Shown piece after piece: positions 1 to 63,030 of a DNA stretch of 63,030 nt; the first letter of the stretch is position 1; every line of letters starts with the position of its first letter. A model generated the notes under the pieces. It searched no databases. It had not been told where the DNA came from and saw only the letters and a program-made list of their open reading frames with translations. This DNA is from Clostridiaceae bacterium. GTDB lineage: Bacteria; Bacillota; Clostridia; SK-Y3. The DNA is taken from positions 1 to 63,030 of the forward strand of contig JAAYHJ010000006.1 in NCBI GenBank assembly GCA_012735465.1, given 5' to 3'. The translations under genes and the position numbers were made by a program.

Positions 1-14
1 ACAATAGTATTCAC
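1..14 (-). CDS. Probable transposase, first codons only (left copy)
   Basis: A GTG codon at 14-12 on the minus strand follows AAGGAGG with about 7 bases spacing and opens a frame that leaves the window after four codons. It mirrors 63015-63030 exactly. The product is inferred from its place just inside a repeated element end; no domain can be seen. Confidence 0.4.
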
Positions 15-81
15 AAGAGATCCTCCTTTTCAAAGGTTTTTGATGGTGATTCTATTGTATCAAAAAGTGAGGATCTCTTGT
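13..81 (-). promoter_or_regulatory. Hairpin burying the transposase ribosome site (left copy)
   Basis: The arms at 69-81 and 13-25 are perfect 13-base inverted repeats. The proximal arm contains most of the AGGAGG site and reaches the GTG start. A second 8-base pair (59-66 with 38-45) nests inside. This is the mirror image of 62948-63016; see that entry for the inferred role. Confidence 0.6.
54..62 (-). promoter_or_regulatory. Extended -10 promoter for transposase (left copy)
   Basis: On the minus strand the sequence reads TG-A-TACAAT, an extended -10 element. It lies in the loop of the hairpin, so transcripts starting from it would lack the distal arm. No good -35 is visible, which extended -10 promoters can tolerate. 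Confidence 0.4.
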
Positions 82-119
82 TTTTTTATCCTTAAAATGT
101 CCTACAATTATTTTACACT

Positions 120-521
120 ATGATACTGAATTCTGTTGACAGGGGAACGGAAAAACATATTATTGAGACATTAGAGATTGAAGACACGGATTTGGCAGAG
201 GAAATAAAGAAAAGAATGTTCACATTTGATGATATTGTTACTCTGGACAACCGTTCTATTCAAAGATTCCTTAGAGAGGTGGATAATAATCAATTGGCAT
301 TGGCACTTAAAGGTGCCAATGAAGAAGTGCAAAAGGTTATCTTTAGCAATATGTCTAAACGTTTGGCTGAAATGATCCGGGAGGATATGGAATTTATGGG
401 GCCTGTTCGCTTAAGGGATGTGGGAGAAGCACAGCAAAAAATTGTTAATGTTATCAGAAGGCTGGAGGATGCCGGTGAGATTGTAATTTCACGGGGCGGA
501 GGGGATGAAATAATTGTCTAG
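120..521 (+). pseudogene. fliG: fliG, 3' remnant cut by insertion sequence
   Basis: The reading frame matches the C-terminal part of FliG, the rotor protein of the flagellar switch that takes torque from the MotA stator. About 132 residues remain of a usual length near 335-340, beginning at the conserved L-N-S-V-D-R-G stretch of the middle domain and including the whole C-terminal torque domain ending in G-G-G-D-E-I-I-V. The ATG at 120 is made by the element tip and has no ribosome site, so the fragment is probably not translated well. Stop is at 519-521, overlapping fliH by 8 bases. The missing N-terminal part binds FliF, so this fragment alone should not rebuild a switch. The disruption looks recent because the remaining codons carry no further damage. 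Confidence 0.85.
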
Positions 522-1260
522 AGTAATTAAGTCTTTTCAGGTCACCCTGGGAATCCCCTATAGCATTTCCCAGCCGGTTGAAGCTGAAAATGAGATGAAA
601 GTGAAACAAGAGGATTTAGAATCTGTTTATATTGATAAGTATAAAGCAATGTTGGAAGATGCAGCAAAAAAGTCGGAGGAAATCATCAATGATGCCAGGG
701 AAAGAGCAAAAAAAATCCTTATGGATGCAGAAAAACAATCCAGGGAAATGAGCGATAAACTGTTTCGGGAAGCCAGGGAAAAAGGGTACGATGAAGGATA
801 TCGTGAAGCTGAAAGAAAAGCCCGGTCAATACTGGACGAAGCAGAAGAAATAAGGAGACAGGCACAAGAACGGTATAATTTGGTCTTGGATTCCGCAGAA
901 CAGGACATTATACAGCTTATATTGGATATATCGCGAAAAGTCATAGGTGATGAATTGGATTCCAGGCCGGGTTCGGTAGGTTTATTGGTCAGAGAAGCAT
1001 TAATGCAATTAAAAGGTATAAAAAGCGTGGATGTATACGTATCGGATGAAGATTATGAGGCGGTATGTGCAGCTAAGGAACTCATTGCAAAGGAAAGCAG
1101 TTATTATGGTGAAATAGATATCCAAAAGGATTCTTCCCTTAAAAAGGGAAGTTGTATCATTGAAAGTGCTTCAGGTATTATTGATTGCAGTGTGGAAACA
1201 CAATTGGGAGCTATTGAGAAAGCATTTAATGATTTATTAAATATAAAGAAAGAGGGATAA
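514..1260 (+). CDS. fliH: Flagellar assembly protein FliH
   Basis: FliH is the stator-like regulator of the FliI ATPase in flagellar type III export. The 248-residue protein has a long alanine/glutamate/lysine/arginine-rich helical part (about residues 45-130), typical of FliH coiled coils, followed by a globular C-terminal domain resembling V-ATPase subunit E. The start is a TTG at 514 with an AGGGGA site 8 bases upstream, inside the 3' end of fliG. Overlap with fliG and a 1-base gap to fliI indicate translational coupling. Identification rests on domain type and position between fliG and fliI. Confidence 0.9.
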   Translation: MSRVIKSFQVTLGIPYSISQPVEAENEMKVKQEDLESVYIDKYKAMLEDAAKKSEEIINDARERAKKILMDAEKQSREMSDKLFREAREKGYDEGYREAERKARSILDEAEEIRRQAQERYNLVLDSAEQDIIQLILDISRKVIGDELDSRPGSVGLLVREALMQLKGIKSVDVYVSDEDYEAVCAAKELIAKESSYYGEIDIQKDSSLKKGSCIIESASGIIDCSVETQLGAIEKAFNDLLNIKKEG

Positions 1261-1261
1261 A

Positions 1262-2587
1262 TTGGCGTCAGCTATAGATTTTCAAAAGTACCGGAATGTT
1301 GTTTCAAAGGGTTCTTTTTTGAAGTATCAGGGAAGGGTTACACAGGTAGTAGGGCTTACTATTGAAGCAAATGGCCCTGCCGTAAACATCGGTGATTTGT
1401 GTTATATTCATACAAATAATAGCAATGAGGCAATTCTTACAGAGGTTGTGGGTTTCAAAGAGCAAAGGGTATTGTTGATGCCGTTGGGGGAAATGGACGG
1501 TATTGGTCCGGGGAGTATTGTTACTGCCGCAGGGCATGTATTGCGTGTTTCTGTGGGACAAGCATTGATAGGAAGGGTGCTGGATGGCCTGGGGAATCCT
1601 ATTGATGGAAAGGGTCCGCTGGAATGCAGCGAATTTTATCCAGTCAATAATACTCCTCCGGCACCTTTTATGAGGGAAAGGATTTCAAAGATACTTCCTT
1701 TGGGAATAAGAGCAATTGACGGGCTTTTAACCGTTGGAAGGGGTCAGAGATTAGGCATTTTTGCCGGTAGTGGCGTGGGCAAAAGCACTCTGCTGGGAAT
1801 GATTGCCCGTAATTCTTCATCCGATGTTAATGTAGTTGCCCTTATTGGAGAAAGAGGAAGGGAAGTAAGGGAATTTATAGAAAAGGATTTGCAGGAAGAA
1901 GGTCTGAAGCGTTCTGTTGTGGTTGTAGCTACATCGGATCAACCGGCATTGGTCAGATTAAAAGGTGCTTTATTTGCAACAGCCATTGCTGAGTATTTTA
2001 GGGATCAGGGGAGAGATGTTCTTCTGCTCATGGATTCCTTAACACGTTTTGCAATGGCCCAAAGGGAAGTTGGATTAGCCATAGGAGAGCTGCCGGTTTC
2101 CCGGGGATATACTCCTTCCGTGTTTGCATCCATGCCTAAACTGCTGGAGCGTGCGGGTTGTTCCGATACCGGCTCCATCACGGGCCTGTACACCGTATTG
2201 GTAGAGGGTGACGATTTAAATGAGCCTGTTAGCGATACGGCAAGGGGAATCCTGGATGGGCATATTGTGTTGTCGAGAAAGCTTGCCAATCGAAATCATT
2301 ATCCTGCTATTGATGTTTTAGCAAGTGTGAGCCGTGCGATGAATGATATTGTTAGTAAGCAACACCGCGTGCGTGCTGCAGAGATAAAAAAGGTTATGGC
2401 TGTTTACAAGGATGCGGAAGACTTGATAAATATAGGTGCGTATGTGAAGGGAAGCAATCCAAATATTGATTATGCTATAGATAATATCGACGGGATCAAC
2501 TCATTTTTACAGCAAGATATAGATGAAAAAGTTAGTTTTGAAGATGTAATTTTGGAAATGAACAATCTGTTGACCGATGGAGGCTGA
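1262..2587 (+). CDS. fliI: Flagellum-specific ATPase FliI
   Basis: FliI is the hexameric cytoplasmic ATPase that helps feed flagellar substrates to the FlhA/FlhB export gate. The 441-residue protein is related to the F1 beta subunit. It shows the Walker A motif G-S-G-V-G-K-S-T at residues 169-176, the G-E-R-G-R-E-V-R-E-F stretch near 197 and a Walker B aspartate at about residue 258 (L-L-L-M-D-S-L-T-R). Length is normal for the family. Start is TTG at 1262 with AAAGAGGGA upstream. Confidence 0.97.
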   Translation: MASAIDFQKYRNVVSKGSFLKYQGRVTQVVGLTIEANGPAVNIGDLCYIHTNNSNEAILTEVVGFKEQRVLLMPLGEMDGIGPGSIVTAAGHVLRVSVGQALIGRVLDGLGNPIDGKGPLECSEFYPVNNTPPAPFMRERISKILPLGIRAIDGLLTVGRGQRLGIFAGSGVGKSTLLGMIARNSSSDVNVVALIGERGREVREFIEKDLQEEGLKRSVVVVATSDQPALVRLKGALFATAIAEYFRDQGRDVLLLMDSLTRFAMAQREVGLAIGELPVSRGYTPSVFASMPKLLERAGCSDTGSITGLYTVLVEGDDLNEPVSDTARGILDGHIVLSRKLANRNHYPAIDVLASVSRAMNDIVSKQHRVRAAEIKKVMAVYKDAEDLINIGAYVKGSNPNIDYAIDNIDGINSFLQQDIDEKVSFEDVILEMNNLLTDGG

Positions 2588-2588
2588 T

Positions 2589-3047
2589 ATGATTAGATTT
2601 AACTATCGTCTTCAACCCTTATTAAATGTAAAAAGACAAATGGAAGATATGGCAAAAAACGATCTTGCAAAAAAAATTATAAAGCTCCAGGAAGAACAGG
2701 AAAAATTTAATGATGTGGTAAATAGAAAAGAAAACTGCTTAGACAGGATTGAAGAAGAAAGTGCCAGGGGAGTAAGCGTAGGCCGACTCCGTCAGTATAA
2801 TGACTATCTTTACTGCATAAACCAAAAATTGCAGTTTCAGCAAAAAAACGTCGATATTGCATCTCAGGAAGTGGAGATATGTAGGGATAAACTGATTGAA
2901 TGTGTAAAAGAAAAAAAGATACTGGAAACTTTGAAAGATAAAAAAATGCAGCAATATATGGAAGATATGATGCGGGCGGAAGAAAAGATTGTGGAAGAAA
3001 TAGTATACAGTAAATTCATAGCGAGCAAGGAGGAAGTAAGCTCATAA
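2589..3047 (+). CDS. fliJ: Flagellar export chaperone FliJ
   Basis: FliJ is a small coiled-coil protein that fits in the centre of the FliI ring like the gamma subunit of F1 and helps chaperone export. The product is about 152 residues, almost wholly helical and rich in lysine, glutamate and glutamine, starting M-I-R-F-N-Y-R-L-Q-P-L-L. I chose the ATG at 2589 because a GGAGG (2579-2583) sits 5 bases before it; an in-frame ATG at 2577 has no site. It follows the fliI stop by one base. Sequence conservation in this family is low, so position carries much of the weight. Confidence 0.88.
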   Translation: MIRFNYRLQPLLNVKRQMEDMAKNDLAKKIIKLQEEQEKFNDVVNRKENCLDRIEEESARGVSVGRLRQYNDYLYCINQKLQFQQKNVDIASQEVEICRDKLIECVKEKKILETLKDKKMQQYMEDMMRAEEKIVEEIVYSKFIASKEEVSS

Positions 3048-3096
3048 GGATGTGGCAAAAGCCATAATTTGTATATACATGGAATGGAGGATACGG

Positions 3097-3936
3097 ATGC
3101 CAGGTTCAAGAGTGGGTGGCGAAAGGTATGGTGCAGTTGGTACCGTTGGGCGTACAAAAGACATAAAAAGTAAAGCAAATGAATCTTCGAGCCAGTCGAT
3201 CCAATATGCTATTATTGCTAAGTTTATTTTAATTATGATAATATTACTGCTCATAAGCATACCCATATTGATGATAAGGTTCAATGTATTAGGGGTTGGT
3301 GAACAGGCAAGGCCTTTTATTGAGGATTTGCCTTACCTGAACAAAATATTGCCGGAAAAGCCCGACCCACAGGACCCGAAATACATGAACAAGGCAGAAT
3401 TAACTGAAAAATACTTGGAATACAAACAAAAATATGAGCAGCTTATTGCTGAAAGGGATACTTTGCAGGAACAACTTAAGGGTCTTAACAATATAAAGGA
3501 AAATTACGAATTGTTTGTACAAGACCAGCGAAAGCTGCAGGAGGATCAATTAAAACTGCAGGAGGAAAAAGCTTCCCTTGAGAAGGAACGGGAGAATTTT
3601 TTCAAGGAAATAAAAGAAGCAAAGGAAAGTGATTTTAAGGCATACTTTGAAAAGATATACCCGGAAAAAGCAGCTGAGCTATATAAAGAAATACTGGAAG
3701 AGCAAAGGATTAATGAACAAATTAAAGAATCCGTTTCCTATTATGAAAATATGGATGCAAAGAAAGCTGCAAGGATTTTTGAGGAAATGAGCAAAAACAA
3801 TATGGATATGGTTGTAAATGTATTAAAAAACATGGACAGGGAACAAGCCTCAGAAATACTAGCTAATATGCAGGTAGAAACAGCTGCACAGATTAGCAGT
3901 ATACTGTTAGGTGAATATCAGACTAACACGCCATAA
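3097..3936 (+). CDS. MotE/YlxF-like flagellar membrane protein
   Basis: The 279-residue product has a cytoplasmic N-terminus, one membrane segment at about residues 38-62, a long coiled coil (about 100-185) and a C-terminal domain of about 70 residues resembling the MgtE intracellular N domain (Y-Y-E-N-M-D-A-K-K-A-A-R-I-F-E-E-M). This is the architecture of MotE/YlxF proteins, found between fliJ and fliK in many bacteria. In some species MotE chaperones the MotC stator-ring protein; in Gram-positives its job is less clear. ATG at 3097 is preferred because of GGAATGGAGG six bases before it; a GTG at 3052 would add 15 residues without a good site. Confidence 0.8.
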   Translation: MPGSRVGGERYGAVGTVGRTKDIKSKANESSSQSIQYAIIAKFILIMIILLLISIPILMIRFNVLGVGEQARPFIEDLPYLNKILPEKPDPQDPKYMNKAELTEKYLEYKQKYEQLIAERDTLQEQLKGLNNIKENYELFVQDQRKLQEDQLKLQEEKASLEKERENFFKEIKEAKESDFKAYFEKIYPEKAAELYKEILEEQRINEQIKESVSYYENMDAKKAARIFEEMSKNNMDMVVNVLKNMDREQASEILANMQVETAAQISSILLGEYQTNTP

Positions 3937-3966
3937 TATAATGATATCCTGAAAGGAGGTGATGTT

Positions 3967-5343
3967 GTGAATGTTAAAGATGTTATGGCTACCCTGTTTG
4001 GTGCCTCCAATCTTGCGGATGAATATGTTTTCGATTCAAGCAAAGGTTCAAACTGGCAGTTTAAAGATGTGCTAGATAATTCAATAATGAAAGCAGGAAT
4101 GAAAGCAGGCTTGGTTGAGCAGCACAAAAATGTTAAAACGGGTAACCCTGTCCCCAAGAGCCGGACAGATATGGACTTTCTGAATAAAACCAATTTTCAT
4201 CTTCCCAGGAATAAGGCAAATGATGGACCAGCAAAAAAAGACTCGAATGCGGTAGACAATACGTATAAAAATGAACGTAATCAGTCCGATTCCCCGATAA
4301 GTGATACCCAAAAGGCAAATAATTGCAATAAGGGTACGGAGGAAAACCATTCCAAAGAAAAGGAGAAACCAGAAGATGTTTTTGAAAAAGTAAAACAATT
4401 GATGGACAGGCTTTCGCAGGAAAACCTATCACAAGATGAAAGAATACTTTTGATGAGTGAATTAAGCTTGGCTTTACAGCAGCTCATCGGTCTGATAAAT
4501 CAACATGGCTTGCAGTACAATTTTAGCGATATATTAAGCCATCAGTTTTTTGAAGAAGGGGTAGAAGGAAGCACTGCAGATACAATTGTTGATATACGAG
4601 ACAGAATAAATGATATGATAAAAAGCCTCAATAATTTAATCAATGAAAAATCTGAAGAACTTAAAGCAGAGGGTGATTCAATAAAAGATTCTGTTTTTGG
4701 TATGGATGGACTTGAGGTAACTGAGCAGGAACCAGGTGCCGGGTTGCAAGGTGGTTCAAAAAATGGAGATTTGGGAATGGCTACATTGGCGGAAAAAACA
4801 AAGGTGATAGACCTTCGTAATGCAGTAAACACATCGATGCAATCCCCGGTATTTACAGCCGGAAACGATATGTTTACGTCAGAAGCGGTTAAGGGGCAGG
4901 AAGTATTTAACAGGGAACAGGTCTTTAAACAGGTGCTTGAGCATGCTCGTTTGACTCTTGTTACCGAAGAAAAGTCAGAAATGTTACTTCAACTAAAGCC
5001 CGATTATCTTGGGAAGCTATCTTTGAAGATAGTGACCGAAAGAGGTATTCTTATAGCAAAGTTTACCGCAGAAAGTCAACAGGTAAAAGAAATAATAGAA
5101 GCAAATTTGGATCAGTTAAAAGATGCCCTGGAAGCTCAGGGGTTAAATGTAAAAGGGTTTAGTGTATCTGTTGGAGAACACGATACTCAAGATGTGAATT
5201 ATGGCAGTAACAGGCGTCTATCAAAAAAGCCGCTAGGTGAAGAGGATTCGGAGAGCACAAAAGGTATTTCAAGCTATGATATCACAAGTACAAGTATAAA
5301 CCCTTATCATGTTTCGAACAGCAGTATTGATTTTACTGCATAG
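3967..5343 (+). CDS. fliK: Flagellar hook-length control protein FliK
   Basis: FliK is secreted during hook growth and triggers the FlhB substrate switch when the hook reaches its set length. The 458-residue protein has a polar, poorly conserved N-terminal half, rich in asparagine, lysine and aspartate, and a conserved C-terminal hook-length domain at about residues 320-425 (L-Q-L-K-P-D-Y-L-G-K-L-S-L-K-I). The GTG start at 3967 follows AAAGGAGGTGAT, a near-perfect anti-16S match. It lies between the MotE-like gene and flgD, as in related operons. Confidence 0.9.
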   Translation: MNVKDVMATLFGASNLADEYVFDSSKGSNWQFKDVLDNSIMKAGMKAGLVEQHKNVKTGNPVPKSRTDMDFLNKTNFHLPRNKANDGPAKKDSNAVDNTYKNERNQSDSPISDTQKANNCNKGTEENHSKEKEKPEDVFEKVKQLMDRLSQENLSQDERILLMSELSLALQQLIGLINQHGLQYNFSDILSHQFFEEGVEGSTADTIVDIRDRINDMIKSLNNLINEKSEELKAEGDSIKDSVFGMDGLEVTEQEPGAGLQGGSKNGDLGMATLAEKTKVIDLRNAVNTSMQSPVFTAGNDMFTSEAVKGQEVFNREQVFKQVLEHARLTLVTEEKSEMLLQLKPDYLGKLSLKIVTERGILIAKFTAESQQVKEIIEANLDQLKDALEAQGLNVKGFSVSVGEHDTQDVNYGSNRRLSKKPLGEEDSESTKGISSYDITSTSINPYHVSNSSIDFTA

Positions 5344-5358
5344 GAGGAGAGGGAAGAA

Positions 5359-6201
5359 ATGGCTACAAGTTCAATACAGGGGCAGGAAATACAAGAAATA
5401 ATAGAAAATAATTTTACGCTGCCTTCCAAAAGGAATACCGGCACGCTGGGTAAGGAGGATTTTTTAAACCTTCTTGTCACGCAGTTAAAGTACCAGGATC
5501 CTTTAAAGCCCATGGAAGATAAAGAATTCATTGCGCAAATGGCACAGTTTTCATCTTTAGAGCAGATGCAAAATTTAAATGCAACCTTTAACAATATGAA
5601 GGCCTTTAACATGATTGGAAAGGAAATCTTAGCCACCATTGAAGACGAAAATACGGGAACAGTAAAGTATGTTGCAGGAGTTGTGGAGAGCGTAAAAATG
5701 CAAAAGGGAAAAACATATGTAGTTGTTGACGGAAAGGACGTATTATTGGAAGACATATCCGAGGTATTAAATGCATCGTCACCGCCGTCCGACAGGATTA
5801 CGGATTTTGCAGGTATGATTGGTAGGAAAGTGACCGGGCTGTTTATCGACCCTGAAAGCTTTGAATTAATGGAAATTGTAGGGGAAGCCGGTGCGTTGCG
5901 TATTATAAATGATTCCGTATATACTGTAATAAATAATGTCAGTGTAAAAATATATGATGTGGTTCTGGATGGAGAAGAAAAAGCCAATTTTACCGATTTA
6001 AAGGCTTTTCTGGATGAAAAGATGGAAAAAGGTGAAGAAATTATAGCGGTGCTTACAGGTAAGGATCCCAATGGTAAAGATGTGCAGGTGAAGGTTAAAG
6101 GCACAGTTAAGAGTTTTGAAATGGATGAAGAGGGTAGATATGCCTCTGCAGTCATGGATGGAATTAAAATTCCGGCAAGAAACGTTTATATGCTGGAGTA
6201 A
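5359..6201 (+). CDS. flgD: Flagellar hook cap protein FlgD, with extra C-terminal region
   Basis: FlgD caps the growing hook and is needed for polymerisation of FlgE. Residues 30-75 hold the conserved N-terminal signature (L-G-K-E-D-F-L-N-L-L-V-T-Q-L-K-Y-Q-D-P). At 280 residues it is longer than the roughly 140-230 usual for the family. A beta-rich stretch at about 95-135 and another at about 238-280 resemble each other (both hold V-x-G-x-V-x-S followed later by D-G-x-x-[VI]), which suggests a duplicated tudor-like domain around an insert of about 100 residues. A GGAGAGGGA site precedes the ATG. Confidence 0.9.
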   Translation: MATSSIQGQEIQEIIENNFTLPSKRNTGTLGKEDFLNLLVTQLKYQDPLKPMEDKEFIAQMAQFSSLEQMQNLNATFNNMKAFNMIGKEILATIEDENTGTVKYVAGVVESVKMQKGKTYVVVDGKDVLLEDISEVLNASSPPSDRITDFAGMIGRKVTGLFIDPESFELMEIVGEAGALRIINDSVYTVINNVSVKIYDVVLDGEEKANFTDLKAFLDEKMEKGEEIIAVLTGKDPNGKDVQVKVKGTVKSFEMDEEGRYASAVMDGIKIPARNVYMLE

Positions 6202-6221
6202 GTAAATAAGTTGGTGATAAG

Positions 6222-6620
6222 ATGAACGATATATCAAGAATATTTGGAAACAGAATAATAACTGCCGGAAGGCCTATACACACGGCGGGCGAGCAAAAGG
6301 TACACAGCAAAAGTGACAGTCCCATTCCTTTTGATGATATTTTAAGAAAACAAGTTTCATCTTTCAGAGAACTAAAGTTTTCCAAACATGCTGAAAACCG
6401 GTTGAAATCAAGAAATATTACCATTGATACGGAGCAAAGACAAAAAATTAATGATGCGATATTAAAAGCAGAAAAAAAGGGTGTTAAAGAATCATTAATT
6501 TTAATGGAAAACCTTGCGCTGGTAGTAAGCGTGGAGAACAGAACCGTTATTACGGCAGTGAGCAGTGATGAACTAAAGGATAATGTTTTTACAAATATTG
6601 ATGGAGCGGTAATTATTTGA
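6222..6620 (+). CDS. Flagellar operon protein, TIGR02530-like
   Basis: This 132-residue protein matches the small cytoplasmic family (TIGR02530, flagellar operon protein) found between flgD and flgE in many Firmicutes. The most conserved part as I recall it is the middle, F-S-K-H-A-E-N-R-L-K-S-R (about residues 50-61) followed by helices and a short beta-rich tail. No catalytic motif, signal peptide or membrane segment is visible. Its function is unknown; a role in hook assembly is only suggested by location. ATG at 6222 follows GGTGATAAG. Confidence 0.8.
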   Translation: MNDISRIFGNRIITAGRPIHTAGEQKVHSKSDSPIPFDDILRKQVSSFRELKFSKHAENRLKSRNITIDTEQRQKINDAILKAEKKGVKESLILMENLALVVSVENRTVITAVSSDELKDNVFTNIDGAVII

Positions 6621-6672
6621 GTAGCTGGACCTTAACAGGAGGCTACCTATTCCTGAACGACGGAAGGAATAG
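6621..6672 (+). promoter_or_regulatory. Two adjacent hairpins in the flgE leader
   Basis: GTAGC (6621-6625) pairs with GCTAC (6642-6646), and CTATTCC (6647-6653) pairs with GGAATAG (6666-6672), so two stems stand back to back just ahead of the flgE ribosome site. Neither is followed by a T-run, so they are not intrinsic terminators. A TATAAT at 6675-6680 has no convincing -35. A role in mRNA processing or stability of the hook-gene message is inference. Confidence 0.5.
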
Positions 6673-6698
6673 AAGTATAATCTAAGGAGGTCATTTTT

Positions 6699-8132
6699 AT
6701 GATGCGATCAATGTTTTCTGGTGTTTCCGGATTACGGGCACATCAGACCAAGATGGATGTTATCGCAAATAATATTGCAAATGTTAATACAGTAGCCTTT
6801 AAATCTAGCAGGGTGACTTTTCAAGAAGTGCTTAGCCAGACCATACGAGGTTCTTCCGCACCGGACAGTGTTAGCGGAAGAGGTGGAACAAACCCAATGC
6901 AAGTTGGATTGGGTGTATCCATAGCTTCCATTGATGTCATTCATAACCGAGGGGGATTACAAAGGACCGACAACCTGACGGATATGGCTATAGATGGGGA
7001 AGGATTCTTTATTGTTAAAAGTCCTAACAGTGATTTATATCGTTTTACCCGTGCAGGAAATTTCGGTCTGGATAAATTTGGGAATCTTGTAACCGCCGAC
7101 GGTTTTTATGTACTTGGTTGGCAGAAGAGAAAAGAAGGAAGCGTTACAGAATTTGATACGGAAGAACCGGTGGAACCGCTAAATATATATGAAGACAGCC
7201 ATAATAACAACAAGAGGGAAATTCCTGCAAAAGCTACCACTTTTACAAAATTTGCCGGAAATCTTGATGCAGGATATTTTTCCCGTGTAGGTTCTGAAGC
7301 CTTATTTCCATACGGAGGAGGTTCGGATCAGGGAAATTACTCTTACCAGGAAATCATCAGCAGGATATCTGGTGAGGAGGTTTTTAAGGTTCCCTATACG
7401 ATATATGATAAATTGGGAAGGGAGTATTCGGTCACAATAAATTTTGTAAAAAATTTAGTAGATAATGTAACGGATCCGGACAATCCAACGACCCAGTGGT
7501 TTTGGTATATAAACGACGAATCGGTGCCGGATGAACAAAAAACGGGAGCCCCTGCACAAGGTGTCATAACCTTTAATGAAGAAGGAAGGTTAATTAAGGT
7601 GGAACCGGTTTCATTGCTTCAGCCGGACAAAGGATTTGCAAGCGATATTAAAGTGGTACCATTGAGTGATTATGGTACGGACGATTTTTATGTTACCCTG
7701 GACTTTTCAGGCCTGACCCAATACCGGTCAAAAAGTACGGTAGTAGCTACAGACAGCGATGGATATGCTTCCGGTAAACTGGTTACCATCAACATTGGAC
7801 CGGATGGTGTCATTATGGGCATATATAATAATGGACAAAAGCAAGCGTTGGGCATGGTAGCCCTTGCTTATTTTGAAAATCCTGCGGGTCTTGAAAAGCT
7901 GGGCTCAAATCTGTATGCCGAATCCATAAATTCGGGGCAGTTCACCAAGGGCATTAAACCGGGAACAGAGGCAGTCGGTAAAATAAGTTCCGGGATGCTG
8001 GAGATGTCCAATGTGGATTTGTCCTATGAGTTTACTGAAATGATTACTACCCAGAGGGGATTCCAGGCAAATTCAAGGATTATAACTACTTCTGATGAAA
8101 TGCTACAGGAGTTGGTTAACCTTAAGAGATAA
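6699..8132 (+). CDS. flgE: Flagellar hook protein FlgE
   Basis: FlgE polymerises into the hook, the universal joint between rod and filament. The 477-residue protein begins with the conserved rod/hook N-terminal helix (M-F-S-G-V-S-G-L-R-A-H-Q and A-N-N-I-A-N-V-N-T at about 26-34) and ends with the matching C-terminal heptad region (M-S-N-V-D-L-S-Y-E-F-T-E-M-I-T-T-Q-R-G-F-Q-A-N-S). The variable middle forms the surface domains. A strong AAGGAGG lies 9 bases before tandem ATG codons at 6699 and 6702. Hairpins flank the gene on both sides, which may set its message level apart from its neighbours. Confidence 0.97.
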   Translation: MMRSMFSGVSGLRAHQTKMDVIANNIANVNTVAFKSSRVTFQEVLSQTIRGSSAPDSVSGRGGTNPMQVGLGVSIASIDVIHNRGGLQRTDNLTDMAIDGEGFFIVKSPNSDLYRFTRAGNFGLDKFGNLVTADGFYVLGWQKRKEGSVTEFDTEEPVEPLNIYEDSHNNNKREIPAKATTFTKFAGNLDAGYFSRVGSEALFPYGGGSDQGNYSYQEIISRISGEEVFKVPYTIYDKLGREYSVTINFVKNLVDNVTDPDNPTTQWFWYINDESVPDEQKTGAPAQGVITFNEEGRLIKVEPVSLLQPDKGFASDIKVVPLSDYGTDDFYVTLDFSGLTQYRSKSTVVATDSDGYASGKLVTINIGPDGVIMGIYNNGQKQALGMVALAYFENPAGLEKLGSNLYAESINSGQFTKGIKPGTEAVGKISSGMLEMSNVDLSYEFTEMITTQRGFQANSRIITTSDEMLQELVNLKR

Positions 8133-8150
8133 AAGATGAAGTGAACACAT

Positions 8151-8188
8151 GAAGTGGGAAAACTAGTACCCACTGATTTTCCCACTTC
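8151..8188 (+). promoter_or_regulatory. 12-bp perfect hairpin between flgE and swrD
   Basis: GAAGTGGGAAAA (8151-8162) and TTTTCCCACTTC (8177-8188) form a perfect 12-base stem with a 14-base loop. The following bases (TGTTGTTCC) are not a proper U-tract, so full termination is unlikely; partial termination or 3' end protection of the flgE message is more plausible. Confidence 0.6.
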
Positions 8189-8215
8189 TGTTGTTCCATA
8201 TAGGGGGTCTGTGTT

Positions 8216-8428
8216 ATGATAGAAGTAACACGCTTTAATGGTAAAAAATTTTATATCAACAGCGATCTGATAGAATTTATCGAGGCAACTCCGGATACTG
8301 TTATCACTACTACAAGTGGTAAAAAAGTGGTTGTTACAGAAACGGTTGAAGAGGTTATTGAGCAAATAATTAATTTTAAAAGTAAAATCTACTGCCTTAA
8401 GGATAAGCAGTTAAGAAAAGCAGAATAA
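8216..8428 (+). CDS. swrD: FlbD/SwrD family flagellar protein
   Basis: This 70-residue protein starts M-I-E-V-T-R-F-N-G-K-K-F-Y-I-N and has the T-T-T-S-G-K-K-V-V-V-T-E-T motif of the FlbD/SwrD (YlzI) family, found after flgE in Firmicutes. In B. subtilis SwrD raises flagellar motor power, probably by affecting stator association; the biochemical activity is not known. Its place immediately before motA here fits that role well. ATG at 8216 follows a weak AGGGGG site. Confidence 0.88.
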   Translation: MIEVTRFNGKKFYINSDLIEFIEATPDTVITTTSGKKVVVTETVEEVIEQIINFKSKIYCLKDKQLRKAE

Positions 8429-8490
8429 ACTAACTGTGCTAATATGTAAATATAAAATATTAGCAGGTTATTGCTAAGTGGGGTGTCTTA

Positions 8491-9294
8491 ATGGATATTG
8501 CAACAATTCTAGGATTTATATTTGGAGCTTTTTTTATTGTATTTGCCATATCAAATGGAGGACCTCTGGTCTGGTTTTATGACTTTGATTCCATATTAAT
8601 TACCATCGGCGGAACCATTTGCTCTACAATGGTATATTATCCAATGAGTAAGTTTATTAATTCTCTTAAAACGGTTAAGCATATTTTTAAATCAAAGCAG
8701 TTACGGCCAATGGAGGTTATTGAAAGGATTATTTATTTGGCAAATATTGCAAGAAAAGAAGGTCTCCTTGCGCTTGAAGAAGCAGCATCTCAAATAGATG
8801 ATGTTTTTTTACATAAGGGAATTTTGCTTATAGTAGATGGTACTGATCCGGAACTGGTAAGGAATATTCTTGAAACAGAACTGGCTTTTATTGAGAACAG
8901 GCACAAGGAAAGCCAGGGATTTTTTGAGACCATGGCTACCTTTAGTCCTGCATATGGTATGATTGGTACCCTCATAGGACTGATACAAATGCTTTACAGG
9001 ATGGATGACCCATCCACATTGGGACCTGCTATGGCAGTAGCTCTCGTAACTACATTTTATGGGTCCATGATTGCAAATTTTATTTGTCTACCTATTGCAG
9101 GAAAGCTAAAGATACGAAGTTCGGAAGAAATCCTCTTAAAAGAGGTTATGATAGAGGGACTCCTGTCCATTCAGGCAGGGGAAAACCCAAGAATTATTGA
9201 AGAAAAACTAAAAGCCTTCCTTCCACCCAGTTCACGGATGGGTGTTAATAGCAAAAAGGAAACCGAAGGTGTAGGTGTTAATAATGAGGGATAG
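8491..9294 (+). CDS. motA: Flagellar motor stator protein MotA
   Basis: MotA and MotB form the proton (or sodium) channel that drives the motor and pushes on FliG. The 267-residue protein has the four membrane segments of the MotA/TolQ/ExbB group, two near the N-terminus and two around residues 145-205, with the conserved P-A-Y-G-M-I-G-T-L-I-G-L at about 151-162. The large cytoplasmic loop between them (about 60-140) carries the FliG contact face. The C-terminal gene end overlaps motB. Confidence 0.95.
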   Translation: MDIATILGFIFGAFFIVFAISNGGPLVWFYDFDSILITIGGTICSTMVYYPMSKFINSLKTVKHIFKSKQLRPMEVIERIIYLANIARKEGLLALEEAASQIDDVFLHKGILLIVDGTDPELVRNILETELAFIENRHKESQGFFETMATFSPAYGMIGTLIGLIQMLYRMDDPSTLGPAMAVALVTTFYGSMIANFICLPIAGKLKIRSSEEILLKEVMIEGLLSIQAGENPRIIEEKLKAFLPPSSRMGVNSKKETEGVGVNNEG

Positions 9295-10096
9295 AAAAAA
9301 AATCGAAGAATCTAAAGGCAGTACTGCGCGATGGCTGAATACCTATGCGGATATGGTTACACTTTTGTTAACATTTTTTGTAATGCTTTTTGCCATGTCC
9401 AATATAGATGCACAAAAATTCCAGGAAATTATCCGATCGTTTCAAGGTACTCTGGGTATCAACTATGGAGGAACATCAGTTAGAAGCAATGAAGTGATTT
9501 CTCAAAGCATGGATCATTTTGCCGATATAGATGAATATTACAGCGAATCCAGAATTATTGCCGGCATAAACGAAGAGATGCAAGAGATTGAGGATATGGG
9601 GAAGATATACACCCAGGTCCAGGCATACATAAAAGATAATAATTTGATTGATTCGGTTGAAATATTGAATGAAAAAAGCGGTTTATTAATAAGGTTTAAG
9701 GAAAATGTGTTATTTGATTCAGGAAAGGCGGATCTGAAAGAAGATGCAAAGGAAATACTAAAGCGTATTTCTCAGATTCTTAGTCAATTTAACAATGATA
9801 TACGCATAGAAGGGCATACGGATAATGTGCCCATGAACACTCCGGAATTTCCAAGTAACTGGGAGTTATCCACTAAAAGGGCAGTCAATGTACTCAAATA
9901 CTTCATTGAAGAAAGTGGTTTTGATCCGGTGCGATTGTCAGCGGTTGGATATGGTGAATATCATCCTGTAGCTGATAATGATACGGTAGAAGGTAGGAGA
10001 AAAAACAGGCGCGTAGATATTGTGATTTTAAGAACCTATACATTAAATGAAACTTCTCCTAAGAAAGGAGTCAGCGGAACAAATGAGCAAAGGTAA
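9284..10096 (+). CDS. motB: Flagellar motor stator protein MotB
   Basis: MotB anchors the stator to peptidoglycan. About 270 residues: a single membrane segment near residues 20-42 with the ion-binding aspartate in Y-A-D-M-V-T-L-L-L-T-F-F, a plug/linker, then an OmpA-like peptidoglycan-binding domain (about 140-255) with G-H-T-D-N-V and N-x-x-L-S-x-x-R-A. ATG at 9284 is chosen with GTAGGTG ahead; a GTG at 9275 is also possible and adds three residues. It overlaps the motA end by about 11 bases. The ion used (H+ or Na+) cannot be decided by eye. Confidence 0.95.
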   Translation: MRDRKKIEESKGSTARWLNTYADMVTLLLTFFVMLFAMSNIDAQKFQEIIRSFQGTLGINYGGTSVRSNEVISQSMDHFADIDEYYSESRIIAGINEEMQEIEDMGKIYTQVQAYIKDNNLIDSVEILNEKSGLLIRFKENVLFDSGKADLKEDAKEILKRISQILSQFNNDIRIEGHTDNVPMNTPEFPSNWELSTKRAVNVLKYFIEESGFDPVRLSAVGYGEYHPVADNDTVEGRRKNRRVDIVILRTYTLNETSPKKGVSGTNEQR

Positions 10097-10538
10097 TATA
10101 GTTTTATTGAGCATTATTTTGTTCTTAATCCTATTTATTTTCTTTGGAATAGGATGGTTGATAATTTCCGCAAGGCAGGAAAATGTACAGCAAGCTAATG
10201 CGGAACAGGGATATGATTTGAGAAAAACTACAATACATCCTGTTGCTGGTGATGCCATAGTTACAAATCTTAATACCGGTGATGTGAATGATAAAAGGAT
10301 TATACGGGTTAGTGTGCAGTTATTGGTAGTTGACGATGAAATAGTGAAAGAGCTAAAGGACTTTAATGGGAAAGTGCGGGATATTATAATATCCGTATTA
10401 AAATCAAAAACACCAGAAGAGGCTATCAGACCGGATGCGCAAAAAGTGATAAAGAATGAAATTATTAATGCTATAAATGATGCGTTTAATACTGATAAAG
10501 TATTGGATTTGTATTTTGAAGAATTTATAATACAGTAG
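10083..10538 (+). CDS. fliL: Flagellar basal body-associated protein FliL
   Basis: FliL is a single-pass membrane protein that rings the stator and supports motor output under load. The 151-residue product has an N-terminal membrane segment (about residues 5-28) and a FliL domain with V-N-D-K-R-I-I-R-V-S-V-Q-L and a terminal D-L-Y-F-E-E-F-I-I-Q. ATG at 10083 is preferred because it places the membrane helix at the N-terminus and follows AAAGGAG (12-base spacing); an upstream in-frame start at 10047 lies inside motB. It overlaps motB by 14 bases. Confidence 0.9.
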   Translation: MSKGNIVLLSIILFLILFIFFGIGWLIISARQENVQQANAEQGYDLRKTTIHPVAGDAIVTNLNTGDVNDKRIIRVSVQLLVVDDEIVKELKDFNGKVRDIIISVLKSKTPEEAIRPDAQKVIKNEIINAINDAFNTDKVLDLYFEEFIIQ

Positions 10539-10553
10539 TAAAGGGGTGGTTAA

Positions 10554-11546
10554 ATGGGGGACATTTTATCACAAAGTGAGATAGATGAACTATTAAAAGC
10601 ACTCAATGCGGGCGAGATAGATGTAAATCAAATCAAAACCACCGAAAAGGAAAAGAAGATCCGAAATTATGATTTTAGGAGACCAAGTAAGTTTGCAAAG
10701 GATCATTTGAGGACTTTAAATATTATTCACGAAGATTATGCAAGATATGTAAACAATTATTTGACTGCTTATTTGAGAACCCGGGTAAATGTTGAAGTGA
10801 TTTCTGTGGAAGAAATCAGCTATTATGAATTTAGCAATTCAATTGCTAATCTATCTGTTTTAGCAATTGTTGAGTTTATTCCATTAAATGGATTCATACT
10901 ATTTGAAATGAATCCCAGTATTGCTTTTGCTTTGATTGACAGGATTTTGGGAGGAAAAGGCATAAGTTTAGAAAAGATTAGGGGATTTACTGAGATAGAA
11001 CTGTCCATTATTGAACGCATTATGAACCAGATGCTGGGATTACTGCGTGAACCATGGGAAAATGTCGTTAGCCTTAAACCTAGGCTTGACAGGATTGAGA
11101 CCAATTCCCAATTTGCCCAGATTATTTCTCCCAATGAAATGGTTGCTCTTGTTACGCTGGATACCAGGGTGGGAGATGTGAAAGGTATGATGAACATATG
11201 TATACCCCATCTTGTTGTTAGACCGGTGTTGCCAAAATTGAGCACAAAGTTTTGGTTTTCCTCTTTTGAAAAAGAGGTATCTTTCGATGTGGTTAAAGAT
11301 ATTGAAAGAAAGATAGAATACACCAGTGTTCCATTGAAAGCAATACTGGGAAAGACGCATATTACGGTTGGAGACTTCCTTGAGCTTCAGGAAGGTGATG
11401 TTATTATGTTGGATACACCCGTAAATTCGGATATAAGTTTAATGGTTGGAAATATTCATAAGTTTAACGGTAAACCCGGTGTAAGAAAAAACAGGATGTG
11501 CATTAGGGTTACAGAGATAGTTCGTAAGGAGGATGATGAAGCGTGA
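10554..11546 (+). CDS. fliM: Flagellar motor switch protein FliM
   Basis: FliM forms the switch ring and receives CheY-P. The 330-residue protein starts with the CheY-P-binding peptide ([10 protein letters not shown] at residues 5-14), followed by the CheC-like middle domain (about 45-230) and a C-terminal SpoA/FliN-like domain (about 250-325). Length is typical. Strong AAGGGGTGG precedes the ATG. Its end overlaps the fliY start by 4 bases. Confidence 0.96.
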
Positions 11547-12730
11547 CTGAAATGCTTTCACAAGCTGAGATAGATGCCTTATTAAATGACAACATGGATA
11601 TTGATAATGAAGCAGAAGGAAAAGAGGATTTTACTGCAGATGAAATAGATGCATTGGGTGAAATAGGTAATATAAGTATGGGCACCTCAGCTACAACACT
11701 TTATACATTGCTTGGGCAGAAAGTGATTATTACTACTCCCAAGGTTAGTGTTACGGACTGGGACACACTTGCTAATGAGTATCCCATTCCCTACGTGGCA
11801 GTAAAAGTTGAGTATACAGAAGGGCTGAAAGGTGTAAATCTTTTAATTATAAATATTGAAGATGTTAAAATAATTACCGACTTAATGATGGGAGGAGATG
11901 GAACTAATATACCAGGGGAATTAACGGATCTTCACTTGAGCGCTATCGGAGAAGCAATGAATCAGATGATTGGCTCTGCTGCTACATCCATGTCATCAAT
12001 TTTTAAGAAAAAAATTGATATTTCTCCGCCAAGTGCCTTTGTAATCGACTTTAACAATAAGTCGTTTTTAGAAAAGTTACAAAACGATTTTCAGAAAGAT
12101 CAAAAAGTTGTCAAAGTTGCATTTAAAATAGTAGTTGGTAAATTAATTGACAGTGAGATTATGCAACTTATTCCTATTGATTTTGCCCATTCCATGGTAC
12201 AAAGCCTGTTGGCTGTGGATGCAAATGAGGTTACTCCTCAGAAGGCACCGCAAATTCCTCCTATATCTTCGGAACCTTATAAAACAGAGGAGCCTCCTAA
12301 AAATTCAGAGCAGAAAACATATGAAGAACATTCCCAGATGCACCATCAGGATCCAGGTTCCCAAAGGCGGGATGATCCTTTTATGTTCGGAGGAAAACAA
12401 GATACAAAGATGCATGCCCAGCCGGTAAATGTTCAGCCGGTACAATTTCAGGACTTTGATGATACGGGCATGACAGGTGAAAAAGGGAATATCAGCCTGA
12501 TAATGGATGTTCCCCTGGAGGTTACGGTAGAACTGGGAAGAACCCATAGGATGATAAAAGATATACTTGAATTTGTACCCGGTTCTATTATTGAGTTGGA
12601 CAAGCTGGCAGGGGAGCCAATTGATATTCTTGTAAATGGAAAGGTTATTGCCAAAGGTGAAGTGGTTGTAATAGATGAAAATTTTGGCGTCCGTATTACA
12701 GAAATTGTAAGTCCATCAAAGCGATTGTAG
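11543..12730 (+). CDS. fliY: Flagellar switch phosphatase FliY
   Basis: FliY combines the FliN role in the switch ring with CheY-P phosphatase activity in Gram-positives. The 395-residue protein has an EIDALL peptide at 9-14, like the CheY-P site of FliM, then a CheC-type domain with two phosphatase motifs: E40-x-x-N43 and E137-x-x-N140. A proline/glutamine-rich linker (about 240-310) leads to a C-terminal FliN/SpoA domain (about 315-390). Both motifs keep their acidic and amide residues, so activity is expected. The GTG start at 11543 overlaps fliM and follows AAGGAGGATGA. Confidence 0.94.
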
Positions 12731-12776
12731 ATTTAGCACAAGGGTGGGGTATTAGGGTTTATCTGGAGCCATCAGA

Positions 12777-12798
12777 GGTAACTACCTGGTAGATTACC
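12777..12798 (+). promoter_or_regulatory. Small hairpin in the cheY leader
   Basis: The 114-base gap before cheY contains GGTAACTAC pairing with GTAG-A-TTACC (one bulge), flanked by CCAT and ATGG that can extend the stem. No T-run follows. It resembles the structured flgE leader in setting; function is unknown. Confidence 0.35.
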
Positions 12799-12845
12799 AT
12801 GGTTGTTATTAATATAATACTTGAATAATAAGGAGAGGAATTGCA

Positions 12846-13208
12846 ATGGGTAAAAGGATACTTATTGTCGATGATGCAGCATTTATGAGAATGATGATAA
12901 AGGATATATTGACTAAAAATGGTTATGAAGTGGTTGGAGAAGCCGATAACGGTGCTAAGGCGGTTGAAAAATACAGGGAATTAAATCCGGATCTGGTGAT
13001 TATGGATATTACCATGCCTGAAGTGGATGGTATTAAGGCAGTAAAGTTAATTAAGAAAGTGGATGCAAATTCTAAAATCATAATGTGTTCAGCTATGGGC
13101 CAGCAAGCCATGGTGATTGAGTCAATACAGGCAGGAGCAAGGGATTTTATTGTTAAGCCTTTCCAGGCTGAACGTGTAATAGAAGCAGTAAAAAAGGCAA
13201 TAGGATGA
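12846..13208 (+). CDS. cheY: Chemotaxis response regulator CheY
   Basis: CheY is the diffusible response regulator phosphorylated by CheA that binds the switch. The 120-residue single receiver domain has the acidic pair D9-D10, phospho-acceptor D54 (V-I-M-D-I-T-M-P), the signalling serine in C-S-A-M-G and the conserved lysine in V-K-P-F. There is no output domain. It lies between fliY and fliO as in B. subtilis. ATG at 12846 follows AGGAGAGG. Confidence 0.96.
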   Translation: MGKRILIVDDAAFMRMMIKDILTKNGYEVVGEADNGAKAVEKYRELNPDLVIMDITMPEVDGIKAVKLIKKVDANSKIIMCSAMGQQAMVIESIQAGARDFIVKPFQAERVIEAVKKAIG

Positions 13209-13229
13209 GTTGGATAGAAGGGATTATAC

Positions 13230-13733
13230 ATGTCAACTGAAATAAATATTATAATAAATCTTTTCATGGGACTTATAATTTTTAGTTGTATTATTTTTTT
13301 AGCTTATGTTTTTACCCGCTTCATAGGCAAGAAAACCAGTTTGGCCATGAAAGGGAAACACATGCAGGTAGTGGAAACCATGTCATTGGGAATTGATAAA
13401 AATCTATATCTTATAAAAGTTGGTGGGAAATACATCCTTTTGGCTACAGCGGGTAAAACAGTCCAGTTTTTGGCCGATGTAGACTTGCAATTTGAAGAGG
13501 GTATTCTGGAGAAAAAGGAGGAATCGCCAAGCCTGGTAGGGGTATTTGAAAACTACTTGCGAAAATTTTTTAGGGTAGATGGTTCTTCACTTTTCTACAG
13601 GGCAGAGGGGAAGAATTCCAAGACAATACCTCAAAGCAACAATAAAATTCCACAGGATATTCAAAAAATAAAAAGTACATTAGAAAAACTAAATGGTAAC
13701 GGTATAAGCGGAGATGACAGTAGCCATGAATAA
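13230..13733 (+). CDS. fliO: Flagellar biosynthetic protein FliO
   Basis: FliO is a membrane protein that helps assemble the FliP ring of the export gate. The 167-residue product has one N-terminal membrane segment (about residues 6-30) and a small cytoplasmic FliO domain with M-K-G-K-H-M-Q-V-V-E-T-M-S-L-G, followed by a polar tail. Its 3' end overlaps fliP. The family is poorly conserved, but motif and context agree. Confidence 0.9.
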   Translation: MSTEINIIINLFMGLIIFSCIIFLAYVFTRFIGKKTSLAMKGKHMQVVETMSLGIDKNLYLIKVGGKYILLATAGKTVQFLADVDLQFEEGILEKKEESPSLVGVFENYLRKFFRVDGSSLFYRAEGKNSKTIPQSNNKIPQDIQKIKSTLEKLNGNGISGDDSSHE

Positions 13734-14505
13734 GAGATTTTGTAGTAAAAGGGGTTTAGTAATAATACTGGTTTTGGTTTTTGTTTTTGCTGTATTGATG
13801 CCTGTGGCGTATGCGCAGCCAGAGAATTCTGATCCCCAATCAGGAATAAATCTGGGAGAGTTTGCCGATAGCCCTGAAGATGTTGCTGTAAGTTTGCAGG
13901 TTCTAGTACTGTTAACCATTTTATCATTAGCTCCGGCAATATTGATAATGATGACATCTTTTACACGGATCATCATCATTTTGTCATTTTTAAGAAATGC
14001 TCTTGGTACACAGCAAATGCCTCCCAATCAGGTGCTGATAGGGCTGGCGCTTTTCTTGACCTTCTTTATAATGGCACCTATCGGTGAACAAATAAATGCT
14101 AATGCTATACAACCTTATATAAGGGAGGAGATAACTCAAGAAGAAGCGTTGAAAAAAGCTATGGAACCTTTGCGCGAATTTATGCTGAAAAATACCCGTG
14201 AAAAAGATCTCGCACTCTTTGTTTCCTTGTCAGGTACTGAAGAAATTGAAAATGCTGCTGATATACCGACAAGAGCAGTCATACCCGCATTTATTATTAG
14301 TGAGCTTAAAACAGCATTCCAGTTTGGTTTTGTAATATATATTCCTTTTTTAGTTATTGATATGGTAGTATCCAGTACACTTATGTCAATGGGTATGATG
14401 ATGCTTCCTCCTATTATGATTTCTTTGCCTTTTAAAATACTCTTGTTTATAATGGTTGATGGGTGGAATTTGATTGTACAGTCAATCATAACCAGTTTTA
14501 AATAA
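13726..14505 (+). CDS. fliP: Flagellar export gate protein FliP
   Basis: FliP forms the pentameric core of the export gate with FliQ and FliR. About 259 residues: a cleavable signal peptide (about 1-30, ending A-Y-A), then membrane helices with the family signatures S-F-L-R-N-A-L-G-T-Q-Q-M-P-P-N and a C-terminal helical hairpin with M-M-M-L-P-P. The ATG at 13726 places the positive M-N-K-R directly before the hydrophobic core; the ATG at 13714 would add four residues. Neither has an ideal ribosome site, which suggests coupling to the overlapping fliO. Confidence 0.95.
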   Translation: MNKRFCSKRGLVIILVLVFVFAVLMPVAYAQPENSDPQSGINLGEFADSPEDVAVSLQVLVLLTILSLAPAILIMMTSFTRIIIILSFLRNALGTQQMPPNQVLIGLALFLTFFIMAPIGEQINANAIQPYIREEITQEEALKKAMEPLREFMLKNTREKDLALFVSLSGTEEIENAADIPTRAVIPAFIISELKTAFQFGFVIYIPFLVIDMVVSSTLMSMGMMMLPPIMISLPFKILLFIMVDGWNLIVQSIITSFK

Positions 14506-14521
14506 TATGTAAGGGGTGCTT

Positions 14522-14794
14522 ATGATGGAGCAAGGGTTGGTTATTGATTTGGCAAAGGATGCATTATATATGGTGTTGCTGCTATCGGGGCCTATGTTGG
14601 GGCTGGGGCTTTTGGTTGGTCTTGCGGTGAGCATATTTCAGGCAACCACGCAAATACATGAGCAGACATTGGCTTTTATCCCAAAGATTATTGCTGTATT
14701 TGGAGCAATTATACTTTTTGGTCCATGGATGCTTTCGGTGGCGGTAGAATTTGCACATAATCTTTTTGCTAATGTTAATACATATATTAGATAA
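14522..14794 (+). CDS. fliQ: Flagellar export gate protein FliQ
   Basis: FliQ is a small two-helix membrane protein wrapping the FliP/FliR core of the export gate. The 90-residue product has hydrophobic segments near residues 14-38 and 52-76 and the conserved A-T-T-Q-I-H-E-Q-T-L-A-F-I-P-K. Start at ATG 14522 follows AAGGGGTG; GTG 14516 is too close to that site. The next gene follows after 11 bases. Confidence 0.95.
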   Translation: MMEQGLVIDLAKDALYMVLLLSGPMLGLGLLVGLAVSIFQATTQIHEQTLAFIPKIIAVFGAIILFGPWMLSVAVEFAHNLFANVNTYIR

Positions 14795-14805
14795 GGACAA
14801 GCACT

Positions 14806-15594
14806 ATGAATAATGTACTTTATCTTATATCGAATTATATAGAAGTTTTTTTGCTGGTATTGACGCGGACTACTTCCCTGTTTATTATTTCTCCCATTTT
14901 TGGAAGAAGAAACATGTCCAATATGGTAAAAATTGGGCTTGGGTTTATGATTGCACTAATAATAACACCTGCATTGGATGAGATTCCTCAGATAAGGGAT
15001 ATGCATTTTTTAGCCTATATGGGTATTATCATAAAAGAATTTGCTGTAGGTTTGATATTGGGCTTTATTACATATATTACCTTTTCAGCCCTTTATATTG
15101 CAGGGCAGATAATTGATATGCAAATTGGTTTTGGTATGGTTAATGTTTTTGACCACCAAAGCAATATACAAGTTCCAGTTATTGCAAATTTATACACGGT
15201 AATTGCTACTTTGATGTTTTTATCCATGAATGGACATCATATGATAATTTCATCAATATTTTATAGTTATAAAATTATACCCATTGGTTCCTTCATAATG
15301 AGTGAAAGACTGCTCGGAGATATTATAAGAATTTTTGCTGATGCCTTTGTAATAGGTTTTAAAATTGCTGCTCCAGTTATTGCTACTATCTTTATTACAG
15401 ATGTTGTATTGGGTATCCTTGCCCGAACCATACCGCAAATGAATGTGTTTGTTGTGGGTATGCCATTAAAAATAATTATTGGAATGTTTACATTGGTATT
15501 GTCCGTAGCGGCATTTTCTATTATTATGGAAGTGATGGCAGAAGGAATGTACAGGGATTTGGAAACCGTGATAAAGGATATGGTTAAAAGATGA
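14806..15594 (+). CDS. fliR: Flagellar export gate protein FliR
   Basis: FliR completes the FliP5-FliQ4-FliR1 export gate. The 262-residue protein is hydrophobic with about six membrane segments and the family motifs R-x-x-x-L-F-I-I-S-P-I-F-G near residue 25 and G-Q-I-I-D-M-Q-I-G-F-G-M near 104. Its stop overlaps the flhB ATG (ATGA arrangement), so translation is coupled. The two remain separate genes here, unlike the fliR-flhB fusion known in some clostridia. Confidence 0.95.
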   Translation: MNNVLYLISNYIEVFLLVLTRTTSLFIISPIFGRRNMSNMVKIGLGFMIALIITPALDEIPQIRDMHFLAYMGIIIKEFAVGLILGFITYITFSALYIAGQIIDMQIGFGMVNVFDHQSNIQVPVIANLYTVIATLMFLSMNGHHMIISSIFYSYKIIPIGSFIMSERLLGDIIRIFADAFVIGFKIAAPVIATIFITDVVLGILARTIPQMNVFVVGMPLKIIIGMFTLVLSVAAFSIIMEVMAEGMYRDLETVIKDMVKR

Positions 15595-16694
15595 TTAATG
15601 AGCGGTTTAAGATAAACATACAGCTATTTGCAGACAGGGACGATAAGACGGAAAAACCTACTCCGCGGAGGCGTCGGGAAGCGCGTTCCAAGGGACAGGT
15701 TTTACAGAGCAAGGAAATAAAGTCCGCAGTGCTTCTTATTATAGCCTTTGTAACTTTAAAATATGCAGCGGGATATATGTACGAAACCATTGCACAATTC
15801 ATGCGCAAGGTTTTTATACACTACGCTGTGGATGAAAACCTTATGTACAAACCCGATTTTTTTTCGCTGGCAATGGAAGTTTTATTGCTTCTTTTTAAAG
15901 TATTGTTGCCTGTATTGGGAGCTGTATTTATAGGGGGGCTTGTTTCCAGTTATATGCAGGTGGGTTTTCTGTTTACTACCAAGACCCTCCAACCCAAATT
16001 TGACAGGTTAAACCCCATACAAGGGTTTAAAAGGCTTTTTTCCGCTCATGCATTTATGGAATTGTTAAAATCCATTGCAAAAATTTTTATTGTTGGATAT
16101 ATAGCCTATGCATATGTAAAAAAAGAAACGGAAAGCGTTGTTGCCCTTTTGGATATGGAAGTGATGCAGATTGTATCGAATATTGGAAATGATGCGGTGA
16201 ATATTGCACTCCGCATGGGAATGGTACTGGTGGTTTTAGGAGTCATTGATTATATTTTTGAATGGAGACAGCATGAAAAAAGTTTGATGATGTCTAAGCA
16301 GGAAATAAAAGAAGAATATAAGCAAACAGAAGGTAACCCCCAGATCAAATCAAAGATTAGGGAAAAGCAAAGGCAGATTTCCATGAGGCGCATGATGTCC
16401 GAAGTACCCAAAGCAGATGTGGTGATAACCAATCCTACTCATTATGCCGTTGCTTTGCTTTATGATATAAAAATTGCCGACGCGCCTGTTGTATTGGCAA
16501 AAGGGCAGGATTATATTGCCCTTAGAATCAGGGAAATAGCAAAAGAAAATAAAGTTGAGATTGTGGAAAATAAAAAATTGGCAAAAGCCTTATATGAATC
16601 AACAGACTTAGGCGAGAAAATACCGGCTGAATTATTTCAGGCAGTAGCTGAAGTATTGGCCTTTGTATACAGCTTAAAGAACAAGGCTATCTAG
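15591..16694 (+). CDS. flhB: Flagellar export switch protein FlhB
   Basis: FlhB sets export specificity, changing from rod/hook to filament substrates after autocleavage. The 367-residue protein has a basic N-terminus (D-K-T-E-K-P-T-P-R-R-R-R-E-A-R), four membrane segments (about 45-215) and a cytoplasmic domain with the self-cleaving N-P-T-H at residues 281-284. The motif is intact. FliK encoded upstream is the expected trigger for the switch. Confidence 0.97.
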   Translation: MINERFKINIQLFADRDDKTEKPTPRRRREARSKGQVLQSKEIKSAVLLIIAFVTLKYAAGYMYETIAQFMRKVFIHYAVDENLMYKPDFFSLAMEVLLLLFKVLLPVLGAVFIGGLVSSYMQVGFLFTTKTLQPKFDRLNPIQGFKRLFSAHAFMELLKSIAKIFIVGYIAYAYVKKETESVVALLDMEVMQIVSNIGNDAVNIALRMGMVLVVLGVIDYIFEWRQHEKSLMMSKQEIKEEYKQTEGNPQIKSKIREKQRQISMRRMMSEVPKADVVITNPTHYAVALLYDIKIADAPVVLAKGQDYIALRIREIAKENKVEIVENKKLAKALYESTDLGEKIPAELFQAVAEVLAFVYSLKNKAI

Positions 16695-16706
16695 GGAGGG
16701 AAAAGT

Positions 16707-18737
16707 GTGAAGTTTTCGGATATATCCGTTGCAGTATTAATTGTAGCTATAGTAATAATCATTATTATTCCTGTACCACCTTTTGTGCTGGATATATTGC
16801 TTTCCATAAATATATCCCTTTCAGTGGTAATTTTACTAAATACCGTATATGCAAAAGAAGCATTACAGTTTTCGATTTTTCCTTCTTTACTCCTTATTAC
16901 AACATTGTATAGATTAGCACTGAATATTTCCTCAACCCGTTTAATACTTGCCAAGGGCAATCCCGGTTCGGTGGTAAAAGCTTTTGGTGAGTTTGTAATT
17001 CAGGGAAATGTAGTGGTTGGACTTATTGTCTTTTTAATTATAACAATTGTTCAATTCCTTGTAATTACAAAGGGGTCTGAAAGGGTTTCAGAAGTAGCTG
17101 CCCGATTTACATTGGATGCAATGCCTGGAAAGCAGATGGCTATAGATGCGGATTTGAACTCCGGGCTCATTAATGAGGCTGAAGCGAAAGAAAGAAGAAA
17201 AAATGTCCAAAGGGAAGCGGATTTTTACGGAGCAATGGATGGAGCAAGTAAGTTTGTAAAAGGGGATGCCATTGCAGGAATCATAATCACTTTTATTAAT
17301 ATAATCGGCGGATTTGTAATGGGGATGATAAGGCAAGAAGGGGAGATTCAGGACATTATTAACAAGTATATTAATCTTACTGTAGGGGATGGTTTGGTAA
17401 GCCAGATTCCAGCCCTTCTTATTTCCACTGCAACCGGTATCATTGTAACAAGAGCGGCTTCTGATTCTAATCTCAGCGTGGATTTGGTAAAACAGATCTT
17501 TCAAAACTATACAGTAATGTATATTGCTGCCGGCATAGCTGCCCTGTTGGCTGTTGTTCCCGGTTTACCCTTTTTACCTTTTGCCATTTTGGCAGTTGTG
17601 CTTGTATTAGCAGGATACAATATTCGTAAGCAGATACAGCGTGCAGAAATAAAAGAAGAAATACAGGTTGAAGAACGGGCAGCTGAAGAGATTAGGAAGC
17701 CTGAGAATGTCATTTCCCTTTTACATGTGGACCCGATTGAACTGGAGTTTGGATACGGCATTATTCCTCTGGCGGATGTTAACCAGGGCGGGGACCTGTT
17801 GGATCGGGTGGTTATGATCCGAAGGCAGCTTGCACTGGAATTGGGTATAGTGGTACCAATTATCCGTTTGAGGGATAATATCCAGCTCAGTCCCAATGAA
17901 TATGTTATCAAAATAAAAGGGGTGGAGGTGGCACAGGGTGAATTAATGTTTGATCACTATCTTGCAATGAATCCAGGGACAGTGGAAGAGGAAATTGAAG
18001 GCATAAGAACGGTTGAGCCTGCCTTTGGCCTTCCTGCAATCTGGATAGACGAAAAACAAAGGGAGCGTGCCGAAATACTGGGATACACCGTTGTTGATCC
18101 TCCGTCCATTATTGCAACCCATCTGACAGAAATAATTAAGAAGTTTGCCCATGAGTTGCTGAGCAGACAGGATGTGCAGACGCTGATAGATAATGTGAAG
18201 CAGAGCCATCCGGCATTGGTTGAAGAACTCATTCCTAAACAAATGTCCATCGGTGAAGTACAAAAGGTACTGGCAAATTTATTAAAAGAAGGCGTGTCTA
18301 TAAGGGATTTGGTTACCATATTGGAGACCTTGGCAGATTATATTGGGGTAACCCGTGATACGGATATATTGACCGAGTATGTCAGGCAGGCCTTGGGTAG
18401 AGCAATTTCCAGTCGGGTTATAGGCAAGAATAAAGCAAGTGTAATTACCCTTGATCCCAAACTTGAGCAAACAATTATGCAATCGGTTCAAAATACTGAA
18501 CATGGAACCTATTTGGGCTTGGATCCGGCTGTAACACAAAAGATTATTAATTCGTTGCATAAGCAAATCCAGAAGGTGTTAGCTTTAGGACAGCAACCTA
18601 TTGTATTAGCGTCCCCAATTGTAAGACTATATTTTAAAAAATTAACGGAACAATCTATTCCCGGATTAACTGTTTTATCGTATAATGAGATAGATTCTTC
18701 TGTTGAAGTACAATCAGTAGGAATGGTGAGTATTTAA
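16707..18737 (+). CDS. flhA: Flagellar export protein FlhA
   Basis: FlhA is the large export-gate subunit whose cytoplasmic ring docks chaperone-substrate complexes. The 676-residue protein has about eight membrane helices in the first 310 residues, the conserved cytoplasmic loop with D-A-M-P-G-K-Q-M-A-I-D-A-D-L near 140, and a C-terminal cytoplasmic domain of about 350 residues. Length is typical. GTG at 16707 follows AGGGAGGG. Confidence 0.97.
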   Translation: MKFSDISVAVLIVAIVIIIIIPVPPFVLDILLSINISLSVVILLNTVYAKEALQFSIFPSLLLITTLYRLALNISSTRLILAKGNPGSVVKAFGEFVIQGNVVVGLIVFLIITIVQFLVITKGSERVSEVAARFTLDAMPGKQMAIDADLNSGLINEAEAKERRKNVQREADFYGAMDGASKFVKGDAIAGIIITFINIIGGFVMGMIRQEGEIQDIINKYINLTVGDGLVSQIPALLISTATGIIVTRAASDSNLSVDLVKQIFQNYTVMYIAAGIAALLAVVPGLPFLPFAILAVVLVLAGYNIRKQIQRAEIKEEIQVEERAAEEIRKPENVISLLHVDPIELEFGYGIIPLADVNQGGDLLDRVVMIRRQLALELGIVVPIIRLRDNIQLSPNEYVIKIKGVEVAQGELMFDHYLAMNPGTVEEEIEGIRTVEPAFGLPAIWIDEKQRERAEILGYTVVDPPSIIATHLTEIIKKFAHELLSRQDVQTLIDNVKQSHPALVEELIPKQMSIGEVQKVLANLLKEGVSIRDLVTILETLADYIGVTRDTDILTEYVRQALGRAISSRVIGKNKASVITLDPKLEQTIMQSVQNTEHGTYLGLDPAVTQKIINSLHKQIQKVLALGQQPIVLASPIVRLYFKKLTEQSIPGLTVLSYNEIDSSVEVQSVGMVSI

Positions 18738-18739
18738 AA

Positions 18740-19939
18740 ATGAAGATAAAAAGATATGTGGGAAGAGATATTCAAGATGCTATATTAAAAGTAAGGATGG
18801 ATTTAGGCAGTGATGCCATCATACTGAATACAAGAAAAATAAGACAAAAGGGCATAAAGGGGTTTTTCTATAAGCCTGTAGTTGAGGTGCTGGCAGCGAT
18901 AGATGAAGGGGTATCTCCTGCCCGCTCCCAGGAGGTAGGACTGGTAGCGGCCAGGAATCATAATAAAAAAGATGACACGGGTATACACCAGGATAGTGAC
19001 TCGGCAGAAATCAGGGAACTGCAAAAGAAAGTAAACGATATAGAAAAGCTTGTGGAAAAGATTTACCAGCAAACGCAAAACATGTATGCGACAAACAAGT
19101 ATAATGGGTTGCAGTCAAATCCAGCAGACAGGACATCAAGGATGATGGAGATTTTTTACACCAATTTAATTGATAATAATGTGGAGCCAGCCCTTGTAGA
19201 TGAGCTGATAAATGAGATTAAAGGTACCCTTTCCAATAATGCAAGTATGCATGAGATTGCAGCAAGAATGTATGCTTCCATTGCTTCTTTATTGGGCAAA
19301 CCCCAGCCTATTGGCATGGACAATGGCTCAAAAGCAAAGGTAGTAATCTTTGTTGGTCCTACTGGCGTGGGTAAAACCACAACATTAGCCAAGCTTGCTG
19401 CAATTTATTCGATCCAGTATAAAAAAGATATAGGCATTATTTCTACTGATACATATAGGATTGCTGCTGTGGAACAATTGAAAACTTATGCGGATATACT
19501 GGGGCTACCCCTGGAAATTGCTTATTCACCTGAAGAAGTTAAGGATGCTATAAATAAGTTTAAGGATAAAAACTATATATTCATAGATACGGCTGGTAAA
19601 AGTCATAAAGATGTCCAGCAGCTTGAAGAATTGAAAAGAATTATTAAGATAAGCAACCCGGAAGAGATTTTTTTGCTTATAAGTTTAACCACCGATAATA
19701 ATGTATGTAAAGAAATTATAGATAGCTATAATTTTCTTAAGGATTATCGCATAATATTTACCAAAATGGATGAAACAATTTCATTGGGCGTTATTGTAAA
19801 CGTTTTAAAATACTCTAAGAATAAGTTATCATATATTACGACAGGACAATCAGTTCCGGATGATATAGAAATTGCAGATGCCGATAAAATTATAAAAAAA
19901 CTATTAGGGAGTATCCAATATGAGAGATCAGGCAGATAG
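18740..19939 (+). CDS. flhF: Flagellar SRP-like GTPase FlhF
   Basis: FlhF is an SRP-type GTPase that sets flagellar placement and number together with FlhG. The 399-residue protein has a basic N-terminal B domain, a linking N domain (about 130-195) and a G domain with G-P-T-G-V-G-K-T at 206-213, D-T-Y-R near 235, and D-T-A-G-K near 280. It starts 2 bases after flhA and overlaps flhG by 20 bases. Confidence 0.95.
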   Translation: MKIKRYVGRDIQDAILKVRMDLGSDAIILNTRKIRQKGIKGFFYKPVVEVLAAIDEGVSPARSQEVGLVAARNHNKKDDTGIHQDSDSAEIRELQKKVNDIEKLVEKIYQQTQNMYATNKYNGLQSNPADRTSRMMEIFYTNLIDNNVEPALVDELINEIKGTLSNNASMHEIAARMYASIASLLGKPQPIGMDNGSKAKVVIFVGPTGVGKTTTLAKLAAIYSIQYKKDIGIISTDTYRIAAVEQLKTYADILGLPLEIAYSPEEVKDAINKFKDKNYIFIDTAGKSHKDVQQLEELKRIIKISNPEEIFLLISLTTDNNVCKEIIDSYNFLKDYRIIFTKMDETISLGVIVNVLKYSKNKLSYITTGQSVPDDIEIADADKIIKKLLGSIQYERSGR

Positions 19940-20840
19940 ATTAAGAGAGATAATAAGCAGGCTTAAGACACAGAAAGAAGAAAGCTCACCTCTAATGGAA
20001 AGCACTCCTAATCAAAAAAAGTGCAGGGTATTAACGATAACAAGCGGTAAGGGTGGAGTGGGGAAAACAACTATTTCCGTAAACTTAGCGTTAAGCTTAG
20101 GTAAAATGGGATATCGGGTTGTTATTTTGGATGCGGATCTTGGCTTGGCAAACATTGACGTATTATTTGGTATTTCCCCTTCTTATACCTTGTTGGATGT
20201 TATTAAAAACGAGAAGACGATATTTGATACTTTGACCGAAGGCCCAATGAATGTAAAGTTTATTTCCGGTGGATGTGGTATGCAGGAAATGGCAAACCTT
20301 GAAAAAGAGCAACTGGAATCTATAATTGAAAAAATTTCTTTCTTGGAAAATGTTGCCGATATTATTCTAATTGATACAGGGGCTGGTATATCTGAAAGTG
20401 TTATTCGATTTGTACTTGCAGCAGATGAAGTAATATTAATTACCACTCCTGAGCCAACATCAATCATGGATGCTTATGCACTGGTAAAAACGGTATCATA
20501 TAATGATAAAAACAAGATAATACAGTTAGTGGTAAATCGTGCTCGTAGCGAAAAAGAGGCTTTACATGTGACAAGGAAGCTATCTAATGCAGTGGAGACA
20601 TTTTTAAATATAAAACCCTATAGTCTGGGGTACATAATGTATGATAGCAATATTGAAAAGGCAATAAAAAGCCAGGAACCATTTATTATTAGCCATCCCA
20701 GAACACTGGTGTCCAGGCAATTCAGTGAAATTGCCCATAAACTTATGCGGGTTAATCAGGACCGATCTAAAAATACTTATGGCTTAAGAGGATTTTTGCA
20801 TAAGTTTATTAATGTTAATAATGCATCATGGTACAGGTAA
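19920..20840 (+). CDS. flhG: MinD-like ATPase FlhG (YlxH)
   Basis: FlhG is a MinD/ParA-type ATPase that activates FlhF GTP hydrolysis and limits flagellar number. The 306-residue protein has an N-terminal helix with the glutamine/arginine-rich FlhF-activating segment (R-D-Q-A-D-R-L-R), the deviant Walker A motif K-G-G-V-G-K-T at about 44-50 and D-A-D-L-G-L-A-N-I-D near 76. Overlap with flhF indicates coupled translation. Confidence 0.94.
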   Translation: MRDQADRLREIISRLKTQKEESSPLMESTPNQKKCRVLTITSGKGGVGKTTISVNLALSLGKMGYRVVILDADLGLANIDVLFGISPSYTLLDVIKNEKTIFDTLTEGPMNVKFISGGCGMQEMANLEKEQLESIIEKISFLENVADIILIDTGAGISESVIRFVLAADEVILITTPEPTSIMDAYALVKTVSYNDKNKIIQLVVNRARSEKEALHVTRKLSNAVETFLNIKPYSLGYIMYDSNIEKAIKSQEPFIISHPRTLVSRQFSEIAHKLMRVNQDRSKNTYGLRGFLHKFINVNNASWYR

Positions 20841-20850
20841 GGATGGTATA

Positions 20851-21537
20851 ATGAATATCAGAGATGTTAGTATAGGAACAAAGCTTGAGCTTACTTTATA
20901 TGATATTAGAGGAAAGGAAAAGGAAACAACTTATGTTAGCCAGCTTGAAGAAATATTAAATTCGGAGCAAATCCTTATTGCTGCTCCGATATACCAAGGA
21001 AGGTTTATATATGTTCCTAGGGGCAGCAGGCTAAAGGTGGTATTTCCTCATGAGGTCGGTCTATTCTCTTTTTATGGCGAAATCGATGGATATCGAAAAA
21101 AAGGGAATGTAATAGTTTATAAACTCCGGATAACTACGGAAATCACCAAGATACAAAGAAGAGAGTATTATAGGTTCAATTGTGTAGTTCCTGTTAAGAT
21201 AAGAGTTGTATCCAGTGCTGACGATAATGATGATAATAATCGAGAGGATTCCAGATCTTTTGTTAATGAATTAGCAAGGGATATAAGTGGAGGCGGAATA
21301 GGATTTTTTTCAAATCGTGTTTATAATATGGATGAAGTTTTGGAGCTAGAGGTAGATATTGAAGGAAATATAATAAAGACTCTTGGTAAGGTCGTTCGTT
21401 GCCGTTTATTAAATGATGAAAAGAATCTATATGATGTGGGCATCGTATACAAAGATATTAATGAAAGAGACCGTGATGTGATCATTAAATTTATTTTTGA
21501 TAAACAGGTAAAATTGATTCAAAAGGGAATGTTGTGA
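20851..21537 (+). CDS. PilZ-domain c-di-GMP flagellar brake protein (YcgR/MotI-like)
   Basis: The 228-residue protein has an N-terminal YcgR-type beta domain (about 1-95) and a C-terminal PilZ domain with both c-di-GMP binding motifs: R104-x-x-x-R108 and D-x-S-x-G-G at 144-149. Proteins of this type (YcgR, MotI/DgrA) bind c-di-GMP and slow or disengage the motor. Position between flhG and cheB matches the ylxF-like slot used in clostridia. The ATG at 20851 follows AAGGATGG; the longer frame from 20812 overlaps flhG and has no site. Confidence 0.9.
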   Translation: MNIRDVSIGTKLELTLYDIRGKEKETTYVSQLEEILNSEQILIAAPIYQGRFIYVPRGSRLKVVFPHEVGLFSFYGEIDGYRKKGNVIVYKLRITTEITKIQRREYYRFNCVVPVKIRVVSSADDNDDNNREDSRSFVNELARDISGGGIGFFSNRVYNMDEVLELEVDIEGNIIKTLGKVVRCRLLNDEKNLYDVGIVYKDINERDRDVIIKFIFDKQVKLIQKGML

Positions 21538-21538
21538 A

Positions 21539-22588
21539 ATGGCAATACGAGTAATTGTTGTAGATGATTCAGCTTTTATGCGAAAGATAATATCTGATGT
21601 ATTAAATTCAGACAAGGATATTCAGGTAATATATGCTGCTTCAAATGGTAAAGAAGCGTTGGAAAAAATAAAGCAATATTCTCCGGACGTAGTCACATTG
21701 GATGTTGAGATGCCAACAATGGATGGATTGGAATGTTTAAGGCATATAATGAAGGAACATCCTCTTCCTGTTATTATGATTAGCAGCTTAACAAGCGAAG
21801 GTGCTGAAGCTACCATAAAAGCATTAGAACTGGGAGCTATTGATTTTATAGCAAAGCCACTGAATTTTTTCAATATAAACAGTGATAGATTCAGAGAGGA
21901 AATGATAAGGAAAATAAAAGTGGCAAGGAATTCGATGGTAACTCCCTTTACGTACCAGTTAAGGAGTAGAAGCAGTGGTAAGACCAAACACAATAGCAGT
22001 TTAAAAAATATAGTTGCAATTGGTACATCAACCGGTGGGCCCAGGGCTTTGCAGCAGGTAATCCCATTAATACCAGGGAATATTCCTGCTGCATTTACCG
22101 TTGTACAACACATGCCTCCTGGATTTACAAAATCTCTGGCTGCACGATTGGATGGTATGAGTGAGCTGTCGGTTAAAGAAGCAGAAGAAGGTGATGTTTT
22201 ACAGGCAGGTAATGTATATATTGCACCGGGTGATTATCATTTAAAGGTTCATAAAGACAATCTAAGCGACCGTTTGGTAATACATCTGGATAAAAGTGAT
22301 TCCAATGATGCAGGAAGACATAGACCTTCTGTTAATGTTATGATGAATTCTTTATCAGACACAGGGCTTAAGAATATTATCGGTGTTATAATGACTGGCA
22401 TGGGTAACGACGGATGTGAAGGATTGAAAAAATTAAAAGAAAAAAATAATGCATATATTATTGCGCAGAGCAAAGAATCTTGTGTTGTATATGGCATGCC
22501 AAAAGCTGCTGTTAGTGCAGGTATTGTTGATAGGATCGTGCCGCTGGATGAAATCAGCAATGTCATTACAAAAATGGTGGGGGTGTGA
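21539..22588 (+). CDS. cheB: Chemotaxis protein-glutamate methylesterase CheB
   Basis: CheB removes methyl groups from (and deamidates) chemoreceptors for adaptation. The 349-residue protein has a receiver domain (1-125) with D9-D10 and phospho-acceptor D55, a linker and a methylesterase domain (about 155-347) with catalytic S164, H191 and D291. All residues are present. Its partner methyltransferase CheR is not in the window. It begins one base after the PilZ gene stop. Confidence 0.96.
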   Translation: MAIRVIVVDDSAFMRKIISDVLNSDKDIQVIYAASNGKEALEKIKQYSPDVVTLDVEMPTMDGLECLRHIMKEHPLPVIMISSLTSEGAEATIKALELGAIDFIAKPLNFFNINSDRFREEMIRKIKVARNSMVTPFTYQLRSRSSGKTKHNSSLKNIVAIGTSTGGPRALQQVIPLIPGNIPAAFTVVQHMPPGFTKSLAARLDGMSELSVKEAEEGDVLQAGNVYIAPGDYHLKVHKDNLSDRLVIHLDKSDSNDAGRHRPSVNVMMNSLSDTGLKNIIGVIMTGMGNDGCEGLKKLKEKNNAYIIAQSKESCVVYGMPKAAVSAGIVDRIVPLDEISNVITKMVGV

Positions 22589-22592
22589 GAAG

Positions 22593-24623
22593 ATGGATAT
22601 GAGTCAATATCTTGAACTTTTTATTGATGAATCTAAAGAGCATTTGCAAAGTCTTAACCAGAGTTTGCTTGAGCTTGAAAAAAAACCTGACAGTATGCCC
22701 ACATTAAATGAAATTTTTCGGGTTGCCCATACATTAAAAGGCATGTCAGGTACCATGGGTTATTCAAAAATGGCTGCATTAACCCATGATATGGAAAATG
22801 TTCTTCAAAAGATAAGAAATGGCAAGATAAAAGTAAATTCAGAAGTAATAGATGTGCTCTTTAAGTGCTTGGATGCCCTTGAAAACTACTTGCAGAGTAT
22901 CATTAAGACAGGTGCTGAAGGAGAGGATAAATATGAGAATGTTATCAAGATGTTGAACAAATTGCTTGAAACGGAAAAAACAGGAGACACTAATCCTTTT
23001 GTAGCAAATACAAAAAACCAGCTTCCACCCCTGGAACATGCAAGTGCTTCTCTGGAGTTGGATGAATATGTGCAAAATGTAATAAACAAGGCTATTGATA
23101 TGGGTATGAATGCCTTTAGGGTTACCGTTCGACTGAATAAAGGCTGTGTATTAAAATCTGCCAGGGCATTTATTATCTTTAAGGCTTTGGAGAATAATGG
23201 AAGTATCTTAAAATCTGACCCGAAGGTCGAAGATATTGAAGATGAAAAGTTTGATTTTGAATTTACCGTAGTCATTGTATCAAAAGAAACCAGTGAAAAA
23301 ATATCCAAAGAATTATATGGTATTGCAGAAGTAGAAGAAGTAATAATTGATCCAATATATGCAAGTTCGGTAAGCGAGAAAAATAATAATCAAGTTTTAC
23401 AAAATGAAGCCTGGGAGTTGGAAGGGGAAGAGGAACAGGTTAAAGAACAAAAAAATAAAGAAAAGGGCAGAGCAAGAAAAACAGTAAGGGTAGATATTGA
23501 CAGATTGGATAATTTGATGAACCTGGTCAGTGAGCTTATAATAATAAAAACCCGCTTGGAAGACATTGATGTGGACGATTCAAATCAGGGTTATAGTGAA
23601 GCTGTTGAGTACCTTGAAAGGGTTACAACAAGTTTACATGATGCCGTAATGAAGGTGCGCATGGTGCCTGTGGAAATGGTGTTCAATCGCTTCCCCAGGA
23701 TGATAAGGGATTTATCAAGGGAACTGGGCAAACAAATAGTGTTAAACATGTATGGTTCTGACACGGAAGTGGACAGGACAGTCATTGATGAAATCGGAGA
23801 TCCACTTATTCATCTTTTAAGAAATGCTGCAGATCACGGTATCGAGACTCCTGAAATAAGAGCTAGCAGGAATAAGCCAAAAAGCGGAACAATTAACCTG
23901 AAATCCTATCATGATGGGAATAACGTAATTATTGAAGTACAGGATGACGGAAATGGTATTGATATTGAAAAGGTAAGGAAGAAAGCTGTTGAAAAGGGGT
24001 TGGTAACCAAGGAAGTTGCGGATTCCCTTTCAGAAAAAGAAGTTCTTGATTTTCTGTTTCGCCCAAGTTTTAGTACGGTAGATAAGGTTACCGACATATC
24101 AGGCCGGGGTGTCGGTTTGGATGTGGTAAAAACTAAAATAGAAGCCCTGGGTGGTGTTATAGATATAGAAACGGAGAAAGGGAAAGGCAGTAAGTTTATA
24201 ATAAGGCTTCCTTTAACACTGGCCATAATTCAGGCATTGATGGTTGTGTTGGGGGAAGAAAAGTATGCAATTCCTCTTAACTCCATTAAGGAGATTATAA
24301 AAATAAAGCCTGAAGATATTAAACTGGTTCAGAAGCAGGAAGTGTTTTTGCTCCGCAATAGCGTTATACCTCTTATTCGCCTGGACCGTATTTTGGAAGT
24401 TCCCAAGAGTGAAGAAAAGGAAAAGAAGCAAGCAACAATTATAATTGTCCGAAAAGGAGATAAACTTACTGGCTTCATGGTGGACAAGCTTATTGGACAG
24501 CAGGAGATTGTCATAAAATCTATTGGAAAACACCTTTCAGGTATAAAATACATAGCCGGTGCTACCATTCTTGGTGATGGACAGGTAGCTTTAATCCTGG
24601 ATGTCAATTCATTGGCAGTCTGA
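22593..24623 (+). CDS. cheA: Chemotaxis histidine kinase CheA
   Basis: CheA passes phosphate to CheY and CheB in response to receptors. The 676-residue protein has an Hpt domain with H46 (V-A-H-T-L-K-G), a CheY-binding P2-like region, a dimerisation domain (about 300-370), an HATPase domain with the N box L-L-R-N-A-A-D-H-G and G boxes D-D-G-N-G-I and G-R-G-V-G-L-D-V-V, and a C-terminal CheW-like domain. I place the start at ATG 22593 after GGGGGTG; the open frame extends upstream inside cheB but in a non-coding frame. Confidence 0.97.
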   Translation: MDMSQYLELFIDESKEHLQSLNQSLLELEKKPDSMPTLNEIFRVAHTLKGMSGTMGYSKMAALTHDMENVLQKIRNGKIKVNSEVIDVLFKCLDALENYLQSIIKTGAEGEDKYENVIKMLNKLLETEKTGDTNPFVANTKNQLPPLEHASASLELDEYVQNVINKAIDMGMNAFRVTVRLNKGCVLKSARAFIIFKALENNGSILKSDPKVEDIEDEKFDFEFTVVIVSKETSEKISKELYGIAEVEEVIIDPIYASSVSEKNNNQVLQNEAWELEGEEEQVKEQKNKEKGRARKTVRVDIDRLDNLMNLVSELIIIKTRLEDIDVDDSNQGYSEAVEYLERVTTSLHDAVMKVRMVPVEMVFNRFPRMIRDLSRELGKQIVLNMYGSDTEVDRTVIDEIGDPLIHLLRNAADHGIETPEIRASRNKPKSGTINLKSYHDGNNVIIEVQDDGNGIDIEKVRKKAVEKGLVTKEVADSLSEKEVLDFLFRPSFSTVDKVTDISGRGVGLDVVKTKIEALGGVIDIETEKGKGSKFIIRLPLTLAIIQALMVVLGEEKYAIPLNSIKEIIKIKPEDIKLVQKQEVFLLRNSVIPLIRLDRILEVPKSEEKEKKQATIIIVRKGDKLTGFMVDKLIGQQEIVIKSIGKHLSGIKYIAGATILGDGQVALILDVNSLAV

Positions 24624-24637
24624 AAGGGGGGATCATA

Positions 24638-25066
24638 GTGAATGATTCATATTCAAAGCAGTATGTTGTATTCACTCTGGATAAAGATGAATATGCAATA
24701 GATATTCAAAGGGTTGTAGAAATAGTTACACCCACGGCAATTACAAGAGTTCCAAAGGCACCCGGTTATATACGAGGCGTGATTAATCTACGAGGGGAAA
24801 TTATTCCCGTGATGGGACTCAGAGAAAAATTTAATATGCCACGGGAAGAAAAATCAGAAGATGTTCGCATCATAATTATTAAGGTTAATGATGCTTCTAT
24901 TGGTTGTTTTGTTGATTCCGTGCTGGAGGTTATAACTCTTGAAAGTGACCAGATTGAAAGCATATCAAATTATAATAATGATGAGTCCTTTGATTTTATA
25001 TATGGGGTAGGGAAGCTGAACCAGCGGGTTATAACATTAATAGATGTGGACAAGTTGATGTATTAG
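24638..25066 (+). CDS. cheW: Chemotaxis coupling protein CheW
   Basis: CheW links CheA to chemoreceptors in the signalling array. The 142-residue protein is a single CheW domain with the motif P-G-Y-I-R-G-V-I-N-L-R-G (about 42-53) and V-D-S-V-L-E-V near 97. GTG at 24638 follows AAAGGGGGG. Length and motif are typical. Confidence 0.95.
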   Translation: MNDSYSKQYVVFTLDKDEYAIDIQRVVEIVTPTAITRVPKAPGYIRGVINLRGEIIPVMGLREKFNMPREEKSEDVRIIIIKVNDASIGCFVDSVLEVITLESDQIESISNYNNDESFDFIYGVGKLNQRVITLIDVDKLMY

Positions 25067-25115
25067 TAAAAATATAGAATATATATTATTTGAAATTTTA
25101 ATTAAGGAGGATAGT

Positions 25116-25736
25116 ATGTCAATATCAATAGAAAACTTAAATGCCCTTCAGTTAGATGTGCTTAGAGAAATTGGAAATATTGGTGCAGGCAATGCCGTAA
25201 CTTCCCTTGCAAAGATGCTTAACCGTAAAGTGGATATGAATATTCCGAAGGTTCAAATTCTTGAATTCAAGGAAATAGCCAATTTATTAGGGGGCGCAGA
25301 TAATACTGTCACAGGGATATTATTTAGTGTTTCCGGGGGTTTAGATGGATATATTATGTTTGTGTTCGAACAGAAATATGCCCATACGCTGGTTAATATG
25401 ATAATGGGGACTCCGGAAGTAGAAGCTTGTGATTTTAACGAGATGGAAATTTCTGCCCTGAAAGAAGTAGGTAATATACTGGCAGGTTCCTACTTGTCTG
25501 CCCTGTCAACCTTGACTAATTTAAGAATTATGCCATCGGTCCCTTATTTGACTATTGATATGGCAGGAGCAATACTCAGCGTTCCAGCTATCGAATTTGG
25601 TAAAGTAGGTGATTCTGTCCTGTTTATAGAAACGGAATTCAGTGATTGTGATTATAAAATCCTGGGAAATTTCTTTTTAATACCTAGTGTAGGGTCTTAT
25701 GAAGTATTATTAAAATCTTTAGGGGTAATAAGTTAA
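25116..25736 (+). CDS. cheC: CheY-P phosphatase CheC
   Basis: CheC dephosphorylates CheY-P and is stimulated by CheD. The 206-residue protein keeps both active-site motifs, E18-x-x-N21 (R-E-I-G-N-I-G-A-G-N) and E117-x-x-N120 (K-E-V-G-N-I-L-A-G). It ends with a 1-base overlap into cheD, as in B. subtilis. The region contains two CheY-P phosphatases, CheC and FliY. Confidence 0.95.
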   Translation: MSISIENLNALQLDVLREIGNIGAGNAVTSLAKMLNRKVDMNIPKVQILEFKEIANLLGGADNTVTGILFSVSGGLDGYIMFVFEQKYAHTLVNMIMGTPEVEACDFNEMEISALKEVGNILAGSYLSALSTLTNLRIMPSVPYLTIDMAGAILSVPAIEFGKVGDSVLFIETEFSDCDYKILGNFFLIPSVGSYEVLLKSLGVIS

Positions 25737-26221
25737 TGGACAATTTAGTACGAGTGGGAATGGCGGATCTAAAAGTTGCAAAATATCCTGGAATCCTTAC
25801 TACTTTAGGACTTGGTTCGTGTGTTGGAATAGCTTTGTTTGATCCATCCTCAAGAATTGGGGGTTTGGCTCATATTATGCTACCCAGTAGTAAACAGGTG
25901 AAAAACAATACGAATAAGGCAAAGTTTGCAGATACCGCAATAGTTCAGCTATTGGAAGAGATGCTGAGTATTGGTGCAAAAAAAAATAATATAATTGCAA
26001 AGCTGGCAGGTGGTGCTCAAATGTTTTCTTTTTCTCAAACAAGCGATATAGTGAGAATTGGAGATAGAAATGCGGCTGCCAGTAGGGAAGTACTGCAAAG
26101 TTTATCCATACCTATTGTTGCAGAGGACACGGGAGGTAATTTTGGTAGGACAATAGAATTGTATACTGAAAATGGTATTCTTGTTGTGAAAACGATTGGA
26201 CATGGTATAAGACGTTTGTAA
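25736..26221 (+). CDS. cheD: Chemoreceptor glutamine deamidase CheD
   Basis: CheD deamidates receptor glutamines and binds CheC. The 161-residue protein has the catalytic C29 (L-G-L-G-S-C-V-G) and H46 (L-A-H-I-M-L-P). Length is typical. The adjacent overlapping cheC supports the CheC-CheD feedback pair of Gram-positive adaptation. Confidence 0.95.
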   Translation: MDNLVRVGMADLKVAKYPGILTTLGLGSCVGIALFDPSSRIGGLAHIMLPSSKQVKNNTNKAKFADTAIVQLLEEMLSIGAKKNNIIAKLAGGAQMFSFSQTSDIVRIGDRNAAASREVLQSLSIPIVAEDTGGNFGRTIELYTENGILVVKTIGHGIRRL

Positions 26222-26235
26222 AAGGAGAACCATGT

Positions 26236-26562
26236 ATGAGAATATTACACTATATTCCTGGTTTTTTATCCCTGATAGGTGCTTTAATCGTAATTATTGC
26301 AAGTTTATGTCAGCAAGTACCATTTTCTGATTTGTGTATATATACCTCCATTGTTCTTATTGTATTTTATATCATTGGTTTATTTGTTCGAAAAGTGTTT
26401 TCAGATGCTTATGAGGAAATTAAAGAAAAGGAAAGACGTAAAGAAATAGAAATAGAGCTGCAAAAGGCAATAGAAATGCAGAAGGGAAAAGACAAACAAA
26501 AAGAAACAGAAGTGCTCAAAGAAAAAAGCGAGTCCAAGACATTATCCGATAGGGATAAATAA
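26236..26562 (+). CDS. Unknown two-helix membrane protein between cheD and sigD
   Basis: I do not recognise this 108-residue protein. It has two hydrophobic segments (about 6-26 and 33-54), then a basic turn and a strongly charged lysine/glutamate-rich helix to the end, likely cytoplasmic. No catalytic motif is visible. The gene has a good ribosome site (AAAGGAG) and sits in the operon in the same direction, 14 bases after cheD and 48 before sigD, so it is probably co-expressed. A link to motility is only positional. Confidence 0.75.
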   Translation: MRILHYIPGFLSLIGALIVIIASLCQQVPFSDLCIYTSIVLIVFYIIGLFVRKVFSDAYEEIKEKERRKEIEIELQKAIEMQKGKDKQKETEVLKEKSESKTLSDRDK

Positions 26563-26610
26563 AATAAATTTACAAAAATAGCAATATAACATTTAGGAGA
26601 GAAAGTAAAC

Positions 26611-27384
26611 ATGTCTAATGATATCTCCAGACAGATGGATTTATGGAAACAGTATTATGAGACAAAAAGCAGTGCAATCCGGGAAAAGCTTATTATTGAA
26701 TATTCTCCGTTGGTAAAATATGTTGCCGGTAGATTAAGTATATACTTAGGGAATAATGTGGAGTATGAGGACTTGTTAAGTTATGGTATTTTTGGGTTGA
26801 TTGATGCCATAGATAAGTATGATTTGTCAAAGGGAGTAAAATTTGAGACTTATGCATCTTTGAGGATAAGAGGCGCTATTATTGATAATATTCGTAAACT
26901 GGATTGGGTTCCCCGTTCCCTAAGGCAAAAAAACAAAGAAATAGAAAGAGCCCAGGCAGAGCTGGAATCGAAATATGGAAGGCCGCCAACGGATAATGAA
27001 GTGGCTGATTATTTGGGAATGGACCTGGATAGTTATAGTAAAATAGTAAGTGATTTAAATATTTCCCATCTCATATCATTAGACGAGTTTATAGAACAGA
27101 ATCATGATGGAAAGGATGTACTGTACAAGGATGATAAATCTGACAGCCCCGCCAGCATAATTGAAATTAATGAAATAAAGAATACGCTGTCCGATGCTAT
27201 TGATAAGTTACCGGAGAAAGAAAAAAAAGTTGTCATCTTATACTATTATGAGGATTTAACAATAAAAGAAATTAGTACTATTATGAAGGTTTCAGAGTCA
27301 AGAGTTTCCCAATTGCATTCAAAAGCAATTATGAGGCTTAGAAATAAATTGGGAAGATATAGAGGTATTCTATATGAAGGGTAG
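26611..27384 (+). CDS. sigD: Flagellar sigma factor SigD/FliA (sigma-28)
   Basis: This sigma factor directs RNA polymerase to late flagellar and chemotaxis promoters. The 257-residue protein shows region 2 (Y-S-P-L-V-K-Y-V-A-G-R-L and D-L-L-S-Y-G-I-F-G-L-I-D-A-I), region 3 (R-K-L-D-W-V-P-R-S-L-R) and a region 4 helix-turn-helix near the end (T-I-K-E-I-S-T-I-M-K-V-S-E-S-R-V-S-Q). Length and order (2-3-4, no 1.1) fit the sigma-28 group. It lies near the operon end, as in B. subtilis. Confidence 0.95.
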   Translation: MSNDISRQMDLWKQYYETKSSAIREKLIIEYSPLVKYVAGRLSIYLGNNVEYEDLLSYGIFGLIDAIDKYDLSKGVKFETYASLRIRGAIIDNIRKLDWVPRSLRQKNKEIERAQAELESKYGRPPTDNEVADYLGMDLDSYSKIVSDLNISHLISLDEFIEQNHDGKDVLYKDDKSDSPASIIEINEIKNTLSDAIDKLPEKEKKVVILYYYEDLTIKEISTIMKVSESRVSQLHSKAIMRLRNKLGRYRGILYEG

Positions 27385-27394
27385 GTGATAGGAA

Positions 27395-28990
27395 ATGGAT
27401 AATAAGGGATTTAGGATAGATTATCGTTCTGATGGTGTATTTCTTACCGTGTTTCCACCTATAAAGCCGCAAAAAAAGCTGGGGCTTTCAGATGTTCTAA
27501 GTTATATAGAAAGAAAAGCAATACATAATTATGATTTAACAGCAATTAATGAAGCTGTTAATAAGAGTGATGGTTTTGAATATAAAATTGCTGAGTCTCA
27601 GGAAGAAAAAAAATTTGATGCAGAGATAGTAGTGAAAGTCACAGCTGATAAAATGAAAGCTTTGCTCAGCCTATTACCTCCGGAAGGTGGAAAAGAGGCT
27701 ACTTATCAGGAAATGATTGATGCACTTTTGCAGGAAAAAATCATATTTGGGATAAATCATGATGTTATTGAGAATTTAGCCGGTAATCCCGTTTATAATA
27801 AAGAGTTTGTGGTTGCAGAAGGTATGGCGCCTGTTAATGGAGAAGATGGAAAAATCCAATATCATTTCAACTTGGTAAAGGACAGAACCCCAAAGCTGTT
27901 GGAAGATGGAAGGGTGGATTTTCATCAGTTAAATTTAATTGAAAATGTGCGTGCCGGAGATATACTTGCAACTGCTATTTTGCCTACACCGGGTACACCG
28001 GGGAAAAATGTATATGGTGAAGATGTACCGCCCAAACCTGGTAAGCCGGCTGTATTGCCAAAAGGTAAAAACGTACTGATTTCGGAAGATGGACTTCAGC
28101 TTATAGCTAATGTGGATGGACAGGTAGTTATAGAAGATCAAAAAATTAATGTATATCCCTTTTATGAGGTTTCAGGGAATGTGGATAATTCTACCGGTGA
28201 TATAAATTTTGTAGGTAATGTAATAATAAAAGGAAATGTTTTGACTGGTTTTTCAGTGGAAGCAGGGGGCTGGATCGAGGTATATGGGGTGGTCGAAGGT
28301 GCCACCCTTAAAGCAAAAGGGGATATAATACTGCATAGGGGTATGCAGGGATTGATGAAGGGCACTTTGATTGCCAATGGAAATATTGTAGCAAAATATA
28401 TTGAAAACAGCAATCTGATAGCCGGTAAGGATATAAAATGTGATGTTATAATGCATAGTACTGTACAGTGCGGTGGGAAATTGGAATTAAGCGGGAGAAA
28501 AGGGTTGATTGTTGGCGGTGCAGCAAGGGCATTGAAAGAAATAAAGGCAAAGACGGTTGGTTCTCCAATGTCCACTGTTACCGAATTGGAAGTTGGAATT
28601 GATCCTAATTTACGTAAGCGGTATAAACAATTGAAGAAAGAAATAGCTGCCATTGAAGACGATATAAAAAAAGCGGACCAGGCTATTGAAATGTTTAAAA
28701 AACTGGAGAGTTTAAATAGATTGAATAATGGTAAGCGCATTATGATGATGAAAGCCTTAAAAACAAAAATATTCTTGAGCAATAAACTTAAAGATTTGAA
28801 GAAAGAATTTGAAGAAGTTGGAGATATAGCGGAGGAAGAAGTTAGAGGAAAGATAAAGGTATATAATATAACATACCCGGGAACCAGGATAATAATAGGC
28901 TCAAGTATGCTTTATGTGAAGGATAATATCATGCATGCCACCTTTTATAAAGATGGGGCGGATATTAAAATAGGTGTTTACGAAGACTGA
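27395..28990 (+). CDS. DUF342/FapA-family protein
   Basis: The 531-residue protein belongs to the DUF342 (FapA) group: an N-terminal mixed domain, a central glycine-rich beta-helix (about 245-395, repeats such as G-N-V-I-I-K-G-N-V and A-K-G-D-I-I-L) and a C-terminal coiled coil (about 405-475) followed by a short beta tail. No catalytic motif or membrane segment is present. DUF342 genes are common next to sigD in clostridia and in Vibrio/Thermotoga motility regions; the biochemical role is not established. It starts 10 bases after sigD with an AGGTGATAGG site. Confidence 0.85.
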   Translation: MDNKGFRIDYRSDGVFLTVFPPIKPQKKLGLSDVLSYIERKAIHNYDLTAINEAVNKSDGFEYKIAESQEEKKFDAEIVVKVTADKMKALLSLLPPEGGKEATYQEMIDALLQEKIIFGINHDVIENLAGNPVYNKEFVVAEGMAPVNGEDGKIQYHFNLVKDRTPKLLEDGRVDFHQLNLIENVRAGDILATAILPTPGTPGKNVYGEDVPPKPGKPAVLPKGKNVLISEDGLQLIANVDGQVVIEDQKINVYPFYEVSGNVDNSTGDINFVGNVIIKGNVLTGFSVEAGGWIEVYGVVEGATLKAKGDIILHRGMQGLMKGTLIANGNIVAKYIENSNLIAGKDIKCDVIMHSTVQCGGKLELSGRKGLIVGGAARALKEIKAKTVGSPMSTVTELEVGIDPNLRKRYKQLKKEIAAIEDDIKKADQAIEMFKKLESLNRLNNGKRIMMMKALKTKIFLSNKLKDLKKEFEEVGDIAEEEVRGKIKVYNITYPGTRIIIGSSMLYVKDNIMHATFYKDGADIKIGVYED

Positions 28991-29061
28991 AGCCGGTATT
29001 TATTCTTGTAATAGCTACTATAAGGTGTGGCTTTACAATATTAGTATAAGGGGGAGGGATT

Positions 29062-29385
29062 ATGAAACCGATAGATTTACAGGTAATGATGCCCAGGACG
29101 ATGGATGTATCAAAGGTACAAAATGAATTCCATCAAAGAAATTATGCAGTTCAACAAAATATTTCCCACTCGTTGCAACAGCAGGCGGAGCAGTCAACAA
29201 GGAGAATAAATTCGGTAGACAAGTCCTTTGAAGTAAAGATACGTGAAAAGAATGAAGAGAGAAAAAGATTTCAAAAGGAAGAGCAAGCGGGAGAAGGACG
29301 AAAAAATAATAAAGAAGTTAAGGAAATTAAAAAAGAGAAAGGCAAAGGGTCAAAGAAGAATCATGTAATTGACATATTTATATGA
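29062..29385 (+). CDS. Unknown charged protein in flagellar operon tail
   Basis: This 107-residue product has an N-terminal half rich in glutamine and asparagine (V-Q-N-E-F-H-Q-R-N-Y around residues 19-28) and a C-terminal half of about 50 residues that is almost wholly lysine, glutamate and arginine. No membrane segment or known domain is visible. The strong AAGGGGGAGGG site and its place between the DUF342 gene and the SwrB-position gene support it being real. The function is unknown. Confidence 0.65.
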   Translation: MKPIDLQVMMPRTMDVSKVQNEFHQRNYAVQQNISHSLQQQAEQSTRRINSVDKSFEVKIREKNEERKRFQKEEQAGEGRKNNKEVKEIKKEKGKGSKKNHVIDIFI

Positions 29386-29454
29386 TATGGGACGCATTTA
29401 TACCAAATTTTTTTATGTTATATTTGTATAAAACGATAGCGAGAGGAGAAGAAC

Positions 29455-29979
29455 ATGCAGTATTTCTTATGGATTGTCGTCTTTATATTAGTTAATTTAT
29501 TCTATTTTTTGGTGTATTTATATATAAATAAAAGGATCCTGCATGGTGAAGTGTCCCTATTGGAAGATAAGATAAAGCACCTGGAAGAAATGCTTGAACA
29601 AGCGGACCTGATGGTTAATGAATTGAATAATGTTTCCGATTATGTTGCAACCCGTGTGGAAAGGGAAAATAATAGCTTGCTTAAAACTATGGATGAATTA
29701 AAAGAAAAGATGAAAGAAGTTGAAAAATTAAAGGCAGGGTTAAATGATCAAGTTGTTCAATGTGGACATCTTATTGAGCAGTACAAAGAGACAATAAATA
29801 ATATGAATAATAAGTATGCAATTAATGTAGAAGAAAACCTTTCAAAAAGGATTCCCTTACATCCAAAGTATAATGAAGTAATGAGGCTTGCAGAAAAAGG
29901 AAACAGTATAAAAGATATTGCCCGGGAATTACATATTGGACAAGGAGAAGTTAAATTGTTGTTAGGTATAAAAAAATAG
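29455..29979 (+). CDS. SwrB-position membrane protein with coiled coil and C-terminal HTH-like end
   Basis: The 174-residue protein has one N-terminal membrane segment (about 3-24), a coiled coil (about 32-115) and a C-terminal stretch (about 140-172) that reads like a helix-turn-helix (V-M-R-L-A-E-K-G-N-S-I-K-D-I-A-R-E-L-H-I). It occupies the slot of B. subtilis swrB, between the sigD region and rpsB, and shares the size and membrane-anchor layout; SwrB promotes maturation of the export gate. I see it as a DUF6115-type positional counterpart, but sequence identity to SwrB cannot be judged by eye. Confidence 0.7.
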   Translation: MQYFLWIVVFILVNLFYFLVYLYINKRILHGEVSLLEDKIKHLEEMLEQADLMVNELNNVSDYVATRVERENNSLLKTMDELKEKMKEVEKLKAGLNDQVVQCGHLIEQYKETINNMNNKYAINVEENLSKRIPLHPKYNEVMRLAEKGNSIKDIARELHIGQGEVKLLLGIKK

Positions 29980-30008
29980 TTGCGAATTCTAAATAACTGT
30001 GGTAAACT
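29980..30008 (+). promoter_or_regulatory. Probable vegetative promoter before rpsB
   Basis: TTGCGA (29980-29985), a 17-base spacer and TAAACT (30003-30008) lie directly after the last flagellar-operon stop codon. This would let the translation genes be expressed apart from the flagellar operon, which matters because that operon is cut upstream. Confidence 0.45.
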
Positions 30009-30037
30009 ACTATAGGAAAAATACACACATCCTATGA

Positions 30038-30074
30038 TTTTTAAAAGGGTGCCTGACTAAAGGCCTTTTAAAAA
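30038..30074 (+). promoter_or_regulatory. Hairpin in the rpsB leader
   Basis: TTTTTAAAAGG (30038-30048) and CCTTTTAAAAA (30064-30074) form a perfect 11-base stem; an alternative GCCT/AGGC pairing lies in the loop. A smaller ATAGGA/TCCTAT stem stands at 30012-30035. No U-tract follows. The arrangement suggests a leader for control of S2, but no named riboswitch or ribosomal-protein leader is recognised. Confidence 0.45.
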
Positions 30075-30115
30075 GATGATTAGGATGGAGGTATAAAAAA
30101 CCAGGAGGTGAAAGT

Positions 30116-30820
30116 ATGTCAGTTATTTCAATGAAACAGTTGCTGGAAGCAGGTGTGCATTTCGGGCACCAAACAAGAAGATGGAATCCTAAAATGGCTG
30201 AGTACATCTTTACTGAGAGAAATGGTATTTATATCATTGATCTTCAAAAAACAGTCAAAAAAATAGAAGAAGCTTATTACTTTATAAGAGAGCTTGCCAT
30301 GAATAATCAAGATGTTCTGTTTGTTGGAACTAAGAAACAGGCCCAGGATTCTATCAAAGAAGAAGCAGAAAGATGCAATATGTATTATGTAAATGCAAGA
30401 TGGTTAGGTGGTATGCTAACCAATTTTAAAACAATTCAAAAGCGTATTGAACGTTTAAATCAGCTCTTTAAGATGGAAGAAGACGGGACATTTGATTTGC
30501 TTCCTAAAAAAGAAGTAACAAAGCTCAAGGCTGAAAGGGAAAAACTGGAAAAGTTTCTTGGCGGTATCAAGAACATGAAGAGGCTGCCGGGTGCTTTGTT
30601 TGTTGTTGACCCGAGGAAGGAAAGAATTGCCATTGCGGAAGCCAGGAAATTAGGAATACCTGTTGTCGCAATTGTTGATACAAATTGTGATCCGGAAGAA
30701 GTTGATTATGTTATTCCAGGGAATGATGATGCTATAAGAGCTGTAAAATTGATTGCATCTAAGATTGCGGATGCTGTTCTTGAAGGAAGACAGGGAGAAC
30801 AGGTTGTTGCTGAAGAATAA
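30116..30820 (+). CDS. rpsB: 30S ribosomal protein S2
   Basis: S2 is a late-assembling protein of the small subunit needed for S1 binding and translation initiation. The 234-residue product shows [20 protein letters not shown] near the N-terminus and [10 protein letters not shown] near the end. A strong CAGGAGGTG precedes the ATG. It is followed by tsf in the universal order. Confidence 0.98.
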
Positions 30821-30829
30821 GACATATAG

Positions 30830-30875
30830 CCCAGTCTTCGGTCTGAATTGTGAAGACTGAAGATTGGGTTTCTTC
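30830..30875 (+). terminator. Attenuator-like hairpin between rpsB and tsf
   Basis: Bases 30830-30844 and 30854-30868 pair over 15 positions with two G-U pairs and a 9-base loop. The following run (TTTCTTCAT) is an imperfect U-tract, so partial termination is likely, giving more S2 than EF-Ts message. This matches the attenuator known between these genes in other bacteria. Confidence 0.6.
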
Positions 30876-30946
30876 ATGATTTTGTTAAAATAGCACATAA
30901 TAAGAATAAACATATATTAAATCTGACTATAATAGGAGGCGTGAAA

Positions 30947-31591
30947 ATGTTTACTGCTAAAGACGTAAAAGAACTGCGTGAAAGAACCGGCGCGGGGATG
31001 ATGGATTGCAAGAAAGCACTTTCGGAAGCAAACGGGGATATGGAAAAAGCAATAGAGATATTAAGGGAAAAGGGACTGGCCGCAGCTGCTAAAAAGGCAG
31101 GTAGAATTGCTGCAGAAGGAATAGTAGATGCTTACATACATGGAAACGGAAGAATAGGTGTTTTGGTTGAGGTTAATACTGAAACTGATTTTGTAGCAAG
31201 AAATGAAGAATTCAGAGCCTTCGTAAGGGATATTGCAATGCAAATTGCTGCTGCAAATCCTCAATATGTAAGAAGAGAAGAAGTGCCTGCCGAAGTAGTG
31301 GAAAAAGAAAAAGAAATTTTAAGGGCTCAGGCTTTAAATGAAGGCAAGCCGGAAAAAATTGTTGAAAAAATAGTGGAAGGTAGACTGGAAAAATTTTACA
31401 AGGATGTATGTCTCCTTGAGCAGCCGTTCATAAAAGACCCTGACAGGACAGTACAGGATTTGCTTACGGAAAAAATAGCAATTATCGGAGAAAATATCAA
31501 TATACGTCGTTTTGCGCGGTTTGAAAAAGGTGAAGGTTTACAGAAACGGGAAGATAATTTTGTTGACGAAATTGCAAAGATGCTTAATTAA
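30947..31591 (+). CDS. tsf: Elongation factor Ts
   Basis: EF-Ts recycles EF-Tu by exchanging GDP for GTP. The 214-residue protein has the N-terminal UBA-like domain with [16 protein letters not shown] and the core [11 protein letters not shown]. Length is that of the short Gram-positive form. ATG at 30947 lies 7 bases after GGAGG; the GTG at 30941 is too close to the site. Confidence 0.97.
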
Positions 31592-31625
31592 TGTAGCTCT
31601 TTGTACCAGGAAGACCGTCAATAAC

Positions 31626-31655
31626 AAAAAAGGAACACTCATGTGTTCCTTTTTT
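31626..31655 (+). terminator. Strong terminator after tsf
   Basis: A 13-base perfect stem (31626-31638 with 31643-31655), tetraloop TCAT, flanked by A-run and T-run. It can work in both directions and separates rpsB-tsf from pyrH-frr. Confidence 0.85.
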
Positions 31656-31709
31656 GAGAATATTAGAAGGAGTTTAAAATTTTTTGTAGAACTAATCATA
31701 TTTAGTTAG

Positions 31710-32995
<1,286 letters not shown>

Positions 32996-33001
32996 GCCGC
33001 T

Positions 33002-33193
33002 TTGGACATACTAGGGTATGAGTTGGAAAAAGCAAAGGAAATTTTGAAAAAGGCCGGATATACCAATATATTTGTTTCGTATACCAAGTCACCCTATGGA
33101 CAGCCTGAGTCCGGACTTTCTGCTACCTATAGAGTTTTAAGGATTAGTAAATTGGAAGATTCTTCTGTGGAAATCTTAGCTTGTTATATGTAA
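33002..33193 (+). CDS. PASTA-like single-domain mini-protein
   Basis: The 63-residue product looks like a stand-alone PASTA-type fold: L-G-Y-E-L-E-K-A-K-E-I-L-K-K-A-G-Y helix then beta strands. PASTA domains normally come as tandem repeats in penicillin-binding proteins and PknB kinases, where they bind muropeptides, but this protein has no signal peptide or membrane segment, so it would be cytoplasmic. TTG start at 33002 with GGAGG about 10 bases upstream. It follows frr closely and precedes a terminator, so it belongs to the pyrH-frr transcript. Function unknown. Confidence 0.65.
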   Translation: MDILGYELEKAKEILKKAGYTNIFVSYTKSPYGQPESGLSATYRVLRISKLEDSSVEILACYM

Positions 33194-33245
33194 TTATATT
33201 GATTATTGCTATTATGGTATTTAAATATGTTATAGAGTGCATTTT

Positions 33246-33270
33246 TACCCCTCAAAGAGGGGTATTTCTT
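33246..33270 (+). terminator. Terminator before uppS
   Basis: TACCCCTC (33246-33253) pairs with GAGGGGTA (33257-33264), three-base loop, followed by TTTCTT. It closes the pyrH-frr unit. Confidence 0.75.
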
Positions 33271-33301
33271 TAGATTTAGAGTGTGGGAGGACTGTATTAT
33301 T

Positions 33302-34060
33302 TTGAAATTCTCATTACGTAGTTTAAATCTGTTTTCCAGAAAAAATATTTCCATCGATTATTCAAATCTGCCGGAACATATTGCAATTATTATGGACGGA
33401 AACGGAAGATGGGCAAAAAAGAAGAAGCTTCCCCGTTCGGTAGGACACAGGGCTGGGGCTAATACACTAAAGACAATCACTGAGTTTTGCGATAAAATAG
33501 GAATAAAGGTGCTTACGGTATATGCATTTTCTACTGAAAACTGGAAAAGGCCCAAAGAAGAAGTGGATGCACTTATGGATTTACTGCTTGAATACTTAAG
33601 GGATGCAGAGAGGCAACTGGCAGGGAAAAATGTGGTAATCAAGGTGATAGGGGATATTTCAGTGCTTTCCAAGGAAATACAGGAGCAAATTATAAAAACT
33701 GAAAAACTTACGCAATCTAATACAGGATTGCTTCTTAACATTGCCATCAATTATGGAGGCAGAAATGAATTGGTTAATGCGGTAAAAAACATTGTTAAGG
33801 ATATAAATGAAGGTAAAATAAGCGTGGATGATATAAATGAACAATGTATATCAAATTATTTGTATACCCGTGGTATAAAGGACCCGGATCTCATTATACG
33901 TCCAAGCGGAGAGCTGAGACTAAGCAATTTTTTATTGTGGCAATCAGCATATTCGGAGTTTTGGTTTTCAAACATATATTGGCCTGATTTTAAGCCAAAA
34001 GATTTATTAAATGCAATTCGTGATTATCAGCAGAGAGATAGAAGATTTGGAGGAGTATAG
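33302..34060 (+). CDS. uppS: Undecaprenyl diphosphate synthase
   Basis: UppS makes the C55 lipid carrier used for peptidoglycan and other wall polymers. The 252-residue protein has the cis-prenyltransferase signature I-I-M-D-G-N-G-R-W-A-K and H-R-A-G near the N-terminus, Y-A-F-S-T-E-N-W-x-R-P and the C-terminal D-P-D-L-I-I-R-P-S-G-E-x-R-L-S-N-F-L-L-W-Q. TTG at 33302, 11 bases after GGGAGG, is the likeliest start; a GTG at 33281 has no site ahead. It leads the uppS-cdsA-dxr-rseP envelope group. Confidence 0.95.
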   Translation: MKFSLRSLNLFSRKNISIDYSNLPEHIAIIMDGNGRWAKKKKLPRSVGHRAGANTLKTITEFCDKIGIKVLTVYAFSTENWKRPKEEVDALMDLLLEYLRDAERQLAGKNVVIKVIGDISVLSKEIQEQIIKTEKLTQSNTGLLLNIAINYGGRNELVNAVKNIVKDINEGKISVDDINEQCISNYLYTRGIKDPDLIIRPSGELRLSNFLLWQSAYSEFWFSNIYWPDFKPKDLLNAIRDYQQRDRRFGGV

Positions 34061-34867
34061 GTGCTTACGAAAAGGGTTATTAGTGCAATTATAGGTATAA
34101 TCATTCTTATTGCGGTGGTTTTTGGGGGGAATGTATTTATCCGCATTGGTGTAGCCCTTCTTTCCCTTGTTGGGCTATACGAATTGTTTTCAGTTACCGG
34201 GATCATAAAAAAGAAGGGCCTGGCACTTATTGGATACCTGGGTGCATTGGTTATTGCGGTGGAAGATATAATTGGCAGGGATAAAATAATAATGTTTTTC
34301 TACGGGTATGTTATTTTGCTGGCAGTATATATTTTGATAAATCACAGGAAAGTCTCCCTACAGCATATTGCCATTGTATTTTTTGCTCAAATATACATAT
34401 GTTATTTCTTTTTCCATATTGTACTTACAAATGCATTGCCTTACGGGAATGTTTTTATATGGATGATTTTTTTAGGCGCATGGACAACGGATACCTTTGC
34501 CTATTTTACGGGCATGTTATTAGGGAAAACTCACCCTTGGCCATATATTAGTCCTAAAAAAACATTGGAAGGCTCAATAGGGGGAGTGGTAGGATGTGGC
34601 CTTTCTTTTCTCTTGTATGGGTATATATTACAAGCCTTTGGCGGTTACAGAATACATTATACCCTTCTTTTTTTATTGGGACTGCTTTGTTCGATCATAT
34701 CCCAGATAGGCGATCTTACGGCTTCTGTCATTAAAAGGCAGTATAATGTAAAGGACTATGGTTATATTATGCCCGGTCATGGGGGCGTTTTAGACCGATT
34801 TGACAGTATCATATTTGTTGCACCATTGGTATACTATTTTGTCAAATATATTAATATTATAATATAA
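34061..34867 (+). CDS. cdsA: Phosphatidate cytidylyltransferase
   Basis: CdsA makes CDP-diacylglycerol from phosphatidate and CTP for membrane phospholipids. The 268-residue protein has several membrane segments and the C-terminal signature S-x-x-K-R-x-x-x-x-K-D-Y-G-x-x-x-P-G-H-G-G-x-x-D-R-x-D-S near residues 225-252. GTG at 34061 starts directly after the uppS stop, with GGAGG in the uppS end. Confidence 0.96.
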   Translation: MLTKRVISAIIGIIILIAVVFGGNVFIRIGVALLSLVGLYELFSVTGIIKKKGLALIGYLGALVIAVEDIIGRDKIIMFFYGYVILLAVYILINHRKVSLQHIAIVFFAQIYICYFFFHIVLTNALPYGNVFIWMIFLGAWTTDTFAYFTGMLLGKTHPWPYISPKKTLEGSIGGVVGCGLSFLLYGYILQAFGGYRIHYTLLFLLGLLCSIISQIGDLTASVIKRQYNVKDYGYIMPGHGGVLDRFDSIIFVAPLVYYFVKYINIII

Positions 34868-34888
34868 ATGAAGGGAATAATATAACGT

Positions 34889-36046
34889 ATGATAAAAAAC
34901 ATATCAATTCTTGGGTCAACTGGTTCAATAGGTACTCAGTCATTGGAAGTTATTGAAGGTTTGGGAAATATAAAGGTATGGGCATTATCTGCCAATACAA
35001 GGATTGATTTGCTTGAACAGCAGATTAGAAAGTTTAAACCTGTGGTGGCCGCAGTCATGGACGAAGAAAAGGCACAGGATTTAAAATACCGAATTAGGGA
35101 TACGGGCACGAGAGTTGTTGCGGGACAGGAAGGGTTGGTTGAGGCTGCCACCCTACCGCAAATTGATATGGTATTAACATCCGTTGTGGGGATTGCAGGC
35201 CTTGTGCCCACCCTTGAAGCAATACGGGCCAAAAAAAACATTGCGCTTGCAAATAAGGAAACCCTGGTAACTGCAGGGGAGATGATAATAAAGGAAGCAA
35301 AAGAAAAAGGGGTAAACATCATACCTGTGGACAGTGAGCACTCAGCCATATTCCAATGTTTGCAGCAAAAAGGTGCCGCATGTGCCGTAAAAAAACTCAT
35401 AATTACTGCTTCAGGAGGACCATTTCTGGGTAAAAAAATAAATGAACTGGAAAATGTAACTCCGGAACAAGCTTTAAGGCATCCCAAATGGAATATGGGA
35501 AGTAAGATCAGCATTGATTCCGCTACCCTGATGAATAAGGGCCTTGAGGTTATTGAGGCAAAGTGGCTTTTTGATGTGGATATTGAAAAAATACAGGTGC
35601 TTATACACCCCCAAAGCATTATTCATTCCATGGTGGAATTTGTTGATCATTCCATACTTGCCCAGTTGGGAGTGCCGGACATGAAGATTCCCATCCAGTA
35701 TGCCCTTACTTACCCGGAACGCATGCCTTCAAACAGCGAAAGCTTGGACTTTATTAAAAACAACACCTTATCTTTTATTGAACCGGATATGGATACTTTT
35801 ATATGCTTAAGGCTGGCCTATGAGGCAGCAGTACAGGGAGGTACCATGCCGGTTGTGTTAAATGCAGCCAATGAAGTGGCAGTACAGCTTTTTTTAGAAA
35901 GAAAAATACGCTTCGTTCAGATTGCTGAAATCATTGAGGAGGTTATGGGAAGGCATGATACCCTTTTGAGCCCGTCTTTAGAAGATATTTTATATAGCGA
36001 TAGTTGGGCCAGGGAAACGGTGTTAAATGAATTATCCGGAACTTGA
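34889..36046 (+). CDS. dxr: 1-deoxy-D-xylulose 5-phosphate reductoisomerase
   Basis: Dxr performs the NADPH-dependent second step of the MEP isoprenoid pathway, making MEP from DXP. The 385-residue protein starts with the dinucleotide motif G-S-T-G-S-I-G at 8-14 and has the substrate-binding P-V-D-S-E-H-S-A-I-F-Q near 147 and S-I-D-S-A-T-L-M-N-K-G near 208. Length is typical. The gene ispG two positions on catalyses a later step. Confidence 0.97.
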   Translation: MIKNISILGSTGSIGTQSLEVIEGLGNIKVWALSANTRIDLLEQQIRKFKPVVAAVMDEEKAQDLKYRIRDTGTRVVAGQEGLVEAATLPQIDMVLTSVVGIAGLVPTLEAIRAKKNIALANKETLVTAGEMIIKEAKEKGVNIIPVDSEHSAIFQCLQQKGAACAVKKLIITASGGPFLGKKINELENVTPEQALRHPKWNMGSKISIDSATLMNKGLEVIEAKWLFDVDIEKIQVLIHPQSIIHSMVEFVDHSILAQLGVPDMKIPIQYALTYPERMPSNSESLDFIKNNTLSFIEPDMDTFICLRLAYEAAVQGGTMPVVLNAANEVAVQLFLERKIRFVQIAEIIEEVMGRHDTLLSPSLEDILYSDSWARETVLNELSGT

Positions 36047-36081
36047 AAATTAAACTGGGTTTCTCTTTGTAGAAAGGTTTG

Positions 36082-37104
36082 GTGATAAATTTGACGACTC
36101 TAATATCGGCAGTAATTGTATTTTCATTATTAATTTTCTTTCATGAATTAGGGCATTTTAGTGTTGCAAAGCTTGTGGGAGTAAAGGTACATGAATTTGC
36201 AATAGGCATGGGTCCCAAGCTGTTAAAGCATAAAAAAGGGGAAACGACCTATTCGTTGAGAGCCCTCCCAATAGGTGGCTTTGTAATGATGGAAGGGGAA
36301 ATGGAAGCCTCGGATGATGAAAAGGCTTTTAATAAAAAGCCCATATGGGCAAGGATGGCGGTATTTGTAGCCGGTGCAGTAATGAATTTTGTGCTGGGTT
36401 TTATAATATTTGTAATATTAACTTTAATGCAGCCCGTTGTTACACAGCCCGTTATAGGAGAGCTGACCCCGGGCTTGCCGGCAGAGAAAGCAGGTCTCTT
36501 GCCGGGGGATAGGATTATTAAATTGAATGATTACAAGGTGCATATACAAAATGATGTAAGGTATTTTCTTGATAAGAATGGGGATAAACCTGTTGACATT
36601 ACGGTTTTAAGGAATGGTGAGAAGCTCATATACAGAATTGTTCCTGAATATGACCCCGGATATCAAAGCTACATGATTGGATATACCGCAAAGGGAGTGC
36701 CTAAAAACCTGTTAAACGTTCCTAAAAATGCATTTTATCAGACGGTTTTTTATAGTAAGGTTATTGTGAAATCGCTGGTGGATTTAGTGACAGGGCGCGA
36801 AGCATTAAACCAGCTTTCGGGTCCTGTTGGGATGGTACAGGGTATAGGTACGGCAGCAAGAAGCGGATTTGAGAGTGTGGCCCTTCTTGCCGCATTTATA
36901 AGCATAAACCTTGGGATTTTTAACCTGTTGCCTATTCCGGCGCTGGATGGAAGTAAGATTTTATTCTTGTTAGTGGCAGGAATAAGAAGAAAACCAATTG
37001 ACCCTGAAAAAGAAGGGATAATAACAGTTATTGGTTTTGGCTTCCTAATCTTGCTGCTGATTTATGCAACCTTTAATGATATTCTCAGGATTACGGGGCA
37101 TTAA
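36082..37104 (+). CDS. rseP: Site-2 protease RseP/RasP
   Basis: RasP is a membrane zinc metalloprotease that cleaves anti-sigma factors and signal-peptide remnants inside the membrane. The 340-residue protein has H-E-L-G-H in the first membrane helix (about residues 21-25), a PDZ domain (about 120-205) and the third zinc ligand in N-L-L-P-I-P-A-L-D-G near 290. The start is uncertain: GTG 36082, TTG 36079 and TTG 36091 are all in frame near AAAGG. Confidence 0.95.
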   Translation: MINLTTLISAVIVFSLLIFFHELGHFSVAKLVGVKVHEFAIGMGPKLLKHKKGETTYSLRALPIGGFVMMEGEMEASDDEKAFNKKPIWARMAVFVAGAVMNFVLGFIIFVILTLMQPVVTQPVIGELTPGLPAEKAGLLPGDRIIKLNDYKVHIQNDVRYFLDKNGDKPVDITVLRNGEKLIYRIVPEYDPGYQSYMIGYTAKGVPKNLLNVPKNAFYQTVFYSKVIVKSLVDLVTGREALNQLSGPVGMVQGIGTAARSGFESVALLAAFISINLGIFNLLPIPALDGSKILFLLVAGIRRKPIDPEKEGIITVIGFGFLILLLIYATFNDILRITGH

Positions 37105-37117
37105 GGAGTAACTTAAG

Positions 37118-38182
37118 ATGAACAAATACGTTATACCACGTAAAAATACAAAAGCCGTCAAAGTTGGCAATGTGGTCATAGGGGGCGGTGCGCCCATTTC
37201 CATACAGTCGATGACCAATACGGATACCAGGGACGTTAATGCTACGGTCAGTCAGATAAAGGAGCTGGAACAAGCAGGCTGTGATATTGTACGCATTGCA
37301 ATACCTGACATGGAAGCTGCCCGTGCCGTTGCCCGGATTAAAAAAGAAACTAAGATACCGCTGGTGGCCGATATCCATTTTGATTATCGCTTAGCCCTGG
37401 AATGCATGGAAAGGGGCATAGATAAGATTCGCATTAATCCCGGGAATATAGGTGGCGATGGACCGGTTAGGGAAGTAGCCCGTCTTGCGAAGCAAAGAAA
37501 TATTCCCATACGAATTGGAGTAAATTCCGGTTCTATTGAAAAGGAACTGCTCATAAAATATGGAGGGCCAACCCCTGAGGCAATGGTGGAAAGTGCTTTG
37601 TACCATGTTTCATTGCTCGAGAAGCATGATTTTAATGATATAGTTTTGTCCCTGAAGGCATCCAGCGTACCCATGATGATAGAGGCTTACCGCCTGATTT
37701 CACAAAAAACCAATTACCCCCTGCATTTGGGAGTTACGGAGGCCGGAACCTATTGGTCAGGTGCTATAAAATCTTCCATCGGAATTGGAACATTGTTGAT
37801 GGAAGGAATAGGGGATACGATAAGGGTATCCCTTACCGGTTCACCGGTGGAAGAGGTAAAAACTGCCATACAGATATTGAAATCCCTTGGCCTTAGGGAA
37901 AAGGGAGTGGAAATAATTTCATGTCCAACCTGCGGGCGCTGTGGAATCGATTTGGTTGGCATAGCCAATGAAATAGAGAAAAGGGTCAGCAATGTTGACA
38001 AGAATATAAAGATTGCTGTAATGGGGTGCGCAGTCAATGGTCCCGGGGAGGCAAGGGAAGCGGATGTAGGCATTGCCGGGGGAAATGGAGTTGGGTTAAT
38101 ATTCAGAAAAGGAGAAATAATTAAGAAAGTGCCGGAACAAGAGCTGGTTGAGGCACTTATGAGAGAGATCGAAAGCATTTAA
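37118..38182 (+). CDS. ispG: 4-hydroxy-3-methylbut-2-enyl diphosphate synthase IspG
   Basis: IspG (GcpE) converts MEcPP to HMBPP in the MEP pathway using a [4Fe-4S] cluster. The 354-residue protein has a TIM-barrel part and the cluster ligands C269, C272 (C-P-T-C-G-R-C-G), C304 and E311 (M-G-C-A-V-N-G-P-G-E). All ligands are intact. It is the short bacterial form without the extra inserted domain. Confidence 0.97.
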   Translation: MNKYVIPRKNTKAVKVGNVVIGGGAPISIQSMTNTDTRDVNATVSQIKELEQAGCDIVRIAIPDMEAARAVARIKKETKIPLVADIHFDYRLALECMERGIDKIRINPGNIGGDGPVREVARLAKQRNIPIRIGVNSGSIEKELLIKYGGPTPEAMVESALYHVSLLEKHDFNDIVLSLKASSVPMMIEAYRLISQKTNYPLHLGVTEAGTYWSGAIKSSIGIGTLLMEGIGDTIRVSLTGSPVEEVKTAIQILKSLGLREKGVEIISCPTCGRCGIDLVGIANEIEKRVSNVDKNIKIAVMGCAVNGPGEAREADVGIAGGNGVGLIFRKGEIIKKVPEQELVEALMREIESI

Positions 38183-38217
38183 GCATTTAGACAAGGCCAA
38201 GAAGGAAGGATGAATAA

Positions 38218-38859
38218 ATGCGTATTTGTGCTATAATACCGGCATATAATGAAGTACGTACCATAGGAGAAGTGGTTAGTGTTACATCCCATGTTCCTGA
38301 AATTAAAGAAGTCATTGTTGTAAGCGATGGCTCCACCGATGGAACTGCAGAGTTGGCAAGGCAGTGCGGAGCAAAGGTGATAGAGCTTGGGGAAAATGTG
38401 GGTAAAGGTGGTGCGATGAAGATAGGCCTGGACCATTGTAGCGCAGATATAGTATTGTTTTTGGATGCAGATTTAATTGGCTTAAATGAGAACCATGTAA
38501 TAAAACTTTTGCGTCCCGTTATGGATGGAGAGGTGGATATGACCATTGGCGTCTTTAGAGGCGGACGCTTTACAACGGATATTGCCCAAAAGGTTTCACC
38601 TTTTTTATCCGGGCAGAGGGCTGTGCGAAAAAGCGTATTGGACCGGATGAACAATATGGAAATCACAAAATTTGGCGTTGAAGTTGCGTTGACCAGCTTT
38701 GTCAGAAAAAATAATATTGCCTATAAAAAAGTGGTACTGGAACAAATGTCCCATGTAATGAAAGAAGAAAAACTGGGTTGGAAAAAAGGAGTACAAGCCC
38801 GGCTTAAAATGTACTGGGAAATCATGAAAGGTATTTATATTGCAAGGAGTGAAGAGTAA
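38218..38859 (+). CDS. Family 2 glycosyltransferase
   Basis: The 213-residue protein is a GT-A fold glycosyltransferase: I-I-P-A-Y-N-E at 6-12, V-S-D-G-S-T-D-G at 35-42, N-V-G-K-G-G-A-M near 60 and the D-x-D metal motif in F-L-D-A-D near 81-85. No membrane segment is present, so it is cytosolic or peripheral. It resembles the dolichyl-phosphate-mannose synthase/glucosyl-3-phosphoglycerate synthase branch, but donor and acceptor cannot be assigned. It stands between ispG and polC and has its own AAGGAAGGATG site. Confidence 0.85.
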   Translation: MRICAIIPAYNEVRTIGEVVSVTSHVPEIKEVIVVSDGSTDGTAELARQCGAKVIELGENVGKGGAMKIGLDHCSADIVLFLDADLIGLNENHVIKLLRPVMDGEVDMTIGVFRGGRFTTDIAQKVSPFLSGQRAVRKSVLDRMNNMEITKFGVEVALTSFVRKNNIAYKKVVLEQMSHVMKEEKLGWKKGVQARLKMYWEIMKGIYIARSEE

Positions 38860-38871
38860 AGGAGAAAAAAA

Positions 38872-41800
38872 ATGTCAGTTCATGCATCCAATCCTTTAAA
38901 CATACTGCATTTATTTCCAAATGTTGCATTCAGCGAATCGGCTATAAAAGTTTTAAAAGATTCAAAAATTTTATCTGTCAAGGTATACAGGAAAACCCGA
39001 AAAGTTCATCTTGTTATTGGCCTTAAAGACTTATTGGATAAGTGGTATGTTGATGAAATGAAAAACAGTATAAAAACAGCATACCACCTTTCTGATGTAC
39101 GGATAAATATAAAATACCTGGACCTGCCGCAAAAGGAATCTGCATTGCAGGATTATTATAAGAGCATCCTTTATTACCTGCAAAACCAGTTTCCCATTTG
39201 TCGTAGCTTATTGTTTGGAAGTACATGCCAATATAAAGACGGAAGGCTTGAAATTTTTATTAAATATGGTGGTGGGAAGCTGCTTGAAAAAAGCGGATGC
39301 GCCGGACATGTGGAAAAGCTAATCAAAGAAGAATTTGGACTCGATGTGTCAGTGGAGTTTATCGAGAAGCATGAAGAGGAAGAAGGCTCGGACGATTATC
39401 TTGATTTTAAAGAAAAGCAGGAAATTCAGATTGTAAATGAAATAATAGCGGCTAATGGTAAAGAAGGCAAGGAAGATGGCATTTCGTCGGGGAAAAAACA
39501 GGATGTTTCCGAATCTCCGGTTATTTTGGGGAAGCCCTTTAAAGGGGACAGCATACCTATTTCTTCCGTCACTTCAGAATCCGGAAAGGTTGTACTGGAA
39601 GGGGATGTATTTTCCAAAGAAATTAAGGAGACTAAAGGAGAAAAAGTTATTGTCTCCTTTGATATTACCGATTATTCCAGTTCCATTACCGCAAAATTCT
39701 TTATTGATAAGGATAAATCCAAGGAAATTGATGATAGATTAAAGACAGGAATACGTGTAAGAGTTAGGGGAGAAGCCCAATATGATAAATATGCCCGTGA
39801 AATAATTGTTTTAACCTATGACATTATGCAGGTTGAGAAAAAAGAAAAAAAGGATGGGGCGAAAAAGAAAAGGGTTGAACTGCATTTGCATACCCAGATG
39901 AGCGCGATGGACGGGGTTTCTTCCGTAACCGACCTGGTCAAAAGGGCAGCCCAATGGGGGCATCCTGCCATTGCCGTTACCGACCATGGCGTTGTGCAGG
40001 CATTTCCTGAAGCTTGTGAAGCAGGTAAAAAGAACAATATTAAGATAATTTATGGAGTGGAGTGCTATCTCGTTGATGACAGCATACCGGTTGTATATAA
40101 TGCTAAGGATGAAACTCTGGACGATGGCTTTGTGGTGTTTGACATTGAGACAACCGGGTTAAATGCCCAAAAGGATGCGATAATAGAAATTGGTGCAGTA
40201 AAGGTACAAGGGAATAAGGTTGTAGACAGATTTAATTCTTTTGTAAACCCTCAAAGGAATATACCTGATAAAATATCGGAACTTACGGGTATTACGGATG
40301 AAATGGTAAAAGAAGCACCTTCTATAAGGGAAGTTTTGCCTGCTTTTTTTGATTTTTGCAGAAATAGCGTTTTGGTTGCTCATAATGCCCAGTTTGACGT
40401 TGGTTTTATAAAGGAAAATGCAAAAAGCCTGGGACTTTCCTTTGAATACTCCTACTTAGATACTCTTCAGTTATGCCGTGCCTTATTCCCTGAACTGAAA
40501 AGCCACAAGCTAAATGTGGTTGCCAAGCATCTGAACGTATCATTGGAAAAACACCATCGGGCAGTGGACGATGCAGGAGCGACCGCAGAGATATTTATAA
40601 AGTGCATGGAGATTTTAAAAGGTAAAAACATATCTTTTTTAAAGGAAATAAATTCTGCACTTTCGGAAGTAAAAGATATAAAGCATATGAACTCATACCA
40701 TGCTGTTATCCTTGTAAAAGATTATACGGGGCTAAAGAATTTATACAAGATTATTTCCGAGTCCCATTTGAATTACTTTTATAAAAAGCCAAGGGTACCA
40801 AAAAGTTTGTACATGCAATATAAGGAAGGGCTTATTATTGGTTCAGGTTGTGAGTCAGGGGAATTGTACCGGGCTGTACTGGAAGGTAAACCTCCCGAAA
40901 AAATAATTGAGATAGCAAAGTTTTATGATTACTTAGAGATACAGCCTCTTGGAAACAACCAGTTTTTAATTGATACCGAAAAGGTTCAAAATCTGGAACA
41001 GCTAAAGGATATCAATAGGGAAATAGTACGTTATGGAGAAAAATTAAATAAACCGGTGGTGGCCACATGTGATGTTCATTTTTTGGATCCCCAGGATGAG
41101 GTGTTTCGCAGGATTCTGATGGCCGGCCAGGGTTACAGCGATGCGGATAAACAAGCCCCCTTATATTTCAGGACCACTGATGAAATGTTGGAGGAGTTTA
41201 GCTACCTCGGTAGTGAAAAGGCGTGGGAGGTAGTGGTTGAAAACACCAATAAAATTGCGGAATCCATTGAAAACATAATGCCAATCCCTGATGGTACCTT
41301 TCCACCGGAAATTGAAGGGGCGGAGCAGGAAATACAAGACTTGTCCGTCTCCAGGGCGGTGGAGATTTACGGCGACCCGTTGCCGGAGATTGTACAAAAA
41401 AGAATGGAAAAGGAGCTTCATTCCATCATAAAAAATGGTTTTTCAGTAATGTATATCATTGCCCAAAAGCTGGTGGCAAAGTCATTGAGCGATGGTTACC
41501 TGGTAGGCTCAAGGGGGTCGGTGGGTTCTTCCTTTGTGGCATTCTTGATAGGGATTACGGAGGTAAATGCCCTTCCACCCCATTATGTTTGCCTGGAGTG
41601 CAAATATTCCGAATTTATTACCGATGGTTCCGTCGGGTCAGGGGTTGACATGCCGGACAAAGAATGTCCCCGATGCGGAAAACCCTTATATAAGGATGGT
41701 CATGATATCCCCTTTGAAACCTACCTTGGATTTGGCGGGGATAAGGAGCCGGATATAGATTTAAACTTTTCCGGGGAATACCAGCCCATAGCCCATAAGT

Positions 41801-43185
41801 ATACGGAAGAGCTGTTCGGGGAAGGACATGTGTTTAGAGCCGGAACAATAGGTACCATAGCAGAAAAGACTGCTTATGGTTTTGTAAAAAAATACCTTGA
41901 AGAAAGGAATATGGTTGTCCATAATGCGGAGATCAACCGTTTGGTTAAAGGGTGTACGGGAGTAAAACGTACAACCGGCCAGCATCCGGGAGGCGTTATG
42001 ATTGTGCCCAGAAAAAATGAGATATATGAGTTTTGCCCTATTCAGCGGCCGGCAGATGATGTGAATTCCAATGTTATAACCACCCATTTTGATTACCATT
42101 CCATAAGCGGCCGATTGTTAAAGCTGGATATACTGGGGCATGACGACCCAACCATGATAAAGATGCTGGAGGACCTTACCGGGGTGGATGCAAGAAAAAT
42201 ACCCATTGGCGATCCGGATACCATGAGCATTTTTACCAGTACCAAGGCATTGGGGATTACACCGGAGGATATTAACTGTGAAGTGGGTACCTTTGCCATA
42301 CCCGAGTTTGGTACGAAATTTGTGCGCCAGATGCTGGTGGATACACGACCTAAGACCTTTGCAGAGCTCGTGAGGATTAGTGGGTTATCCCATGGTACCG
42401 ATGTATGGCTGAACAATGCACAAGATTTGGTGCGTAATGGCATTGCCACTCTTTCCGAAGTAATATGTACCCGGGATGATATCATGGTGTATTTAATGTA
42501 TAAGGGACTGGCACCTAAGCATGCTTTTAAGATTATGGAAAGTGTGCGTAAAGGGAAAGGGCTTAAAGAAGAAGACGAGGCAGCAATGCGTGAGAACAAT
42601 GTTCCGGAATGGTATATTGAATCTTGTAAAAAAATAAAATACATGTTCCCGAAGGCTCATGCTGTAGCCTACGTCACCATGGCCTTTAGGATTGCATATT
42701 TTAAAGTGCACTATCCGGTGGAGTTTTACATTGCTTACTTTACCGTAAGGGCTGATGATTTTGATGCCGAGCTTATGACCCATGGAGTGGATAAGGTGAG
42801 AAGAAAGATAAAGGAACTTGAGGCTAAGGGCAATGATATGAGCGCAAAAGAAAAAAATATACTGACAATACTGGAAGTGTGCAATGAGATGTACAGCCGT
42901 GGTATAAACTTTTTACCTGTGGATTTATACAAGTCCGATGCAACTAAATTTCTTAAGACCGAAAAAGGGATACTGCCACCCCTTAGTGCATTACAGGGAG
43001 TTGGGGAATCGGCAGCAAAGAGTATCGTGGAGGCCAGGAAAAAAGGTAAATTTACTTCAATAGATGATCTAAGGATTCGAGCAAAGGTGAGTAAAGCAGT
43101 AATAGAAGTTTTACAACAACATGGGTGCCTGAAAGGTTTACCTGAAAGCAGCCAGTTGGACTTATTTTCATTGGGTTTAATATAA
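38872..43185 (+). CDS. polC: DNA polymerase III PolC (Gram-positive type)
   Basis: PolC is the main replicative polymerase of low-GC Gram-positives. The 1437-residue protein has an N-terminal domain, an OB fold (about 235-325), a PHP domain beginning R-V-E-L-H-L-H-T (about 335), an inserted 3'-5' proofreading exonuclease starting F-D-I-E-T-T-G-L (about 423), a zinc-binding C-x-x-C pair set (about 906-936), the polymerase core with G-S-R-G-S-V-G-S-S and the catalytic D-I-D-L-N-F near 961, and C-terminal DNA/clamp-binding parts. No intein or frameshift is seen. It follows the GT2 gene by 12 bases. Confidence 0.98.
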   Translation: MSVHASNPLNILHLFPNVAFSESAIKVLKDSKILSVKVYRKTRKVHLVIGLKDLLDKWYVDEMKNSIKTAYHLSDVRINIKYLDLPQKESALQDYYKSILYYLQNQFPICRSLLFGSTCQYKDGRLEIFIKYGGGKLLEKSGCAGHVEKLIKEEFGLDVSVEFIEKHEEEEGSDDYLDFKEKQEIQIVNEIIAANGKEGKEDGISSGKKQDVSESPVILGKPFKGDSIPISSVTSESGKVVLEGDVFSKEIKETKGEKVIVSFDITDYSSSITAKFFIDKDKSKEIDDRLKTGIRVRVRGEAQYDKYAREIIVLTYDIMQVEKKEKKDGAKKKRVELHLHTQMSAMDGVSSVTDLVKRAAQWGHPAIAVTDHGVVQAFPEACEAGKKNNIKIIYGVECYLVDDSIPVVYNAKDETLDDGFVVFDIETTGLNAQKDAIIEIGAVKVQGNKVVDRFNSFVNPQRNIPDKISELTGITDEMVKEAPSIREVLPAFFDFCRNSVLVAHNAQFDVGFIKENAKSLGLSFEYSYLDTLQLCRALFPELKSHKLNVVAKHLNVSLEKHHRAVDDAGATAEIFIKCMEILKGKNISFLKEINSALSEVKDIKHMNSYHAVILVKDYTGLKNLYKIISESHLNYFYKKPRVPKSLYMQYKEGLIIGSGCESGELYRAVLEGKPPEKIIEIAKFYDYLEIQPLGNNQFLIDTEKVQNLEQLKDINREIVRYGEKLNKPVVATCDVHFLDPQDEVFRRILMAGQGYSDADKQAPLYFRTTDEMLEEFSYLGSEKAWEVVVENTNKIAESIENIMPIPDGTFPPEIEGAEQEIQDLSVSRAVEIYGDPLPEIVQKRMEKELHSIIKNGFSVMYIIAQKLVAKSLSDGYLVGSRGSVGSSFVAFLIGITEVNALPPHYVCLECKYSEFITDGSVGSGVDMPDKECPRCGKPLYKDGHDIPFETYLGFGGDKEPDIDLNFSGEYQPIAHKYTEELFGEGHVFRAGTIGTIAEKTAYGFVKKYLEERNMVVHNAEINRLVKGCTGVKRTTGQHPGGVMIVPRKNEIYEFCPIQRPADDVNSNVITTHFDYHSISGRLLKLDILGHDDPTMIKMLEDLTGVDARKIPIGDPDTMSIFTSTKALGITPEDINCEVGTFAIPEFGTKFVRQMLVDTRPKTFAELVRISGLSHGTDVWLNNAQDLVRNGIATLSEVICTRDDIMVYLMYKGLAPKHAFKIMESVRKGKGLKEEDEAAMRENNVPEWYIESCKKIKYMFPKAHAVAYVTMAFRIAYFKVHYPVEFYIAYFTVRADDFDAELMTHGVDKVRRKIKELEAKGNDMSAKEKNILTILEVCNEMYSRGINFLPVDLYKSDATKFLKTEKGILPPLSALQGVGESAAKSIVEARKKGKFTSIDDLRIRAKVSKAVIEVLQQHGCLKGLPESSQLDLFSLGLI

Positions 43186-43196
43186 GGGGGTTGATT

Positions 43197-43793
43197 ATGA
43201 ACAAATGGATTAGAAACACTTTAATAATTTTAGTTGTTGCGCTTGTTTCTAGCGGTTTAGGGATTTATGTGGCAAGAATGGATTTTTTTATGGAAAAGCC
43301 AAAGGAAGTGGACACCTCAACCATTGCTAATGAGATGAAAAAAATTGCTGAGCTGGCAACATATGAGTATACATATACGGATGTGGTATTTGTAAAAGCA
43401 GATAAAAAATTTAACGGAATAACCCTTCCTCTCACCAAGACATCTTTTTTGGCAAAGTATGACGGATACATTAAAGCAGGGGTTAATTTACAGGATGCGG
43501 AAATAGAGGTAAATGAGGAGCTTAATGAAATTACCATAAAGGTTGGCAAGTCGGTGATTTTGGAAAACGTAGTTGATACCGACAGTATTGAAGTGCTTGA
43601 TGAAAAAAGTTCACTTTTTAATAAACTGGAAACACAGGAAAAGATAGAAGAAATAAATGCCAATAAAAAGAAAATGGAAGAAAAAATAATTGCAGGGGGA
43701 TTCTTAGATAAGGCAGATGAAAATACAAGATTGTTGCTTGAGAGTACGTTTAAAATGGCAGGTTTTGATAAGGTAAATGTTGTATTTAAATAA
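43197..43793 (+). CDS. DUF4230 membrane-anchored protein
   Basis: The 198-residue product has an N-terminal membrane anchor (about 6-26) and an external domain of the DUF4230 type (Y-E-Y-T-Y-T-D-V and F-L-A-K-Y-D-G-Y-I-K-A-G-V), ending in an amphipathic charged helix. The role of the family is not known. ATG at 43197 follows AAGGGGG. It is the last + strand gene before a terminator shared with the small convergent gene. Confidence 0.8.
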   Translation: MNKWIRNTLIILVVALVSSGLGIYVARMDFFMEKPKEVDTSTIANEMKKIAELATYEYTYTDVVFVKADKKFNGITLPLTKTSFLAKYDGYIKAGVNLQDAEIEVNEELNEITIKVGKSVILENVVDTDSIEVLDEKSSLFNKLETQEKIEEINANKKKMEEKIIAGGFLDKADENTRLLLESTFKMAGFDKVNVVFK

Positions 43794-43803
43794 GCCCGGG
43801 CAG

Positions 43804-43837
43804 AAAACAAGCAGGAATTATCCTGCTTGTTTTTTTA
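43804..43837. terminator. Bidirectional terminator between convergent genes
   Basis: A 13-base stem (43804-43816 with 43821-43833) with loop ATTA has an A-run on one side and a T-run on the other. It serves the DUF4230 gene and the minus-strand small gene ending at 43835. Confidence 0.85.
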
Positions 43838-43987
43838 AAATAATGCAGGAAACAAACCTCTTAAGAAAGCTGCTGATATAATAAATGCGGCAAAAAAAAT
43901 AGCAATTTTGATGATAAGCTTCAATGTTTTAGAAATGAAACCCAGTACCATGAATGAGATTAAGGCTGCGATGATATATCCCGTCAC
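43835..43987 (-). CDS. Small hydrophobic protein, 50 residues, on the minus strand
   Basis: This short gene is the main content of the 340-base gap after the DUF4230 gene. It encodes 50 residues, starting M-T-G-Y-I-I-A-A-L-I and ending F-P-A-L-F, with two hydrophobic segments (about 4-18 and 23-42) separated by a basic K-x-x-K turn. A GTG start has AGGGGTG seven bases upstream, a TTGTAT-17-TATAAT promoter lies about 35 bases before the start, and it ends at the bidirectional terminator. These signals together make a real gene likely. I do not recognise the product. Confidence 0.7.
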   Translation of the reverse strand: MTGYIIAALISFMVLGFISKTLKLIIKIAIFFAAFIISAAFLRGLFPALF

Positions 43988-44019
43988 AATAACACCCCTA
44001 TTCAAATAATTCTTAGTAT

Positions 44020-44048
44020 ATTATATAGGACCAAAGAGTCTTATACAA
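44020..44048 (-). promoter_or_regulatory. Promoter for the small minus-strand gene
   Basis: On the minus strand TTGTAT (44048-44043), 17 bases and a perfect TATAAT (44025-44020) lead toward the 50-residue gene. Confidence 0.65.
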
Positions 44049-44135
44049 CAAAAATTCAAATCTTTTCATTGAATGTTTTATTTATTATGTAAAACAATAA
44101 ATAGAGGTAAATTTTATTTTTGGGGTGGTAATTAA

Positions 44136-44810
44136 ATGAATAAAAGAAGGATTGTATTTTTATCAATATGCACCTTGGCCATTGTTATTTTTGCCATATC
44201 CTGTTCAAGTAAGAGGCCTGAATCGAAAAAAACACCATCACCTAAACAAATTGCTACGCCGGCACCGGAGCCAAAGCCTGAACCAAAGCCGGAGCCGCAG
44301 CCACAACCTGAGCCTCAACCGGAGCCTGAACCACAACAACCGCAGCAGCCTGCCGGAGAGTTGGAGGTGATAGCTTCTTTTGAGACGACAATCCTGGATA
44401 TGAGCGAATCCAGGCTGAATAATATAAATATTGCATCACAAAAAATAACCGGGCATATTGTGCAACCGGGAGAAGTATTTTCCTTTAATGAGGTTGTCGG
44501 AGAGCGAACGTCTGAAAGAGGATTTCAAAAAGCCACGGCCATTATAAGAGAAGAAAAGGTGTATGAAGAAGGTGGCGGGGTATGCCAGGTCAGCAGCACC
44601 TTGTATAATGCTGCACTAAAAGCAGGAATGGAGATTATTGAAAGGCATTCCCATTCAAGGGATGTTCACTATATTCCGCAGGGCCAGGATGCGGCAGTAT
44701 CCTATGGCTATAAGGATTTTAAGTTTAGAAATACCAAAGATTTTCCCATCAGGACGGAAGCCTATGTTAAGGGCAATAAAATGATAGCAGCCATTTTGCG
44801 TGCAGAATAA
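44136..44810 (+). CDS. VanW-domain lipoprotein
   Basis: The 224-residue protein has an N-terminal lipoprotein signal with lipobox cysteine C23 (A-I-S-C), a proline/glutamate/glutamine/lysine-rich linker (about 28-75, repeated P-E-P-K and P-E-P-Q units) that may span the wall, and a VanW domain (about 80-224) with the conserved E-V-F-S-F-N and G-G-G-V-C-Q-V-S-S-T-L-Y-N. VanW proteins are common in Firmicutes; their activity is not known and most have nothing to do with vancomycin resistance. It is monocistronic between two hairpins. Confidence 0.9.
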   Translation: MNKRRIVFLSICTLAIVIFAISCSSKRPESKKTPSPKQIATPAPEPKPEPKPEPQPQPEPQPEPEPQQPQQPAGELEVIASFETTILDMSESRLNNINIASQKITGHIVQPGEVFSFNEVVGERTSERGFQKATAIIREEKVYEEGGGVCQVSSTLYNAALKAGMEIIERHSHSRDVHYIPQGQDAAVSYGYKDFKFRNTKDFPIRTEAYVKGNKMIAAILRAE

Positions 44811-44811
44811 A

Positions 44812-44845
44812 AATGTATTGGGTGAAAATATCGCCCAATACATTG
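44812..44845 (+). terminator. Terminator after the VanW gene
   Basis: AATGTATTGGG-type arms at 44812-44822 and 44834-44844 pair over 11 bases, two bases after the stop codon. The U-tract is weak (GTTTAT). Confidence 0.6.
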
Positions 44846-44878
44846 TTTATACCTTATAAAATGAAAATCTTAATTTGC

Positions 44879-44907
44879 TTGCAATAATATTTTTTATTTA
44901 TTATCAT
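44879..44907 (+). promoter_or_regulatory. Probable promoter for the TPR gene
   Basis: TTGCAA (44879-44884), 17-base spacer, TATCAT (44902-44907), about 45 bases before the coding start. Confidence 0.5.
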
Positions 44908-44950
44908 AAATTAAAAGGGTATATATCATAATAAAGGTGAAGATGTAAAA

Positions 44951-45991
44951 ATGAAAAAAAATACTGTTAACAGGGCTCAAAATTATCGCGTATTGGCAGC
45001 TCAATTTTATGAGCAAGGGAATTACGAAAAATCAATTCAGTTTTTAGAAAAATCCATTTGCATGGACTCAGAGGATCCAATTGCTCATTTTATGATGGGA
45101 AATATAATGGAGGACTTGGGTAAAATATCCGAAGCCATTTCTGCGTATAAAAAAACTGTTAAAATTGATCCTAATTTTGCAGAAGCTTATTACAACCTGG
45201 GTATTTTAATGGATAGGAGAGGCTACTCAAATAAAGCTATAGAGATTTATAAGAAAGCAATTGAAAAAAATCCTCAGATTGCAGGAGCTTATTATGGAAT
45301 AGCAATAATATTGGATGATAAAGGGGAAAAACATGAGGCTCTAAACTATTACAATAAAACAATTGAGTATGATCCTACATATGATCGAGCTTACTTCTAT
45401 ATTGCTAATTTATATGATGAGTGGGGCGATAAAGAAACAGCGTTAAAATATTATAATAAAGTGACTGAGCTTGTACCTGAGGATTATATTGCGTTTAACA
45501 ATATTGCAAGTATTTTAGAGGAATTGAGGCGATATGAAGAAGCAATTGCAGCAATACAAAAATCCATTGACATTAATGGGCGTTATTACAGGTCCCATTT
45601 TAACAAGGGAGTTATTTTAGATAAATTGGGGCGGAAGCAGGAAGCACTGTGGTCCTATGACAGGGCTATTGAACTATATCCTTATTGTTTGGAAGCGTAT
45701 CATAACAAGGGCGTGATTTTGCTTGAGTTAAAAGACTTGAATAATGCTATAAGCGCATTTAGTCAGGCTATTCGATTGAATTCGAGACACGAGGCCAGTT
45801 ACTATAACAGGGCATGTTGTTATGCATTAAAAGGGAATGCAAAAGAAGCAATAAAGGATTTGCAGGTAGCCATTAGCCTAAATCCAAGGAATATTGAATA
45901 TGCAAAAAAATGTAGCGATTTTGACTTGATCCGGGAAAAAAGCGAATTTAAAGGGATAATACAATCGGGTACAAAGGACAATATTAATTAA
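44951..45991 (+). CDS. Tetratricopeptide repeat protein
   Basis: The 346-residue protein consists almost wholly of about nine TPR units of 34 residues (consensus A-x-x-x-Y-N-x-G-x-x-x-x-x-x-G-x-x-x-x-A-[IL]-x-x-Y-x-x-[AT]-I-x-x-x-P). No signal peptide, membrane segment or catalytic domain is present, so it is a cytosolic scaffold. The partners are unknown; its neighbours (VanW, pgi) give no clear hint. The start codon follows AAAGGTGAAG. Confidence 0.88.
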   Translation: MKKNTVNRAQNYRVLAAQFYEQGNYEKSIQFLEKSICMDSEDPIAHFMMGNIMEDLGKISEAISAYKKTVKIDPNFAEAYYNLGILMDRRGYSNKAIEIYKKAIEKNPQIAGAYYGIAIILDDKGEKHEALNYYNKTIEYDPTYDRAYFYIANLYDEWGDKETALKYYNKVTELVPEDYIAFNNIASILEELRRYEEAIAAIQKSIDINGRYYRSHFNKGVILDKLGRKQEALWSYDRAIELYPYCLEAYHNKGVILLELKDLNNAISAFSQAIRLNSRHEASYYNRACCYALKGNAKEAIKDLQVAISLNPRNIEYAKKCSDFDLIREKSEFKGIIQSGTKDNIN

Positions 45992-46039
45992 TGTGTTTCA
46001 TACCAAATTTTGCGACGTATAAGGAGGGATTGTACTGCA

Positions 46040-47392
46040 ATGAAAGGATTGGTATTTGATTATTCAAAGGCTCTTTTATTTTTTCAAAGGCACGAGTTGT
46101 CCTACATGGAAGAAATGGTAAGGGTTGCCCACAATAAGTTGCATAAAGAGAAGCGTTCGGAAGATGATTTTTTGGGTTGGATTGATTTGCCGATAAATTA
46201 TGATAAAGAAGAATTTGAACGCATTAAATCGGCTGCCCATAGAATTCAATCCAATTCGGACGCCCTGGTGGTAATTGGGATTGGAGGCTCTTATTTAGGA
46301 GCAAGGGCGGCAATTGAGATGCTCGGCCATTCTTTTTACAATTATCTGCCTGATTCCAGGAGAAATACACCTGCCATATATTTTGCAGGTAATAATATCA
46401 GCTCCACGTACCTTTCCGATTTACTGGAGTTGCTGGAAGATAAGGACATTTCGGTAAATGTGATATCCAAGTCCGGTACTACTACGGAGCCTGCAATTGC
46501 CTTCAGAATATTCAAATATCTACTTGAAAGGAAATATGGGAAGGATGGAGCAAGAAACAGGATTTACGTAACAACGGATTCCCAAAGGGGTGCACTTAAA
46601 AGATTGGCACGGGAAGAAGGGTATGAGACTTTTGTCATACCGGACGATATTGGAGGAAGATATTCCGTATTGACTGCAGTGGGCCTTTTGCCAATTGCAG
46701 TGAGCGGTGCGGATATTGATGCCATTATGCAAGGGGCAAAAGATGCGTGCCTGGAATACAACAATCCCTCTATTGATGAAAACATGTGCTACCAGTATGC
46801 TGCTATACGAAATATACTTTATAGAAAGGGAAAAACCATAGAGTTGATGGTAAATTATGAGCCGGCTTTGCACTACTTTGCAGAGTGGTGGAAACAGTTG
46901 TTTGGTGAAAGTGAGGGAAAGGACAAAAAGGGTATTTTCCCGGCATCAGTGGATTTTTCAACCGACCTTCATTCCATGGGTCAGTATATCCAGGAAGGGC
47001 TGAGAAATATATTTGAAATAGTTTTAAATGTGGAAGAAGTAAAAAAGGATATTGTTTTAAAAGAAGAGAAGGAAAATATTGACGGGTTAAATTTTTTAGC
47101 GGGAAAAACAATAAGCTTTATAAATAAGAAAGCCTTTGAAGGTACGCTTTTAGCCCATACCGATGGCGAGGTGCCCAATTTAATCCTGAATATTCCTAAA
47201 ATTAATGAGTATTACTTTGGACAAATGGTTTATTTCTTTGAAAAAGCCTGTGGAATCAGCGGATATCTGATGGGGGTAAATCCGTTTAACCAGCCGGGGG
47301 TGGAAGCATATAAGAAAAATATGTTTGCACTGCTGGGGAAACCGGGTTTTGAAAAAGAAAAAGAAATGCTTGAGAAAAGGTTAAAAATGTAG
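46040..47392 (+). CDS. pgi: Glucose-6-phosphate isomerase
   Basis: Pgi interconverts glucose-6-phosphate and fructose-6-phosphate in glycolysis. The 450-residue protein is the shorter bacterial type with two SIS domains: [11 protein letters not shown] near 75, S-K-S-G-T-T-T-E-P near 143, the G-G-R-Y-S-V-L-T motif near 209 and N-P-F-N-Q-P-G-V-E near 415. ATG at 46040 follows AAGGAGGGAT; an upstream in-frame ATG at 46010 lies before that site. Confidence 0.96.
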
Positions 47393-47485
47393 GGCGCATG
47401 GAATGCGTCCTGCATTGGTACTATTAATTTTATATAAAAATTTTTTATTTATTATTACGATATTTTAACAAAATGCATAATAGCC

Positions 47486-47514
47486 TTGAAAAAAGTATGG
47501 AAATGTAGTATCTT
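47486..47514 (+). promoter_or_regulatory. Probable promoter before the P-loop-like gene
   Basis: TTGAAA (47486-47491), 17-base spacer, TATCTT (47509-47514) in the AT-rich gap after pgi. Confidence 0.4.
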
Positions 47515-47555
47515 TAAGTTATACTATTTAATTAATTTTAAAGGAGGAATGCCCC

Positions 47556-47969
47556 ATGATAAGGATTATCTTGGACAAGGAAGGTACAGGCAAGACAAAG
47601 AGACTTATTGAACAGGCCAACCGTGCTGCATTGGAAGATGGCGGTGATATAGTCTACATCGATGATAACAAGCATCATATGTATGAGCTTAATTATAAAA
47701 TACGTTTTATAGACACTTCCGATTTTGTAATTAATGATTTTTGTGTATTCCATGGATTTATCTGCGGTATCATTTCTGAAAATTTTGACATTTCTCAGAT
47801 TTACATAGATGACATTTTTAAAATTGTAAAGGATACAATGGATTCTTTCGATAATTTCCTGAAAGATATTGATGATCTGTCTAAAAGGTTCAATATTACC
47901 TTCACCCTTACTTTGAATGGAGATCCCAATACAGCTCCTGAATTCCTTAAAAAATATGTATTGATTTAA
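47556..47969 (+). CDS. Small P-loop-like protein
   Basis: The 137-residue protein opens with a Walker A-like loop, D-K-E-G-T-G-K-T at residues 7-14, in which the first glycine of G-x-x-G-x-G-K-T is replaced by aspartate. Two later stretches look like strand-ending acidic sites (I-V-Y-I-D-D-N and I-Y-I-D-D-I). It has no membrane segment. Proteins of this kind in clostridia are sometimes labelled twitching motility PilT, but the size and lack of PilT domains make that name doubtful. Function unknown; AAAGGAGG precedes the start. Confidence 0.75.
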   Translation: MIRIILDKEGTGKTKRLIEQANRAALEDGGDIVYIDDNKHHMYELNYKIRFIDTSDFVINDFCVFHGFICGIISENFDISQIYIDDIFKIVKDTMDSFDNFLKDIDDLSKRFNITFTLTLNGDPNTAPEFLKKYVLI

Positions 47970-47993
47970 AGTACCCTGATGACAATTTTATTC

Positions 47994-48022
47994 TTTACAA
48001 GTGCATTGATTTGTATTAGTAT
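47994..48022 (+). promoter_or_regulatory. Possible promoter for thrC
   Basis: TTTACA (47994-47999), 17-base spacer, TAGTAT (48017-48022). A short AGAGA/TCTCT pairing with a following T-run (48048-48067) stands between it and the thrC start. No T-box elements are seen. Confidence 0.4.
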
Positions 48023-48079
48023 TATATAAAAGATGTTAATGCATTGTAGAGAATTTCTCTTTTTTTTGGAGGTTGCTTT

Positions 48080-49582
48080 ATGTTATACCAAAGTACCAGA
48101 GATAAGAACATGGTGGTAAGATCAGCAGAAGCAATTAAGTTAGGGATTTCACCCGATGGAGGTTTATTTGTTCCCCAGGAGAAGATTAGATTATCACCGG
48201 CTAGTATTGTAAAGCTTTCTGGCATGAATTATTGTTCAAGGGCAGTGGAAATATTAAAATTGTTTCTAACGGATTTTACTATAGATGAACTCAGGGAATG
48301 TGTTTCAAAGGCATATAATAAGGATAAATTTGAAACAGACAGTATTGCACCGGTGTATAAGCTTAATGATCAGGTTTATTTTCTGGAATTATGGCATGGT
48401 CCAACTTGTGCATTTAAAGATATGGCACTTCAGATCCTGCCCCATTTATTAACCAAGTCTTTATCCAAGACGGGGGAAGATAAGGAAGTTGTAATACTGG
48501 TTGCTACTTCCGGTGATACTGGAAAGGCAGCATTGGAAGGTTTTAAAAATGTAGCCGGGACTCGTATCCTTGTGTTTTATCCTGATAATGGCGTGAGCGA
48601 GATACAAAAGCTCCAGATGATTACTCAGGAAGGCGAAAATGTGGGCGTATGTGCAGTTGAAGGAAATTTCGACGACGCTCAAAACGGTGTAAAAGCCATT
48701 TTTACCGATGCTGAATACGAGAAGTTGCTGGAAAAGCACAATTTTAGGTTATCTTCTGCAAATTCGATAAACTGGGGAAGACTGGTCCCGCAGATTATTT
48801 ATTATTTTTCTGCCTATTGTGATTTGATTAAAAATGAGGAATTGACTTTAGAGGAAAAGGTTAATATTGTGGTGCCCACAGGAAATTTTGGGAATATACT
48901 TGCAGCCTATTATGCGAAAGAAATGGGTCTTCCTGTAAACCGCCTGATATGTGCGTCCAATGAAAACAATGTTTTAACGGACTTTATCCGAACAGGGGTT
49001 TATGATCGAAACAGGGTCTTTAAGACAACTTTGTCCCCTTCAATGGATATCTTGATATCCAGTAATCTTGAAAGATTGTTATTTGATATTACCGGCCGGG
49101 ATGATGTTCGGGTGAAGCAGTGGATGCAGGAACTTAAAGAAAAAGGCAGGTATGAGATACCTGATATTACAAAGCAAAAGCTGAAAGATTTGTTCTGGGC
49201 AGGATATTGTGATGATGAGGCCACAATGCAGACCATAAAAGAAACTGAAGCAGATTACAGCTATGTAATTGACACTCATACTGCGGTAGCAAAAAACGTG
49301 TATGATCAGTATGTAAAAGAAACAGGGGATTATTCTAAAACCATTATAGCATCAACTGCAAGTCCCTTTAAATTTAATCACAGTGTAATGACTGCATTGG
49401 TAGGACCAGAGGAAGTGGAAGATAAAAGCGAGTTCCAGCTTCTTGAAATGCTGGCGGAAAAAAGTGGCGTAAGGATACCCAGAGCATTGGCTGAGCTGCA
49501 AGGGAAGCCTGTGCTTCACAATTTAAAGTGTAAAAAGGAAGAGATGCAGCAAGTAGTAAGCAATATGCTTGGAATAAGCTAG
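48080..49582 (+). CDS. thrC: Threonine synthase
   Basis: ThrC converts O-phosphohomoserine to threonine with pyridoxal phosphate. The 500-residue protein is the longer class with an N-terminal extension (Y-x-S-T-R and G-I-S-P-D-G-G-L-F-V-P), PLP lysine K113 in T-C-A-F-K-D-M-A, the A-T-S-G-D-T-G-K-A-A phosphate loop near 153 and P-T-G-N-F-G-N near 282. No other threonine pathway gene is nearby. GGAGG lies 8 bases before the ATG. Confidence 0.96.
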   Translation: MLYQSTRDKNMVVRSAEAIKLGISPDGGLFVPQEKIRLSPASIVKLSGMNYCSRAVEILKLFLTDFTIDELRECVSKAYNKDKFETDSIAPVYKLNDQVYFLELWHGPTCAFKDMALQILPHLLTKSLSKTGEDKEVVILVATSGDTGKAALEGFKNVAGTRILVFYPDNGVSEIQKLQMITQEGENVGVCAVEGNFDDAQNGVKAIFTDAEYEKLLEKHNFRLSSANSINWGRLVPQIIYYFSAYCDLIKNEELTLEEKVNIVVPTGNFGNILAAYYAKEMGLPVNRLICASNENNVLTDFIRTGVYDRNRVFKTTLSPSMDILISSNLERLLFDITGRDDVRVKQWMQELKEKGRYEIPDITKQKLKDLFWAGYCDDEATMQTIKETEADYSYVIDTHTAVAKNVYDQYVKETGDYSKTIIASTASPFKFNHSVMTALVGPEEVEDKSEFQLLEMLAEKSGVRIPRALAELQGKPVLHNLKCKKEEMQQVVSNMLGIS

Positions 49583-49624
49583 TAAAAGGCATGTGTCATT
49601 GGCTTAACATAAACATGGTAGAAA

Positions 49625-49658
49625 AAAGGCTAAAGTATAAACTTTAGCCTTTCCTTTT
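49625..49658 (+). terminator. Terminator after thrC
   Basis: AAAGGCTAAAGT (49625-49636) pairs with ACTTTAGCCTTT (49641-49652), loop ATAA, followed by CCTTTT. Confidence 0.8.
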
Positions 49659-49729
49659 CGTACTTTATAATATATAATAATATGAAACAAATTTAGCATT
49701 ACAACAGGCATATTAAGGATGAATCTGAC

Positions 49730-50437
49730 ATGGCATTATTTGCAATTTCCGATTTGCATTTGTCCCTGGGTGTCAATAAACCCATGGATGTTTTTGGGGA
49801 TAAGTGGAACAATTATATGGAAAGGATTAAAGAGAACTGGGAAAAACAAGTTGAGGATACGGATTATGTGGTATTGCCCGGTGATCTTTCATGGGCTACA
49901 TACCTTGAACAGTCCTACTCGGATTTCTGCTTTTTAAATGAACTGCCAGGTTTAAAAATAGTATCAAAGGGTAATCATGATTATTGGTGGACAACAATGA
50001 GCAAGCTAAATAAGTATATTCAAAGAAACAAATTTGATAAAATTGTGTTTATGCATAATAACAGCATACTCTACAAAGATATTGCCATTTGTGGGACAAG
50101 GGGATGGAACTGCCCCGGTTCGGATGGTTTTTCAAAAGAAGACGAAAAAATATATTTGAGGGAATTACAGAGATTTGAATTATCCATACAGGATGGTTTG
50201 AAAAACAACCCCCGTGAAATTATTGCAGCCTTACATTATCCGCCGTTTACTAGGAGCGGTGAATTGCAATCGGGTTTTATTGATTTGCTAAAGAAGTATG
50301 ATATCAAAACCTGTATATATGGACATTTACATGCCGATTCCCACAAAGATGCAATGAATGGAGAATATGACGGTATACGGTATTATTTGGTATCATCCGA
50401 TTATGTTGATTTTACCCCAGTAAAAATCAGAGATTAA
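49730..50437 (+). CDS. Metallophosphoesterase
   Basis: The 235-residue protein is a calcineurin-type phosphoesterase with all five metal motifs: D8-x-H10, G-D52, G-N82-H83-D, a histidine in L-H-Y-P-P near 173 and Y-G-H-L-H-A-D near 206. It is cytosolic. The substrate is not predictable. Related clostridial proteins are annotated only as metallophosphatases. It stands alone between a terminator and the tig promoter. Confidence 0.9.
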   Translation: MALFAISDLHLSLGVNKPMDVFGDKWNNYMERIKENWEKQVEDTDYVVLPGDLSWATYLEQSYSDFCFLNELPGLKIVSKGNHDYWWTTMSKLNKYIQRNKFDKIVFMHNNSILYKDIAICGTRGWNCPGSDGFSKEDEKIYLRELQRFELSIQDGLKNNPREIIAALHYPPFTRSGELQSGFIDLLKKYDIKTCIYGHLHADSHKDAMNGEYDGIRYYLVSSDYVDFTPVKIRD

Positions 50438-50469
50438 AGTTGAAAATGTAGAACATTTAGCAATAAATA

Positions 50470-50498
50470 TTGGAATTTGGTAGCTTGTGTGCTATAAT
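50470..50498 (+). promoter_or_regulatory. Promoter of the tig-clpP-clpX group
   Basis: TTGGAA (50470-50475), 17-base spacer, perfect TATAAT (50493-50498), about 95 bases before the tig start. No CIRCE element is seen. Confidence 0.75.
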
Positions 50499-50593
50499 GA
50501 AATAGTTATAGCAAGTGATGGAATACTCATCCGTTAGGATGTTTTTTATAGATTAATAGATTAGTTTAATATTCAAGGAGGACTACAGAGTAA

Positions 50594-51886
50594 ATGAATG
50601 TAAAAGTAGAGCAACTAGAAAAAAATGTGGTACAATTAGAAATAGAGGTAGATGAAGAGAAGTTTGAAGAAGGAATGCAAAAAGCCTATATAAAAAATGT
50701 TAAAAAGTTAACTGTTCCAGGTTTCAGAAAAGGCAAAGCGCCTCGCGGTGTCATTGAGAGATATTATGGGAAAGAAATTTTTTATGAAGATGCAATTAAC
50801 ATTATATGCCCTGAAGCATATGATGAAGCAGTGGAACAAACAAAAATTGAGCCGGTGGATTACCCGGAAATAAACATTAAGCAGATTGGTGACGGGAAAA
50901 AACTTATATTTACTGCTAAAGTAACGGTAAAGCCGGAAGTTGAGCTGGGAGTTTATAAAGGTATAGAAGTAACCAAGACGGAGTATAATGTAACGGAAGA
51001 AGATATTGAAAAAGAACTAAAAAGGATGCAGGAACAAAATGCCAGACTCATTACCGTTGAAGACCGTTCTGTGCAATCAGGAGATATTGCAGTCATCGAT
51101 TTTATAGGATATGTGGATGGAAAACCTTTTGAAGGAGGAGAAAGTTCTAACTACAGTCTTGAAGTTGGCTCTGGACAGTTTATCCCCGGTTTTGAAGATC
51201 AGTTAATTGGAAAAAATGCAGGAGAAGAGGTAGAGGTAAACGTTACCTTCCCTCAGGAATACCATGTAAAACAATTGGCTGGAAAACCCGCTCTTTTTAA
51301 AGTTAAAATCAAACAAATTAAATACAAGGAATTACCGGATATAGATGACGAGTTTGTAAAGGATATCAGCGAGTTTGATACACTGGATGAACTAAAAGAG
51401 GATATCAGAAAGAAGCTGGTGGAAGAAGCTGAGCATAGAGCACAACATGAATTGGAAAATGCCATAATCGGTAAAGTTGTAGAAAATGCGGTAGTGGATA
51501 TTCCCGAAGTGATGATTGAAAACCAGATCTCGAATATTATAAGGGATTTGGATATGCAGGTAAGAGCACAGGGGTTAACTCTTGAAAAATATTTGGAGCT
51601 GTCCGATATCAGTATGGACGAATATAGGGAAAGATACAGAGAAAAGGCAAGGGAACAAGTAAAAACAACCCTGGTCCTTGAAAAGATCTCAAAAGCGGAA
51701 GCAATCGAGGTAAGTGATGAAGAGCTTGAAAAGGAGCTTGACCGGCTTGCAGAAAATTATAAAATTGAAAAAGATAAGCTAAAAGATATATTAAGACCCG
51801 AGGATACCCAGTCCATAAAGAATGATGTGCTGGTAAATAAAGTCATCGATATGCTTGTAAAAAATGCAAAAATTATTGAGACATAA
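50594..51886 (+). CDS. tig: Trigger factor
   Basis: Trigger factor is the ribosome-bound chaperone and prolyl isomerase for nascent chains. The 430-residue protein has the N-terminal ribosome-binding domain with the signature G-F-R-K-G-K-A-P near residues 44-51, an FKBP-type isomerase domain (about 150-240, G-D-I-A-V-I-D-F and F-I-P-G-F-E) and the C-terminal substrate-binding arms. The order tig-clpP-clpX is conserved in bacteria. Confidence 0.97.
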   Translation: MNVKVEQLEKNVVQLEIEVDEEKFEEGMQKAYIKNVKKLTVPGFRKGKAPRGVIERYYGKEIFYEDAINIICPEAYDEAVEQTKIEPVDYPEINIKQIGDGKKLIFTAKVTVKPEVELGVYKGIEVTKTEYNVTEEDIEKELKRMQEQNARLITVEDRSVQSGDIAVIDFIGYVDGKPFEGGESSNYSLEVGSGQFIPGFEDQLIGKNAGEEVEVNVTFPQEYHVKQLAGKPALFKVKIKQIKYKELPDIDDEFVKDISEFDTLDELKEDIRKKLVEEAEHRAQHELENAIIGKVVENAVVDIPEVMIENQISNIIRDLDMQVRAQGLTLEKYLELSDISMDEYRERYREKAREQVKTTLVLEKISKAEAIEVSDEELEKELDRLAENYKIEKDKLKDILRPEDTQSIKNDVLVNKVIDMLVKNAKIIET

Positions 51887-51914
51887 ATTTTTGGTGCGTA
51901 AAGGAGTGATATGA

Positions 51915-52496
51915 ATGAGTTTGGTTCCTATAGTGATTGAGCAGACTAATCGTGGTGAAAGGTCCTATGATATTTATTCCCGGCTTTTAAAGGAGCGAAT
52001 TATATTTCTTGGTGAAGAAATAACTGATACTACAGCAAGCCTGGTAGTTGCTCAGTTGCTATTTTTAGAAGCTGAGGACCCGGATAAGGATATAAGCCTT
52101 TATATTAACAGCCCGGGTGGGTCAGTCAGTGCAGGACTTGCTATTTATGATACCATGCAATATATAAAACCAGATGTTTCCACCATTTGCATTGGAATGG
52201 CAGCCAGTATGGGTGCGTTTTTATTGGCGGCAGGTGCAAAAGGAAAGAGATTTGCACTGCCCAACAGTGAAGTTATGATACATCAGCCCTTAGGAGGAGC
52301 AAGAGGGCAAGCTACCGATATTAAAATTCATGCTGATTGGATTATTAGAATAAAGAATAGATTAAATAGAATTTTAAGTGAAAGAACAGGGCAGCCATTG
52401 GAAATAATAGAAAGAGATACTGATAGAGACTTCTTTATGACAGCGGAAGAAGCAAAGGCATATGGGATTGTTGATCAGGTAATTGAAAAAAGATAG
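51915..52496 (+). CDS. clpP: ATP-dependent Clp protease proteolytic subunit
   Basis: ClpP is the barrel-shaped serine protease fed by ClpX. The 193-residue protein has catalytic S98 (M-A-A-S-M-G), H123 (I-H-Q-P-L-G-G) and D172 (R-D-T-D-R-D-F-F). It has no long propeptide. AAAGGAGTG precedes the ATG; clpX follows 32 bases later. Confidence 0.98.
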
Positions 52497-52528
52497 GCTG
52501 TAATGTCAAATATAGAAGAGGTGTAACA

Positions 52529-53824
52529 ATGTCAAGATATGACGAGAAGAAGCAGTTAAAATGCTCCTTTTGTGGGAAGACACAAGATCAAGTCAAGAGA
52601 CTGGTTGCGGGGCCAGGTGTATATATTTGTGATGAATGTATTGAATTGTGCGCAGAAATCATTGAAGAAGAGTTTGAAGAATCAAAAGTGGATGTGGAAC
52701 TAAGTGATATCCCAAAGCCTAAGGAAATAAAAGCAATATTGGATCAATATGTAATTGGACAGGATCAAGCAAAAAAGACACTTGCCGTGGCAGTTTATAA
52801 TCATTATAAAAGGATTAACATGGATGTAAAATCGCAGGATGTGGAATTGCAAAAGAGTAACATTGTAATGTTGGGCCCCACAGGCTCTGGTAAGACATTG
52901 CTGGCCCAGACTTTAGCCAAAATACTGAATGTCCCTTTTGCTATTGCAGATGCAACATCTTTGACAGAAGCTGGTTATGTTGGAGAAGATGTTGAAAATA
53001 TTTTACTTAAGCTAATCCAAGCAGCAGACTATGATATCGAGCAGGCAGAAAAAGGAATTATATATATTGATGAGATAGATAAGATAGCAAGAAAATCAGA
53101 AAATCCATCCATTACAAGGGATGTAAGCGGTGAAGGTGTACAACAGGCTCTTTTAAAGATTCTCGAAGGTACTGTTGCTTCTGTGCCTCCGCAAGGGGGA
53201 AGAAAGCATCCGCGCCAGGAGTTTATTCAGATTGATACAACCAATATCTTGTTCATCTGTGGTGGAGCTTTTGACGGGATTGAAAAAATAATTCAAAACC
53301 GTATTGGCAAAAAGGCTATGGGATTTGGGGCCCAAATCCAAAGTAAAGAGAAGAAAGATGTGGGCGAAATATTAAAACATATTCTCCCACAGGATCTGTT
53401 AAAGTTTGGGCTCATTCCTGAGTTTGTAGGAAGGGTTCCAATCATAGTGACACTGAATTCGCTGGACCAGGAGGCACTGGTCAGAATTCTCACAGAACCC
53501 AAGAATGCGTTTGTAAAGCAGTACCAGAAACTATTTGAAATGGATGATGTATTGCTTGAGTTTGATGAGGATGCGTTGCAGGCCATTGCACGCAAGGCTA
53601 TTGAGCGCAATACAGGAGCCCGTGGCTTACGAGCCATTCTTGAAGAGATAATGATGGATGTTATGTTTGATATACCTTCACAAAAAAATGTGGAAAAATG
53701 TATCATACATGCCAACTGCATAACGGAAAATAAACCGCCGGAGCTGATATTTAATGAGAATAAGAAACAGCTTAAGAAGGCTTCGGCAAGAAAATCAAGA
53801 ATAAAAAGAGAATCTGTGTCATAA
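52529..53824 (+). CDS. clpX: ATP-dependent Clp protease ATPase subunit ClpX
   Basis: ClpX unfolds substrates for ClpP. The 431-residue protein has the N-terminal zinc domain with C12, C15, C34 and C37, Walker A G-P-T-G-S-G-K-T at 116-123, Walker B I-I-Y-I-D-E-I-D near 179, the pore loop G-Y-V-G-E-D and the I-G-F/L-G-F tripeptide region (M-G-F-G-A near 267) that docks on ClpP. Confidence 0.98.
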
Positions 53825-53833
53825 AATATAACA

Positions 53834-53865
53834 GGGGACGGTTGCAACCGTCCCTTATCTTTTTG
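53834..53865 (+). terminator. Terminator after clpX
   Basis: A perfect palindrome GGGACGGTTGCAACCGTCCC at 53835-53854, followed by TTATCTTTTT. Confidence 0.85.
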
Positions 53866-53961
53866 GTTTTTCTTTACAGGATAAAAAAAGTGCTGAAACA
53901 AATAATAAAAACGACTAATAATATGCCAATTTATGTACATAAAAATGAAGGAGGAATTTAT

Positions 53962-55656
53962 TTGTTTAACAGCACACTTTTACTGATACAGTTTTTTTTC
54001 TCAATTGTAATTGGTATTTACTTTTTAAATCTGTTAAAGTCTCAGCAGGGTAATAAATATGTCATTGAAAAAGAGTCAAGAAAAGAGCTGGAAAAGCTGA
54101 GGAAGCTCAGGGATATTAAGCTGACGGAACCATTATCGGAAAAAACCAGGCCCACGACTTTTAATGAAATTATTGGACAGGAACAGGGATTAAAGGCTTT
54201 AAGGTCGGCCTTGTGCGGGCCAAACCCGCAACATGTGATCATTTATGGGCCGCCGGGGGTAGGTAAAACGGCAGCGGCAAGGGTGGTGCTGGAAGAAGCA
54301 AAAAAAATGCCTATTTCACCCTTTGGCAGGGAAGCTAAATTTGTGGAGATGGATGCAACAACCTTACGGTTTGATGAAAGGGGTATTGCCGATCCCCTTA
54401 TAGGTTCGGTTCATGATCCCATCTACCAGGGTGCCGGTGCCTATGGCCAGGCGGGTATTCCCCAGCCCAAACCCGGAGCTGTAACAAAAGCCCATGGCGG
54501 GATATTATTCCTGGACGAAATTGGAGAACTTCACCCCATTCAATTGAATAAGCTGTTAAAAGTTTTGGAAGATCGAAAGGTTTTCTTGGAAAGCGCCTAT
54601 TATAACTCGGAAGATAAGAATATACCGTCCCATATTCATGAAATATTCCAAAACGGACTTCCGGCTGATTTCCGGCTGGTGGGTGCAACCACAAGAGCGC
54701 CGGAAGATATACCCCCTGCCTTAAGGTCCAGATGTGTAGAAATCTTTTTCAGGCCTCTTACAGCCGATGAAATAGGATTAATTGCTTTGAACGCTGCAAA
54801 AAAAGGAAATTTCAAAATGGAAGAGGACTGCGAAAAACTGATTGCCAAGTATGCGGCAAATGGACGGGATGCGGTGAACATTGTTCAAATAGCCGGAAGC
54901 AGCGCACTGGTAGAAGGAAGGAATGAAATCACAAGAAAGGATATTGAATGGGTCATTGAATTTGGACAGTATAGCCCCAGGATTGAAAAAAAGGTATGTG
55001 CAGATAAACAAGTGGGATGTGTTAATGGTTTGGCGGTAATAGGCAGGAGCCAGGGAATGGTGATCGATATTGAAGCTACCGCAGTAAAATGTGAAAAAGG
55101 CAAAGGTACCTTGACAGTAACCGGCATCATTGAAGAGGAAGAGATGGACGGACGGGGGCAAAAATTAAAACGAAGCAGTACGGCCAAGGCTTCTGTACAA
55201 AACATGCTCACGGTACTTAATAAGTTTTTCGGAGTGGACCCCAATGACTACAATATTCATTTGAATTTCCCCGGTGGGATCCCGATTGACGGTCCATCGG
55301 CCGGCATTGCCATCATGACGGCGGTGTATTCGGCAATAAAGAACATTCCCATTGACGGCACCTTGGCCATGACCGGAGAAATATCAATTCGGGGGAAGGT
55401 AAAACCGGTAGGCGGGGTAGTAGCAAAGGTAGAAGCTGCGCGGCAGGCGGGGGTTAAAAAAGTGCTCATTCCAAGGGAAAACTGGCAGGAATTATTTGAA
55501 TCAATGGACATAGAAGTGATTGCAGTGGACCATATCCATGATGTAATGGATATTACCTTTGGAATCAGCCACAAAAAGGATTTTGTTTTATCAACAAAAA
55601 GTGAAAATATCAGCGTACTTACGGCTTCAACCCTTAATCCATATACATCAAAGTAG
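53962..55656 (+). CDS. lonB: ATP-dependent protease LonB, membrane-anchored
   Basis: The 564-residue protein lacks the LonA N-terminal domain. It starts with a hydrophobic segment (about 4-22), which would tether it to the membrane, then an AAA+ domain with G-P-P-G-V-G-K-T near 95 and a C-terminal Lon protease domain with the catalytic serine in G-P-S-A-G near 445 and lysine about 43 residues later. LonB of this type in B. subtilis is made in the forespore under SigF. TTG at 53962 is 7 bases after AAGGAGG; the open frame upstream overlaps the clpX terminator. Confidence 0.92.
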   Translation: MFNSTLLLIQFFFSIVIGIYFLNLLKSQQGNKYVIEKESRKELEKLRKLRDIKLTEPLSEKTRPTTFNEIIGQEQGLKALRSALCGPNPQHVIIYGPPGVGKTAAARVVLEEAKKMPISPFGREAKFVEMDATTLRFDERGIADPLIGSVHDPIYQGAGAYGQAGIPQPKPGAVTKAHGGILFLDEIGELHPIQLNKLLKVLEDRKVFLESAYYNSEDKNIPSHIHEIFQNGLPADFRLVGATTRAPEDIPPALRSRCVEIFFRPLTADEIGLIALNAAKKGNFKMEEDCEKLIAKYAANGRDAVNIVQIAGSSALVEGRNEITRKDIEWVIEFGQYSPRIEKKVCADKQVGCVNGLAVIGRSQGMVIDIEATAVKCEKGKGTLTVTGIIEEEEMDGRGQKLKRSSTAKASVQNMLTVLNKFFGVDPNDYNIHLNFPGGIPIDGPSAGIAIMTAVYSAIKNIPIDGTLAMTGEISIRGKVKPVGGVVAKVEAARQAGVKKVLIPRENWQELFESMDIEVIAVDHIHDVMDITFGISHKKDFVLSTKSENISVLTASTLNPYTSK

Positions 55657-55663
55657 ATTGATA

Positions 55664-55692
55664 TTGAAAAAAGCAATATGGAAAGTTATAAT
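55664..55692 (+). promoter_or_regulatory. Promoter of lonA
   Basis: TTGAAA (55664-55669), 17-base spacer and perfect TATAAT (55687-55692), just after the lonB stop. No clear CtsR or CIRCE site is visible. Confidence 0.75.
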
Positions 55693-55745
55693 GTTAAAAG
55701 CCGGATATAATCATTTTAGACTAGAATAGTAAGGAGATTGATGGT

Positions 55746-58190
55746 ATGGCAGAGGACAAAAAGGTTATAAGGAAACAGGTACTGCCGCTGCTACCCTTAA
55801 GAGGATTGACGGTATTTCCCTATATGGTACTGCATTTTGATGTTGGTAGAACCAAATCCATAAAAGCATTGGAAGAAGCAATGATTAACAACCAGTTAAT
55901 CTTCCTGGTTACACAAAAGGATTTAAAGGTGGATGATCCGCAGGAGGATGACATATATTCCGTAGGTACTATTTCGAGAGTAAAGCAATTGCTGAAGCTG
56001 CCGGGAGATACCATCCGCGTGTTGGTGGAAGGGTTAAGCAGGGCAGAAATCACTGAAATAGTTCAGACTGAACCCTTTATAATGAGTGAAGTGGTTGAAA
56101 GAATCCCTCTTGAACCAAATTATAACCAGATTGAGATGGAGGCAATAATACGGAAAGCCCATTCGGTTTTTGATGAGTATTTTCATTTGAATAATAAGAT
56201 ATCACCGGAGATGATGGTTTCCTTAATGTCAATTAAGGATGCAGGGCAGCTTGCAGATGTAATTGCCGCAAATATTGTGTTAAAGCAGGAAGATAAGCAG
56301 GAAATATTAAATGAGTTTGATGCAAAGAAACGATTGGAACGGGTTATTGTAATACTTAGCAGGGAAATTGAGATATTGGAAATAGAAAAAAGCATAAGTG
56401 CCAAAGTAAAAAAACAGATTGATAAAAATCAGAGGGAATACTACCTGAGGGAGCAGTTAAAAGCCATACAAAGTGAACTGGGGGATAAGGATGGAATTGC
56501 TGCAGAAGTTGAAGAATATAGAAATAAAATTGCTAATGCAGGATTGCCGGAGGATGTGGAAAAGAAAGCTTTAAAAGAGCTGGACAGATTGTCTAAAATG
56601 CCTCAAGGTTCGGCAGAAGGCTCAGTAGTACGCAATTATCTTGACTGGATTTTGGACTTGCCGTGGAATAAAACCACAGAAGAAAGCTTTGACATTAAGA
56701 AGGCAGAAGAAATACTGGAAGCAGAGCACTATGGTTTGGAGAAGGTTAAGGAAAGGATTCTTGAATACATTGCAATTAAAAAGATGTCAAATTCGATGAG
56801 GGGACCCATTTTATGTTTGGTAGGCCCCCCGGGAGTTGGTAAGACTTCCATTGCTAAATCAATTGCAAAAGCGTTAAACAGGAATTATGTGAGAATCTCA
56901 TTGGGCGGGGTAAGGGATGAAGCGGAAATCAGGGGGCACAGGAGGACTTACGTGGGTTCCATGCCCGGTAGAATTATCAGTGCATTAAAGCAGGCCGGTT
57001 CTAAAAATCCTTTGATTCTGTTGGATGAGATTGATAAGATGAGCAGTGATTTCAGGGGCGACCCCTCTTCTGCAATGCTGGAAGTGCTGGACGCCGAGCA
57101 AAACTATGCTTTCAGGGACCATTACATTGAGGTGCCCTTTGACTTGTCCGGTGTATTGTTTCTGACAACGGCAAACAATTTGGATACCATACCGAGGCCT
57201 TTACTGGACAGGATGGAAGTAATTTCAATATCCGGTTATACCGAGGAAGAAAAGGTAAACATAGCAATGAAATATTTATTGCCAAAGCAAATGGAAAAGC
57301 ATGGCCTAAATAAACAAAAACTTAAAATTAATGAAAAAGTGATTCGCGATGTGATTAATTATTATACCCGTGAAGCAGGGGTAAGAAATCTTGAGAGAGA
57401 AATTGCAACCCTTTGCAGAAAGGCAACCAGGATTTTAGTTAGCAACGAACAAAAGTCGGTCACTATCACTGAAAAAAATTTAGAAAAGTATCTTGGTACA
57501 AAGAGGTTCAGGTTTGACAAGATAAAGGATAAGGATGAAGTTGGTATTGCAACAGGGTTGGCATGGACCCCAGTGGGGGGAGACACTTTGTTTATTGAAG
57601 TAAATGTGATGGATGGAAGTGGTAAGGTAGAATTAACCGGCCACCTTGGGGATGTTATGAAAGAATCCGCAAGGGCAGCCATCAGCTTTATCAGGTCCAG
57701 GTCAGAAGCACTGCAAATTGATAAGGATTTCCATCGTAATATGGATATTCATATACATGTACCTGAGGGTGCAACGCCAAAAGACGGGCCTTCTGCAGGG
57801 ATAACCATGGCAACCGCATTAATATCTGCTTTGACCGGGATACCTGTGCGCAAGGATGTAGCAATGACGGGAGAAATAACCTTAAGAGGGCGTGTACTTC
57901 CTATTGGTGGACTAAAAGAAAAGGCACTGGCAGCCTATAGATCGGGCATATATACTGTTATTATACCTATGGATAATAAAAAAGATATTGAAGAAATACC
58001 GGAAAATGTGCGCAGGAAAATGAAATTCGTGTTGGCTGATCATATGGATACGGTGCTAATGACTGCTCTTAGAAATGAGAAAAGTATGAAAAACTTTTTA
58101 AAAACAAATAAGCAAGATAAGGAAGTTAAGCATCCATTAGAGCATATTTCACCGAGAGTGGAAGCAGATGTTCCGACAATTGAACAATAA
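55746..58190 (+). CDS. lon: ATP-dependent protease La (LonA)
   Basis: LonA degrades damaged and regulatory proteins. The 814-residue protein has the N-terminal LAN domain (about 12-205), a coiled-coil linker, an AAA+ domain with G-P-P-G-V-G-K-T near 359, and the protease domain with the catalytic serine in D-G-P-S-A-G near 682 and lysine near 725. Length is typical. engB follows, as in Bacillus. Confidence 0.98.
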
Positions 58191-58227
58191 ATACACAGGG
58201 GAGTTACAGCAAAAGGAGAATGACAAA

Positions 58228-58815
58228 ATGAATGTAAATAATGTTAGCTTAGTAATATCTGCCGTTTCATCTGCTCAGTATCCTAAGGACAATAAACCGG
58301 AATTTGCCTTTGTAGGAAGGTCGAATGTGGGAAAATCCTCCTTGATTAATCGATTGGTAAACCGTAAAAAGTTGGCCAGGGTTAGTTCAAAGCCGGGTAA
58401 AACCAATACGATTAATTTTTATAATGTGGAAGATAAAATATTTTTTGTTGACTTACCCGGCTATGGATATGCAAAAGTTTCTAAAAAAGAAAAAGAAAAA
58501 TGGACGAAAATGATTGAAGAGTACCTGCAAACCCGGAAGCAGCTTGTGGGTGTTTTACTTTTGGTGGACAGCAGGCATATTCCGTCGGAAGATGATTGCA
58601 TTATGCTTGACTGGATAAGATATTATAACAAGAATTTTATTGTTATTGCGACTAAATGGGATAAGCTATCAGGTAAAGAAAAACAAGAAAACCTTGAAAA
58701 GATAAAAGAACGTTTGAACTTAAAAGATGGCGAGGTTATCATACCTTTTTCCGCTGAAACGGGAGAAGGAAAAGAAGAAATATGGAAGATTATTGATGGG
58801 GTAATAGGCGGCTGA
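58228..58815 (+). CDS. engB: Ribosome biogenesis GTPase EngB (YsxC/YihA)
   Basis: This essential GTPase helps assemble the 50S subunit. The 195-residue protein is a single G domain with G1 G-R-S-N-V-G-K-S-S near 28-36, G2/G3 with K-P-G-K-T-N-T-I-N and D-L-P-G-Y-G-Y-A near 72, and G4 A-T-K-W-D-K near 145. ATG at 58228 follows AAAGGAG; an earlier in-frame ATG at 58168 lies inside lonA. The lonA-engB pair is conserved in Firmicutes. Confidence 0.96.
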   Translation: MNVNNVSLVISAVSSAQYPKDNKPEFAFVGRSNVGKSSLINRLVNRKKLARVSSKPGKTNTINFYNVEDKIFFVDLPGYGYAKVSKKEKEKWTKMIEEYLQTRKQLVGVLLLVDSRHIPSEDDCIMLDWIRYYNKNFIVIATKWDKLSGKEKQENLEKIKERLNLKDGEVIIPFSAETGEGKEEIWKIIDGVIGG

Positions 58816-58840
58816 GAATAACCGCCTGTTACTTCATTAA
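58801..58840 (+). terminator. Terminator overlapping the engB end
   Basis: GTAATAGGCGG (58801-58811) pairs with CCGCCTGTTAC (58822-58832) with one G-U pair, spanning the engB stop codon. The U-tract is weak (TTCATT). Confidence 0.5.
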
Positions 58841-58933
58841 CACATGATAGCAAAAGAATTCTGCCGTTTGTGTTGTAATGCAGGAGGGTATATATTAAGC
58901 GCGACAAAATTTTAAAAAGTGGGGTTGTCTTTA

Positions 58934-60457
58934 TTGAAAGATAAAAAAACCGTCCCTTGGCTAAAATCTATAAAATTTAAGGCAGCTTTGATGATGACAA
59001 TTATTTTTGGCGTTATGCTGCTTATCATTTTTACGGGGGCTTACCTGTCTGTTAGAGACATAATTTTTCCTGTTAAATTTATTGCAGTATTTGTATCCAT
59101 AGAATGCATTTTGATTATTGCGTTTCTATTATTTTTATTAATTAAAAATATTATTGTTCCCATTGATAAGATTTCTATTGCAATGAAAGAAATGGCACAG
59201 GGGGATTTGTATAAACAGATTCCCATATCAGGGGAAAATGAAATAGCCTCAATGGTAAAAGATTTTAACCTCCTGTCAAGAAAACTGGTTTCTATAAATG
59301 AGCTAATTGAAAAAATTAACAGTGGAGAAAGTTTTGAACACACCTTTGAATATGTATTTGACTCTTTCAAGCAGTTCATCCCATACAATCGGATGGGTAT
59401 GGCAGTTTTGGATGAAGAAAGGGCAATAATAAGGGCAGAAATTGCAAGGAGCGATGGCGTAACCATACATCTTGCAAGCGGCTATTCTCTACCGCTTTCA
59501 AAAACAAGCCTGAAAAAAGTAATTGAATCGGGCCAGCCCAGGATTATCAATGATTTGGAAGATTACTATCGCAGGAACCCCGGTTCGGAATCTACCAAAC
59601 TGATATTGCAGGAAGGAATAAAATCAAGTTTAACATTGCCTTTAAAAGTAAATGAGACGGTGATAGGCGTTTTATTCTTTTCCAGCATACATAAAAATGC
59701 TTATGAGCATTATCATGTTACCTTTTTAAAACATATTGCAAATCACCTGGCCTTAAGTTTTGAAAAGGGAATTTTGGTAGGTAACCTGGTTGCAGGTTCA
59801 ATTACGGCTATTGTAAAGTTGGCCGAATCAAGGGATGCCGATACGGGAAGGCATATTGAAAGGGTGAGAAATTATTCCGTTGCAATTGCAAGACAACTGG
59901 CTTCTAATCCTAAGTATAAGCCCGTCATCACGGAAAGGTATATAAGGGAAATATATAATTTTAGTCCCATTCACGATATTGGTAAAGTGGGCATAGCCGA
60001 CAGTATCCTGTTAAAGCCGGAAAGACTCACTGAAGAGGAATTTGAAATAATGAAAACCCATACTTTAATAGGTGCCCAGGTATTGGAAGAGTTACGGCAG
60101 TCTTTAAAGGATAGTTGGAAAAGCTTTTTCCTGACCGGTGTGGAAATTGCATTGTTTCACCATGAAAAATACAATGGTAAGGGTTATCCCTATGGGTTGA
60201 AAGGGGATGCCATTCCTTTGTCCGCAAGGATAGTAACAGTGGCTGATGTTTTTGATGCACTTACTTCCAAAAGGCCCTATAAACCCGCTTTTTCACTTAG
60301 ACAATCCTTTGCCATCATAAAACAACAAAGGGGAGAAAGTTTTGATCCCGATGTGGTTGATGCTTTTTTTGATTGTAAGGACGAGATTTTGCGTATCTAT
60401 AGGGAACTGTTAGATGATTATGTCGATGAATTGGATGAAAGAGGCTTTGCTTTATGA
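58934..60457 (+). CDS. HAMP-GAF-HD-GYP membrane protein
   Basis: The roughly 507-residue protein has two membrane segments (about 14-40 and 47-72), a HAMP domain (about 72-125), a GAF-type sensor domain (about 145-290) and a C-terminal HD-GYP domain (about 300-490) with H-D-I-G-K near 347, H-H-E-K-Y-N-G-K-G-Y-P near 411 and V-A-D-V-F-D-A-L-T-S. HD-GYP enzymes hydrolyse c-di-GMP; the HD and GYP residues are intact, so activity is expected. The start is uncertain: TTG 58934 has GGGG 9 bases before it, whereas GTG 58919 has no site. Confidence 0.9.
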   Translation: MKDKKTVPWLKSIKFKAALMMTIIFGVMLLIIFTGAYLSVRDIIFPVKFIAVFVSIECILIIAFLLFLLIKNIIVPIDKISIAMKEMAQGDLYKQIPISGENEIASMVKDFNLLSRKLVSINELIEKINSGESFEHTFEYVFDSFKQFIPYNRMGMAVLDEERAIIRAEIARSDGVTIHLASGYSLPLSKTSLKKVIESGQPRIINDLEDYYRRNPGSESTKLILQEGIKSSLTLPLKVNETVIGVLFFSSIHKNAYEHYHVTFLKHIANHLALSFEKGILVGNLVAGSITAIVKLAESRDADTGRHIERVRNYSVAIARQLASNPKYKPVITERYIREIYNFSPIHDIGKVGIADSILLKPERLTEEEFEIMKTHTLIGAQVLEELRQSLKDSWKSFFLTGVEIALFHHEKYNGKGYPYGLKGDAIPLSARIVTVADVFDALTSKRPYKPAFSLRQSFAIIKQQRGESFDPDVVDAFFDCKDEILRIYRELLDDYVDELDERGFAL

Positions 60458-60477
60458 GGCAAAGCTTTTTGATTTTT
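60444..60477 (+). terminator. Terminator overlapping the HD-GYP gene end
   Basis: GCTTTGC (60444-60450) pairs with GCAAAGC (60459-60465), followed by TTTTTGATTTTT. The stop codon is in the loop. Confidence 0.75.
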
Positions 60478-60545
60478 GCATAATAATTATCCAGATGGAA
60501 ATACTTGAATGATGGAAATATCATAAAAAGAAAAGGAGAAGAAAT

Positions 60546-60812
60546 ATGTTGGATTTTCATAGCAAAATGAGAGAAAATATTTTTTTGGCAAGAGAAAGGC
60601 TGGATAATGATTTTGCAGGGAGCAAGGAAGCTATGCTTGAAATTGCCCTGGATAAAGTTAAACAATTCCAGATAGCATCGGATACTATCATCGAATGTGA
60701 AGAAAAGGAAATACTTACTTTACTCATACTGGCAGGTATGTTTCAAGCCTTTTCTCTTGGCTATGGCATTGGAAAAGTAGAAGGGGAAACGCTGAAAAAA
60801 ATTATATTATAA
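60546..60812 (+). CDS. Unknown small helical protein before htrA
   Basis: I do not recognise this 88-residue product. It is predicted helical, acidic in the middle, with one moderately hydrophobic stretch (about 57-75, L-T-L-L-I-L-A-G-M-F-Q-A-F-S-L-G-Y-G). No cysteine pairs or catalytic motif. AAAGGAG lies 7 bases before the ATG, and htrA starts 12 bases after its stop, so the two are likely co-transcribed. Confidence 0.7.
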   Translation: MLDFHSKMRENIFLARERLDNDFAGSKEAMLEIALDKVKQFQIASDTIIECEEKEILTLLILAGMFQAFSLGYGIGKVEGETLKKIIL

Positions 60813-60824
60813 AAGGGTGATAGG

Positions 60825-62018
60825 ATGTATACCAGAAATAGAGGCGGGATCTTATGGAGGGGGCTGATTATTGCATTGCTTTCTTCTCTGATGACCGGGG
60901 TGCTTTTGATGATGTTTATTCCAGCCTATATTGACAGGAGTTACAGGCAGATGCAAAATATGAATAGCAGCAATAATGCGGATAAGGTACCCGGCGGCCA
61001 AAACCTGGCCTATACGGAAGCGGTGCGGAAGGAGCAATCCGATGAAAAAGCGGATATTTTAGATGTAACAGGTATTGCGAAAAAAGTGATGCCTGCGGTT
61101 GTGGGAATATCTACCAGCACCATTGACGGTGATGATTTATTTCGTTCGGATATGGAAGAAATATGGAGCGTTGGGTCAGGAGTTATAGTATCGGAGAATG
61201 GGTATATTTTAACCAATCATCATGTGATTGGCAACAATCCCAATCAAATTGTGGTCACACTTTCCAATGGAAAAACTGTGAATGCAAAAAGTGAATGGTC
61301 GGATTCCACATTGGACCTGGCGGTAATAAAGGTTGACTTTACAGGGCTCCCGGTAGCCCAGTTGGGAGATTCGGATGAGATACGGGTTGGTGAAACGGCG
61401 GTGGCTATCGGGAATCCTTTGGGGCTCCAGTTTCAAAGAACCGTAACGGCAGGCATTATCAGCGCTATAAACAGGACGATCCAGGTTACAACGGATGGTA
61501 GAAGAAATTATATGGAAGGGCTTATTCAAACTGATGCATCCATAAATCCCGGCAACAGCGGCGGGCCTCTTATTAATTCAAAAGGTGAAGTCATAGGGAT
61601 TAATACAATAAAGGTAGTTAGTGCGGAAGGCATGGGTTTTGCCATACCAATTAACATTGCAAAGCCGGTAATTGAAAGTTTTTTAGATAAAGGAGAATAT
61701 GTGACACCCTACATGGGCCTTTTTGCCTATGACCATGTTGTAGCCGAATATGTAAATCAGGGAATGGATATTCAAAAGGGTGTTTATGTTACAGAAGTGG
61801 ACAAGAACGGACCGGTTTACAAAGCAGGAATCAGGGCCGGTGATATTATTACCCACATGGATGATGAAGAAGTAAATACCATGCTGGAACTTAGACAAAA
61901 GATGTTTAAATGCGGTCACGAAAAAAGTTGTAAGATACGTTTTATCCGCCATGGCAAGGTAATGGAAGCCCAGGTTAAACTAAGCAGCCGGACTAATGAC
62001 GGACTTATTACAAGATAA
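60825..62018 (+). CDS. htrA: Membrane-anchored serine protease HtrA/DegP-like
   Basis: HtrA is an extracytoplasmic quality-control protease. The 397-residue protein has an N-terminal membrane anchor (about 12-34), a trypsin-like domain with the triad H in T-N-H-H-V near 131, D in S-T-L-D-L-A near 162 and S in G-N-S-G-G-P-L near 243, and one C-terminal PDZ domain (about 290-385). All triad residues are present. Confidence 0.95.
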   Translation: MYTRNRGGILWRGLIIALLSSLMTGVLLMMFIPAYIDRSYRQMQNMNSSNNADKVPGGQNLAYTEAVRKEQSDEKADILDVTGIAKKVMPAVVGISTSTIDGDDLFRSDMEEIWSVGSGVIVSENGYILTNHHVIGNNPNQIVVTLSNGKTVNAKSEWSDSTLDLAVIKVDFTGLPVAQLGDSDEIRVGETAVAIGNPLGLQFQRTVTAGIISAINRTIQVTTDGRRNYMEGLIQTDASINPGNSGGPLINSKGEVIGINTIKVVSAEGMGFAIPINIAKPVIESFLDKGEYVTPYMGLFAYDHVVAEYVNQGMDIQKGVYVTEVDKNGPVYKAGIRAGDIITHMDDEEVNTMLELRQKMFKCGHEKSCKIRFIRHGKVMEAQVKLSSRTNDGLITR

Positions 62019-62060
62019 AAAGGGTGACAAAGCAGACTTTTTATTTATAATAGAGTATAT

Positions 62061-62090
62061 AAAGGTGAAGGCATTTTTCACCTTATTTTG
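62061..62090 (+). terminator. Terminator after htrA
   Basis: AAGGTGAA (62062-62069) pairs with TTCACCTT (62077-62084), followed by ATTTTG. Confidence 0.65.
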
Positions 62091-62111
62091 TAAACTTATA
62101 AGAGCTCGTCC

Positions 62112-62155
62112 GATGATGGTTTCTGATGCGTTCCGATGCGTCGGAAATCATCATC
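62112..62155. other. Compound inverted repeat upstream of the LiaF-like gene
   Basis: GATGATGGTTTC (62112-62123) and GAAATCATCATC (62144-62155) form a 12-base stem with one G-U pair. Inside it CCGA-TGCG-TCGG (62133-62144) can form a competing hairpin, and GATG-based units repeat three times. No U-tract follows. The role is unknown; a regulatory RNA structure, protein-binding site or remnant of a small mobile repeat are possible. Confidence 0.5.
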
Positions 62156-62212
62156 AATGGGGTTCTCAATAATAAAATATTATACGATAGAAAGGGAAAA
62201 GGGTGAGGTTTT

Positions 62213-62878
62213 ATGGAACAAAATGTAAGAAAGGGTATCGTACCGGGAATTATTTTAATTGGTATAGGTATATTGTTCCTGCTTAACAATTTTAGAATTG
62301 AAGTGGGAGATTGGATTGTTTTAGGTATAGGCATTATTTTTATCATTGCTTATTTTACCAAGAAGCAAACGGGCTTTTTAATTGCTGGACTTATTTTATC
62401 CTATATAGGTACCATTATATTTTTAAACAATACCTTGAGAATTTCTCAAGAAAAGTTTGGGGCTCTTTTTCTAATAGCCCTTGGGCTGGCTTTTTTAACA
62501 ATTTATTTCATGAAGAAAAAGGCAGGTTTCATTATTCCCGGTTTTATACTCCCGGCAATTGGAGCCTATAAATTTATTATCAGCATGGATAAGTTTAGTA
62601 ATAGGGACTTATGGCCATTAATCTTTATGACCTTAGCAGCAGCGTTTTTGCTTATATTCCTTTTTGAGTACAAGGCATATGGAGCAAAGCCCCTAGTTGT
62701 ATCTTTAATTTTATTTGGTGTGGGGGTATTAGGTTTTATGACAGTAAGGGGATATATTGATACGAATATGTGGAAATTATTACTTGGATGGCTCAGGAAG
62801 TTATGGCCTGTATTATTCATAATTGCAGGGCTCATGCTGATTTTTAAGAATATGTCTGAAAAAAGGAAGGTTGAGTGA
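62213..62878 (+). CDS. LiaF/LiaI-like multi-pass membrane protein
   Basis: The 221-residue protein has about seven to eight short hydrophobic segments with G-I-x-L-I-G-I-G-I-L-F-L-L-N-N near the N-terminus, the pattern of the LiaI/LiaF-type membrane region (DUF5668-like). It has no C-terminal LiaF beta domain, so it is not full LiaF, which inhibits the LiaS kinase in B. subtilis. No two-component genes adjoin it inside the window. It is the last intact gene before the right IS end. Confidence 0.7.
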   Translation: MEQNVRKGIVPGIILIGIGILFLLNNFRIEVGDWIVLGIGIIFIIAYFTKKQTGFLIAGLILSYIGTIIFLNNTLRISQEKFGALFLIALGLAFLTIYFMKKKAGFIIPGFILPAIGAYKFIISMDKFSNRDLWPLIFMTLAAAFLLIFLFEYKAYGAKPLVVSLILFGVGVLGFMTVRGYIDTNMWKLLLGWLRKLWPVLFIIAGLMLIFKNMSEKRKVE

Positions 62879-62947
62879 GCAATAAATTTTAAGTAAATTA
62901 ATCTTTCATAGTGTAAAATAATTGTAGGACATTTTAAGGATAAAAAA

Positions 62948-63016
62948 ACAAGAGATCCTCACTTTTTGATACAATAGAATCACCATCAAAAACCTTTGAA
63001 AAGGAGGATCTCTTGT
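62948..63016 (+). promoter_or_regulatory. Hairpin burying the transposase ribosome site (right copy)
   Basis: ACAAGAGATCCTC (62948-62960) and GAGGATCTCTTGT (63004-63016) pair perfectly, with TTTTTGAT (62963-62970) and ATCAAAAA (62984-62991) nested inside. The inner arm overlaps AGGAGG and the first two bases of the GTG start. A transcript entering from outside would fold and hide the ribosome site; one starting inside the loop would not. Such silencing of read-through is known for IS10 and IS50; its use here is inferred. Confidence 0.65.
62967..62975 (+). promoter_or_regulatory. Extended -10 promoter for transposase (right copy)
   Basis: TG-A-TACAAT, an extended -10 element, lies in the hairpin loop; a start near 62982 would exclude the upstream arm. 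No strong -35 is present. Confidence 0.45.
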
Positions 63017-63030
63017 GAATACTATTGTAA
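63015..63030 (+). CDS. Probable transposase, first codons only (right copy)
   Basis: GTG at 63015 with AAGGAGG at 63001-63007 opens a frame (M/V-N-T-I-V) that runs out of the window after five codons. It is named transposase only because it begins just inside a repeated element end. Confidence 0.45.

Follow-up and report, generated by a model that had tools for sequence, protein, structure and literature searches.

A predicted RNA control region resembling that of IS10 at the left end of an ISLre2-family insertion sequence from a Clostridiaceae bacterium

An insertion sequence of the ISLre2 family probably carries, at its left end, a control region like RNA-IN/RNA-OUT of IS10, with an internal promoter, a ribosome site that is occluded in read-through RNA, and a trans-acting antisense RNA. 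We studied it in the last 83 bases of the window, by which we mean the whole stretch of DNA that was analysed (63,030 bases, the complete contig C74 of a 95-contig assembly). The end of the contig falls 16 nt into the transposase gene. The element is an ISLre2 and not an IS10 element: its control region is IS10-like and its transposase is unrelated.

According to the mechanism we propose, the element's own promoter, with an extended -10 between the arms of a hairpin, would give mRNA without the 5' arm, and this mRNA could be translated. RNA coming from an upstream gene would contain both arms, fold over the Shine-Dalgarno sequence (SD) and yield little transposase. Further, a promoter on the opposite strand, within the first transposase codons, would produce an antisense RNA of approximately 75 nt, consisting of the same hairpin followed by a U-run. 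This RNA may pair with the 5' end of the mRNA over approximately 35-38 nt, the ribosome site among them, and could act in trans, so that the level of transposase would fall as copies accumulate. The transcripts, their ends and their effects are predicted. The features are collected in Table 1.

Table 1. Observed and predicted features of the element in the window
Feature	Position	Strand	Basis
Second copy of the left end, inside and antisense to fliG, target-site duplication ATTCAGTAT	1..122	-	other half of the site on contig C93
9-bp target-site duplication TTAATCTTT	62898..62906	.	second copy adjoins the right terminal inverted repeat (IRR) on contig C42 (L125)
Left terminal inverted repeat (IRL), CATAGTGTAAAATAATTGTAGGAC	62907..62930	+	boundary common to 26 different flanks; complementary to the IRR of the full L057 copy
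A-run on the plus strand, i.e. U-run right after the predicted antisense RNA hairpin (terminator-like tail)	62942..62947	-	sequence; A counts before arm 1
Predicted antisense hairpin RNA of ~75 nt (RNA-OUT-like), 5' end ~63016, ending in the U-run	62942..63016	-	fold -25.2 kcal/mol, z -4.0
Hairpin 5' arm (13 bp, bulged A 62961, 5 bp)	62948..62966	+	complementarity, folding
Extended -10 TGATACAAT, predicted transposase promoter (RNA-IN-like)	62967..62975	+	predicted start ~62982; motif conserved in relatives
Predicted native transposase mRNA 5' end, without the 5' arm	62982..63030	+	inferred from the -10; fold only -4.2 kcal/mol
Hairpin 3' arm including Shine-Dalgarno AGGAGG 63002-63007	62999..63016	+	complementarity, folding
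Transposase gene start (GTG), truncated by the contig end	63015..63030	+	124 bp identical to the L057 element; PF06782, NF033529
-10 TACAAT (5 of 6) of the predicted antisense promoter, within codons 4-5	63024..63029	-	position bins; codon-choice test

The hairpin and its conservation in relatives

We observed perfect complementarity over 13 bp between positions 62948-62960 (ACAAGAGATCCTC) and 63004-63016 (GAGGATCTCTTGT). After the bulged A, five more base pairs are formed by CTTTT at 62962-62966 and AAAAG at 62999-63003. Since the stem is extended by these 5 bp past the bulge, the AGGAGG is wholly paired. The GT of the GTG start codon (63015-63017) is also within the stem. A nested stem of 8 bp (TTTTTGAT at 62963-62970 with ATCAAAAA at 62985-62992) competes with the 5-bp continuation. 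An earlier note on this DNA had described the perfect stem, the nested stem and the extended -10 between the arms, and all three were found. It had also placed both the AGGAGG and the start codon within the stem; the first is fully paired by way of the 5-bp continuation, and the second is included only in part.

We folded both forms of the transcript. RNA with both arms folded at -26.0 kcal/mol (z = -5.9; none of 200 shuffles reached this value), compared with -4.2 kcal/mol for RNA from approximately 62982 onward (z = +0.7). Apart from this stem, the 63-kb window has perfect 13-bp inverted repeats with arms no more than 60 nt apart only in the second copy of the insertion sequence and in two short-loop hairpins. 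A generic sigma-70 scan called no promoter at TGATACAAT, and the sense -35 was not recognisable. There was no Rfam match in the control region at gathering score; sub-threshold matches in this region, e.g. to plant microRNA precursors, were dismissed as hairpin artefacts.

For the analysis of conservation we used 60 distinct ISLre2 left ends, located by the terminal repeat and the start codon. The stem sequences varied among the elements (ACAAGAGATCCTC, AGAATAGCTCC, AGAAGATGACATCC, AGACCTCACC and others). RNAalifold on MAFFT alignments was informative only within subfamilies, and in its place we compared cognate with non-cognate duplexes. The upstream half formed a duplex with its own ribosome site at a mean of -20.8 kcal/mol and with the ribosome sites of other elements at -11.2 kcal/mol (n = 60); none of 10,000 permutations of the cognate pairing fell below -13.3 kcal/mol. 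The corresponding values for 41 non-redundant elements were -20.0 and -11.2 kcal/mol, with the lowest permutation at -13.0 kcal/mol. An SD duplex of -15 kcal/mol or stronger was present in 54 of 60 elements and in 0 of 28 host genes of the window. ISKra4, taken as a comparison family, was present in only 4 genomes, which was too few for use.

The SD was paired in 57 of the 60 relatives. Its mean unpaired probability was 0.14 in the read-through RNA, 0.41 when the upstream part was shuffled and 0.49 in the internal transcript, where the latter was predictable. An extended -10 was located between the arms in 35 of 60 relatives (2.3 expected). Both parts of the IS10-type arrangement, the promoter between the arms and the ribosome site in the 3' arm, were thus found by sequence and folding. 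Read-through occlusion, which the earlier note had proposed, is well supported by these comparisons as a conserved design whose stem sequences change across the family.

The antisense strand and the two groups of relatives

Under selection on the sense strand only, G.U pairs would be expected to exceed A.C mismatches in the stems. We observed 13 A.C and 1 G.U (strand-symmetric scoring, non-redundant set), so this test comprises 14 informative positions. A sense A.C mismatch is a G.U wobble pair on the antisense strand. Because A.C prevailed over G.U in the sense stems, we examined the minus strand.

The same asymmetry bears on the idea that the inverted repeat acts as DNA, e.g. as an operator or a second binding site for the transposase. 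We regard this as very improbable. The repeat is nearly strictly Watson-Crick, which would agree with such a role, but a difference between strands in the mismatches is unexpected for DNA. Further, the arm sequences vary among elements while the IRL is kept, the spacing of the arms varies from 20 to 66 nt, and the 3' arm tracks the SD.

Relatives of one group, which we call clade A, have an antisense -10 (TATAAT or TACAAT) within codons 3-6, where sense ATT ATA reads TATAAT on the antisense strand. Promoter positions are consensus calls. For the antisense -10, a single 5-nt bin (+5 to +9) held 21 counts in 26 elements, and every other bin held at most 4; the sense -10 of clade A fell into bins -55 to -41. 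A perfect antisense TATAAT was present in 14 of 26 elements, compared with 1.7 when codons were exchanged synonymously according to the usage of each gene (0 of 500 as high). Where the protein has Ile-Ile, it was written ATT ATA in 14 of 14 clade-A genes and in 2 of 8 others (Fisher, p = 4e-4), the remaining 6 of the 8 elements outside clade A having ATA ATT or ATT ATT. Under own codon usage the product for ATT ATA was 6e-13. The sequences strongly support a clade-A antisense -10 that is maintained through codon choice, well above what chance would give. The positions of both -10 elements and the codon-level constraint, as well as the inverted repeat and its conservation with changing sequence, are properties of the DNA itself. 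The antisense -35 was weak and was not enriched over synonymous recoding.

The predicted antisense RNA has a median length of 75 nt and overlaps the 5' end of the mRNA by a median of 38 nt (30-45); the overlap predicted in the window is approximately 35 nt. This layout was conserved in 26 non-redundant elements. The antisense strand folded better partly from loop composition, and the stem mismatches gave a mean of 0.8 kcal/mol (16 elements changed, p = 0.001). Judging by codon choice and layout, an antisense hairpin RNA is probably made from the same stretch. The earlier note, whose occlusion and internal promoter find support here, had missed it.

We also considered that the hairpin and the U-run are a minus-strand terminator, stopping antisense transcription that leaves the element, with SD occlusion as a by-product. 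Such a device would explain the U-run after the hairpin on the minus strand and the stem wobble on the antisense strand. The run of A before arm 1 points the same way, as A counts there were 5.7 of 8 in clade A compared with 3.4 in the background, and A-richness was present in both clade A and the other relatives (group B). However, a terminator would require neither an SD placed within the 3' arm, as nearly all relatives have it, nor a -10 at the first codons that reads into the hairpin. The loop of the antisense hairpin (20-66 nt) is also long for an intrinsic terminator. We find this explanation improbable.

We built a tree of 35 transposases, in which the elements that have both promoters clustered in one group (fork 98/98) and accounted for 18 of the 20 rows there. 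The remaining two, labelled B, were L083 and L224. The start codon of L083 had been misassigned in the tree labelling, and the corrected copy has the extended -10. L224 has the ATT ATA codons, and its close relative L137 has TATAAA between the arms.

Relatives of group B kept the hairpin, but in them neither strand had a recognisable promoter close to the start; many of them have inner hairpins and a three-way-junction-like fold. Therefore antisense RNA is not the sole reason for the hairpin. This would agree with fold-back inhibition only, in which the ribosome site of read-through RNA is masked by the hairpin and no antisense RNA is functional. The SD within the stem in nearly all relatives and free in the internal transcript, and a neighbouring gene directed towards the transposase at 13 of the 26 insertion sites of this genome, would also agree with such inhibition. 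Nevertheless we consider it unlikely, as it leaves unexplained the antisense -10 kept by codons in clade A, the narrow overlap of 30-45 nt and the excess of A.C over G.U in the stems. An IS10-like region with a functional antisense RNA is the reading we prefer for the element of the window.

For the family as a whole it is conceivable, and we suggest it only tentatively, that there are two RNA devices. Clade A would have convergently rebuilt the whole of IS10 RNA-IN/RNA-OUT. Group B would use a branched 5' structure, with an outer stem over the SD and one or two inner hairpins, which would need to be opened by another factor before transposase is made.

Separately, we observed that six left ends outside clade A (L144, L147, L167, L173, L175 and L177) have one or two inner hairpins within the SD-occluding stem and no visible promoter. 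L191, L193, L195 and L197 have a further strong hairpin, located between their terminal repeat and the 5' arm; in L195 it is terminator-like.

The element and its insertion sites

Positions 62907-63030 of the window form the left end of an insertion sequence of the ISLre2 family (UPF0236, Mutator-like); the contig stops within the element. The identical left end of 124 bases terminates many other contigs of the genome. Nearly all contigs break approximately 124 bases into the element, as expected of a collapsed repeat. The distinct flanks of the element that we gathered in the genome numbered 26 at the left end and 29 at the right, and 22 left/right flank pairs had a duplication of 8-10 bp in common (mostly 9 bp). 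The element therefore has the terminal inverted repeats and 9-bp target duplications by which ISLre2 is recognised.

The transposase body was absent from the window's own assembly, in which we searched for it, and for this reason it was taken from a public contig (L057) and a closed genome (G277). Contig L057 contains a complete element at approximately 3087-4644, whose left-end 124 bp are identical to those of the window. Its transposase gene (3195-4577, 460 aa) matched UPF0236/PF06782 (E = 1e-76) and scored 324.7 bits with the ISLre2 model NF033529, above the family cut-off of 200. Genome G277 has four places with the same hairpin and transposase. Membership in the IS10/IS4 family was rejected, the transposase matching only UPF0236/ISLre2 and Mutator-like relatives. 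ISLre2 is within the p-MULT 3 group of Mutator-like transposases (PMC3942029). An ISLre2 match was found in 90 of 398 sampled genomes of the phylum; the plasmid DNA searched had no match to the left end, and the viral contigs searched had no relative.

When ISLre2 inserts, its IRR comes to lie some 16 bp from a sigma-A promoter's -35 (PMC3942029). We observed the best -35 at +16 or +17 from the IRR in 21 of 29 right ends, in agreement with this targeting. Since the right end faces the target promoter, the transposase reads towards the promoter and RNA of an upstream gene can enter from the left. The neighbouring gene ran towards the transposase at half of the left ends of this genome, as given above. 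The copy at the end of the window lies 28 bp behind a gene for a 221-aa membrane protein, on the same strand. At its other side, on C42 (L125), the second TTAATCTTT is located 17 bp before TTGACA-17-TAAAAT.

The second copy in the window interrupts a gene which we take to be fliG. The 5' half of fliG adjoins the right end of the element on contig C93 (L123). The two flanks have ATTCAGTAT in common and read ...GGIQSIVEILN / ILNSVDRGTEK... On the antisense strand of fliG, a promoter-like TTGATT-18-TATAAT is located 17 bp from this copy. The earlier note had suggested that the hairpin would allow the element to sit safely in a highly transcribed operon such as fla/che. This was not confirmed: because the copy is antisense to fliG, fla/che read-through would be antisense to the element and is not a threat of the kind the note had in mind, and the window-end copy follows the membrane-protein gene and not fla/che.

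Several other arrangements were observed. The end of the IRR (L057 ~4630-4644) has an outward TTGACA, and the start of the IRL (window 62907-62920) has TAAAAT; joined by approximately 5 bp in a circle, the two would form a -35/-10 pair, and such RNA would have both hairpin arms. A relative of the left end, 77% identical, is located at G000:C16:31026-31120. In L009 (1150-1273, G000:C76) a left end that is 95% identical over approximately 130 nt continues directly into other DNA upstream of a greA-like gene. Its stem is intact, its sense -10 is altered to TGATAAAAAGT, and its left flank has CCATGGTAA in common with a right-end flank on C24. Deletion, recombination or a mis-join are possible origins of this arrangement. 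In L148 (772-1121) a tmRNA gene directly adjoins an ISLre2 insertion.

Comparison with known systems

The ISLre2 family, its duplications and its targeting are already known, and so are antisense control and protection against read-through from external promoters in IS10. If the layout described here works as proposed, the textbook two-level control of IS10 arose independently in an unrelated transposase superfamily. It would also help to explain more than 20 near-identical copies beside active genes in one genome. ISLre2 is common, and its self-placement with the right end facing a promoter can expose the transposase to read-through from an upstream gene.

In IS50/Tn5, too, the ribosome site of the transposase gene is considered to be masked in read-through RNA, as proposed here for the ISLre2 element. 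The transposases are unrelated, and we know of no antisense RNA of ISLre2-like layout in IS50.

The element agrees with ISLre2 and p-MULT 3 as described previously in the transposase family, the 9-bp duplications and the distance of 16-17 bp between the IRR and the -35 (PMC3942029). That paper does not mention hairpin, stem-loop, Shine-Dalgarno or ribosome. Among openly available papers, we found none on ISLre2 or UPF0236 with RNA control of such a layout.

IS50, IS30, IS200 and ISPpu9 are known to be controlled by antisense RNA, Hfq or a leader (PMC8450116). In ISPpu9 of Pseudomonas putida a structure in the 5' leader blocks the ribosome site of the transposase, whose translation the antisense RNA Asr9 promotes (PMC8450116). 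The ISLre2 element is similar in the leader structure over the ribosome site and in the antisense RNA predicted from the start region; it differs in that Asr9 aids translation and the structure of ISPpu9 sits in the native 5' leader.

Compared with IS10/Tn10, the element has a transposase of ISLre2/UPF0236 and not of the IS4 family, no Rfam match at gathering score and weak -35s. As in IS10/Tn10, the transposase promoter is located inside the hairpin, the ribosome site is in its 3' arm, and a short antisense hairpin RNA, here predicted, starts at the first codons. RNA-OUT of IS10 has a length of 69 nt, of which the first 35 are the complement of RNA-IN (PMC5006887); the corresponding values predicted here are approximately 75 nt and 35-38 nt.
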